A stretch of 43,269 nt of DNA from assembly GCA_029572955.1 (NCBI GenBank), contig JAKPQE010000090.1:1-43269 (forward strand). Direction: 5' to 3'. Both the position numbers and the translations under genes were made by a program. Numbering within the stretch: the stretch's first letter is position 1; the number at the start of each line of letters is the position of its first letter. The notes under the pieces were generated by a model. That model was not told the DNA's origin and did no database searches. It saw only the letters and a list, made by a program, of their open reading frames with translations. The DNA comes from Pseudomonadota bacterium (GTDB taxonomy: Bacteria; Pseudomonadota; Alphaproteobacteria; Rhizobiales; JAKPQE01). This document shows positions 1 to 43,269 of this stretch, piece after piece.

Positions 1-1586
<1,586 letters not shown>

Positions 1587-2495
1587 ATGATCAATTTCAC
1601 GCTCAGGCAATTGCGTTATTTCGAGGCGCTGGCGCGGTACGGCCATTTCGGCCGGGCGGCCGAGGCGGCGGCGATCTCGCAGCCGGCGCTCAGCATGCAG
1701 ATCAAGGAACTGGAGGATTCGCTCGGCATCGCGCTTTTCGAGCGCGGACCGAAGGGGGTGCGGCTGACCGGCTTCGGCGAGGCGTTCGCCGAGCGGGCGC
1801 GCGAGATCCTGCGCTCCGTCGACGAACTCGAGGACCTTGCCCGGGCCTCGCGCGACCGGCTGGTCGGGCGGCTCCGGATCGGCGTCATTCCGACGATCGC
1901 GCCCTATCTCTTGCCGACGATCATCCACGAGCTGACGCGGGCCAATGCCGGGCTCGACATCTATGTGCGCGAGACGCTGACCAACAATCTCATCCGCGAG
2001 CTCGGCGACGGGCGCATCGATGCGGCGATCGTCGCCCTGCCGGTGTCCGAGCCGTCGCTGACCGAAGTGGCGCTTTTCACCGAGAACTTCGTCCTCGTGC
2101 GGCCGGTCGCCGACGCGGGCAGGCCGGTGCCGAGCGCCGACATGCTGCGCGAGATGCGCCTGTTGCTGCTCGAGGAGGGCCACTGCTTCCGCGACCAGGC
2201 GCTCTCGTTCTGCAACATCCCGTCGGCGCGGCCGCGCGAGGGGCTCGACGCGAGTTCGCTCTCGACGCTGGTCCAGATGGTCGGTGCCGGTATCGGCGTG
2301 ACGCTCATCCCGGAAATGGCGGTCGCGGTCGAGACCCGATCCGCCTCGGTCGCGATCGCCCGGTTCGACGAGCCGCAGCCGGCGCGGACGGTCGGCATGG
2401 TCTGGCGCAAGACCAGTCCGCTGGCGCGGCAGCTGCTGCGGATCTCCGAGATCGTGCGGGAATCGGCGGCGGCGTTGCCGACGCCGGTGGCCTGA
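1587..2495 (+). CDS. oxyR: hydrogen-peroxide-sensing LysR-type regulator OxyR
   Basis: 302-residue LysR-family transcription activator. The N-terminal winged helix-turn-helix spans about residues 1-60 (TLRQLRYFEALARYGHFGRA, then SQPALSMQIKELE) and the substrate-binding-like domain about 90-290. The redox pair is visible as EEGHCFRDQALSFC, giving Cys200 and Cys209, which correspond to Cys199 and Cys208 of Escherichia coli OxyR; peroxide oxidises them to a disulphide that turns the protein into an activator. It is divergent from katG, the classical target. The ATG at 1587 puts the DNA-binding domain exactly at the N-terminus as in the family. Well-supported call. Confidence 0.95.
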   Translation: MINFTLRQLRYFEALARYGHFGRAAEAAAISQPALSMQIKELEDSLGIALFERGPKGVRLTGFGEAFAERAREILRSVDELEDLARASRDRLVGRLRIGVIPTIAPYLLPTIIHELTRANAGLDIYVRETLTNNLIRELGDGRIDAAIVALPVSEPSLTEVALFTENFVLVRPVADAGRPVPSADMLREMRLLLLEEGHCFRDQALSFCNIPSARPREGLDASSLSTLVQMVGAGIGVTLIPEMAVAVETRSASVAIARFDEPQPARTVGMVWRKTSPLARQLLRISEIVRESAAALPTPVA

Positions 2496-2572
2496 TCCGC
2501 GCCTGCCGGTATGCCCGGGCGAAGTGCCGAACCCTCGTGCCCGAAGCGGTGCAGCGCGCCCGCCCGAAAAGC

Positions 2573-2606
2573 AAAACCGCCCCCGACGACGGTCGGAGGC
2601 GGTTTC
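2573..2606 (-). terminator. intrinsic terminator behind tRNA-Asn
   Basis: Inverted repeat with arms AAACCGCC-CCGAC and GTCGG-GGCGGTTT around a short GACG loop. Read leftward it is followed by TTTTGCTTTT, a typical U-rich tail. It lies 19 bases past the tRNA-Asn CCA end. It could also stop oxyR transcripts arriving from the left, but that side has no T-run. Confidence 0.75.
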
Positions 2607-2625
2607 TCGCCACTTTCGTGGAAAC

Positions 2626-2700
2626 TGGCTCCCCGGGCCGGATTCGAACCAGCGACCAAGCGGTTAACAGCCGCTTGCTCTACCACTGAGCTACCGGGGA
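2626..2700 (-). tRNA. tRNA-Asn (anticodon GTT), CCA encoded
   Basis: On the minus strand the acceptor arms TCCCCGG and CCGGGGA pair perfectly, with discriminator G and a genomically encoded CCA. The D arm (GCTC...GAGC) and T arm (TTCGAATC loop) are canonical. The anticodon loop CTGTTAA gives GTT, asparagine. A terminator follows and a consensus-like promoter precedes it. Confidence 0.97.
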
Positions 2701-2724
2701 TCATCCGCGTCAGCGAACGGGGTG

Positions 2725-2753
2725 CGTATAACAGCGCCGGGCGGCTTTGCCAA
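2725..2753 (-). promoter_or_regulatory. sigma-70-type promoter of tRNA-Asn
   Basis: Reading leftward: TTGGCA (2753-2748), a 17-base spacer, then TATACG (2730-2725), about 25 bases before the tRNA 5' end. Spacing and hexamers fit a housekeeping promoter. Confidence 0.65.
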
Positions 2754-2806
2754 GCCCAAGATGCCCGCCGGCGCGCATTCTCTTTTTGCGCCGGAACCCG
2801 GCGCCG

Positions 2807-3334
2807 TCAGTCCCCGGCGGCGGCGAGGTCGCGCGGGCGGACGAATTCGACGAGGCGGCCGGTGGCCGGCCGGATGGCGCGCCAGTCGGTGCCGTCGAAG
2901 TCGATGATGGCGAGGCCGGCGGTCGGGAACTTGCGGCGCAGCTCGGTTCGGAGCGGCGAGCCGTCGTCGTCGGCAAGGGCGAGGGCGAGGTCGTGGATCG
3001 CCGGATTGTGGCCGATCAGCATCAGCGGCGAGGGCGTCTCGCGCAGGCCGGTCAGCAGATGGGCGAGATCGTCCATCTCGAAGGTGTAGAGCGCCGAGGA
3101 GATGGTGATCGTCGTCGTGCCGGGCAGGGTCGGCAGCAGGAAGGCGAGGGTCTCGCGGGTGCGCCGGGCGGCCGAGCAGAAGATGTGCCGAGGCGCGAGG
3201 CCGTGTTCGCCGATATAGCCACCGACGAGCGGGGCGGCGTCGCGGCCGCGGGCGTTCAGCGGCCGGTCGAAATCCTGCACGTCCGGGTCGCCCCAGGACG
3301 ATTTGGCGTGGCGCATCAGCATCAGGCGCAGCAT
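2807..3334 (-). CDS. SixA-like histidine phosphatase
   Basis: 175-residue protein of the histidine phosphatase (phosphoglycerate-mutase-like) superfamily. The phosphohistidine motif is the N-terminal LMRHAKSSW (catalytic His at residue 9), a second Arg sits in SAARRTRET (about 54-62), and the second catalytic His is in LIGHNPAIHDL (about 106-115). Length and RHAKS signature match SixA, which in Escherichia coli removes phosphate from phosphohistidine in phosphorelay or nitrogen-PTS proteins. The substrate here is not shown by the sequence. Starting at 3334 places RHAK at the N-terminus as in the family; a longer frame upstream overlaps metA and is spurious. It follows metA by 53 bases on the same strand, so co-transcription is possible. 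Confidence 0.85.
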   Translation of the reverse strand: MLRLMLMRHAKSSWGDPDVQDFDRPLNARGRDAAPLVGGYIGEHGLAPRHIFCSAARRTRETLAFLLPTLPGTTTITISSALYTFEMDDLAHLLTGLRETPSPLMLIGHNPAIHDLALALADDDGSPLRTELRRKFPTAGLAIIDFDGTDWRAIRPATGRLVEFVRPRDLAAAGD

Positions 3335-3387
3335 CGTTTCCCTCCCGAACGGTGCGACCTCGTCTCCGGCCTCGTGTCGGACGCTCC

Positions 3388-4308
3388 TCAGCCCTTGCCG
3401 ATGTCGGCGAGATCGTAGGGCGTCGTCTGGTAGACCTGATTGATCCAGTTGCCGAACAACAGGTGGGCATGGCTGCGCCAGCGGTTTTCCGGCGTCAGAT
3501 GCGGGTTGTCGCTCGGGAAGTAGTGGCGCGGTACCTGGATATCCATGCCGGCCTCGACGTCGCGCCAGTATTCCTCCGACAGCGAGCTCGAATCGTACTC
3601 GATGTGGTTGAACATGTAGAGCTGGCGGTGGGCGGCGTCGTCGATGAGGCAGAGACCGGCCTCGTCCGATTCCATCAGGATGTCGAGGCCGTGGTCCTCG
3701 GGAATGTCGTCGTGGCGCACCTCGGTCCAGCGCGACACCGGGATCGAGAAGTCGTCCGAGAAGCCGCGCAGATACGGCGAGGACGGTTTCAGGTTGCGGT
3801 GGCGGAAGACGCCGAAGGCCTTCTTCTGCAGGGCGTGTTTCGGCACGCCGTGGAAGTGGTGCAGCGCCGCCTGGGCGCCCCAGCAGATGTTGAAGGTCGA
3901 ATGGACGTTGGTCTGCGTCCAGTCGTAGATCCGGCACAGCTCGTCCCAATAGGCGACCTTCTCGAATTCGAGCAGTTCGACCGGGGCGCCGGTGACGATG
4001 AAGCCGTCGTACTTCTCGTCCGCAACGCTCTGCCAGTCGCGATAGAAGGCGAGCATGTGGGCGGCCGAGGTGTTCTTCGGCGTGTGGCTGCCGACCATGA
4101 TCAGCGAGAACTCGACCTGCAGCGGCGTCGCGCCGACGAGGCGGGCGATCTGCGTCTCGGTGCGGATCTTGTTCGGCATGAGGTTGAGGAGGGCGATGCG
4201 CAAGGGGCGGATGTCCTGCCGGATCGCCGCTTCCTCGGTCATCACCATCACGCCCTCTTCCGCAAGGGTGGCGCGGGCGGGAAGGTTGTCGGGGATCTTG
4301 ATCGGCAT
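3388..4308 (-). CDS. metA: homoserine O-acyltransferase, MetA family (predicted acetyl-CoA-using)
   Basis: 306-residue MetA-family enzyme that acylates homoserine, the first committed step of methionine synthesis. The nucleophile is Cys142 in [12 protein letters not shown]; the His and Glu of the triad are in MFNHIEYD (His236, Glu238), and [10 protein letters not shown] is a family signature. Residue 111 is Glu ([15 protein letters not shown]). In studied MetA proteins Glu at this position favours acetyl-CoA and Gly favours succinyl-CoA, so the likely product is O-acetylhomoserine; substrate choice is inference. An AGGAG site precedes the ATG. I looked for a SAM-II riboswitch in the 92-base leader and found none I could support. 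Confidence 0.95.
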
Positions 4309-4400
4309 CGCGGGTTTGCTCCTGGTGCGCAGGCACGGGGACCCGATCTTTATGCCGCTGCGGCAGGGCTGGCAACAGACAGGGTGTCAGAGCGCCGCCG

Positions 4401-5261
4401 TCAGGCGCGCGCGATCGCCCGGCAGACGAGGTCGACGAAGCTCTCGGCATTGCGCACGCCGGTGACCTCGGAGGCGTCGACGACATAGCCGTGGTCGCGG
4501 GCGATGCGCTCGTAGAGCGGCGTGCGATGATGGATCAGCCGCTCGAAGCCCCAGCGGGCGAAGGCGTCCGGGTTGACGTCGCCGTCGGCCTCGATGTCGC
4601 GCTCGGCCTTGTAGGTCTGCCACCAGTCGGCGAGGTGGGCCGACGGGTAGTACATGGGCTTGGGCGAATGGCGGAAGCGCTTGACGAGCGTGCGCGCGTG
4701 CTCGGCGCTGCCGCGGATATAGAGAATGAGGGTGTTGTCGGCGAGCGCCCGGATCACCGGATCATCGGGATCGTCGAGATCGACCACCTCGCAGAGCGAG
4801 CCGCCGGTGTCGCAGACGAAATGGTGGTAGCCGTAGATCTCGTGCGCCTTGCCGATGAAGGCGGGAACGTCGCGCAGGGCGGCGATCTCGGCGGCGCGGT
4901 GCTCGTCCTGGCGGCGCCGGTATTCGGAAAAGGCAAGGCCACCGCGCTTGTGGTTGCCGGGCTTGCCGAGATAGGTCGAGAGCGGCTCGAGATTGTCGAA
5001 GGTGATGTTGGAGCCGATGTAGATGGAGTCCGAGCGCAGCAGGTTGCGCAGGAACGGCACCTTCATCGCCTCGCGCTTGACGTTGTCGACGATGTGCTCG
5101 CCCATGTAGCGGGTGCCGATGCGGTAATCGACGGAGTAGTGGAACCACTTGTTCCGTCGCAGCATCGAGGCAAGGCGCGTCTTGCCCACGCCGGACATGC
5201 CGAAGAGGGTGACCGCCATCTGCGGGCTGTTGCGGAAATCGTCGGGCGAGGCGAAGCGCAT
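4401..5261 (-). CDS. uncharacterised P-loop NTPase/kinase-like protein
   Basis: 286-residue soluble protein with an early Walker A motif, GMSGVGKT (residues 21-28), directly after a short beta strand (MAVTLF). This is the arrangement of small kinases and nucleotide-binding proteins of the shikimate/adenylate kinase type. Other visible blocks are HYSVDYRIGTRYMGEH (about 41-56), an HFVCDTGGSLCEVVDL stretch that could carry a Walker-B-like Asp, and LILYIRGS. No membrane segment or signal peptide. It lies immediately upstream of metA on the same strand, separated by 92 bases, but nothing shows a methionine role. I recognise no named family; related proteins in alphaproteobacteria are simply called ATPase. 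The phosphate acceptor, if any, is unknown. Confidence 0.75.
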   Translation of the reverse strand: MRFASPDDFRNSPQMAVTLFGMSGVGKTRLASMLRRNKWFHYSVDYRIGTRYMGEHIVDNVKREAMKVPFLRNLLRSDSIYIGSNITFDNLEPLSTYLGKPGNHKRGGLAFSEYRRRQDEHRAAEIAALRDVPAFIGKAHEIYGYHHFVCDTGGSLCEVVDLDDPDDPVIRALADNTLILYIRGSAEHARTLVKRFRHSPKPMYYPSAHLADWWQTYKAERDIEADGDVNPDAFARWGFERLIHHRTPLYERIARDHGYVVDASEVTGVRNAESFVDLVCRAIARA

Positions 5262-5295
5262 ATCCGGAGCTTAGCGATTCCCGGTCCGGGGCGCA

Positions 5296-5559
5296 TCAGT
5301 CTCCGCCGCCGTCTCCACCGCCATCGCCGCCACTGTCGCCGCCGCTGTCGCTGCCGGACATCCCGGTGACGCCGTCGTCGTGATCGTCGCCGTCGCCGTC
5401 GCGGCGCCGGTGGTGGTCGTTCCAGCCGGTGTCGGCGCCATAGGGATAGGTGTCGGCGGATGTCGTGTCGCTGCCCTTGCCCCTGCCGTCGCGGGCGTAG
5501 CGCAGGAGGGCGAGGACGAGGACGACGCCGATGACGAGCCAGATGCCGATGCCGTCCAT
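5296..5559 (-). CDS. small membrane-anchored protein with Asp/Gly/His-rich tail
   Basis: 87 residues. One N-terminal membrane helix (GIWLVIGVVLVLALLRYAR, about 5-23) is followed by a hydrophilic tail with a His/Arg/Asp segment (about 48-62) and a Gly-Asp-Ser repeat to the end. Composition suggests a disordered, acidic tail that might bind divalent cations, but no family is recognised. It sits between the phospholipase-D-like gene and the P-loop gene with short gaps on both sides on the same strand, which favours a real gene. The low-complexity tail means expression should be treated as likely rather than certain. Confidence 0.55.
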   Translation of the reverse strand: MDGIGIWLVIGVVLVLALLRYARDGRGKGSDTTSADTYPYGADTGWNDHHRRRDGDGDDHDDGVTGMSGSDSGGDSGGDGGGDGGGD

Positions 5560-5585
5560 GGCCTGATCCTTTCCTTGTCGCCCGG

Positions 5586-7796
5586 TCAGAATAGCTCGTC
5601 GACGAGCGGGATCGAAATGAGCAGGTGGAGCAGGGCCGGGATCCTGCGCGGCCCGGTGACGCGAGTGGCGTTCTTGCGATAGGCCGACAGGATGCCGTCG
5701 ATGCGGTGCGCGAAGTCCTTGCCGAGCACGGCGAAGCCGTTTTCGGTGTCGTGGATGAAGCTGCGCTTGTTGAGGTTGACCGAGCCGACGAGGGCGAACT
5801 CGCCGTCGACCAGCACGACCTTGGAATGGAGGATCTTCTCCTCGGCCGTGCTCTCGTAGATCTCCATGCGGTCCCAGTAGGCGTTGACGAACTCCTTGTT
5901 GACCTGGGAGAGGATCGCGCCGGCGATGTCGCCGCGCAGGTCGATGCGGGTGACGATGCGGATCCTGACGCCGCGGTCGAGGGCGCGGGCGAAGGCCGCC
6001 CCGATCGGCGGCGTCAGATTGAGATAGGGGCTGGCGATGTCGATCGTCGAGCGGGCCGCGTCGAGCATTTCGACATAGAAGGTCTCGAGGCTCCTGTCGT
6101 CGGCATAGGGCACCGAGGTGAAGTGGCGCACGAGGGTGCGGCCGGCGAGGGCGCTCCGTGTGATGCGCTCGTCGGAGGGCACGAGCAGCGCCGGCGGCCG
6201 TGTCGCGAAGGTTTCCGTGTCGCGCAGGAACAGCGTCGAGAAATGGACGGCGATTGTCTCGGCGAAGGCGCGGCCGCGCACCCGCATGTCGAGATCGTTG
6301 AAGAACACGAAGGGATTCATGCCGCCATAGCCCTTGGTGTACTGGTTCAGCTCGGGCCAGCGCGAGAGATCCGGCGGATCGCGGAAGAGGAAGCCGTCAT
6401 GGACGTTGCGGCCGCCGATGACGGTGACGTTGTCGGCGGCGCGCGGGCCGAGCGTCACGAGGATCTTGACGTGGTGGACCTTGTGGAGCTGCGAGAGCAG
6501 GTCCTTGAAGGACGAGCCCGTCGGTGCCTTCCAGCGCCATTCGTCGAGGGCGATGTTGGGATTGGCGGCGGCGAGCCCCTCGACGAGCTTGCGGTCCTTG
6601 CGCAGCAGCGAGGCGCGGGCGACGAGGATGCGCACCGGCGTGCCGTTGCGGGCGTGATGCTCGAGCAGGCGGGCGAAGACCTGGCCGCTGAAGTCGTTCT
6701 TGACGACGAGCGAGGAGACGAGGATCGCCTCGAGCTTCGGCGCCCGCGAGAAGTCGAGCGGCAGGAACGGGTTCTGCGCGGCGATCATCGCCTTGGGCAA
6801 CGGCCGGCCGAGCAGGGCCTCGACCTTGGCCTGGAAGGCCGCCTCGGCATCCGGGAAGGCATCGATCCTGCCGACCTTCTCGATGCAGCCGGTGGTCAGG
6901 TCGACGTCCTCGAAGAAGAAGCGCTCGATCGAGCTCAGGCGCTCGGCATTGGGGAGCACGCAGACGTCGTAGCGGCTGTCGAGGCGGGCGAGGCGGGTCG
7001 CCTGGGATTTGCGATCGAGGCGGACCGAGCGGCGCTGCTTCTCGTCGAGGAAGCCGTAGGTGAGGCGGCAATGGTTCGTGGTCTCGGCGAAGGCGAGCTG
7101 GACCGTGCCGGCGAGGCGGGCCGAATAAGGCACGAGGAACGCGGTCTTGCGGCCGTTCGAGCGGATCGTCCGGGCACCGGTGCGGACCTCGAACGGGCCG
7201 TCGCAGCTTGCCGTCACGTCGAGCGGCCGGCGATCGGCCTTGAAACCGGAAAGGGCGCTCGCGCCGGGCGGATGGCCGAGGGCGACATCGTGGGTGATCG
7301 CCTGGCTCGCATCGATGACGAAGGGGGCGGACGGCGATGCCGCGCCAGAGTCGCGGGCGTCGGCGGCATCGAGGAACAGGCGCTGGCGGGCGCGGCGCCA
7401 GGGATCGGTGAAGCGGCGCATCGCGACCGCGCCGAAGAAGCGGCCGCGCGGCAGGCCGAGGGCGCGGGCGTCGGGCTCGGGGAAGTCGGCGACCCGGCGC
7501 TCGAGGACGATCCGCTCGATCTCGTGCGGGCGCAGCGGCCGGGTCGGGTCGGGCGCCGTCGGGGCAACCGGGGCCCGCTCGGCGACGAGGATCCGTTCGA
7601 GCAGCTTGCGGCGATAGGCGGCCTCGATCGGATCGGCGAGCGGTCTCGTCTCGGCGAGCTCGGTGCAGGTCGAGGGCGAAAGGGCGCAGCGCTCGGTCGG
7701 GAGCGGCGCAAGGCTCGCGCAGGCGGCGACCGGCGCGGCGATCGCGATCAGGCAGAGGCGCCTGAAGTGAACCTTGAGCGCAAGTGTCGTCGTCAT
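5586..7796 (-). CDS. phospholipase-D-superfamily lipoprotein
   Basis: 736-residue exported protein. The N-terminus has a lipoprotein-type signal: Arg-Arg, hydrophobic LCLIAIAAPV, then lipobox VAAC with Cys26, so it is probably lipidated. The C-terminal two-thirds is a two-lobe PLD fold. The second HKD motif is intact (HSKVVLVDG then GSVN; His657, Lys659, Asp664). The first has His442 and Lys444 and the following GGRN, but Leu449 stands where Asp is expected. Such enzymes hydrolyse or transfer phosphodiesters, for example cardiolipin synthases. Residues about 30-340 form an extra N-terminal region I do not recognise. It lies downstream of the MoxR-type gene and upstream of the small membrane protein on the same strand. 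Exact substrate unknown. Confidence 0.85.
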   Translation of the reverse strand: MTTTLALKVHFRRLCLIAIAAPVAACASLAPLPTERCALSPSTCTELAETRPLADPIEAAYRRKLLERILVAERAPVAPTAPDPTRPLRPHEIERIVLERRVADFPEPDARALGLPRGRFFGAVAMRRFTDPWRRARQRLFLDAADARDSGAASPSAPFVIDASQAITHDVALGHPPGASALSGFKADRRPLDVTASCDGPFEVRTGARTIRSNGRKTAFLVPYSARLAGTVQLAFAETTNHCRLTYGFLDEKQRRSVRLDRKSQATRLARLDSRYDVCVLPNAERLSSIERFFFEDVDLTTGCIEKVGRIDAFPDAEAAFQAKVEALLGRPLPKAMIAAQNPFLPLDFSRAPKLEAILVSSLVVKNDFSGQVFARLLEHHARNGTPVRILVARASLLRKDRKLVEGLAAANPNIALDEWRWKAPTGSSFKDLLSQLHKVHHVKILVTLGPRAADNVTVIGGRNVHDGFLFRDPPDLSRWPELNQYTKGYGGMNPFVFFNDLDMRVRGRAFAETIAVHFSTLFLRDTETFATRPPALLVPSDERITRSALAGRTLVRHFTSVPYADDRSLETFYVEMLDAARSTIDIASPYLNLTPPIGAAFARALDRGVRIRIVTRIDLRGDIAGAILSQVNKEFVNAYWDRMEIYESTAEEKILHSKVVLVDGEFALVGSVNLNKRSFIHDTENGFAVLGKDFAHRIDGILSAYRKNATRVTGPRRIPALLHLLISIPLVDELF

Positions 7797-8000
7797 GGCC
7801 CGCCCGGGGCCGGATGACGACGACGTCAGACGTCGATGCCGGCCGAGGATCGAAAAGTGTTTCCAGTCATTACAAGAAGATTCGGCCTTTCGTAAGGGCA
7901 GCGCGGGTCATCGCCCCGATCGGGCGGCCGAAAAAGCGCAAAAAATGCGGGTGCCGCGCGAGGTGTTGCGCAAACGGCACGGCGAGGAGCGTCGCGGTTT

Positions 8001-8849
<849 letters not shown>

Positions 8850-9034
8850 CTGTCGGGTACTCCGGGTTCATTGCGGCCGGCCGAAGCTATTTCCAGAAAG
8901 CGCGGGTGACAAGGGTGCGCGGCCGCCATGCGGTGGCGGCAATTCTTGCCGGGCGACGCGGTCGATTCCTGCCGATCGGTCATTTCGCCACTCCGGATGA
9001 GGCAAAAATCCTTTTGTTTTCAATCGTCTTCGAT

Positions 9035-9049
9035 TGGCACGCGGATTGC
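9035..9049 (+). promoter_or_regulatory. sigma-54 (RpoN) promoter of the flgE-flgK-flgL operon
   Basis: TGGCACG (9035-9041), four bases, then TTGC (9046-9049): an almost perfect -24/-12 element with the invariant GG and GC 10 bases apart. It lies about 75 bases before the flgE start. RpoN control with an activator such as FlbD is established for hook genes in Caulobacter; the sequence shows only the promoter. A 6-bp inverted repeat CAATCG-TCTT-CGATTG (9021-9036) overlaps its upstream edge. Confidence 0.85.
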
Positions 9050-9124
9050 GAGAAGTCGGCGAGCTGCTCAGCCGGACCGGCGTCGAGCGCGGCGGGTCAA
9101 TGTCTGAGGAGGCATGTAAGCGTT

Positions 9125-10498
9125 ATGGGTATCTATGGGGCAATGGCGACCGCGATGAGCGGTATGCGGGCGCAGTCTTTCGCTCTCGAGCAGGTTTCCG
9201 GCAACATCGCCAACTCGCAGACGACCGGTTTCAAGCGCACCGAGTCGAGCTTCGTCGATCTGATCCCCGAGGCGCTGCCGACCCGGCAGATCGCCGGCGG
9301 CGTCCAGGCCTATTCGCACGCGACGAACGACGTCCAGGGCGATATCCAGACCTCGGACAGCACCACCTATATCGCGATCAACGGCGATGGCTACTTCGTC
9401 GTGGCCGAAACGGTCGGTCAGGTCGATGGTCGCCCGCTGTTCTCGGGTGTCGATCTCTATACCCGTCGCGGCGATTTCGAACTCGACAAGGACGGCTATC
9501 TCGTCAACGGCGCCGGCTACTACCTCCAGGGCCTGGCGATCGATGCGGCGACCGGCAACGTCTCGGCCAGCGTGCCGTCGCCGATCCAGATCAACAACGA
9601 CTTCCTGCCGGCCGAGCCGACGACCGAGATCGTCTATCGCGCCAACCTCGCGGCCTATCCGCTGACCGCGCAGGCCGACGACACGGTCGCCAACAGCGAG
9701 CTGCTCAACGCCTCGACCTTCGCGGTCGATCCGACGACCGGCGGCGCCGGGACGGTGATTGCCAACGACGTGACGACCTTCCTCGAGCAGTCGATCGCCG
9801 GCGGCGCCATCACGACCTACGATTCGACCGGCGCGCCGGTGAACGTGCAGATGCGCTGGGCCAAGACCGACAGCGTCTCCAATGGCGGCGCCGATACCTG
9901 GAACCTCTTCTACATGACCGACTCGACGGCGACCGGCACCGACGTCGCCTGGCAGAACGTCGGCCAGGACTATGTCTTCGGCAGCAACGGCCAGCTCAAC
10001 CCGGCGATCACCTCGGTTACCATCCCGAGCCTCACCGTGAACGGCGTCTCGCTCGGCAGCATCAACCTGCAGCACGGCAATTACGGCATGACGCAGTATG
10101 CCGATCCGAACGGCACGGCGCAGGTGACCGAGCTCAGCCAGAACGGCACGGCGGCCGGCGAGCTCGTCGGTATCTCGATCTCCGACAATGGCCGCGTCAC
10201 CACCACCTACTCGAACGGCAAGGCGAACGAGATCGCCGAGGTGGTGCTCGCGAGCTTCAATGCCGACAACGCGCTGAAGAAGCTTGACGGCGGCGCCTAT
10301 CAGGCGACCACCGAGTCGGGCATCGCGATCCTCGGCGCCACCGGCGACATCATCGGTGCGGCGATCGAGGCCTCGAACGTCGATATCGCCGACGAGTTCA
10401 CCAAGCTGATCGTCACCCAGCAGGCCTATGCGGCCGGCACGCGGGTGGTCACCACCAGCAACGACATGCTCCAGGAAGTGCTCAACATGGTGCGCTGA
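9125..10498 (+). CDS. flgE: flagellar hook protein FlgE
   Basis: 457-residue structural protein that polymerises into the flagellar hook. N-terminal D0 segment with the flagellar rod/hook signature (VSGNIANSQTTGFKR, about 24-38) and the typical opening MGIYGAM. The C-terminal amphipathic helix (EFTKLIVTQQAYAAGTRVV) completes D0. The middle, with DGYFVV and the acidic beta-rich domains, matches hook proteins rather than the shorter rod proteins. I chose ATG 9125 because it follows AGGAGG (9107-9112) and gives the canonical N-terminus; an open frame further upstream runs through the promoter. First gene of a three-gene operon ending with flgL. Confidence 0.94.
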   Translation: MGIYGAMATAMSGMRAQSFALEQVSGNIANSQTTGFKRTESSFVDLIPEALPTRQIAGGVQAYSHATNDVQGDIQTSDSTTYIAINGDGYFVVAETVGQVDGRPLFSGVDLYTRRGDFELDKDGYLVNGAGYYLQGLAIDAATGNVSASVPSPIQINNDFLPAEPTTEIVYRANLAAYPLTAQADDTVANSELLNASTFAVDPTTGGAGTVIANDVTTFLEQSIAGGAITTYDSTGAPVNVQMRWAKTDSVSNGGADTWNLFYMTDSTATGTDVAWQNVGQDYVFGSNGQLNPAITSVTIPSLTVNGVSLGSINLQHGNYGMTQYADPNGTAQVTELSQNGTAAGELVGISISDNGRVTTTYSNGKANEIAEVVLASFNADNALKKLDGGAYQATTESGIAILGATGDIIGAAIEASNVDIADEFTKLIVTQQAYAAGTRVVTTSNDMLQEVLNMVR

Positions 10499-10535
10499 TC
10501 CTGAGTGATCGACGCGCGAGCAACGGGGGTTAGTA

Positions 10536-12404
10536 ATGGGTCTCTCCGGCGCACTCACCACCTCACTGACCGGTCTTTCGGTGACCCAGAAGGGCATCAC
10601 GACCGTCGCAGGCAATATCGCCAACGCGGACACCGCCGGTTACACCAGAAAGGTGCTTGGCCAGAAGGCCACTGCTGCCGGCGGTGTCGTCATTGGGGCG
10701 CGCCCGACCGAGGTGTCGCGGGCGCTGGACACGCTGCTCCAGCGCCAGATGGTCACCGAGACGGCCGCGGGGAGCTACGCCGACCTCATCGCCACCTACA
10801 CCGACCGGCTCGACCAGGGCTTCGGCGAACCGGGTTCGTCGAGCTCGCTCGATACGATCTACAACGGCTTCCTCGAAGCGGTGCAGGCGCTGACCGCCAG
10901 CCCGAACGACTACTCGACCCAGGTCGAGACGCTCGGCGCGGCGCGCACCCTCGCCAGCCAGCTCAACGCGCTCTCCGACGACATCCAGCAGATGCGCAGC
11001 GACGCCGAGGCCGGCATCGCCGAGGCGGTCGATCAGGCCAACGCGACACTGAAGCAGATCGAGCATCTCAACACCCAGATCGTCTCCTATTCCGGTTCGA
11101 CGGCGATGCCGACGAACCTGCTCGACGAGCGCGACCGCTACATCGCGCAGCTGTCGCAGCTGATGGACATCCGCGTCGTCGGTGGCGAGGGCGGTCCGGT
11201 CTCGATCTTCACGACGAGCGGCGTCGCGCTGTTCGACGGCACCGCCGCCCAGCTCAGCTTCGACCAGCATTCGACGATGACGGCCCAGACCGTCTACAGC
11301 AGCGATCCGTCCGAGCGCGGCGTCGGCACGATCACCCTCGGCATGGGCACGAGCTCGATCGACCTCCTGTCGTCGAACCTCATCCGCTCCGGCTCGATCG
11401 CGGCCTATGTCGAGCTGCGCGACAAGATCCTGCCGGAAGCGCAGAACCAGCTCGACGAGATCGCCAGCGCCCTGGCGCTGTCGCTGTCGAACCGCGAGAC
11501 GGACGGAACGGCGGTCACCTCGGGTGCGCAGGCCGGCTTCTCGATCGACCTTGCCGACCTCAAGGCCGGCAACACGATCAGCGTCTCGGTGACCGATACG
11601 ACCTCGAACACGACGACCAACTACACCTTCGTGCGGGTCGATAGCGCGAGCTCGCTGCCGCTCGACGACAGCCTGACGGCCGACCCGAACGATACGGTGA
11701 TCGGGATCGACTTTTCCGGTGGCTACGCCGCCGCGGCCGCGGCCATCCAGACGGCGCTCGGCGCCGGCTACACGGTCACCAATCCGTCCGGCACGACGCT
11801 CGAATTCCTCGACGACGGCGCCGCCGCCACCACCGACGTCAACAGCGTCTCGGCGTCGGAGACCATCACCTCGCTGACCTCGGGCGGGCCGGAACTGCCG
11901 TTCTTCATGGATGCCGGCAGCACGACCCGCTACTACACCGGCTCCGTCGACGGCTTCGAGCAGAAGGCCGGCTTTGCCGGGCGCATCGCGGTCAATGCCA
12001 GCCTCATCGCCAACCCGACGCTGCTCTCGACCTATTCGACGAGCCCGGCGACGGTGGCGGGCGATGCGACCCGGTCCGAGTTCATCGCCGACCGGCTCTC
12101 GGAGGGCAACAACGTCTTCCAGATGAGCGGCGAGACCAATGGCGCGCGGCTGTTCACCGGCTCGATCGGCGACTACCTGCGCGAGGTCATCGACTATCAG
12201 GGCGCGGCGAGCCAGTACGCGGCGCAGCGCGCCGAGGGGCAGGCGGTGGTCGTCGCCTCTCTGGAAGAGCGCTTCTTCGACGAATCCGGTGTCGAGATCG
12301 ACCAGGAACTCGCCAAGCTGACCACGTTGCAGACGAGCTACGCGGCCAATGCCCGGGTGATGTCCACGGTCAAGGAAATGATCGACATCCTGCTGCAGAT
12401 GTGA
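10536..12404 (+). CDS. flgK: hook-associated protein 1, FlgK
   Basis: 622-residue junction protein between hook and filament, secreted by the flagellar type III apparatus. The N-terminal D0 motif is GNIANADTAGYTRK (about 27-40) and the C-terminal D0 helix ends QTSYAANARVMSTVKEMIDILLQM. Coiled segments around 120-190 and a variable Ser/Thr/Asp-rich centre are typical. A GGGG ribosome site lies just before the ATG. It is 37 bases after flgE and 11 bases before flgL, so it belongs to the same RpoN-driven transcript. Confidence 0.94.
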   Translation: MGLSGALTTSLTGLSVTQKGITTVAGNIANADTAGYTRKVLGQKATAAGGVVIGARPTEVSRALDTLLQRQMVTETAAGSYADLIATYTDRLDQGFGEPGSSSSLDTIYNGFLEAVQALTASPNDYSTQVETLGAARTLASQLNALSDDIQQMRSDAEAGIAEAVDQANATLKQIEHLNTQIVSYSGSTAMPTNLLDERDRYIAQLSQLMDIRVVGGEGGPVSIFTTSGVALFDGTAAQLSFDQHSTMTAQTVYSSDPSERGVGTITLGMGTSSIDLLSSNLIRSGSIAAYVELRDKILPEAQNQLDEIASALALSLSNRETDGTAVTSGAQAGFSIDLADLKAGNTISVSVTDTTSNTTTNYTFVRVDSASSLPLDDSLTADPNDTVIGIDFSGGYAAAAAAIQTALGAGYTVTNPSGTTLEFLDDGAAATTDVNSVSASETITSLTSGGPELPFFMDAGSTTRYYTGSVDGFEQKAGFAGRIAVNASLIANPTLLSTYSTSPATVAGDATRSEFIADRLSEGNNVFQMSGETNGARLFTGSIGDYLREVIDYQGAASQYAAQRAEGQAVVVASLEERFFDESGVEIDQELAKLTTLQTSYAANARVMSTVKEMIDILLQM

Positions 12405-12415
12405 GGAGTACGACA

Positions 12416-13918
12416 ATGGCGGTCAACAACATCGCATCGCCGATGATGATCCTGTCGCAGCGCTTCGTGTCGATGCGCAACGATCTCCTGTCGTTGCAGC
12501 AGCAGCTCGGCACCGGCCGCTCCGCGGACAGTTTCGGCGGCCTCGGCGCCGAGCGCGACCTCGCGCTCGCCTTCCGCTCGACCCGGTCGGCGGCGACCGC
12601 CTACCGGCAGACGATCAGCACCGTCGACGTGCGCATCAACGTCATGCAGACGGCGCTCGAGCGGCTGAGCGCGCTGACCGGCGAGGCCAAGAGCACCCTC
12701 AACGGCACCGCCTTCGAGCTGACCGGCGGCTCGCAGACGGCCGAGCAGAAGACCGCGCGGCTGCAGCTCGAGGAAATGGCGGCGCTGCTCAATTCCCATG
12801 TCGACGGCCGCTATCTCTTCTCCGGCCAGACGATCGAGACCGAGCCGGTCGCCCCGATCAGCGAGATCCTCGACGGCGATGCCACCCATGCCGGCTTCCG
12901 CCAGGTGATGGCGGAGCGGCGCGAGGCCGATCTCGGCGCCAACGGCCTCGGCCGGCTTGCCATCTCGGCGGGTCCCGGCGACGGCGTGACGCTCGCCGAG
13001 GACGTTGCCGGCCATCCCTTCGGCTTCAAGATCACCGGCATCTCCACGACCTCGGCGGCGGTCGCGACGACCGGCCCGACCGGCGCGGAGAACACGGTGA
13101 CGACCGAATTCACCGGCCTGCCGACCGCCGGCGAGCAGGTTCGCATCTACCTCGATTTGCCCGACGGCACCTCGACGACGGTCACCCTCAACGCCACCCA
13201 TTCGACCTCGCCGCTGGTCGGCCAGTTCACCATCGGCGCCGACACGGCGACGACGGCGGCCAATTTCCAGAGCGCGCTCGACGCGGCGCTGTCGAAGACC
13301 GCCGCGACCGAGCTTGCCGCCGCGTCCGGCATCGCGGCGGCCGACAACTTCTTTGCGACCGACGACGCCAATCCGCCGATGCGGGTCGACGGCCCGCCCT
13401 TCGACAGCGCGACGGCGCTCATCGCCGGCACGTCGGCCAACACGGTGTCCTGGTACAAGGGCGAGGCGGGCACGACCAGCGCGCGCAACACCTCGACGGC
13501 CCGGGTCGACGACAGCACGACGATCGCCTATGGCGCGCGGGCCAACGAGGTCGGGCTGCGCACGACCTTCCAGATGGTCGCGGTCGCGGCGGCGGCGACC
13601 TTTTCGGCGAGCGATCCCAACGCCGCCGGCGAATACGAGGCGATGGCCTCGCGCATCCGCTTCAACATCGACGACGTCACCGGCGACCACAGCCCGAGCA
13701 GCGTTTCGGTCGAGATCGCCATCGCGCAGCGCTCGATGGATGTCGCCGATACGCGCCATACCACGTCGCAGAACTACATGAGCGAGTTAATCGACGACAT
13801 CGAGGGTGTCGAGACCGAGGAACTGGCGGCCAAGATCCTGACCGTGCAGACGCGGCTCGAGGCGACCTATCAAGTGACCTCGATGCTCGCCCAGCTGTCG
13901 CTGACCAACTACCTTTGA
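12416..13918 (+). CDS. flgL: flagellin-like hook-associated protein 3, FlgL
   Basis: 500-residue second junction protein, member of the flagellin superfamily. The N-terminal flagellin-type helices include LQQQLGTGRSADSF (about 24-37) and a heptad-rich stretch to about residue 120; the C-terminal helix (LAAKILTVQTRLEATYQVTSMLAQLSLTNYL region) pairs with it. The protein is longer than enteric FlgL (about 317) because of a central Thr/Ala-rich domain, common in this lineage. Start chosen at 12416, where GAGGAG (12403-12408) sits at ideal distance; the frame runs a few codons further up but overlaps flgK without a better site. Confidence 0.92.
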   Translation: MAVNNIASPMMILSQRFVSMRNDLLSLQQQLGTGRSADSFGGLGAERDLALAFRSTRSAATAYRQTISTVDVRINVMQTALERLSALTGEAKSTLNGTAFELTGGSQTAEQKTARLQLEEMAALLNSHVDGRYLFSGQTIETEPVAPISEILDGDATHAGFRQVMAERREADLGANGLGRLAISAGPGDGVTLAEDVAGHPFGFKITGISTTSAAVATTGPTGAENTVTTEFTGLPTAGEQVRIYLDLPDGTSTTVTLNATHSTSPLVGQFTIGADTATTAANFQSALDAALSKTAATELAAASGIAAADNFFATDDANPPMRVDGPPFDSATALIAGTSANTVSWYKGEAGTTSARNTSTARVDDSTTIAYGARANEVGLRTTFQMVAVAAAATFSASDPNAAGEYEAMASRIRFNIDDVTGDHSPSSVSVEIAIAQRSMDVADTRHTTSQNYMSELIDDIEGVETEELAAKILTVQTRLEATYQVTSMLAQLSLTNYL

Positions 13919-13940
13919 GGTTCGTCGCGGCCATCGCGCC

Positions 13941-13966
13941 GGCGCCGTCCGAAAACGGGCGGCGCC
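13941..13966. terminator. hairpin between convergent flgL and flbT
   Basis: An 11-bp stem (GGCGCCGTCCG with CGGGCGGCGCC, one G-U pair on the plus strand) closed by an AAAA loop. It lies between the convergent ends of flgL and flbT. There is no long T-run on either side, so it may be a weak or Rho-assisted terminator. Confidence 0.55.
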
Positions 13967-13973
13967 TGCCGTT

Positions 13974-14390
13974 TCAGGCCGTCGTCCTGCCGGTGTCGCC
14001 GTCGCCATTGGCGATTTCGAGAAGCTCGGCCTCGTAGGCAATGAGGCCCTTGGCTTCCTTCAGCGCCTTGTAGAGCGTGCCCGACAGGATCGCGCTGTTG
14101 ATGCGGTCGACGATCGGCAGCGTGCTCGGCGCCGCCTTCACGATGTCGATGACGAGGGCGAAGTAGTCCTTCTGCAGGCTCGTCATGTCGCCGCCGAGAT
14201 ACATCAGCTGGATGGCGAGATAGACGCGCTTGGCCGGCGTGTCGGCGGTCTCGCTGGTCAGGATGTCCTTCTCGCGCAGGATCGGCGCCTTGCTCTCGAT
14301 GTAGAGCCGGGTGCGCTGGTTGTCGTTGGTGATGACGCTCTCGCCGATGATGATGCGTTCACCCGGCTTCAGTTCCACCTTCAATGCCAT
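13974..14390 (-). CDS. flbT: flagellar biosynthesis repressor FlbT
   Basis: 138-residue alphaproteobacterial regulator. In Caulobacter FlbT binds flagellin mRNA leaders and couples flagellin synthesis to hook assembly. Seen here: the family opening MALKVELKPGERIIIGESVI, then RTRLYIESKAPILREKDI and the YLAIQLMYLGG core helix. Length is normal. It is convergent with flgL and lies alone; the usual partner FlaF is not in the window. Its placement next to the hook genes agrees with its checkpoint function. Confidence 0.93.
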   Translation of the reverse strand: MALKVELKPGERIIIGESVITNDNQRTRLYIESKAPILREKDILTSETADTPAKRVYLAIQLMYLGGDMTSLQKDYFALVIDIVKAAPSTLPIVDRINSAILSGTLYKALKEAKGLIAYEAELLEIANGDGDTGRTTA

Positions 14391-14466
14391 GGCGAGTCCC
14401 CCGGCTACTCCCGCGAATCTTTGGCCAGTCTAACCGAAACGGCCGCCGGGCGCGCCGCCTGCCGGC

Positions 14467-15363
14467 TCATTCCTCGACGACGTATTCGACGCGGCGATCG
14501 AAGGCGTAGAGTTCGTCGTCGGTGTACTTGCCGGCATCGTCGGGCTGGAACGGCTCGCTCTCGCCGCGGCCGACGACCTCGATCGGGAAGGGATAGCCGA
14601 GCTCGACGAGATAATTGGCGACGGTCCGGGCGCGGTCGGCCGAGAGCCGCAGATTGTAGCCGTCCGAGCCGCGCGGGTCGGTATGGCCGACGATCTTCAG
14701 GCCGCGATGCGGGTTTTCCTGCAGATAGGCGTAGATGTCCTCGACGGCGAAGGCGCCGTTCGGCGTGAGCGCGCTCGAATTGTAGTCGAACTGCACCGGC
14801 ACCGGCACGGCGACGGCCGAGAAGTTGCGGAAATGCGGCGAGGCGAGGCCGGACTTGCGCCCGCGGAACTGGCGGGTCTGGACGTAGGACGGGGCAAGGG
14901 CGCGGGCCTGCAGGGCGCGCTTGACGATGCGCTCCTCGACGTCGCGCGGCGGCGCCTTCGGGTTCGCCGCGACGTCGCGGATGTCGTCGATGGCCTCCTC
15001 GTAGAGCCTGACCGCATCGGCCCAGCGCTGCTCGTCGTAGCCGATGTCGGCAAGGGCGGCGGTGACCTGCCAGGGGCGGCCGTAGCCGAGCGCCTTTTCC
15101 AGCGTGGCGCGGTCGGGGCGCGGGCTCGCCGCCTGGACCATGCGGGCCATCAGGCGGCCGACGCGATCGCGATAGCCGGCGTCGCAGGTGACGTCGGCGA
15201 CCATGCGGCCGTAGAGACCGTCGAAGCGGGCGACGTCGCGACCCTCGAGGGCGGAGCGGATCTCGGCGTCGAGGGCGGTGCAGTCGGCTCTCGCGGGTGT
15301 CGCCGCAAGGCCGGCGAGGAGGGCGATGCCGGCGATGGCCGCGCCGATCCGGAAACGGGTCAT
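14467..15363 (-). CDS. exported OmpA-family peptidoglycan-binding protein
   Basis: 298 residues with a Sec signal peptide (hydrophobic GAAIAGIALLAGLAATPARA, cleavage before Asp at about 26). The middle (about 26-170) is helical and unrecognised. The C-terminal OmpA/MotB domain begins near VQFDYNSSAL (about 185) and contains IVGHTDPRGSDGYNLRLSADRA, the conserved peptidoglycan-contacting Asp and Arg region, and ends with VGRGESEPF. The protein should sit in the periplasm attached non-covalently to the wall. Its ATG overlaps the TGA of the upstream haem-protein gene by four bases, so the two are translationally coupled. Probably the wall anchor of the caspase/haem operon; that role is inferred from context. 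Confidence 0.88.
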   Translation of the reverse strand: MTRFRIGAAIAGIALLAGLAATPARADCTALDAEIRSALEGRDVARFDGLYGRMVADVTCDAGYRDRVGRLMARMVQAASPRPDRATLEKALGYGRPWQVTAALADIGYDEQRWADAVRLYEEAIDDIRDVAANPKAPPRDVEERIVKRALQARALAPSYVQTRQFRGRKSGLASPHFRNFSAVAVPVPVQFDYNSSALTPNGAFAVEDIYAYLQENPHRGLKIVGHTDPRGSDGYNLRLSADRARTVANYLVELGYPFPIEVVGRGESEPFQPDDAGKYTDDELYAFDRRVEYVVEE

Positions 15364-18050
15364 GGGGCTATCTCCAGTCGTATGGCGGTACGGGCGACGA
15401 TCTCGCCGGCGGCCCGGCCGGCGGCCGGAGGCTCGGCCGGCGCGCCGTCGGCGGGGGCGGACATGCCGGCCATCCCGGACATGCCATCGGCGCCGGCCAT
15501 GCCGGTCGGTTCGGCCGCGGGCCGGCCACGGCTGGCGAGGCTGCGCTTCAGGAAGTCGTCGTAATTGCCGAGCGAGACGAAGGCGCTGTCGGCATAGTCG
15601 CCGACGATGCCGTCGACGCTGCGGCTCTCGGTGCTGCAGACGGCGATGACCGTCTCGAGGCCGGGATCGCCGAAGCGGAACTGGAACTTGGCATCGGCCG
15701 CCGGGAACACGAAGTCGGTGCCGGCGGCGATGTGGTTCTCGACCTGGAAGCGGTTGGGGAAGATCACGGTCGCAAGGCCGGTCTGGTCGACGTCGACGAG
15801 GGTCAGGAAACAGGCCCGCTCGCTGTTGACGGTGAAGGTCGCAAGGTCGCCGACACGATAGGAACTGCGGTCGGCGACGAGGCTCAGGCCGAATTCGTGG
15901 CGCTGCCCGACCGGGCCGGGATCGACCTTGGCGACGGTGACGGCGGCACCCATCGCGCCGATCGGCTCGTCGTCGGTGAGGCGGGCAACGAGGGTCGGGA
16001 AGATCTCCTCGAACTCCTCGCGCGGCACGACGCCCTGGGCGAAGCGGCGCTTCAGCCGCGGCGCGGCCTCGACGCCGGCATTGTCGAGGGCGGCGAGGAA
16101 CGCCTCGGTCGAAAGGCCGAACTCGGCGGCGGCGAGGGTCACCTCGACCGGCCGCTCGAAGCGGGTCGCGAGCGCGTTGACCGGCTCGACGCCGTTCAGC
16201 TTCAGCGTCGGGTCGAGGCCGGCCCGGCGCATCGCGGCGGCGAAGCGCTCGCCGTCCTCGGCGAGGATGCGGTCCATCTCGGCGGCTTCCGGGTGCAGCG
16301 CCTCGACGGCCTCGCGGACCGGCTTCTCGAAAGTCCTGTCGGCGACGACATGGGCGCGGATCTCGTCCTTGACGGCACGCAGGCCGGCGCCATGGCAACC
16401 CATGCAGGAGATGCCGTTGGTGACCGTGAGGTCGCGCCGGGTCGGATCCTGCACGACGCTGGTCGGCGCCTTGTCGAGGCGCCGGCCGGCGGCATCGGCG
16501 AGGAACGAGGCGACGAAGCCGTTGGGCAGCGAGAACAGCGTCTCGCCGCCGTCGTGGACGAAGCCATCGGTGCCGCCGGGGCCGAGCGGATGCTCGAAGA
16601 TGCTCTGGCGATCGCGGGCGCCGGCGAAATCGTAACTCGTCCAGAAGAAACCGGTCGGGATGGTGTGGCGCTCGACCATGCGGTTGTTGCGGCTCTCGCC
16701 GGACTTCTGGAAGCCGGCGCGGGCGGCGCGCAGGGACGCGATGTCGCCGGCGACGTCGACCCCGAGCTTTCGCTGCAGCTCGGCGAAGCTGCCGGGCAGG
16801 CCGAGCATCGAATTGTAGAGCGGCGGCTGGGCGGCCGAGAAGGCGAACCAGTCGGCCCTGATGTACGGCTGGGCCGAGCCGGTCGTGTCCTTGACGAAGG
16901 CGAAGATCGGGGCGTCCGGCCGGATCGCGTAAGGGTAGGCGGCGACGATGCGGTTCCAGTCGTCGGCGCTCCAGCCGAGATCGCCGAGGTTGAAGCGGAC
17001 GACCGTGCCGGCCGGATCGGCCGGGGCGAGGCGCACCGCGTCGGTGGCGCGCGACAGGCCGTTGAGAAGCTTCACCGCGCCCTGGCGATAGGCGTTCATT
17101 TCCTCGTCGGTGGCGCAGGCATTGTGGAGATGGGCGAGGGTCAGATAGCGCGTGCCGGCGATCTTCGTCGACGGCTGCTTCTGCAGGTCGTCGGCGACGA
17201 TGCCGGCGACATCGGCGTTGGAGACGAAGCTGCGGCCGGTGCAGGCGATCGCGCCGCCACCGGAAAGGCCGGCGACCCAGGCGCGGAGCGCGGCGAGATC
17301 GTCCGGGCCGACCTCCGGCTTGTCCGTCGCGAACTCGTAGTAGAGGTCGTAGGGCATTTCCTGGTTGAGGATCTGCTGGACGATGCGCGAGCCGTCGGGA
17401 TTGCCGGGCTGGACGAGATGGGCGTCACGCGCGACCTCGTCGAGCATCAGGATGTTGCCGAAATTCTTCGCCGGCCGGTCGCGGCCTTCCAGAAGCCCGT
17501 CCTGATGGCAGCGGGCGCAATGCTTCTGGAGCACGTCGAAGGCGGCGCGGGCGACGGGTTCAGCGGGGGCGAGGATCGGATTGCCCTGGCTGTCGGCGCC
17601 GACCTCTTGGCCGGTGAAATCGCGCAGCTTGACGACCTTCGGCGGCACCGGCGGGATATCGGGCGCGGCCGGCGCTGCGGCCTCGGCGGGCGCTGCGACC
17701 GTTGCCGGTGCGGCAGGGGCGGCCCCGCCGGGAGGCGTCGTCGCTTCGGCCTTTTCCGACGCTGGCGCCGGGGCATTCACCACCGGTTCGGCCGGATCGG
17801 CAGCGGACGGGATTGCCGGCGCATCGCCGGCGGCGGGGGCAGGGGCGACGTCCTCGCCCTTGATGATCGCGTTGACGGCGCCGGCATCGCCGGCAGCCGG
17901 GGTCACGGCCGGCGCCGCGGCCTCGGGCGCGGCGGGGGCGCTCATGCCGGGCAGGGCGCGATCCTCGGCGCGGGCGCTCGCACTGACGCCGGCAAGGAGC
18001 GCTGCGAGCGCGATCGAGGCGGAAAGCTGTGCGAGCGAGCGGCGGCTCAT
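15360..18050 (-). CDS. exported c-type haem protein with C-terminal DUF4384-like domain
   Basis: 896 residues with a clear Sec signal (SIALAALLAGVSASARA, cut near residue 29). An Ala/Pro-rich linker (about 30-135) precedes a cytochrome-c-like domain with haem motif CARCH (Cys178, Cys181, His182). A second motif, CMGCH (Cys549, Cys552, His553), sits in a separate domain, so two covalent haems are likely. Residues about 720-815 (LVADRSSYRVGDLATF ... LTLVDVDQTG ... IFPN) look like DUF4384, a domain normally attached to caspase-like proteases, and the neighbouring caspase carries one too. GMSAPA occurs near both ends, with a Met/Gly-rich patch at about 849-863. GGAGGG precedes the ATG, and the stop overlaps the OmpA-like gene. 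Function unknown; it may be an electron carrier or redox sensor for the protease. Confidence 0.85.
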   Translation of the reverse strand: MSRRSLAQLSASIALAALLAGVSASARAEDRALPGMSAPAAPEAAAPAVTPAAGDAGAVNAIIKGEDVAPAPAAGDAPAIPSAADPAEPVVNAPAPASEKAEATTPPGGAAPAAPATVAAPAEAAAPAAPDIPPVPPKVVKLRDFTGQEVGADSQGNPILAPAEPVARAAFDVLQKHCARCHQDGLLEGRDRPAKNFGNILMLDEVARDAHLVQPGNPDGSRIVQQILNQEMPYDLYYEFATDKPEVGPDDLAALRAWVAGLSGGGAIACTGRSFVSNADVAGIVADDLQKQPSTKIAGTRYLTLAHLHNACATDEEMNAYRQGAVKLLNGLSRATDAVRLAPADPAGTVVRFNLGDLGWSADDWNRIVAAYPYAIRPDAPIFAFVKDTTGSAQPYIRADWFAFSAAQPPLYNSMLGLPGSFAELQRKLGVDVAGDIASLRAARAGFQKSGESRNNRMVERHTIPTGFFWTSYDFAGARDRQSIFEHPLGPGGTDGFVHDGGETLFSLPNGFVASFLADAAGRRLDKAPTSVVQDPTRRDLTVTNGISCMGCHGAGLRAVKDEIRAHVVADRTFEKPVREAVEALHPEAAEMDRILAEDGERFAAAMRRAGLDPTLKLNGVEPVNALATRFERPVEVTLAAAEFGLSTEAFLAALDNAGVEAAPRLKRRFAQGVVPREEFEEIFPTLVARLTDDEPIGAMGAAVTVAKVDPGPVGQRHEFGLSLVADRSSYRVGDLATFTVNSERACFLTLVDVDQTGLATVIFPNRFQVENHIAAGTDFVFPAADAKFQFRFGDPGLETVIAVCSTESRSVDGIVGDYADSAFVSLGNYDDFLKRSLASRGRPAAEPTGMAGADGMSGMAGMSAPADGAPAEPPAAGRAAGEIVARTAIRLEIAP

Positions 18051-18123
18051 GAATTCCCTCCGTCTGCCCGCGGCAAAATGGCGGGCGCAGTTTCCTCTGC
18101 CCGGATCGGCTCCGGGATGCCGG

Positions 18124-19746
18124 TCAGCGACCGACGATTTCGTAGCGCAGCGTCGCCACCGCCCAGGGCCGGACCCTGGTGTTGGCGCCGGGGTCGTCCG
18201 TGTTGCGCGTTCCGCCGAGGGCGGCGGCAAGCCGCGGCAGGTAGTCCTTGACCGCCTTGGCGGCCGGGATCGGCGCCATGCGCTGGTCGCCGACCATCGC
18301 CGGCCAGTCGATCGGCTCGAGCGCGACGAGGGCGACGAGAGTGCCGCTGGTCGGCGCTGTCGCGTCGAAGCGCATGCCGTAATAGGCGTCGGGCACGGTG
18401 ATCGTCGCGCCGCCGCGAATGACGCCGGCGCGGCCGGCATCGCGGGCGAACTGGTTGGGGAAGAGCTGGATCAGCTTGCCGTCGTCGGTGAGGTTGAGGA
18501 GCACGAGCTGGCCGTCGACCGGGCTCGTCACGCGGAAGCGGATGTTGCGCGTGCCGACGCGCACCGGCGAGGGCGGATCCTGATAGAGCACGACGCCGGC
18601 ATCGTTGCCGCCGGCGAAGAAGTCGAGAATCGTGTCGGCATCGACGGTCGTCGCCGGATCGCCGACCGGGTCGCCGCCCGGGCCATCGGCGAAGGCGGCG
18701 GACGGGTCGAGCGTCGGGGTCAGGCCCATCTCGCACTGGTCGGCGTGGCGATTGCAGTAGGCGTCGGACTCGGCGCGCACATAGGCGAGGAGTTCGGCAT
18801 TGGAGATCTCGCCGTTGCGGTTGCGATCGGCGGCCTTGGTCTCGAGGCCCTTCACATAGGCGGCGGTGAAGACGCCGTGATAGTCGGGCGCATCGTCGGT
18901 ATCGATGAGGGCGACCTGGCTCGAGGAGACGGCGGTCCACACGGTGACGCCGGCCGGCGTCTCGCGCGGCGACATCGGCGTTCCCTCCGCCTTCTGCTCG
19001 GCGACCTTTTCCTCGACGACGATCGAGCGGAACTTCTTCAGGTTCGGCGTGCGGCCGGCCTTGCCCGGGCCGAGCGGGGAGGCCGAGCGCGTCACCGTGC
19101 CGGAATGGCAGGAATCGAAGACGACCGTCGCGGCCCGGTCGGAGAGGGCCTTGAAGGCGATGCCGAGTTCGTCGTCGGTGATCATGCCGACGACGCTGTT
19201 CTCGGTCTCGCCCTCGACGATCCTGGCGTCGTGCGGAACGATCGTCTCGTCGGTGCCGTCGGCCTCGTCGCCATTGTCGTCGGCCTGATAGAAGCCGTGG
19301 CCGACATAGAAGAAATAGGTGCGCTCGCCCGGCTCTGTGCCGCCGGCGAGCCAGTCGCGGATGCCGCCGAGGATCGCCTGCTTGGTCGCCGCGCTGTCGA
19401 TGAGGACGCGGATGTCGCGTTCGGCAAAGCCGAGCGTGCCGGTCAAAAGGCGCTTCATATTGCCGACATCGCGGGCCGAGGCGCCGGGGATCTCGAAGGA
19501 GAGCCGGTCATCGGCATAGACGTCGATGCCGACGAGAAGGGCCTTGTCGGCGAGCGCCGGGGCCGGGGCGAGGGCGGCAGAGAGTGCCGCGAGGGCCGAA
19601 AGGGCGAGGGAGGAGAGGGTGGTGAGCGGCGCAAGCCGAAGCTTCGCGAGGGCAGGCAGGACCGCCGACTCGAGAGCGGATCGCGCGCCGCGCGCACCGG
19701 GGGGTGTTCCGCGGCGCAATCCCCAGCCAAAGGCACGATCCGACAT
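18124..19746 (-). CDS. exported caspase-fold protease (peptidase C14) with EF-hand-like loop and DUF4384-like domain
   Basis: 540 residues. A long n-region precedes a signal-type hydrophobic stretch (LSSLALSALAALSAALAPAPALA, cut near residue 67). The caspase p20-like domain follows: LVGIDVYAD, catalytic His150 in YFFYVGHG, and catalytic Cys213 in VVFDSCHSG. A loop DRNRNGEISNAE (307-318) matches the EF-hand calcium loop (D-x-N-x-N-G-x-I-S-x-x-E). The C-terminal DUF4384-like domain is at about 390-480. GGGGAGG stands 8-10 bases before the chosen ATG; a longer frame upstream lacks such a site. First gene of the leftward operon with the haem protein (73-base gap) and the OmpA-like protein. Metacaspase-type cleavage after basic residues is known for relatives, but the substrate here is unknown. 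Confidence 0.9.
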   Translation of the reverse strand: MSDRAFGWGLRRGTPPGARGARSALESAVLPALAKLRLAPLTTLSSLALSALAALSAALAPAPALADKALLVGIDVYADDRLSFEIPGASARDVGNMKRLLTGTLGFAERDIRVLIDSAATKQAILGGIRDWLAGGTEPGERTYFFYVGHGFYQADDNGDEADGTDETIVPHDARIVEGETENSVVGMITDDELGIAFKALSDRAATVVFDSCHSGTVTRSASPLGPGKAGRTPNLKKFRSIVVEEKVAEQKAEGTPMSPRETPAGVTVWTAVSSSQVALIDTDDAPDYHGVFTAAYVKGLETKAADRNRNGEISNAELLAYVRAESDAYCNRHADQCEMGLTPTLDPSAAFADGPGGDPVGDPATTVDADTILDFFAGGNDAGVVLYQDPPSPVRVGTRNIRFRVTSPVDGQLVLLNLTDDGKLIQLFPNQFARDAGRAGVIRGGATITVPDAYYGMRFDATAPTSGTLVALVALEPIDWPAMVGDQRMAPIPAAKAVKDYLPRLAAALGGTRNTDDPGANTRVRPWAVATLRYEIVGR

Positions 19747-20151
19747 CGCCAGTCCTCCCCTTGTCGTTTCCGCCTGCCGGCCCGCCGTCTCGGCGGCGCT
19801 TTCCGGCCTTGCAGCCTGCTCCAGTGCGGCAAATCCGCACCGCGCCGTCAAGCCCGCAGCGCGCGCATTCACCCGGCGCCGCACCGGCTTCGGCCGCCTT
19901 GGCGCCGGCATCCGCCGCCTGATGCCCGCAACGCGCGCACCCAGCGAAAGCCGGCAATGACGGCCGCTGACGGCCCGTCCTTTCAGCCGTCACAGCGAGG
20001 CGTTGGACCTGCTCGGCGAGCAGCCCCTCACGGCGCGCTGCGATGATAGCCGATTCCCTTCTGGAAAGCGGGGGCGGGGTTTGGGGGGCGTTTGGGATTG
20101 CGCGCGGTGCAACTGAAACGATAAGATGACTTAATATGGAGCCGATGAAAA
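19747..20151. other. 405-base gene-free stretch upstream of the caspase operon
   Basis: No open frame here has family support; the frames seen are shadows of GC-rich codon bias. The left part is GC-rich and should hold the promoter of the leftward caspase operon, though I found no convincing -35/-10 pair. Base composition changes abruptly near 20105, from GC-rich to AT-rich, which I take as the left edge of the foreign segment carrying the ATPase gene. No direct repeat marking that edge was found by eye. Confidence 0.5.
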
Positions 20152-21417
20152 TCAAATAACGTTGGAATTATACCCTCTACCGTCAATAATATTACCGATT
20201 GCTTCAACAAGCTGTTCGCGAAATTCAAGCTTCTCCTCTTCAGGTGTCAACTCGGTAACAACCCGAGAGACCAATTCATGCTCCACACGTACTTTGTCAC
20301 GCCTCTCACTATTTATGGCAATGAGTCCCATAGCAACTAGGTCCCCCAACGCATTTGCGACGGCCGCATGCTCGATGCCGATGTTTAGGGCTTTCAGAGC
20401 CGTATGTACTTGAGCTATTGATATGCCGCCCAAAAGGAAAACAACAAGACGCAAAACCAAATTCTCTATAGAGCCTAGCGATTGAATTACATTCTCATAA
20501 GATGATGCGGTGATCAGATCTGGTTGACTGCTCTTTCTTTCCGACAAAAACTTGAGCTGAAACCATACGTATTTAAGATTTCCGTCGCTGCGCCGATGAA
20601 TTACTTTAGACAATTGTTCGTGATCAGATCGATCTGGCAGCACGGCACGAACAAGAACAAGAACATCGGATTGCGTGGCGTTGCTCAGATTGAGATCTTC
20701 GATCGACCCGCGTGACTCAATGGGTCTCCAATTGAGCTTACTTCCGGAAGTCACTCTTTCAACAAGAATTAGACGAAATTTTCGACCGCATTTCGTCAAT
20801 TCTCGTTCAATAAATTCTCGAGAAAGGCTGGAAATAAATTGAACATTATCAAGCACAAGCAAGACTGGTTGCTGCTGGGAAAGTTTGACTATGAAGCGCA
20901 AAGACTGAAGGTCATCGCTATCTTTCTGTGTCTTGCCTGGCAGTATCGACGGCAAGAATGCCTTGATAAACGGCCCAACGACAGGAATTTGAGCGGTGAG
21001 GTCACGAGCGACGCCGTAGCCGTAAGTCTTATGCCACGTCGTCGAGTTGGTCCTTGTGCGTCTCCAGCGAGCCGCGGTCTCCTCTGTAACAAACTGAGGA
21101 TGCGACCGGGTTGGGTGCGTGGCGCCCTGCAAGATTTGGTCAATCTTTCTAAAAATTCCCGAGGACTCAAGTTCGGAGGGGGGAGTATCAATATAAATAG
21201 CTAATTTAACTTCGGACCTAGATGCAATACGACACAGAAGGTCGCGCGCAAAGAACGATTTTCCCGTTCCTGATTCGCCAAATATTCGCAGAATACGTGG
21301 TTCAGATGCCGATTTTGCTGTCAGAAAACTAAAGAATTGCTCCATATCTTTTTCGCGAAGCGCGAAAGGCCACGCTTCTTCTGACTGGAATGGGTTTTGC
21401 GTAGCCAGCGCAGGCAT
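20152..21417 (-). CDS. STAND/AAA-like ATPase in AT-rich, probably acquired DNA
   Basis: 421-residue soluble NTPase. Walker A is GESGTGKS (47-54) and Walker B is PVLLVLDN (184-191). After the ATPase core, segments such as SGSKLNW and LSNATQSDVLVLVRAVL resemble the helical and winged-helix parts of STAND/AAA_16 proteins (about 220-420). It has no long C-terminal repeat sensor, so it is shorter than typical STAND signalling proteins and may be a minimal or truncated version. Base composition and codon use differ sharply from all GC-rich neighbours. It lies 18 bases after the tyrosine recombinase gene on the same strand, suggesting a mobile pair. No effector gene follows within the AT-rich patch. 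A defence role is a guess from architecture and context. Confidence 0.75.
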   Translation of the reverse strand: MPALATQNPFQSEEAWPFALREKDMEQFFSFLTAKSASEPRILRIFGESGTGKSFFARDLLCRIASRSEVKLAIYIDTPPSELESSGIFRKIDQILQGATHPTRSHPQFVTEETAARWRRTRTNSTTWHKTYGYGVARDLTAQIPVVGPFIKAFLPSILPGKTQKDSDDLQSLRFIVKLSQQQPVLLVLDNVQFISSLSREFIERELTKCGRKFRLILVERVTSGSKLNWRPIESRGSIEDLNLSNATQSDVLVLVRAVLPDRSDHEQLSKVIHRRSDGNLKYVWFQLKFLSERKSSQPDLITASSYENVIQSLGSIENLVLRLVVFLLGGISIAQVHTALKALNIGIEHAAVANALGDLVAMGLIAINSERRDKVRVEHELVSRVVTELTPEEEKLEFREQLVEAIGNIIDGRGYNSNVI

Positions 21418-21435
21418 CCGTGCGGTAATTCCTAG

Positions 21436-22518
21436 TTATCCGCCAATGACCCTCCTCAAGGTTTCCGCGCCGGTGATGGCCTGTTTCAGGCTCTCGTCGG
21501 TGACGTGGGTGTAGATTTCCGTCGTCGAGATCGAGCGGTGGCCGAGGAGGCGCTGGACGAAGCGGATGTCGACGCCGGCCTCGAGGAGGCTGGTCGCGGC
21601 CGAGTGGCGCAGCATGTGCGGCGTGATGCGGCGCGTGATGCCGGCTTCGACGGCGAGGCGGCGCAGGGCGTGGCGAATAGCGGCGGTCGAAAGCGGCGTC
21701 CCGGTGCGGGTGGCGAGCAGCGGCGCTTGGGCCGAGTGCCGGTCGGCCTGGGCGCCGGAAGCGGCGTGGCGGCTCGTACCGGCGAACGTGTTTGCGGCGG
21801 AGCCATCGGCCGGGCGTGAGTTTGCTCCAGTGGCGGCGGTGCAGGATGTGCCTGAGAGATTGTCGGGGGCCGAAAGGGCGCCGGCGGCGGAGAGGGCGCC
21901 GGCGCCGTCCGGCAGCGGGGTATTCGGGTGCGGCGCCGGTCCGTCGAGATAGGCGGCGAGTTCGGCGACGACCTCGTCGGAGGTGAGGAAGACCTGCCGC
22001 TCGCGATTGCCCTTGCCGCGGACGCGGATCGTGCGACGGTCGAGATCGAGATCGCCACGCCGGAGGGTGGCGAGTTCGCCGACGCGCATCCCCGTCGTGA
22101 AAAGCAGCAGCACGGCGAGGGCGATCGCCGGGCTGGCCGTCGGGCGCTGGCGGAACAGGGCTCGGAGTTCGGCGGCGGTGAGGCAGCGCGGCAGGCGGCG
22201 CGGGAGGCGAATGCAGATTTCCGCCGTGCGGAACGGCGACTGCGCGACGAGGCCGCGGCGCTCGGCCCAGGCAAAGAACGCCCTGAGGCAGGCGAGACGC
22301 CGCTTCACGGTGGCCGGCGCGAGGCCGCGCTCGCCCGCCAGCCACTCGGCATAGGCGGCAAGGGCGTCGGCATTCAGCGGCAGTTCGCGCGCCGTCTCGA
22401 CGCAGTATCGACGGACCTCGGCGATGTCCTGACGATAGGCTTTCAGCGTATTCGCGGAGAGGTTGCGGCCGGTCTGGCAATGGCGCAGAAATGCAACGGC
22501 GGTCGTCGACAGGTCCAT
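21436..22518 (-). CDS. Xer-like tyrosine recombinase with a low-complexity insert
   Basis: 360-residue site-specific recombinase. The N-terminal SAM-like DNA-binding domain spans about 1-95. The catalytic domain shows Arg145 ([17 protein letters not shown]), Lys169 (GKGNRERQV), His301/Arg304 ([15 protein letters not shown]), His327 ([15 protein letters not shown]) and Tyr336, so all active residues are present. The [15 protein letters not shown] form resembles XerC/XerD and integron-type enzymes rather than phage integrases. Residues about 192-266 are an Ala/Ser/Gly/Pro-rich insert between the beta hairpin and the C-terminal helices, absent in standard Xer proteins, which are about 300 residues. 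GC content matches the host, unlike the adjacent ATPase. Probably the enzyme that brought in the neighbouring ATPase; that is inference. Confidence 0.88.
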
Positions 22519-22811
22519 GATGGCGCTCCGGAGAAATTGACTGGCAGGTTTTTGTTTTGTCCGGTCAAACTACTCGGAGTCCCGGCGCCCCGGTTGTTGC
22601 CGGGTACCGTTGCCGCGCGCTGTCCACAGGGCTTTTCGTTGCCGCTTTGCGCGGGCATTCGACGAATACAAGCGACACTAGTTCAGGGCAATCGGTCAAC
22701 CCGCATCGATTGCAGCCGCGCTGTCGTCGGGTCGTCCGCCCCGACGGGGCGATTGCTTCGGCGAAGCTCCGGCGCGGGCCGGGTCGCGGTCCGCGCCGGT
22801 GTTCGTCGGCG

Positions 22812-23582
22812 TCAGCTGCCGGTCTTGTGGCCGGCCTGGCAGGTTTTGAGCTCGGCGGCGAGGGTCGCCATCATCGCGAAATAGAGGTCCTTGCCGGCCG
22901 GCCGGTCGAAGCCCTCCTGGCTCGCCGCGGCCTTCGGGCAGGTCGGCACGGCGAGATTATAGCGCCAGGCGAGATAGAGCACGTCCGACTGCGGCACATG
23001 CAGCGGCACGCCGGGCGTCGCCTCGAGGGTCTGGCGCAGGCTCGCCTCGCTCTCGGCGATCTTCTTCTTCAAGGCGATCTCGTTGTCGAGGATGCGGTCC
23101 ATCTCCTCCGGATAGATCCGGGCAAGGTTCGGCGCGATGCGGGCGACCGCCATCTTCGCGAGCTTCGGGTCGAGCCAGAAGCGCATGTCATGGGCCGCGA
23201 GCGGCCGGTCCTCGGTCGCCGGGTCGGGCATGCTGAAGAGCGGCAGGGTCGAGGAGACCGTGAGGCCTTTCAGCGTCGTATTCGGGTCGATCGAGCGGAG
23301 CCTGGCGAGCGCCGGCTCGTATTCGGCGCCGACCCAGACGACCATTTCGGCGGCATCGACGCGGGCGCGGTCGGCCGGCGAGAGCTCGTCGACGGCGAGT
23401 GCATCGCGGCTTGCAAAGAGAAGGCCCGGCTCGTCGACGCCCTCGAGCAGCAGCGCGACGATCGAATGGATCGCCGGCGTGCTGACGAGCACCTTGTCGG
23501 AGGCGTCGGCCGGTGTGACGGGCAGGGCGGAGAGAAAGGCGAGGCCGAGGAGGCTCGCGAGTTTCGAAATTGCGGATTTCAT
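22812..23582 (-). CDS. degenerate ZnuA/TroA-like metal-binding periplasmic protein
   Basis: 256 residues with a Sec signal (LLGLAFLSALPVTPADA, cut near residue 27). The fold signature of cluster-9 metal-binding proteins is visible: STPAIHSIVALLLEGV (His39 equals the first zinc ligand), AEMVVWVGAEYEPAL and DMRFWLDP. In ZnuA the last motif is D-M-H-x-W-L with a liganding His; here that position is Arg134, although His131 is close. The third His and final Asp/His ligand positions are not evident. No permease or ATPase gene is adjacent, so it is not a normal ABC importer component. Downstream of a DUF2946-like Cys protein by 51 bases on the same strand. Probably metal-related but altered; function uncertain. 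Confidence 0.75.
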   Translation of the reverse strand: MKSAISKLASLLGLAFLSALPVTPADASDKVLVSTPAIHSIVALLLEGVDEPGLLFASRDALAVDELSPADRARVDAAEMVVWVGAEYEPALARLRSIDPNTTLKGLTVSSTLPLFSMPDPATEDRPLAAHDMRFWLDPKLAKMAVARIAPNLARIYPEEMDRILDNEIALKKKIAESEASLRQTLEATPGVPLHVPQSDVLYLAWRYNLAVPTCPKAAASQEGFDRPAGKDLYFAMMATLAAELKTCQAGHKTGS

Positions 23583-23633
23583 GACGTGGTGTCCCCAGGG
23601 GCGCCGAAGTGCCGTCGGCGCCCGGGCGGGCGG

Positions 23634-24104
23634 TCAGACGAACTTCGGCATTTCGGTTTCGGTCAAAGAACTGCCGGGGGACGGGCGCGGCGGGGCGCGG
23701 GCGTGGCGCTCGCCGGGGCGGGCCGTTGCGCGGACGAGGTCGGCGGCGGGGCCGCCGGCGATGTCGATGGCGGTGACGGCGATCGGCAGGATGTCCGCCG
23801 CCGTCGGCGCCGCCATCGCGCCGGTGACGCAGGAGGTGCCGCAGACGACGCAGCTTGCGGCGTTGCGGCTACCGTCCGGGCTTGGCTGCCCGGAGCCGGG
23901 CGCGATGTCGACGAGGCCTTCGGCGGTGCAGATCTGCAGGAAGCCGAGGGGCGTGCCGTCGCCGCCGCCGCGGGCGGCCGAGACGGCGAGGGCGGAGGCG
24001 TGCTCGGCGGCAAACAGCAGTTGCATGGCCATGGCCAGAAGGCCAAGCCACAAAGGCACCCTGCCGGTGCGAAACCAGGCGACCCCTCGTTCGGCGCGTT
24101 CCAT
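23634..24104 (-). CDS. DUF2946-like exported Cys-motif protein
   Basis: 156 residues with an N-terminal membrane or signal segment (VPLWLGLLAMAMQLLFAAEHASA, about 16-38). A cluster C-V-V-C-G-T-S-C (Cys85, Cys88, Cys92) and an earlier Cys59 in LQICTAEG resemble DUF2946 proteins, a poorly studied group often found with copper or other metal handling genes. It is followed after 51 bases by the ZnuA-like protein on the same strand, which supports a shared metal role. The Pro-rich C-terminus looks disordered. Family membership is by motif and context, not a search. Confidence 0.6.
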   Translation of the reverse strand: MERAERGVAWFRTGRVPLWLGLLAMAMQLLFAAEHASALAVSAARGGGDGTPLGFLQICTAEGLVDIAPGSGQPSPDGSRNAASCVVCGTSCVTGAMAAPTAADILPIAVTAIDIAGGPAADLVRATARPGERHARAPPRPSPGSSLTETEMPKFV

Positions 24105-24317
24105 GACGCAGCTGATTCCCTCTCTCAGCCAGTCAATCGCGAAAGTTGATCAGTAGACGGCCGCCCCGGCAAGAGCCAATGGCGCATTTGGAAGCTGAAG
24201 GTGCTTTCCCCCGGTTGGTCGGCGTTCCAGGGCGCCGCTCGCGGAACCGGTCGCTCGCTGTGAGCTATGCGTGCTGCCACACGGCTCACCCGCAAGGCGG
24301 ATATTTTCCATTGCGTT

Positions 24318-24323
24318 TATAAT
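24318..24323 (+). promoter_or_regulatory. possible -10 element before the three-gene membrane cassette
   Basis: A perfect TATAAT in an AT-rich stretch, about 70 bases before the first cassette gene. No matching -35 hexamer stands 16-18 bases upstream, so the assignment is tentative. Confidence 0.3.
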
Positions 24324-24393
24324 CGATAGTTGTAATGATGCACAAAGCAACCGCTAATAAACGTGGTGCGTGTGCGGGGTTGTGGGGCAAGCC

Positions 24394-25629
24394 ATGGCAA
24401 GAAATTGGAAACACCGGTCCACCGAACATGTGTTTTCAAGAAACATTCTCTATGTGTTGGTTTTTCTCTATTTTCTGCTATTTTTCTCAGCGGTAATTTT
24501 TGGTTGGTATGAATTCCTGAAGAATGCAATGGCAGGATTTGATTTTGCATATCATGCTTTTGTGATTTTTATTGTTGTATTTCTTGTTTGGGTATTCTCA
24601 CGTCATGCCGGAAAAGGGATTTTCTATTGGTGGGGCGGGGAAAGAAATGTCCTATCGTTGCCGCTGATGTCGATGCTCTTGCTTTTCGGGGTCAGTGCCA
24701 TCGGGGTAATCAATGCATATCTGAGGTTCGTCGAAGCTCCGCAGATCATGCGCCAGGAGATCGACGACAGCCTAAATGCCGTCGCGGATTTCCGAACGAG
24801 GGCCACCGCGACGCTGCGCGATCCGGAAATCGAGCAGTTGGAGGCATTCGTCCGAATGAAGAAAGCGGCACTTGTCAGTGAAATCAACAACGCTAACGGA
24901 GGGCGATGGTGCGGTGTCGGCCCTGGCGCGTTGGCGATTCTGGCGGAAGTCAGGCGAGTCCTCCCGGATGTTGTCGAATTGCGGGGCTCGAAAAAGCAGC
25001 ATGACTGCAGTGCGGTCGATGATCTCCGCCGCATTGCGACGGCATATGAAAACCTCATCGATCAGGCCCTTCAGAGTCATCCATCCTACCTGAGTTCGAA
25101 CATCGCGATGAAACGCAGCGTCATCGGGAGAATCGATTCCGAGACGCGGGATCTGGAGGGAGGGCTGAAAGATAAGGCGGCGGAGATCGGCGGGTATTCT
25201 GACTTCTATGACAATTATCAGGTGTATCTCGGCGCTCTATCGTTTCTCCGTGACGTCGAGGGGCGTTATTCGGCGCTCTATCGGCAGGTGCGCAGTCTCA
25301 CCGGCGAGGAGGTTGCAGGCGCACCTCAGACGCTGAAATTCGAGCGGACAAGGCAGCTGTCGAACCTGGGAAGCGTCTTTCAGTCGTTGGTAACCCAACT
25401 CTGGCTGGGGACGAACAGGTGGCGCCTTGTCCTGTTCTCCATCATCGCTTTGGCCTTCGACAGCGCGACCGCCGTCGGTATGGCCTTGGCGTTCGATGCA
25501 GGCTACCGCCGCTCTCTGCGTCGCAGATCACCGAGTTGTTTCCGTATTGGCGGCGCAGATGTGAACTGTCTGCTGCCAGCGTTGGACTTTGTGGTCGGTG
25601 ATCCGAGTGCCCGGGCAGCCGAGGAGTGA
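24394..25629 (+). CDS. cassette protein A: polytopic membrane protein with large periplasmic-type domain
   Basis: 411 residues, unrecognised. Three N-terminal membrane helices (about 18-38, 52-70, 88-110), then a roughly 230-residue mostly helical soluble region (about 112-340), then a fourth helix (about 343-366) and a short basic tail. Positive residues suggest the N-terminus and tail are cytoplasmic, putting the large region outside; it contains Cys173 and Cys205, which could form a disulphide. ATG 24394 (MARNWK) is preferred; an in-frame GTG at 24370 adds eight residues, and neither has a strong ribosome site. The first 300 bases are strikingly AT-rich. The GTPase-like gene starts 21 bases after its stop, so it heads a three-gene operon. 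Confidence 0.75.
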   Translation: MARNWKHRSTEHVFSRNILYVLVFLYFLLFFSAVIFGWYEFLKNAMAGFDFAYHAFVIFIVVFLVWVFSRHAGKGIFYWWGGERNVLSLPLMSMLLLFGVSAIGVINAYLRFVEAPQIMRQEIDDSLNAVADFRTRATATLRDPEIEQLEAFVRMKKAALVSEINNANGGRWCGVGPGALAILAEVRRVLPDVVELRGSKKQHDCSAVDDLRRIATAYENLIDQALQSHPSYLSSNIAMKRSVIGRIDSETRDLEGGLKDKAAEIGGYSDFYDNYQVYLGALSFLRDVEGRYSALYRQVRSLTGEEVAGAPQTLKFERTRQLSNLGSVFQSLVTQLWLGTNRWRLVLFSIIALAFDSATAVGMALAFDAGYRRSLRRRSPSCFRIGGADVNCLLPALDFVVGDPSARAAEE

Positions 25630-25650
25630 CTTGGAGATGAGGACGCAGCG

Positions 25651-26790
25651 ATGAATGACGTTAACGCAAGCCAGATGCGCGACGATGTTGGCGACTTCCT
25701 GCGGACACCGTTTCCCGGAATCACACTCGGCAGCGAAAACCCTGTACCGCCGTCATTCGACCAGGACTCGCTGCGCCAATTTGTCAAACATCTCAACGAA
25801 AAGAGTGTTCATCCCGTCCTCGTGTTCGGCACTGGTGGTTCCGGCAAGACGATGATGCTGCATTCGCTGATCGCCTATGCCAGGGCGGAACCTGATGCCC
25901 ACTTGCATGTGTCGCTCGGGGAGCCCGTGTTCCCGAAGTCGTTTCGCGATCATGGGCAGCGCTACCTCGAAGCGCAGAAATTCTTCAATCAAGAGAATGT
26001 TGCCTTCATTTCGAAACGAGAAATCCCACGGTTCTCCAACCGAAACACCCCGTTCTTTATTCCGATCGAAGCCGTAGCCGGCGAGCGCCAAGTGACGTTC
26101 GCGTTCCTTGAAGGCAGCGGCGATTGGTATCATCGCGGCGAAGACGCTGCCGAGTACCAGGACTTCAAGGCGGAGATCGCATCCATTCTGGAGCTTTTCC
26201 AGAGCGGGTTGTCCGTGATTTTCGTGGCCCCAGTCATGTCGAACGACATCTATCCGGGGGAGGTCGGCGATGTCAGTTTCAGCAGCGAGTGCATGGGGGC
26301 GGTAATCGAGCAGTATGGCCGCTTGCGCTTCGGGAAGGCTCGGGATCGTGCCTTGCTTCTCCTGTCGAAGTGGGACCAGTTCGTCGATCCGGCCGCAGAT
26401 CTGGCGGAGTTTGCATCGCCGGGACCGGATACGCTCATGGCAAGACTGGCGGAGCTTCAGTTCGTGTGGCCAGCGTTCGCCGGGCTGAAGGGGCTGGAAC
26501 CCGGCGCGAGATCATTGACACCTTATGCAGCCGCCTACGTCCGGGAGGGAGGCATGCAGGACCTGTCGCGCTACAAGAAGTATTTCGACCGATACAACCG
26601 AGGACTCTGGAATTGGTTGTTCGAGGGCGCGCGGTCGAATGGCTGTTTGAAGGGCGGCAAGGGCACCGACGGGCCACTCTATCCGGACGTGGCACTGACG
26701 ACTCCTAAGGCGTCGTTGGATCTGAGTGGCCTGCTTGGAACCTTCGCCAACGTGTCGGATTCTGATTTTCCAGTCGAAACAGTAGAATAG
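25651..26790 (+). CDS. cassette protein B: GTPase-like P-loop protein
   Basis: 379-residue soluble protein. Walker A (G1) is GTGGSGKT (60-67) after a hydrophobic strand HPVLVF. A strand with FAFLEGSGDW (150-159) stands where GTPases carry the G3 region, and LLLLSKWDQF (235-244) resembles the G4 base-recognition motif N/TKxD with Ser in first place. These point to a divergent TRAFAC-type GTPase rather than an AAA+ ATPase. C-terminal third is helical without known motif. A GAGGACG ribosome site precedes the ATG. It is flanked closely by membrane proteins A and C. Similar GTPase genes occur in multi-gene bacterial conflict systems described by comparative genomics, but homology to a specific one cannot be shown here. 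Confidence 0.75.
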   Translation: MNDVNASQMRDDVGDFLRTPFPGITLGSENPVPPSFDQDSLRQFVKHLNEKSVHPVLVFGTGGSGKTMMLHSLIAYARAEPDAHLHVSLGEPVFPKSFRDHGQRYLEAQKFFNQENVAFISKREIPRFSNRNTPFFIPIEAVAGERQVTFAFLEGSGDWYHRGEDAAEYQDFKAEIASILELFQSGLSVIFVAPVMSNDIYPGEVGDVSFSSECMGAVIEQYGRLRFGKARDRALLLLSKWDQFVDPAADLAEFASPGPDTLMARLAELQFVWPAFAGLKGLEPGARSLTPYAAAYVREGGMQDLSRYKKYFDRYNRGLWNWLFEGARSNGCLKGGKGTDGPLYPDVALTTPKASLDLSGLLGTFANVSDSDFPVETVE

Positions 26791-26801
26791 CGTGACCGGC
26801 A

Positions 26802-28289
26802 TTGGACATTCTGATCTGCGACACCCTCAACGGCCACAAGGCCCGCTTCGTCACTGACAACGATTGTCCATCTGGCATGCGGGACTACTTCCTCGGGCAT
26901 GCAATGCTGGATAGTAGCGATTTCGCCTTCGATCGGGAGGAGGGCTCGGTCTTTGTCGTCTATCGGGTCAAGGCCGGCCAGTCGGTATACACGTGGGTTA
27001 GCTTCTACTGCTCGATGCCGAGCAACATGAGTGCGCGCCGTGGCGGGTATTTCGGTGTCGCCGCAATCCTCAACGGCACCTCGGCCGAGGGACGCCTGTC
27101 GACTGTTTTGTCACGGATGGCGACCTCGATGTTCGACGTCCTGCGCAATGCCGATGCCCATCGATGGACGGTCGATGTCTCAGCTGTCCGGAGCGCATGG
27201 GAACCCGAGCGTTTGCTGGATGAGGCATACGGATGCGAGTTCGAGTTCCGAGCAACAGGCGGAATCTCGTTCGATGGCAACGGTCAACGGATCTACTGCC
27301 TTTGCCGGCATTCGGGGATCGGCAGTGCCGACGATATTCTGACCCGCCTTCTCGACAATCGCCGGTATGCCATATTCGGACGGGCCGTGCTCTCGAGCGA
27401 TCAGCGTCTGTTTGGCACTCTTCGGAAGCTGCCGAAGGTGAGCGGTCAGGTCTTGGATTTCGTGACGAACGGCGCTTCCGAGATTGAAGATGCGCTATCG
27501 GAGGTGGTGGCGTCCCCGATGCGGCAAGGCACGGCGCTCGAACCGATACGCCCGGATGCGATGATGCAGATCAACAGGCAATACGAAGAACTGACAAGGT
27601 ATATCGCAACGGTCGATCGAAAGATCGAGCAGATCGGCAGACAGTACGAAAGACTGATGGCTGCCAATGAATGGCGGGGAGGGACAGACAACGATTACGC
27701 CTTCGATCGGCTGGACGTCGGGCAAGACAAAGGTAGCAAAGCTCGGGGTCTTGGCCCGAGGAGCTGGTTCGCAGGCTGGGTCGCCCGACTGGTACACTAC
27801 GGTCCTGTCGCAGCCTTTGGTGTTCTGTTGGCGGCCGTCTTCGTCATTGTGTGGCCGCTGCTGGACAACCCAGGTAATCTGGGGACCCGTCGCAATACGC
27901 CGGGGGCGACTCCTGATGCCTTGACCGGCGGCCCATTTCCCGAACCGAACTACCGCTCGCCTTTCAGGGATGTGATCGTAGAGCAATTGTCGAGCGAGGG
28001 AATGAAGGGTTCCGTTGCCGGTGCAAATGGCGTCGGCGATGCCGCATTGCCTGGTGATCCACAGGGAGCCGCGATCGCGTGTGACGATCCCGATACGCAG
28101 CTTTTCGTCAGTTCCAAGCTCAGCGTCATGATGCACGATATTGACGTTTTCTTCGAGGATGGGAACCTCAAGAACCTATACATGCGGATGGGTTTCGAAC
28201 TGATCGACGTCTACGAGTTCGGCAGGCAGTGCTATGGGATCAACGCTCCCGTCGTGCAGCCGCCGGCGCGGCCTGGGCGAGCGCATTGA
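26802..28289 (+). CDS. cassette protein C: single-span protein with cytoplasmic domain, coiled coil and periplasmic domain
   Basis: 495 residues, unrecognised. Residues 1-250 form a soluble domain with blocks FVVYRVKAGQ, SARRGGYFGVAAIL (78-90) and a Cys pair in IYCLCRH (165-170). A likely coiled coil covers about 255-290 (YEELTRYIATVDRKIEQIGRQYERL region, positions 261-285). One membrane helix lies at about 335-354 (PVAAFGVLLAAVFVIVWPLL), after which the rest (355-495) should be periplasmic and holds Cys427 and Cys477. The start is TTG at 26802: a stop at 26793-26795 closes the frame just upstream and the next ATG is about 75 bases in. The gap to gene B is only 11 bases. Probably receives or transmits a signal across the membrane with A and B. 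Confidence 0.7.
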   Translation: MDILICDTLNGHKARFVTDNDCPSGMRDYFLGHAMLDSSDFAFDREEGSVFVVYRVKAGQSVYTWVSFYCSMPSNMSARRGGYFGVAAILNGTSAEGRLSTVLSRMATSMFDVLRNADAHRWTVDVSAVRSAWEPERLLDEAYGCEFEFRATGGISFDGNGQRIYCLCRHSGIGSADDILTRLLDNRRYAIFGRAVLSSDQRLFGTLRKLPKVSGQVLDFVTNGASEIEDALSEVVASPMRQGTALEPIRPDAMMQINRQYEELTRYIATVDRKIEQIGRQYERLMAANEWRGGTDNDYAFDRLDVGQDKGSKARGLGPRSWFAGWVARLVHYGPVAAFGVLLAAVFVIVWPLLDNPGNLGTRRNTPGATPDALTGGPFPEPNYRSPFRDVIVEQLSSEGMKGSVAGANGVGDAALPGDPQGAAIACDDPDTQLFVSSKLSVMMHDIDVFFEDGNLKNLYMRMGFELIDVYEFGRQCYGINAPVVQPPARPGRAH

Positions 28290-28638
28290 TGGCAACGAGT
28301 CACTCTGTCGTCGTTCGGATTTCCCGTTTCTGGCCGGCTAGCGCTGAGGCCGTGTTGCCCCGTCGATTCACCTTCAGGCGGTCCCGTTCCACGCAGAATT
28401 GAACCATCCCACTTGTCACTGGCTGGCCGAGGGCTTCCAAGTCTCTGACTTGTCGTGCCGGCGAAAGGCCAACCAGTGGCCGCTTCGACTGGGAGCGGTC
28501 TTGACCATGGGGCCGCGAAACACCGCAGTGGTGCACGTCGTTCCACGCTCATCGCGACGTGGGTCATTGCGTCGGAGCACTCCTCGACGAAGGGTACTGG
28601 TCCAGCCAGTCAAGTGTGCCCGAGCGGCACCGCCTTCC
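28290..28638. other. 349-base gene-free stretch between the cassette and the second caspase
   Basis: Separates the rightward cassette from the leftward-transcribed caspase gene (convergent ends). A 78-codon frame on the minus strand matches nothing I know and lacks a ribosome site. The notable content is a nested inverted repeat at 28417-28478, listed separately. No clear intrinsic terminator with a T-run was found for either flanking gene. Confidence 0.5.
28417..28478. repeat. nested inverted repeat (stem-loop within a stem-loop)
   Basis: Outer arms CACTGGCTGGCC (28417-28428) and GGCCAACCAGTG (28467-28478) pair at 11 of 12 positions. Inside, CAAGTC (28438-28443) and GACTTG (28447-28452) form a 6-bp hairpin with a TCT loop. 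It could be a recombination end, a structured RNA or a terminator relic; no family recognised. Confidence 0.55.
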
Positions 28639-30234
28639 TCAGCTGCCCGAGGTATAGATCGCGGCGATGCCGACCTGGAAGCGCTTGCCGGCAAGCAGCG
28701 AGCGCAGCGTGTCGGCAAGCGCGGCGGCCTTGTCGGGCGTTGCCATCTGCTTCAGCGCGGCATGGAGCGCGGGCATCGGCTCCTCGGTAAGGATGGCGAC
28801 GAGGTGTTCGGCGCCATAGGGCGGGTTCTTCACCTCGAAGCGCTCGGAGAAGACGCGCTCGCGCCAGTCGACGGCTTCCTCGCGGGAATTGGCGGGCAGG
28901 AAGAACTCGACGCGGCCGTTCGGCGGCAGGTTGAACATGGTGAGATAGGGCAGCGCCGGTTCGGCCATGGTGATGTGGACCTGCTCGCCGACGCGGTAGG
29001 TCTGGTTGCCGCTCTGCAGCGAGAGTTCGGCCGGATTGACGCCGGCATTGTCCTTCAGGAAGGCGAGCGCCGACCATTTCGAGAGCACGGCGCGCAGGTC
29101 GTCGAAGGAGCCGACATTCTCGGCGACCGGGCCGCCGATACGGTGCTCGACGACGCCGGTCGTGCGGTTCCAGACGAGGTCGGCACGGGCCGGGTCGGTG
29201 ACGACCTCGACGTGGGCGACCTCGCCGATGCGCGGCTCGGCAGCACCGACGACGGCGACGGCGAGATCGGCGCCGGCGGCCTCGGCGGCGGGCGTTGCCG
29301 CGCCGCTCGTCGCGATGCGGCCGATCACCGGGTCGTCGCCGGGACGCAAGGGGCTGATCTGCGGCGTCTGCTGGCCTTCCGCCTCGGCCTCGACGGCCGG
29401 CACGAGGAACGACAAGAGCTCGAGCTGGGTGAGGTTGCCGTCGCGGTTGCGGTCGGCGGCGCCCTCGAGGGCGCGCGAGAAGGCCCAGGACAGGGCGCCG
29501 CGCGGCGTGCCGTCGATGAGGATTTCCGGGGTGAGCCGGCTTTCGAGGGTGGCGCCGATGAAGGTCACGTATTTCGTGTCTTCCTCGGACTTCGTCGCGA
29601 CGTCCGGCGGCGGCATCTCGAGGACGTCGCTGGCAAGGTCGAGATCGCCGAACTTGCCGTTCCGGAACTTGACGCCGGTGGCGCTGGCGCCGCGGTTCAT
29701 CGTTCCCGAATGGCAGGAATCGGCGACGAGCACGACCTTCACGCCCTTCTGGTCGGCGGCGAGCAGCCATTCGTAGATTTCGTCGTCGACGATGCGCTCG
29801 GCGGTGCCGGGGCCGTTCGGCGTATAGCCGGCGAGCAGGAAGTTCTCGTTCTTGCCGTCTGCCTCGCCGTTGCGGCCCGGCGGCTCGGGCTCCTGGCCGC
29901 CATGGCCGGCATAGGAAAAGACGATGGTATCGCCGGGGGCGGCGCCGGCGAGAAGGCTCGACCAGTTCTCGGCGATGGCGCGCTTGGTCGCCTGGCCGTC
30001 GACGAGCGTGACGATGCGGGCGGCGCCCGCCTTCTTCAGGGCACTGGCGATGTCGCGCGCGTCATTGACGGCGCCGTTGAGGTCGTTGGCGGTGCCGATG
30101 TAGTCGTCGATGCCGACGACGAGGCCGTAGACCGCGGCGGCGGCCGGCGCCGTCGCGGCGCAGAGGAGGCCCGTCGCCATCAATGCCAGGGGCAGTGCCC
30201 GCCGACCTGCCGTCCCGATCCTTGCGAGGCGCAT
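28639..30234 (-). CDS. second exported caspase-fold protease with EF-hand-like loop and DUF4384-like domain
   Basis: 531 residues with a Sec signal (LPLALMATGLLCAATAPAAAA, cut near residue 34). Caspase domain: LVVGIDDYIG, catalytic His111 in FSYAGHGGQ, catalytic Cys174 in LVADSCHSG. A calcium-type EF-hand loop DRNRDGNLTQLE (261-272) follows the protease domain at the same relative place as in the first caspase. A DUF4384-like domain lies near 400-490 (LQSGNQTYRVGEQVHI ... LTMFNLPPNGRVEFFLPAN). The start at 30234 is chosen because GAGGGGGAG lies about seven bases upstream; an in-frame ATG at 30252 lacks such a site. The next gene upstream, 110 bases away on the same strand, is a dihaem cytochrome c. 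Paralogue of the protease at 18124-19746. Confidence 0.9.
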   Translation of the reverse strand: MRLARIGTAGRRALPLALMATGLLCAATAPAAAAVYGLVVGIDDYIGTANDLNGAVNDARDIASALKKAGAARIVTLVDGQATKRAIAENWSSLLAGAAPGDTIVFSYAGHGGQEPEPPGRNGEADGKNENFLLAGYTPNGPGTAERIVDDEIYEWLLAADQKGVKVVLVADSCHSGTMNRGASATGVKFRNGKFGDLDLASDVLEMPPPDVATKSEEDTKYVTFIGATLESRLTPEILIDGTPRGALSWAFSRALEGAADRNRDGNLTQLELLSFLVPAVEAEAEGQQTPQISPLRPGDDPVIGRIATSGAATPAAEAAGADLAVAVVGAAEPRIGEVAHVEVVTDPARADLVWNRTTGVVEHRIGGPVAENVGSFDDLRAVLSKWSALAFLKDNAGVNPAELSLQSGNQTYRVGEQVHITMAEPALPYLTMFNLPPNGRVEFFLPANSREEAVDWRERVFSERFEVKNPPYGAEHLVAILTEEPMPALHAALKQMATPDKAAALADTLRSLLAGKRFQVGIAAIYTSGS

Positions 30235-30344
30235 CGCGTTTCTCCCCCTCATCAGGTCTGTCCCGGTGCCGCGCGGCGGCGCGCGGCCAGTCTATGCCAA
30301 TCTCTGGCGAGCATGGAACGGGCAGGACGGGAAAAGGCGGGCGA

Positions 30345-31280
30345 TCAGTCGGCCGTCTTCGGCGCGGGGGTCGAAGCGATCGCCGGCAGGGACTTCAGAT
30401 AGGCGGCGATAGCGGCGAGATCGGCGTCGGAAAGGTGTGCGAGGTTCTCCTGGACGGCGACCATCGAGCCGCCGAAGGAATCGAAATCGGGCATGAAGCC
30501 GGATTTCAGCGCATAGGCGATATCGCTCGCCGACCAGTCGCCGATGCCGCTCGCATCGGGCGTGATGTTGGGGATGTGGCCGTCGCCCTCGGGCGCCGGG
30601 CCGCCGGAATAGGCGCGGCCGCGATCGATGCCGCCGAACGGATCGCGCGGGCTGTGGCACTCGGCGCAGTGGCCGGGACCCTCGACGAGATAGGCGCCGC
30701 GATTGGCCTCCTCACCCAGCATCGGCCGGGGGGCGAAGGGCCGGCCGTCGAGATAGACGAGCTTCCAGAGGCCAAGGCCGCGGCGGATATCGAACGGAAA
30801 GCCGAGCTCGTGGTCCGGTACCTCGGAGGTCGCCGCCGGCAGCGTGTCGAGATAGGCCTTGAGATCGAGAAGGTCGGTGACCGCCATGCGCTGGTACGAG
30901 GTGTAGGGAAAGGCCGGGTAGAGGTGCTCGCCGTCGCGGCCGACGCCGCGCGTCATCGCCGCGACGAAATCGGCATTGCTCCAGCCGCCGATGCCGGTGT
31001 TCGGATCGGGCGAGATGTTCGGGGCATGGAAGGTGCCGAACTGCGTCTTCATGGCGAGGCCGCCGACGAGGCGCTTCTTTTCCTCGCCCTTGGCGCCGGG
31101 TGCGGCGTGGCAGGACGAGCAGCCGCCGGCATGGAACATCATCTCGCCATTGGCGAGGTCGGCGACGTATTCGGCGGGGATTTCGGGAGGCGGCAGCAGC
31201 GCCGGGTCGGTCAGGAACCAGAAGCCGGCCGCGCCGATGGCGGCAAGACCGATCGCGGCAACGGCCAGACGGCGCAGCAT
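30345..31280 (-). CDS. membrane-anchored dihaem cytochrome c
   Basis: 311 residues. One uncleaved N-terminal helix (LAVAAIGLAAIGAAGFWFL, about 4-22) anchors the protein facing the periplasm. Two class-I cytochrome c domains follow, with haem motifs CSSCH (about 54-58) and CAECH (about 208-212). Each has a downstream Met candidate for the sixth ligand (for example in FMPDFDSFGGSM). The arrangement resembles the cytochrome subunits of alcohol, aldehyde or gluconate dehydrogenases, but no dehydrogenase subunit is adjacent. AAGGGGAG precedes the ATG at 31280; a TTG further upstream is less likely. It precedes the second caspase on the same strand and may share its transcript. Confidence 0.88.
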   Translation of the reverse strand: MLRRLAVAAIGLAAIGAAGFWFLTDPALLPPPEIPAEYVADLANGEMMFHAGGCSSCHAAPGAKGEEKKRLVGGLAMKTQFGTFHAPNISPDPNTGIGGWSNADFVAAMTRGVGRDGEHLYPAFPYTSYQRMAVTDLLDLKAYLDTLPAATSEVPDHELGFPFDIRRGLGLWKLVYLDGRPFAPRPMLGEEANRGAYLVEGPGHCAECHSPRDPFGGIDRGRAYSGGPAPEGDGHIPNITPDASGIGDWSASDIAYALKSGFMPDFDSFGGSMVAVQENLAHLSDADLAAIAAYLKSLPAIASTPAPKTAD

Positions 31281-31349
31281 GGCGGGCTCCCCTTGCGACA
31301 ATGATTGGCGGAGCGGCGGGGGCGCCGCCGCTCCGGCCGGGCAAGCTTA

Positions 31350-31614
31350 TACCAAGGGCCTTGGCTTGTGACCCGTCCGATGGAGCCGGATCGGCTCGTT
31401 CGGGCAGGCGCGGCGCGAAGCGCGATACGGGATATCGGGCGAGCGACGCAACGCAGCCGAGGGGCCTTATCCGGCCCACCCGACGGGCCGGGTTCTTTTC
31501 CGCCGTGGCGTTGTCGCGCCTCGCTCGCGGTACTCGTACCGCCACGCTCGGACGCTTCGTGCCGCGGCGAAAAATCGACCCGGTCGGATGAGTCAGAATC
31601 CGGGGCCCTTGGTA
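31350..31614. mobile_element. 265-bp MITE-like element with TTA target repeats
   Basis: Ends carry inverted repeats: TACCAAGGGCC (31350-31360) and GGCCCTTGGTA (31604-31614) match perfectly, and 26 of 32 bases match when the arms are taken from 31349-31380 and 31584-31615. Direct repeats TTA flank it (31347-31349 and 31615-31617). No open frame inside encodes a transposase, so it is non-autonomous. The right TTA is the complement of the TAA stop of the cytochrome c' gene. The interior is GC-rich with several short palindromes. Most of the 334-base gap between the two cytochrome genes is this element. Confidence 0.7.
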
Positions 31615-32067
31615 TTACTGCTTCTTGATGCGGAACGCCTCGTGGCAATCCTTGCAGTTCTCGGTGACCTTCATGAAGCCGCCCTTGAAGCCGTCGAGAC
31701 CGCCGCCCGCGGTGGCGACGGCGGCGTCGGCGTCGGCCGCGAACTTCATCGCCTTGGCCTTGAAGCCGGCCATGTCTTCCCAGATCTTGGGGCTCGCCTC
31801 GGTGTCGCCGCCGGTCTCGCTGCCGGCCGGGAACAGGTGCGGCGCGGCGGCGGCGCCATTGGCGATGACGCGCATCGCGAGCTCGGCCTTGACGGCGTCG
31901 TACTCGGCCTCGCCCTTGACCATCGGCGCGGAGGCCTTCACGGCGGCGCCGATCGACTTCATCACGCCCTTGCGGGCGGCGATCGGGTCTTCGGCGGCAT
32001 TGGCCGACCAGGCGCCGGCGAGGCTGGCGAGGGCGAGAATCGCGGCGGCGGTGCGGATCGTCTTCAT
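31615..32067 (-). CDS. cytochrome c' / c556-type monohaem protein
   Basis: 150 residues with a Sec signal (AAAILALASLAGAWSANA, cut before AEDP near residue 25). It is a four-helix-bundle class II cytochrome: the single haem motif CKDCHEAFR lies close to the C-terminus (about residues 138-146), as in cytochrome c' and c556. Such proteins sit in the periplasm and bind NO or carry electrons. An AAGGGA ribosome site precedes the ATG. Its stop codon coincides with the target repeat of the MITE-like element downstream. It is divergent from the third caspase, with a 267-base gap, and lies upstream of the dihaem cytochrome on the same strand. Confidence 0.92.
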   Translation of the reverse strand: MKTIRTAAAILALASLAGAWSANAAEDPIAARKGVMKSIGAAVKASAPMVKGEAEYDAVKAELAMRVIANGAAAAPHLFPAGSETGGDTEASPKIWEDMAGFKAKAMKFAADADAAVATAGGGLDGFKGGFMKVTENCKDCHEAFRIKKQ

Positions 32068-32334
32068 GTGGTTTCCCTTCTGTCTCGGACCGTCCGGGGG
32101 GTGGAGGTCGCGTCGAACTCGATTTCCGACAAGCTGGTTTCGAACCGTCCTGCGCGGGAAGGATGGCGTCGGCCGGCCGTGCGACAAGGTGACAAGGTCA
32201 CTGTGGCAGTGAAATGGCGGACGTCGCATTCGACGTTTCGCTCGGCTGGCGTTATGCTTCCAAAAAAGCAAAGAAAACGGCCGTATCTGCCGGAATTCGG
32301 CGATCGGCGGGACAGCGCAGGGGGCGTTTTTTCC

Positions 32335-34104
32335 ATGCCTGGCAAGCCATCGATCACGCAGATGTTACCGGTTCTGGCGCTGATCGGCGTTCTGATCGCC
32401 GGCCTCGTCGGCGCGAGCGGCGCCCGCGCCGAGCAGCGGCTCGCCCTCGTCGTCGGCAATTCCGCCTACACCAAGGTCTCGGCGCTGCCCAATCCGGTGA
32501 GCGACGCCAAGCTGATCGCCGATTCCCTGACCAGGGCGGGCTTCGACGTCACCGTGGCGCTCGACGTGACGCAGCGCGACCTGAAGCGGGCGGTGCGCGA
32601 CTTCTCGCAGAAGCTCGAGAGCACCGGACCGGACGGCGTCGGGCTCTTCTACTATGCCGGCCACGGCCTGCAGGTGAACGGCACCAACTATCTCGTGCCG
32701 GTCGATGCCGGCATCGAGACCGAGGGCGACGTCGCGATCGAGACGGTCAGCCTCAACGACGTGATGTCGGCGCTCGCCTTCTCGCGGGCGCGGCTCACCT
32801 TCGTGGTGCTCGATGCCTGCCGCGACAATCCCTACAAGCGCGGCTTCCGCTCGGTGCAGCGCGGTCTTGCGCTCGTCGATGCGCCGCGCGGCTCGCTCAT
32901 TGCCTATGCCACGTCGCCCGGCGACGTCGCCGCCGACGGATCGGGCGCCAACAGCCCCTATACGGCGGCGCTCGCCGAACTGATGGACGAGCCGGGCGTG
33001 CCGGTCGAGCAGGTGTTCAAGAAGGTGCGCATCCGCGTCGCCGAGGCGACCGACGGCAAGCAGCTGCCCTGGGAGAGTTCGTCGCTGACCGGCGACTTCT
33101 ATTTCAAGACGGGCGCGGCGGCCGACGGTGGCGGTTCGGCGACGGTGACGCCGCCGCCGGTCGAGACGAAGCCGGTGACGGGCGGCGAGCCGCAGCAGGG
33201 CATGGCGGCCGACGCCGAGCTCGCCTATCTCGACGCCATCGCGGCAAACGATTCGGACAGCTATCGCCAGTTCCTCGCCGACCATCCGGGCTCGCCGCGG
33301 GCCGAGCAGGTGCGGCGCATCCTGCAGTCGCAGGTCGAGAACGAACTCTGGAAGAACGTTTCCGACGAGAACTCGGTGGCGAGCTACCAGCGCTATCTCG
33401 CGGCCTTCCCGAAGGGCATCTATGCCGAGGAGGCGGGCCAGCGGATGGCGGGGCTGCTCAATCCGGGCTCGCGGCCCTCGGTCGGCGCCGACACGGGCGG
33501 CGCGTCGGACGCGGACACGAGCAGCGGGGCGGATACGGGCGGGGCGGACACCTCGGCGGGCCTTGCCGGTCCCGGCACGTCGGACGACGGGCAATGCGGC
33601 CATCCGCACGGCAACTGGCGGGTCATCGACATCCAGGACTGGGACACGCTCTTCGTGCGCTCCGGGCCGGGCAAGAGCTACGACCACATCGACGATCTGC
33701 CCTACGACGCGACCGGCGTCGGCATCGTCCGCTGCCGCAGCGTCTCGGGCTATTCGCAGCCGTGGTGCGAGGTCCGCTACAAATGCGTCACCGGCTGGGT
33801 CTACCAGCGCTACCTCGTCGAGGGCGGTCCGGTCGACCGGTCCGGACCGACGCAGGCGAGCGCCGGCGGCAGCTACCATGTCGTCGACGTCGGCGCCAAC
33901 GACGTTCTCAACGTGCGCGCCGGGCCGGGAACGCAATACGACCTCGTCGGCACAATTCCGCCCAATGGCAGTGGCATCGAATTGCGCAGCTGCCGTTCGG
34001 TCTCCGGCCAGCGGTACAAGTGGTGCATCGTCAAATACAGGTCGGTCGAAGGCTGGGCCTCGGGCTGCTGCCTCGCCGATTCGAGCGGTCGGAAGATCCA
34101 ATGA
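32335..34104 (+). CDS. third exported caspase-fold protease, with two SH3-like domains
   Basis: 589 residues with a Sec signal (MLPVLALIGVLIAGLVGASGARA, cut near residue 32). Caspase domain about 33-258: LALVVGNSAYTKVSALPNPV, catalytic His110 in LFYYAGHG, catalytic Cys162 in VVLDACRDNP. A helical-repeat segment (about 290-375), an Asp/Gly/Ala-rich linker (about 380-418) and two bacterial SH3-like domains (about 428-494 and 514-581, each with V-R-S/A-G-P-G near the start and a CRSVSG block) follow. SH3b domains usually bind peptidoglycan. It lacks the EF-hand loop and DUF4384 of the other two. A GGGGGC stretch precedes the ATG; longer frames upstream are unlikely. Its stop overlaps the start of a D-Ala-D-Ala dipeptidase gene, tying it to wall metabolism. 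Confidence 0.9.
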   Translation: MPGKPSITQMLPVLALIGVLIAGLVGASGARAEQRLALVVGNSAYTKVSALPNPVSDAKLIADSLTRAGFDVTVALDVTQRDLKRAVRDFSQKLESTGPDGVGLFYYAGHGLQVNGTNYLVPVDAGIETEGDVAIETVSLNDVMSALAFSRARLTFVVLDACRDNPYKRGFRSVQRGLALVDAPRGSLIAYATSPGDVAADGSGANSPYTAALAELMDEPGVPVEQVFKKVRIRVAEATDGKQLPWESSSLTGDFYFKTGAAADGGGSATVTPPPVETKPVTGGEPQQGMAADAELAYLDAIAANDSDSYRQFLADHPGSPRAEQVRRILQSQVENELWKNVSDENSVASYQRYLAAFPKGIYAEEAGQRMAGLLNPGSRPSVGADTGGASDADTSSGADTGGADTSAGLAGPGTSDDGQCGHPHGNWRVIDIQDWDTLFVRSGPGKSYDHIDDLPYDATGVGIVRCRSVSGYSQPWCEVRYKCVTGWVYQRYLVEGGPVDRSGPTQASAGGSYHVVDVGANDVLNVRAGPGTQYDLVGTIPPNGSGIELRSCRSVSGQRYKWCIVKYRSVEGWASGCCLADSSGRKIQ

Positions 34105-34943
34105 TGCGAGGGCGCTGCGAGCCCATCCGTCCTGCCGGTATGCTTGCCGCGGCGCTGCTCACGCTCGTCGTGGCGGCGATCGCGGCGCCGGCGAGCGCCG
34201 GCGATGCCGCGGCCAACGCCAAGGCGGCCGGTCTCGCCGACCGCTTCGTGTTCCTGCGCGACGTCGACCCGACGATCCTGCAGGACATGCGCTATGCGGG
34301 GCGGCACAATTTCGTCGGCGAGCGCATCGACGGCTACGAGGCGGCCGAATGCATCCTCACCGAGCCGGCGGCGCGCGCCCTGAAGCGCGTGCAGGACGAG
34401 CTGCGCGGCCGGGGTCTTTCGCTGAAGGTCTACGACTGCTACCGGCCGGCGCGGGCGGTCGCGCATTTCGTGCGCTGGGCCGAGAAGGCCGGCGACCAGG
34501 GCATGAAGGCCGAATTCTACCCGAAGGTCGACAAGGGCAAGGTCTTCGCCCTCGGCTATATCGCCCGCCGCTCCGGCCATTCCCGCGGCAGCTCGGTCGA
34601 TTTGACAATCGTCAAGTTGCCGCCGGCCTTTCAACCCGACTATCTGCCCGGCGAGCCGCTCACCGCCTGCACGGCGCCGGTCGGCGAGCGATATCCGGAC
34701 AACGGCCTCGACTACGGCACCGGCTACGACTGCTTCGACGACAAGAGCCACACCGGCAGCACGGCGGTCGGCGCAGAGGCGCGGGCGAACCGCAAATTCC
34801 TCGTCGAAGCGATGCGCAGGGCGGGTTTTTCCAACTACGCCAAGGAATGGTGGCACTACGATTTCGGCAAGCCGCCATATCCGAAGACCTATTTCGACTT
34901 CCCGGTGACGGCTCACCCGGAGGCGATCCCGGGAGCGCAGTAG
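34101..34943 (+). CDS. exported VanX/DdpX-like D-alanyl-D-alanine dipeptidase
   Basis: 280 residues, peptidase M15D. A signal sequence (MLAAALLTLVVAAIAAPASA, cut near residue 33) sends it to the periplasm. Zinc and catalytic residues are visible: Arg in VYDCYRPARA, His and Asp of SGHSRGSSVDLTI, and Glu-x-x-His in KEWWHYDF. VanX-type enzymes cleave free D-Ala-D-Ala, either to recycle wall peptide or in glycopeptide resistance; no van regulatory or ligase genes are nearby, so recycling is likelier. ATGATG offers starts at 34101 and 34104; the first overlaps the caspase TGA by four bases, showing translational coupling. Confidence 0.9.
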   Translation: MMRGRCEPIRPAGMLAAALLTLVVAAIAAPASAGDAAANAKAAGLADRFVFLRDVDPTILQDMRYAGRHNFVGERIDGYEAAECILTEPAARALKRVQDELRGRGLSLKVYDCYRPARAVAHFVRWAEKAGDQGMKAEFYPKVDKGKVFALGYIARRSGHSRGSSVDLTIVKLPPAFQPDYLPGEPLTACTAPVGERYPDNGLDYGTGYDCFDDKSHTGSTAVGAEARANRKFLVEAMRRAGFSNYAKEWWHYDFGKPPYPKTYFDFPVTAHPEAIPGAQ

Positions 34944-35009
34944 TCCGACCGCCCGCCGCGGCATCCGTCCGGAACGATGTCGAAGCCGATCGGGGAGGAT
35001 GGTGCGGGC

Positions 35010-35702
35010 ATGTCGGATCGCGGGATTTCGAGGCGGCTGCGGGCATTCGCCGGCGTCGAAGCGGGGCAGTTCAGCCACAAGGAACGACTGATTTCGGGCT
35101 TCGGCGGCATCGTCGGCATCGCCCTCGTGCTGCTCGTTGCCAGCGAATTCGTCGATCCGCACGGCGCGGCGCTGATCGTCGCCTCGATCGGCGCTTCGGC
35201 GGTCCTGCTCTTTGCCGCGCCGCACAGCCCGCTCGCCCAGCCCTGGGCGCTGGTCGGCGGCCATGTGGTCTCGGCGCTCGTCGGCGTGACGGTCGCCAGG
35301 CTCGTCGCCGATCCGTTCCTTGCCGGGCCGCTCGCCGTCGGCCTTGCCATCACCGCCATGCACTATCTGCGCTGCCTGCATCCGCCGGGCGGCGCCTCGG
35401 CGCTGACGGCGGTGCTCGGCGGCGAGGCGGTGCACTCGCTCGGCTACCTGTTCGTCGTCGAGCCGGTGCTGCTCAACGCGCTCGTCATCCTCGTCGTCGG
35501 CGTGGCGTTCAACGCACCCTTCGCCTGGCGGCGCTATCCGGCGGCCTGGCGCAAGGCGATCGCGGCCGAGCCGCCGCCCGCCCACGGCTATCCGGACATC
35601 CGCCATGCCGAGTTCGTCGCCGCGCTCTCGGAGCTCGACACCTTCGTCGACGTGACCGAAGAAGACCTTCTGAAGATCTACAGCCACTTCACCAGGCGCT
35701 GA
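35010..35702 (+). CDS. HPP family integral membrane protein
   Basis: 230 residues with four or five membrane helices and the family hallmark CLHPPGGASALTAVL (about residues 120-134 of this start). HPP proteins are widespread in bacteria and plants; the plant chloroplast members transport nitrite. The bacterial role is not established. The C-terminal about 60 residues (HAEFVAALSELDTFVDVTEEDLLKIY) are soluble. ATG 35010 is preferred because GGAGGA (34994-34999) lies 10 bases upstream; an in-frame ATG at 34977 would add 11 residues. Free-standing gene. Confidence 0.85.
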   Translation: MSDRGISRRLRAFAGVEAGQFSHKERLISGFGGIVGIALVLLVASEFVDPHGAALIVASIGASAVLLFAAPHSPLAQPWALVGGHVVSALVGVTVARLVADPFLAGPLAVGLAITAMHYLRCLHPPGGASALTAVLGGEAVHSLGYLFVVEPVLLNALVILVVGVAFNAPFAWRRYPAAWRKAIAAEPPPAHGYPDIRHAEFVAALSELDTFVDVTEEDLLKIYSHFTRR

Positions 35703-35718
35703 CGCGACCCGTCAGCGC

Positions 35719-35802
35719 TCAGTCGACGGGCTCCGGCGGCAGGGCGGTTTCCTTCATCCGCCGCTTCATCGCGGCGCGGAAACCGGCGTCGACCGTGATC
35801 AT
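35719..35802 (-). CDS. possible 27-residue peptide coupled to the CDF gene
   Basis: ATG at 35802 overlaps the CDF transporter TGA by four bases (ATGA), the usual form of translational coupling. The peptide is MITVDAGFRAAMKRRMKETA plus seven residues ending in PVD: basic in the middle, no membrane segment. There is no homology I recognise. The ATGA overlap could be chance, so this is a candidate only. Confidence 0.25.
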   Translation of the reverse strand: MITVDAGFRAAMKRRMKETALPPEPVD

Positions 35803-37181
35803 TCCGCGGCGGCGTCCGGCAGCGGCTCGGCATGGCCGACGACGCGATAGATCTCCGGCCAGCGGGCGCGGACCTTGCGCTCGAGGGCATCGACCGCCTC
35901 GTGCACTTCGGCGACCGAGACGGTCTCGGCGATACGGCAGTGGAAATTGACGATCAGCCCGTCGGTGGTGCGCCGGGCCCTGAGGTGGTGGACGTCGGCG
36001 ATGCCGAGTGCCTCGGCGATGGCCTCGATCTCGGCTTCCATGGCGGTGCGCTCGGCCTCGGAGAGATCGGCGCCGACGAGGCCGTGGGCCTGCAGCGGCT
36101 CGATATGGGTCTCGACCTCGACTTCCGAGCCGAGTTCGTCCTCGATGGCGAATTCGAGCTCCGAGGCGATGGCGTGGGCGTCCTTCAGCGCCATGCGGCC
36201 GTCGAGCTCGATGTCCAGGGAGACCGAGAGGCGGCCTTCCTCGACCGCCTGGACGGTGACGTGGTGGACGGCGAGGCCGCGATTACGGGCGATCACCATC
36301 ACCCGCTCGGCAACGGTCTCGTCGTCGAGGGCTTGCGGGTGGGTGACGACGGTCACCTCGGCCTCGGGCATTTCGGCGGTGATCGCGTCGCGGACCCGGG
36401 TCGAAAGCTGGCTGACCCGATCGAGCGGCAGGGTGCGCGGCACGGAGACCGCGAGTTCGACGAAGAGCATCGGACCGGCCGGGCGGACGCGCAGCTGCTC
36501 GATGGCGACGATGCCGGGCACGGCCTCGACGATCGCCTCGATACGGTCGACCGAGCCTTCCGGCGCGGCGTCGATGAGAGTGTCGATGGTGCGCCGGCCG
36601 AGGCGATAGCCGGCAAGGCAGACGAAGATCGCGACGCCGACGGCGGCGATGGCGTCGGCCTCGGGCCAGCCGAGCCAGACGAAGCCGAGGCCGAGGAGGA
36701 CGACGCCGGAACTCAGCATGTCGGAGGAGAAATGCAGCGCATCGGCGGCCAGCGCCTGGCTGCCGGTCTTCTCGGCGACGCGGTTGAGGGCGCGGGCGCG
36801 GAAGAAGTCGATGACGATCGAGGCGACGATGACGCCGACCGCCCAGTAGCTCGCCTCGACCTCGAATTCGCCGGACAGGAGCCGCTTGCCGGCCTCCCAG
36901 ACGATCCAGGCGCTGGTCAGGAAGAGGAGGCCGGTCTCGATCAGCGCGGCGACGCTCTCGACCTTGGCGTGGCCGTAATGGTGCGTGTCGTCGGCCGGCT
37001 TGCCGGAGATGCGCACGGCGAAATAGGTGAGGGCGGTCGCGCCGAGATCGAGGAGGCTGTGGATCGCCTCGGAAAGGACGCCGAGGCTGCCCGACATGAT
37101 GCCGACCGTGAACTTGCCGACGGTCAGGGCACCGCTGGCGAAGATCGAGGTGAGGGCGACGCTTTCCTTCTCGTCCTGCAT
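35799..37181 (-). CDS. cation diffusion facilitator (CDF) metal exporter with extended C-terminus
   Basis: 460-residue inner-membrane antiporter that exports divalent cations. Six membrane helices fill about 10-200. The metal site is seen as HSLLD (helix II) and HFSSD (helix V); the H/D type is associated with Zn, Fe or Mn. The His segment DDTHHYGHAK is in the loop after helix II. The cytoplasmic part (about 205-460) is roughly twice the usual 90 residues and looks like two or three successive ZT-dimer-type beta-alpha-beta units. Start at 37181 (MQDEKES) matches family N-termini; the frame continues 23 codons upstream without a better ribosome site. Free-standing, possibly with a tiny coupled frame. 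Confidence 0.9.
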   Translation of the reverse strand: MQDEKESVALTSIFASGALTVGKFTVGIMSGSLGVLSEAIHSLLDLGATALTYFAVRISGKPADDTHHYGHAKVESVAALIETGLLFLTSAWIVWEAGKRLLSGEFEVEASYWAVGVIVASIVIDFFRARALNRVAEKTGSQALAADALHFSSDMLSSGVVLLGLGFVWLGWPEADAIAAVGVAIFVCLAGYRLGRRTIDTLIDAAPEGSVDRIEAIVEAVPGIVAIEQLRVRPAGPMLFVELAVSVPRTLPLDRVSQLSTRVRDAITAEMPEAEVTVVTHPQALDDETVAERVMVIARNRGLAVHHVTVQAVEEGRLSVSLDIELDGRMALKDAHAIASELEFAIEDELGSEVEVETHIEPLQAHGLVGADLSEAERTAMEAEIEAIAEALGIADVHHLRARRTTDGLIVNFHCRIAETVSVAEVHEAVDALERKVRARWPEIYRVVGHAEPLPDAAAE

Positions 37182-37485
37182 CGCGGCGGCTCTCTCTGGC
37201 GCGTTTGAAACGAAGGACCGGTATCTGGGACGCGCCTGGCGAAACGACAAGGCTTTCCCGGCGCGGCAACATGACCGCAGCGCGCGGTCTGCGCCCTCGC
37301 GGTCTTGGTCTTTCGGATAGCAACTGCCCCCGCCGCGATCAATGCCAATTCAAGGGGGGGCGCCGCAGGGGGGTGGCGGTCGGGCGCGGCGGCGGTTGCG
37401 GCTTCGCGCGCCGGGCCGAGTGTCCTATCGTGGCGGCGGTACGAATCCCGCCGCACGGTTTGTCCGCACCGGATATCGCTGACCG
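37182..37485. other. 304-base divergent intergenic region
   Basis: Lies between the divergent CDF and nucleoside transporter genes, so it should contain both promoters. I see G-runs near 37354-37372 but no convincing promoter hexamers, operator repeat or RNA gene. Confidence 0.4.
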
Positions 37486-38760
37486 ATGACCGCCAATCTG
37501 CAGAGCCTCCTCGGCCTCCTCGTCTTTCCGCTGATCGCCTGGCTGCTCGCCGGTCGCCGGGAGCGGCTGTCGCCGCGCGAGGCGATCGTCCTCGTCGCGA
37601 TCGGCGTCGGGCTGCAGTTCCTCGTCGCCGGCGCCTTCCTCGTCGTGCCGCAGCTGAAATCCGTCTTCGGCCTCCTCGCCGCGGCGGTCGCGGCGCTGCA
37701 GGAGGCGACCAAGGCCGGCATGGTGGTGGTGTTCGGCTATCTCGCCGGCGGGCCGGCGCCGTTCGAGACGGCGAGCCCGCAGAACGGCTTCGTGCTGGCG
37801 ACAGAGGCGCTGCCGCTGATCCTCGTCGTCTCGGTGCTTTCCAGGCTGCTCTACCATTTCGGCATCCTGCAGCGGGTCGTCGGCTTCTTCGCCTGGTGCC
37901 TCGAAAAAACCCTCGGCGTCTCCGGCCCGCTCGGCACGGCGACGGCGGCCAACATCTTCGTCGGCATGGTCGAGGCGCCGCTGCTGGTTCGCCCCTATGT
38001 CGCCGGCATGAGCCGCGGGGCGCTGTTCGCGACCATGACCGCCGGCATGGCGACGGTCGCCGGAACGGTGCTGGCGCTCTATGCCGCGATCCTCGAGCCG
38101 ACGGTGCCGGGCGCGGCCGGCCATGTGCTCGTCGCCTCGGTGATGAGTGCGCCCGCCGCGATCGTCATCGCCCGGCTGATGGTGCCGTGGCGGTCCGGCG
38201 AGGACGTCGAGGCCGAACCGGTCGTCGTGGCCGAAGCGCGCGGCAGCGTCATGGGCGCGATCGCCGAAGGGACGGCCGACGGCCTCCGCCTGCTCGTCTC
38301 GGTCGCCGCCATGCTGGTGGTGATGGTGTCGCTCGTCGCCCTCGTCAACATGGTGCTGGCGGCATTGCCGTCGCCGTTCGCCGACGGCAGCGCGCCGACG
38401 GTCGAGCTCGTGTTCGGCTGGCTCGCGGCGCCGCTCGCCTGGCTCACCGGGGTGCCGGCCGCGGACGCGGTGGCGGCCGGCCAGCTCATCGGCGTCAAGA
38501 CGGTGCTGAACGAGTTCCTCGCCTATCTGCAGCTCGCCGCGACGCCGGCCGAGGCCCTCTCCGAGCGCTCGCGCGTCATTCTCACCTACGTCCTTTGCGG
38601 CTTCGCCAATCCGGGCTCGCTCGGCATCATGACCGGCGGCCTCATCGCCATTGCGCCGGAGCGGCGCGCCGACATCCTCGCTCTCGGGCCGTTGAGCCTC
38701 GTCGCCGGGACGCTGGCGACGCTGATGACCGGCGCCGTCGTCGGCGTCATCACCTGGTAG
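37486..38760 (+). CDS. concentrative nucleoside transporter, CNT/NupC family
   Basis: 424 residues, about ten membrane helices, inner membrane. It imports nucleosides with protons or sodium. Family segments seen: LQEATKAGMVVVFGYLAGG, then SPQNGFVLATEALPLILVVS, GTATAANIFVGMVEAPLLVRPY (about 145-166) and GVKTVLNEFLAYLQL followed by CGFANPGSLGI near the C-terminus, which line the substrate site in CNT structures. The upstream ribosome site is weak. It ends 11 bases before the cupin gene, forming a likely two-gene operon. Confidence 0.9.
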   Translation: MTANLQSLLGLLVFPLIAWLLAGRRERLSPREAIVLVAIGVGLQFLVAGAFLVVPQLKSVFGLLAAAVAALQEATKAGMVVVFGYLAGGPAPFETASPQNGFVLATEALPLILVVSVLSRLLYHFGILQRVVGFFAWCLEKTLGVSGPLGTATAANIFVGMVEAPLLVRPYVAGMSRGALFATMTAGMATVAGTVLALYAAILEPTVPGAAGHVLVASVMSAPAAIVIARLMVPWRSGEDVEAEPVVVAEARGSVMGAIAEGTADGLRLLVSVAAMLVVMVSLVALVNMVLAALPSPFADGSAPTVELVFGWLAAPLAWLTGVPAADAVAAGQLIGVKTVLNEFLAYLQLAATPAEALSERSRVILTYVLCGFANPGSLGIMTGGLIAIAPERRADILALGPLSLVAGTLATLMTGAVVGVITW

Positions 38761-38771
38761 GGAGGCTCGGG

Positions 38772-39188
38772 ATGGCGGGCGCCGACGAGATCATCGCAGC
38801 CCTCGGGCTCGAACCGCATCCGGAGGGCGGGCATTTCCGCGAGACGTTCCGCGATGCAGCCGGCGCCGGCCGGGCGGTCTCGACGGCGATCTACTACCTC
38901 CTCAAAGCCGGCGAGCGGTCGCACTGGCACCGGGTCGATGCCGCCGAGGTCTGGCACTGGTATGACGGCGCGGCGCTCGCCCTCAGCCAGTCGGACGGGC
39001 CGGGCGACCTGCGCCGCGAGGTTCTCGGCAGCGACATCGCGGCGGGCGAGCGGCCGCAGATCGTCGTGCCGGCCGGCGTCTGGCAATCGGCGACGAGCCT
39101 TGGCGCCTGGACGCTCGTCGGCTGCACGGTGGCGCCGGGATTCGACTTTGCCGGTTTCGAGATGGCACCCGCCGGCTGGGAGCCGTGA
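38772..39188 (+). CDS. cupin_5 (DUF985) family protein
   Basis: 138-residue single-domain cupin. Motifs typical of the DUF985/cupin_5 family are seen: LGLEPHPEGGHFRETF (about 11-26), STAIYYLL, HWHRVDAAEVWHWYDG (about 51-66) and QSATSLGAWTLVGCTVAPGFDFAGFE. Structures of relatives suggest sugar- or nucleotide-linked substrates; the function is unsettled. GGAGG at 38761-38765 precedes the ATG. It follows the nucleoside transporter by 11 bases, so a sugar or nucleoside context is plausible. Confidence 0.88.
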   Translation: MAGADEIIAALGLEPHPEGGHFRETFRDAAGAGRAVSTAIYYLLKAGERSHWHRVDAAEVWHWYDGAALALSQSDGPGDLRREVLGSDIAAGERPQIVVPAGVWQSATSLGAWTLVGCTVAPGFDFAGFEMAPAGWEP

Positions 39189-39227
39189 GGCGGGGATCGG
39201 GCGGGAGGGGCGCGGCGGGCGTCGTGA

Positions 39228-39302
39228 TGGTGCCGGATGAGGGGATTGAACCCCCGACCTTCGGTTTACAAAACCGCTGCTCTACCGCTGAGCTAATCCG
39301 GC
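39228..39302 (-). tRNA. tRNA-Thr (anticodon TGT), CCA encoded
   Basis: Minus-strand cloverleaf: acceptor arms GCCGGAT and ATCCGGC, discriminator A, encoded CCA. D arm GCTC/GAGC. Anticodon loop TTTGTAA gives TGT, threonine. T arm GGGGG-TTCAATC-CCCTC has one G-U pair. The anticodon stem has one non-canonical outer pair, as is seen in other tRNA-Thr genes. Confidence 0.96.
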
Positions 39303-39312
39303 AGCCCGCTTG

Positions 39313-39341
39313 TCGATAGTCCGGAAGGGCCGGCGTTGCAA
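39313..39341 (-). promoter_or_regulatory. sigma-70-type promoter of tRNA-Thr
   Basis: Reading leftward: TTGCAA (39341-39336), a 17-base spacer, TATCGA (39318-39313), 10 bases before the tRNA 5' end. Spacing is ideal and the hexamers are close to consensus. Confidence 0.6.
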
Positions 39342-39516
39342 CACCCGCCCGCGAGGCAAAATGGGGCAGTGATCGCCCGATCGCAAGTCGCCGGCCGGGG
39401 CGCGGGCAGGGAATCGCCGCGCATGGTATGAAGGGCGATCCGTGGCGCAGAGGGGATTCGCCCGCCCGATTGCGATGCGATCGGGGTTCCCGGCGCCACA
39501 AGGTGAGGATGGCTCG

Positions 39517-39918
39517 ATGCGCATCGTTTTCCCGGTCGCCGTGATGCTCGCGTTCACCGCTGCCGTTCCGGCGGCGGCGGACGGCTATCTCGGCTTCAAC
39601 CGGACGCCCGATGCGCTCGTCGCGCCGCCGGTGGTGACGACGCCGCGCGGCGGCTACCGGCCCGACGACCTGCCGCGCTACGACGACTGGCGGGCGCGGA
39701 TGCCCTATGGCGCGCTCGACCGGCCGGGCCTCGTGCCGATGCCGCCGACGGGGATGATCCCGCCCTCGGTGCCGCCCTACGAGCGGCGCTACTACATCTA
39801 CAACAAGCCGCATTGGGGCACGCGCGAGTGGTACGAGTTCTGCGCCGAGCGCTACCCGACCTTCAATCCGAAGACCGGCACCTATCGCAACAAGGACGGC
39901 GAGCACTTCTGCCGCTGA
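39517..39918 (+). CDS. small secreted BA14K-like protein
   Basis: 133 residues with a Sec signal (IVFPVAVMLAFTAAVPAAA, cut near residue 21). The mature protein is Pro/Tyr/Arg-rich, and the C-terminus (CAERYPTFNPKTGTYRNKDG plus EHFCR) resembles the BA14K family, small surface proteins of Rhizobiales first known as a Brucella antigen. Two Cys flank that motif and could form a disulphide. A GAGGA site precedes the ATG; the frame runs upstream without a better start. A strong terminator follows. Confidence 0.7.
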   Translation: MRIVFPVAVMLAFTAAVPAAADGYLGFNRTPDALVAPPVVTTPRGGYRPDDLPRYDDWRARMPYGALDRPGLVPMPPTGMIPPSVPPYERRYYIYNKPHWGTREWYEFCAERYPTFNPKTGTYRNKDGEHFCR

Positions 39919-39940
39919 GGGTGCCTCGCGGGCGGGCATG

Positions 39941-39970
39941 AAAAAAGCCGGGGACGGGCCCCGGCTTTTT
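39941..39970. terminator. strong bidirectional intrinsic terminator
   Basis: AAAAAAGCCGGGG, loop ACGGG, CCCCGGCTTTTT: a GC-rich stem extended by A/T pairs with T-runs on both strands. It ends the BA14K-like gene on the plus strand and the convergent cytochrome b561 gene on the minus strand. Confidence 0.92.
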
Positions 39971-39991
39971 CGTCGGTGCGAATGGCGAGGG

Positions 39992-40525
39992 TCAGCGGGC
40001 GCCGAACCACATGCGCCGGAACAGGCCGTCCTTGAGGACGAACTGGTGATAGAGCGCGGCGACCACATGCAGCGCGACGAGGGCGAAGAGCAGCTTGGTC
40101 AGCAGGCCGTGGATCTTGCGCGGGGTGAACTCGAAGAAGGTCTCGGGCAGGGTGCCGCCGGCGCCGAAGACGATCGTCAGGAGATCGGTCTGCAAGGCGA
40201 GGGCGACGCCGGAGAAGCCGACGAGCAGCACGACGAGATAGAGCGCCAGATGGCCGGCCAGGGCGGCCTTGTCGAGCAGCGGATTGCCGCTGGCGGCCGG
40301 CGGCAGCGGGGTGGTGCGCTTCAGCACCATGCGCACCAGGGTGAGGAACACGGCGGTGCCGCCGAGGATGATGTGGGTGCGCAGGATGCCGATCTTGGCC
40401 GGATCGACGTTCTTGGTGTCCTCGAGCATGCTGCCGCCGACGGTGAGCAGGAGCAGGATGATCGCGGCAGTGATCCAGTGCAGCGCGACGATGGCGCTCG
40501 AATAGCGGGTGACAGGGCCGGTCAT
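39992..40525 (-). CDS. cytochrome b561 (CybB family)
   Basis: 177-residue four-helix membrane cytochrome b. Haem-ligand His candidates lie in ALHWITA (helix 1), GHLALYLVVLL (helix 3), and the HGLLTKLLFALVALHVVAALYH segment of helix 4. CybB-type proteins oxidise quinol and reduce superoxide in Escherichia coli. Normal length, start MTGPVTRYSS typical. Free-standing and convergent with the BA14K-like gene across a shared terminator. Confidence 0.9.
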   Translation of the reverse strand: MTGPVTRYSSAIVALHWITAAIILLLLTVGGSMLEDTKNVDPAKIGILRTHIILGGTAVFLTLVRMVLKRTTPLPPAASGNPLLDKAALAGHLALYLVVLLVGFSGVALALQTDLLTIVFGAGGTLPETFFEFTPRKIHGLLTKLLFALVALHVVAALYHQFVLKDGLFRRMWFGAR

Positions 40526-40753
40526 GGGATTGGTTCCGTGTTGGTCGGTCTCGATTCGGGAGTTCTGGCGAAAGGTACCCTTCCGGGCTCATGGAGCCAT
40601 CTTAAATCTTGGTAAGGGCGCGGGCGAGGGCGTCCGGTCGACGCGGCCCGGCGCCGGCATTTACCGCGTTGCGATCTTTACTTTGTTCGTTGACACATGG
40701 AGCGGCGAATTCCGGTATTGCCAAGTTCTTCTTTGTCGAGAGCAGGAACGAAC

Positions 40754-41779
40754 ATGGTCAAGGATCGGGTTCTCTGGCTGGATTACGCCAAGGCGATCAG
40801 CATTTCGCTGGTGGTCATGTTCCACGCGACGCTCGGCGTCGGCAACGCGATGGGCGGCACCGGCTTCATGCACGACGTCATCGCGTTCGCGACGCCGTTC
40901 CGGATGCCCGATTTCTTCCTTCTCTCCGGCTTCCTCGTGCCGCGCATCGTCGGCAAGTCCTGGTCGACGGTGTTCGAGCGCCGGGTCCTGTTCTACGGCT
41001 ATTTCTACGTTCTCTGGCTGACCATCCAGTTCGGCTTCAAGGCGCCGCATTTCGCCGCCGAGATGGGCTGGGGCGGCGTGCTCTCGGCCTATGCGATGGC
41101 CTTCGTGCAGCCGTTCGGCACGCTGTGGTTCATCGTCGTCCTGCCGGTCTTCTACGTCTTCGCCAAGGCGACCTCGCGGCTGGCGACGGTCGTCGTCCTC
41201 GCCGCGGCGCTGGCGCTGCATCTCGCCGAGGTCCACACCGGCTGGATGGTGATCGACGAGGTCTCCAAGCACCTCTTCTACTTCCTCGTCGGCTATCGGC
41301 TGTCGGAGGCCCTGACGGTGCTCGCGACGACGGCGGCGCGCCGGCCGCTGGCCGCGGCGGCGGGCATCGGCGCCTGGGCGCTGCTGCATGGCGCGACGAT
41401 CGGCTATGCCACGATCCCCGGGCTCGACGTCGTCTTCGCGCTCGCCGGCACCGCGGCGATGGTGGCCACCGGCGGCGTCCTCTCGCGTCTGCCCGGGCTC
41501 GGCTGGATGCGCTGGATCGGCAAGAACACGATCGTCATCTATCTCGCCTTCTTCCTGCCGATGGCGGTGAGCCGCACGGTCCTCGTCAAGCTCGGCCTCG
41601 TCGCCGATGTCGGCCTTGCCTCCTTCATCGTCTGGCTGACGGCGATGGTGGTGCCGGTGGCGATCTACTTCGCGATCAGGAAGACCGGCGTCGGCCTCTT
41701 CCTCTTCGAGATGCCGGACTGGCGTCGCCTTGCCGCGATGCTGCGGCGCCGGCCGGCGGTGGCCGGACAGGCGGCCTGA
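40754..41779 (+). CDS. acyltransferase 3 family membrane protein
   Basis: 341 residues, about ten membrane helices. The acyltransferase 3 signature is seen at the N-terminus: LWLDYAKAISISLVVMFHATLG, where the His after F is catalytic, followed by FRMPDFFLLSGFLVPR. The family O-acetylates sugars in capsule, LPS or Nod factors. WIGKNTIVIYLAFFLPM near 255-271 is the usual C-terminal motif. AGGAA precedes ATG 40754; a longer frame starts at 40697 without a site. No sugar-biosynthesis genes nearby, so the acceptor is unknown. Confidence 0.88.
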   Translation: MVKDRVLWLDYAKAISISLVVMFHATLGVGNAMGGTGFMHDVIAFATPFRMPDFFLLSGFLVPRIVGKSWSTVFERRVLFYGYFYVLWLTIQFGFKAPHFAAEMGWGGVLSAYAMAFVQPFGTLWFIVVLPVFYVFAKATSRLATVVVLAAALALHLAEVHTGWMVIDEVSKHLFYFLVGYRLSEALTVLATTAARRPLAAAAGIGAWALLHGATIGYATIPGLDVVFALAGTAAMVATGGVLSRLPGLGWMRWIGKNTIVIYLAFFLPMAVSRTVLVKLGLVADVGLASFIVWLTAMVVPVAIYFAIRKTGVGLFLFEMPDWRRLAAMLRRRPAVAGQAA

Positions 41780-41795
41780 GCGGTCGCCGCGCCGA

Positions 41796-42572
41796 TCACC
41801 AACCGCGGTTGCGGGTCAGGGCGTAGAGCACGATCGCCGCGGCGTTCGAGACGTTGAGGCTCTTGATCGCGCCCGGCATGTCGAGCCGCGCCATCACGTC
41901 GCAGGTCTCGCGGGTGAGCTGGCGCAGGCCCTTGCCCTCGGCGCCGAGAACCACGGCGACCGGCCCGGAGGGCACCACCTCGTCGAGAGAAACGGCACCC
42001 TCGCTGTCGAGGCCGATGCGGGTGAAACCCCGCTCGCCGAGTTCGACGAGAGTGCGGGCGAGATTCTGCACGGTCATGTAAGGCACGATGTCGAGGGCGC
42101 CGGAGGCCGACTTGGCGAGCACGCCGCTCTCGACCGGGCTGTGGCGCCCGGTGGTGATGACCGCGTCGGCGGCGAAGGCCGTGGCGCTCCTGAGAATCGC
42201 GCCGACATTGTGCGGATCGGTGATCTGGTCGAGCAAGAGGACGAGCCGGGCGTCGGCGAGGTCGTCCATCGGCAGCGGCGGCAGCGGATCGGCCTCGAGG
42301 ACAACGCCCTGATGCACGGCTTCGGCCGGCAGCATGCGGTCGATGGCGCGCGGCTCGAGGATCTCGGGGGTGAGCGGGCAGGGGCCGCCGATGATCGCCT
42401 CGAGGCGCGGGATGGCATTCAGCGAGGCGATCAGCCGGCGCTTCCTGCGGCGCGGATTGGCGAGCGCGGCGGCGACCGTGTGCAGCCCGTAGAGGAGCAC
42501 GCGATCGGGCGGCGCAGGCGGGCCGCGGCGGATCGGCTTGTGATGTCGGCGGTGCGGAGTGTCCTTGCGCAT
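41796..42572 (-). CDS. rlmB: 23S rRNA 2'-O-methyltransferase RlmB (TrmH-type SPOUT)
   Basis: 258 residues. N-terminal substrate-binding domain about 24-95 (LLYGLHTVAAAL, then an AVHQGVV block), then the knotted SPOUT domain with motif 1 DPHNVGAILRSATAF (119-133), motif 2 VVLGAEGKGL (207-216) and motif 3 IKSLNVSNAAAIVLY (236-250). RlmB methylates Gm2251 in the peptidyl-transferase P loop. Related SpoU paralogues cannot be fully excluded. The chosen ATG at 42572 follows the family; a longer frame extends into the tRNA promoter region. Its position beside the tRNA/tuf cluster is common in alphaproteobacteria. Confidence 0.9.
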   Translation of the reverse strand: MRKDTPHRRHHKPIRRGPPAPPDRVLLYGLHTVAAALANPRRRKRRLIASLNAIPRLEAIIGGPCPLTPEILEPRAIDRMLPAEAVHQGVVLEADPLPPLPMDDLADARLVLLLDQITDPHNVGAILRSATAFAADAVITTGRHSPVESGVLAKSASGALDIVPYMTVQNLARTLVELGERGFTRIGLDSEGAVSLDEVVPSGPVAVVLGAEGKGLRQLTRETCDVMARLDMPGAIKSLNVSNAAAIVLYALTRNRGW

Positions 42573-42681
42573 GGGCCGAGATATACGGCTTTCCACAGGT
42601 CCGCGGCAACGAGACAAAGGCTTTTGGACACAGAGATATTCGTCGCGGGGAGGAAGGTTGCGATTCCGGTGCGATTGGGCG

Positions 42682-42710
42682 TTGACATGCCGGGCCGAGG
42701 TCGCCATAAA
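42682..42710 (+). promoter_or_regulatory. sigma-70-type promoter of the tRNA-Tyr/tRNA-Gly (tuf) unit
   Basis: Perfect TTGACA (42682-42687), 17-base spacer, CATAAA (42705-42710). It lies about 80 bases before tRNA-Tyr. A 7-bp hairpin, CCCCGCC with GGCGGGG (42726-42744), sits in the leader between promoter and tRNA. The promoter may also drive tuf, as no terminator is evident between the tRNAs and tuf. Confidence 0.75.
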
Positions 42711-42792
42711 GCGCGCCACAGGATTCCCCGCCCGCAAGGCGGGGCGTTTCTGTTCGGCCATCCGGCACGCGAACTGCGACGGATCCGGCGAT

Positions 42793-42877
42793 GGAGGGGT
42801 GCCCGAGTGGTTAAAGGGGACGGACTGTAAATCCGTTGGCTGCGCCTACGTTGGTTCGAATCCAACCCCCTCCACCA
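42793..42877 (+). tRNA. tRNA-Tyr (anticodon GTA), long variable arm, CCA encoded
   Basis: Acceptor arms GGAGGGG and CCCCTCC with A discriminator and encoded CCA. The anticodon loop CTGTAAA gives GTA, tyrosine. A long variable arm (class II tRNA, 85 bases) follows. T loop TTCGAATC is canonical. Confidence 0.97.
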
Positions 42878-42897
42878 GCCGCCGCAGGAACCGAGTT

Positions 42898-42971
42898 GCG
42901 GGTGTAGCTCAATGGTAGAGCAACAGCCTTCCAAGCTGATGACGGGGGTTCGATTCCCCTCACCCGCTCCA
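42898..42971 (+). tRNA. tRNA-Gly (anticodon TCC), CCA encoded
   Basis: Acceptor arms GCGGGTG and CACCCGC, discriminator T, encoded CCA. Anticodon loop CTTCCAA gives TCC, glycine. It is 20 bases after tRNA-Tyr and upstream of tuf, the order found at the tufB locus of many bacteria, where tRNA and tuf are co-transcribed. Confidence 0.97.
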
Positions 42972-43130
42972 TCATTCGGGTCACACCGGCGAACGGATTG
43001 GGGAAGGGAAGCGCGATCCCGGCGAGGGATTCTGTAGATCGCAGCAGGGTGGTCGGCGATTTCCGTCACGGACGGGAGCGCGGACCTTTCGGCCCACACC
43101 GACAGACGAGACGCAGAGAGAGCGACGCCG

Positions 43131-43269
<139 letters not shown>

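What the first reader, a model, noticed from the sequence alone, without database searches (positions are those of the whole stretch)
24394..28289. Unrecognised three-gene cassette: membrane protein, GTPase-like protein, transmembrane adaptor
Genes A, B and C are separated by only 21 and 11 bases. A has four predicted membrane helices and a large outside domain. B has a P-loop (GTGGSGKT) with GTPase-like FLEGSGDW and SKWD segments. C has a cytoplasmic domain, coiled coil, one membrane span and a periplasmic tail. The set is AT-richer than its surroundings and lies among other insertions. It looks like a transferred trans-envelope signalling or defence system that I cannot match to a named one.
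Basis: partly seen in the sequence, partly recalled or inferred. Interest (0 to 1): 0.85.

Follow-up and report, generated by a model that had tools for sequence, protein, structure and literature searches.

The report
Orphan membrane-linked GTPase gene trio
Three tightly packed, foreign-looking genes encode a many-span membrane protein, a GTPase-type switch distantly related to GTPases of predicted bacterial conflict systems, and a one-span membrane adaptor; the set matches no named system and may be a new envelope-linked defence switch, but its function is unproven.

Summary
Same-strand genes A (24394-25629), B (25651-26790) and C (26802-28289) are 21 and 11 bases apart, AT-richer than the flanks (GC3 0.62-0.70 against 0.85-0.90), with the stated topology. 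None reaches a Pfam, PADLOC, NCBIfam or PHROGs family.

One distant homologue (24-27% over ~220 residues, E 1.4e-9) turned up in another genome of the class and keeps G1, G3 and G4. A profile of the two aligns with DO-GTPase2 over the whole G domain; with the P-loop masked, 0 of 150 shuffles reach the score. The G4-G5 stretch of B also aligns with RsgA. B is best read as a TRAFAC-class GTPase, nearest DO-GTPase2 of the profiles tested but below that family's cut-off; the profile also recognises ordinary TRAFAC GTPases.

C as GAP1 was tested: not significant. Best reading: a horizontally acquired membrane-anchored GTPase-switch cassette that works like a DO-GTPase/GAP1 conflict system. Defence is inferred, not shown.

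The parts
24394..25629 (+). gene A: polytopic membrane protein, 411 aa, four hydrophobic spans, large outside domain with two cysteines
   Evidence: open frame, hydropathy, charges; no family match; no match in the 239 other genomes of a class sample
24427..24732 (+). A membrane spans 1-3 (residues 12-42, 45-74, 85-113)
   Evidence: hydropathy
24733..25422 (+). A outside (periplasmic) domain, residues 114-343; Cys 173 and 205
   Evidence: hydropathy, charges; all-helical in a low-confidence model (mean pLDDT 45)
25423..25494 (+). A membrane span 4 (residues 344-367)
   Evidence: hydropathy
25651..26790 (+). gene B: TRAFAC-class GTPase, 379 aa, distant relative of DO-GTPase2
   Evidence: homologue in G691, profile comparison, RsgA alignment
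25828..25851 (+). G1 / P-loop GTGGSGKT (B 60-67)
   Evidence: sequence; GAPGSGKT in the homologue
26104..26127 (+). G3 FLEGSGDW (B 152-159)
   Evidence: FLESPGEM in the homologue; lines up with DxxGE of DO-GTPases
26365..26376 (+). G4 SKWD (B 239-242)
   Evidence: TKFD in the homologue; SAWD in 14 of 17 DO-GTPase1; NKWD of RsgA in register
26802..28289 (+). gene C: single-span adaptor, 495 aa, N-terminal soluble domain, coiled coil, one span, outside tail with two cysteines (427, 477)
   Evidence: open frame, hydropathy, heptads; no family match
27567..27656 (+). C coiled-coil stretch, residues 256-285
   Evidence: heptad pattern
27789..27875 (+). C membrane span, residues 330-358
   Evidence: hydropathy

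Best explanation
A-B-C is a horizontally acquired cassette built round a GTPase switch. Shown: the three genes form a tight same-strand block of foreign composition; A and C have membrane spans; B carries a TRAFAC-type G domain, distantly related to the DO-GTPases of predicted bacterial conflict systems. Inferred: the genes are co-transcribed; B sits on the inner face of the membrane, held by the soluble domain and coiled coil of C; the outside domains of A and C (two cysteines each) read a signal or damage in the envelope; GTP loading or hydrolysis by B is passed through C to A, which alters the membrane (pore or stress effector), most likely to stop phage spread. In mode of action this is like a membrane-bound DO-GTPase/GAP1 system, with C in the role of GAP1 and A as sensor or effector; membership in that family is not claimed.
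For: B homologue in G691 with all motifs, E 1.4e-9. B+homologue profile against 20 DO-GTPase2 sequences: B 34-250 aligned, probability 95%; with the P-loop masked, score 30.5, 0 of 150 column shuffles reach it (maximum 22.7). The homologue alone reaches PF19993 DO-GTPase2 at E 0.0048, below cut-off. RsgA G4-G5 in register with B 229-302. Tight spacing and shared foreign composition. In the passages read of PMC7159879, 67% of the DO-GTPase systems have components with membrane spans and GAP1 itself can be fused to them. The homologue is patchy: absent from the 5 other genomes of its genus that were searched, and lies between genes with a KAP NTPase and a CHAT domain, domains that I recall from conflict systems.
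Against: No homologue of A or C in the sets searched (A; C), so the unit cannot be shown to travel together; the B homologue lies without A or C. C against GAP1-N1: score 13.5, reached by 38 of 200 shuffles. The 95% probability leans on the P-loop: shuffles that keep it reach up to 94.0%, though none of 150 reaches the score, and the masked match itself has a probability of only 16-17%. B alone, P-loop masked, is marginal against DO-GTPase1 (5 of 200; 14 of 250), and the pair against DO-GTPase1 gives 3 of 150. The DO-GTPase2 profile also recognises ordinary TRAFAC GTPases, so the resemblance is not specific to conflict systems. The PDB profile search is led by AAA P-loops (midasin). No named defence system matches.
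Confidence: 0.4

Rival explanations
1. B is an AAA/STAND-type ATPase, not a GTPase, and the G3/G4 resemblance is chance.
For: Pfam matches of B are all weak P-loop families such as FtsK_SpoIIIE, ATPase_2 and AAA_16; the PDB profile search is led by AAA modules.
Against: With the P-loop masked, DnaA, FtsH and RecF score 12-13 against B+homologue, and DO-GTPase2 scores 30.5-31.9 with 0 of 150 shuffles reaching it; [ST]K[WF]D is kept in the homologue; RsgA match.
Confidence: 0.12
2. The cassette is an envelope or secretion accessory set (housekeeping or niche adaptation), not defence.
For: Two of three proteins are membrane proteins; no named defence system matches.
Against: B is absent from the 100 relatives searched and from nearly all genomes of three further samples; atypical composition; no secretion family reaches its cut-off.
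Confidence: 0.25
3. A, B and C are neighbours that do not form one system; B is a GTPase that takes different partners elsewhere.
For: Its only homologue carries pentapeptide repeats and other neighbours, with no A or C.
Against: Gaps of 21 and 11 bases, one strand, similar composition.
Confidence: 0.18
4. Chance open frames or decayed genes.
For: No close homologues; low-confidence structure predictions.
Against: Long frames with the codon-position GC pattern of coding sequence (third 0.62-0.70, second 0.42-0.46), intact motifs, coherent topology, a homologue of B.
Confidence: 0.03

Closest known systems
DO-GTPase2 (PF19993) / DO-GTPase1 (PF19975) of GTPase-centric conflict systems (PMC7159879, passages read)
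   Same: TRAFAC-type G domain; acid after the G of G3 (DxxGE there, ExxGD here); SAWD in 14 of 17 DO-GTPase1 against SKWD here; three of the DO-GTPase1 read also have E in place of D in G3; often membrane-linked
   Different: Not listed by Pfam for B, and below cut-off for its homologue; no second GTPase, GASH or GAAD effector recognised in the cassette; partners A and C not recognised
GAP1-N1 (PF20012) protein
   Same: Encoded just downstream of the GTPase; the block RRGGYFGVAAIL of C lines up with RPGCVWTHALLL of GAP1
   Different: Similarity not significant (38 of 200 shuffles); C is shorter than the GAP1 proteins read and has its own coiled coil, span and outside tail
RsgA and Era-type TRAFAC GTPases
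   Same: G4-G5 segment in register with RsgA
   Different: The match of B+homologue to a seven-domain Era/Der/MnmE/ObgE/HflX/FeoB profile is weaker than to DO-GTPase2 (masked 19.1 against 31.9; the profiles differ in size)
Unnamed protein of genome G691 (L055:8494-9924)
   Same: G domain 24-27% identical, all motifs
   Different: Pentapeptide-repeat N-terminus, different neighbours, no A or C detected

Membership tests
DO-GTPase (PF19993/PF19975) | Score over the curated cut-off | tested here: not met
   B not listed for either at E up to 1; its homologue 17.0 bits against cut-off 27; four true members scored 167-254 bits. Searches of the own genome with both families found nothing at E 0.001 (in one search 39 of 59 candidates were scored)
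DO-GTPase (PF19993/PF19975) | Profile-level relation over the whole G domain | tested here: met
   B+homologue, P-loop masked, 0 of 150 shuffles reach the score for DO-GTPase2; but ordinary TRAFAC GTPases also match that profile, so this is not specific
DO-GTPase (PF19993/PF19975) | Conserved acid after the DxxG of G3 | tested here: met
   LEGSGD in B, LESPGE in the homologue; D in place of E in B
GTPase-centric conflict system | GAP1 protein downstream of the GTPase | tested here: not met
   C has no GAP1 match in Pfam and no significant profile similarity
GTPase-centric conflict system | GASH (N1 type) or FNIII (N2 type) component | tested here: not met
   A and C have no such Pfam match; A against a GASH profile has probability 0.3%
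GTPase-centric conflict system | Paired paralogous GTPases (reported for 38% only) | tested here: not met
   single GTPase in the cassette; not a strict requirement
TRAFAC GTPase | G1, G3 and G4 motifs in order, with a guanine-type G4 | tested here: met
   GTGGSGKT, LEGSG, SKWD and their counterparts in the homologue and, for G4, in RsgA
TRAFAC GTPase | GTP binding and hydrolysis | not testable with these tools
   needs purified protein
Named anti-phage system | Match to a PADLOC model | tested here: not met
   A and C none; B only short P-loop matches, best E 0.0024

The most novel reading that the evidence does not exclude
First example of a trans-envelope branch of GTPase-switch conflict systems, in which a DO-GTPase-like switch is wired directly to a polytopic membrane protein and a single-span adaptor with disulfide-capable outside domains, so that an envelope signal drives (or GTP hydrolysis gates) a membrane effector.
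Probability: 0.27. Interest if true: 0.7.

Novelty: new variant of a known kind. Interest (0 to 1): 0.48.

Why it matters
GTPase-centred conflict systems were predicted from sequence in 2020 (PMC7159879); the listings I saw (one search showed 20 of 2,419 papers) did not show an experimental follow-up, which is not proof that none exists. A three-gene, membrane-wired relative would be a small, clonable way to test how such a switch senses and acts, and B with its homologue extends the group to proteins that current family models miss.

Tried and rejected
Homologue searches that led nowhere: tblastn of B, C and A in plasmids and of B in phages. The weak plasmid hit for C (Sinorhizobium, E 0.2) overlaps the end of a frame that by eye looks glycosyltransferase-like, and was taken as chance. 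Single-protein pattern scans: B in viral and genome contigs, C and A in viral contigs; A and C were not scanned by themselves in genome contigs. Motif-steered scans and a scan with B+homologue found nothing either; metagenomes were not searched. P-loop matches in G463, G1047 and G680 and a chance match in G376 were read and dropped.

Structure: AlphaFold2 on B and on A as single sequences gave mean pLDDT 33 and 45, too poor for a fold search, so none was run. C was not folded.

C as GAP1: unproven. A as GASH: no. The caspase gene 28639-30252 as part of the cassette: rejected, because G001 carries its orthologue next to the orthologous cytochrome gene, without A-B-C. DO-GTPase1 family search in 142 class genomes rang nowhere, controls included, so it says nothing about absence. 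In the control the mask missed one of the P-loops of L025 (an ABC protein), so that row is no control. Rfam found only four tRNAs in the window.
Full report
What is there. Three open frames on the + strand, A 24394-25629, B 25651-26790 and C 26802-28289, are separated by 21 and 11 bases. Their GC (0.54-0.59) and third-position GC (0.62-0.70) stand apart from seven neighbouring genes (0.68-0.74 and 0.85-0.90); an eighth, at 20152-21417, is odder still (0.47 and 0.45). A has four hydrophobic spans and a 230-residue stretch between spans 3 and 4; charges put that stretch outside, though the charge bias is modest. C has an N-terminal soluble part, a heptad stretch at about 256-285, one span at 330-358 and an outside tail. 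No sigma-70-like promoter was found and terminator-like sites were at chance.

Setting. The cassette lies between two caspase-like genes (18124-19911 and 28639-30252, both on the - strand) that are 8.7 kb apart here. Their best matches in genome G006 (L019) lie 29 bases apart on one strand; in G011 (L020) a caspase-type gene also follows directly, with weaker matches. In the only other genome of the same family that was sampled (G001, L018) the caspase orthologue (41-42% identical) sits beside the orthologous cytochrome gene; of 21 window frames tested against the 16 kb held, four matched (the caspase, the cytochrome and two frames beyond it), and A, B, C, the XerD-like, ZnuA-like, DUF2946 and STAND-like genes did not. 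So the 8.7-kb stretch looks inserted, possibly in more than one step, since its XerD-like, ZnuA-like and DUF2946 genes have host-like GC. No repeat listed looks like an attachment site (20 of 37 direct families and 25 of 27 inverted pairs were shown).

Known families. Pfam, PADLOC, NCBIfam and PHROGs give nothing for A, nothing beyond chance for C, and only weak P-loop matches for B. tblastn of A, B and C in 72,556 plasmid records and of B in 50,697 phage records finds no relative. Genome samples, own genome included in each count: B in 101 relatives, 385 class, 397 order and 254 phylum genomes (the sets overlap); C in 398 phylum genomes; A in 240 class genomes. Outside the own genome, B had 1 match (G463), 1 (G1047) and 4 (G691, G632, G680, G376); only G691 is a homologue over the domain. 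C and A had none. Only B was scanned in the 84,980-species genome collection, twice, without success; these scans need near-exact short peptides.

The relative of B. In G691, of the same class, a 476-residue protein (L055:8494-9924) matches B over residues 31-250 at 24-27% identity, E 1.4e-9 in that genome and 4e-11 against the stretch. It keeps the P-loop (GAPGSGKT), the G3 block (AFLESPGE for AFLEGSGD) and the G4 block (LLLLTKFD for LLLLSKWD), and carries pentapeptide repeats in front. It overlaps an upstream gene by 4 bases; a downstream frame (9936-10655) has an R-x4-H stretch (RNAALH) that I recall as HEPN-like, with no Pfam match and only a weak PADLOC match to BrxC. A KAP NTPase gene and a CHAT-domain gene lie on either side. 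The protein was absent from the 5 other genomes of its genus searched. No A or C relative lies within the 19.9 kb held. Of the other matches, G376 is chance, G680 a P-loop ATPase, and G632 RsgA, whose G4-G5 segment (NKWDQ...) aligns in register with B 229-302, 38% identical, pair E 2e-7. It was picked as one of the best matches among 254 genomes (E 0.0018 there), so it is support and not proof.

Which GTPases. Canonical DO-GTPase2/DO-GTPase1/GAP1-N1/GASH loci were taken from two genomes of the same order and from plasmids (Pfam check of 10 proteins of two loci). B alone scores mainly through the P-loop: against DO-GTPase1, 95 of 200 shuffles that keep the P-loop reach its score, and with the P-loop masked 5 of 200 do, or 14 of 250 with a wider family. 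Adding the homologue changes this: B plus homologue against 20 DO-GTPase2 sequences aligns over B 34-250 with probability 95%, and with the P-loop masked scores 30.5 against shuffles of mean 14.0 and maximum 22.7, 0 of 150. The 95% itself leans on the P-loop: shuffles that keep it reach 94.0% (score at most 57.6 against 60.9, 0 of 150), and the masked match has a probability of 16-17%. Against DO-GTPase1, masked, 3 of 150 shuffles reach the score. Masked comparisons of B plus homologue with DnaA, FtsH and RecF score 12-13, and with a small profile of seven Era/Der/MnmE/ObgE/HflX/FeoB domains 19.1, where the best of 100 shuffles reached 22.9. The DO-GTPase2 profile also matches those seven ordinary domains, masked scores 18-43. 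The safe claim is TRAFAC-class GTPase, nearest DO-GTPase2 of what was tested; membership in DO-GTPase is not met, since the Pfam cut-off is not reached.

C and A. The block RRGGYFGVAAIL of C lines up with the GAP1-N1 block RPGCVWTHALLL, and the profile comparison picks that register by itself, but 38 of 200 shuffles score as well. C as GAP1 is thus an analogy. A does not match GASH. Structure prediction of B and A without relatives failed.

How it most likely works. Shown: a GTPase-type protein encoded between two membrane proteins in one tight, foreign block. Inferred: B is the switch, C ties it to the membrane through its coiled coil and span, and A and C present outside domains that could sense the envelope, with A as the likely membrane effector. 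DO-GTPase/GAP1 systems, in the passages of PMC7159879 that I read, are often membrane-linked and have variable effectors; this cassette may work like a reduced version of such a system. Defence is a guess from that likeness, from patchy occurrence and from composition; no tool result shows it.

Literature seen: passages of PMC7159879, and search listings only for the rest. None of these listings showed a paper on this trio; the searches used words of the GTPase-system literature, since the trio has no name to search for.

Noticed in passing
window 20152-21417 (-): A 47% GC gene for an AAA_16/STAND-like ATPase, the lowest in GC of the genes measured, next to a XerD-like recombinase gene (21436-22518).
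   Followed up: partly
window 18124-19911 and 28639-30252 (-), and 32386-32673 (+): Caspase-like (Peptidase_C14) genes cluster here, with a third weak match inside the frame 32214-34943; several also lie close together in G006.
   Followed up: partly
L047 and L048 (Mesorhizobium and Rhizobium plasmids); similar frames in L049 and L050: DO-GTPase/GASH loci with a GAP1 annotated as EAD1-bearing, followed by a caspase-family gene; DO-GTPase1 there has E instead of D in G3 (PEYGGE in L047, L048, L050).
   Followed up: partly
L055:7517-10655: Set in G691: a gene with a possible HTH, the pentapeptide-repeat GTPase homologue, and a protein with an R-x4-H stretch recalled as HEPN-like, between a KAP NTPase gene and a CHAT-domain gene; looks like another undescribed conflict set.
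   Followed up: partly
L043 (Aliivibrio salmonicida plasmid): DO-GTPase locus beside a gene annotated as RADAR RdrB, with an IS30 transposase gene just before the annotated GASH gene.
   Followed up: no
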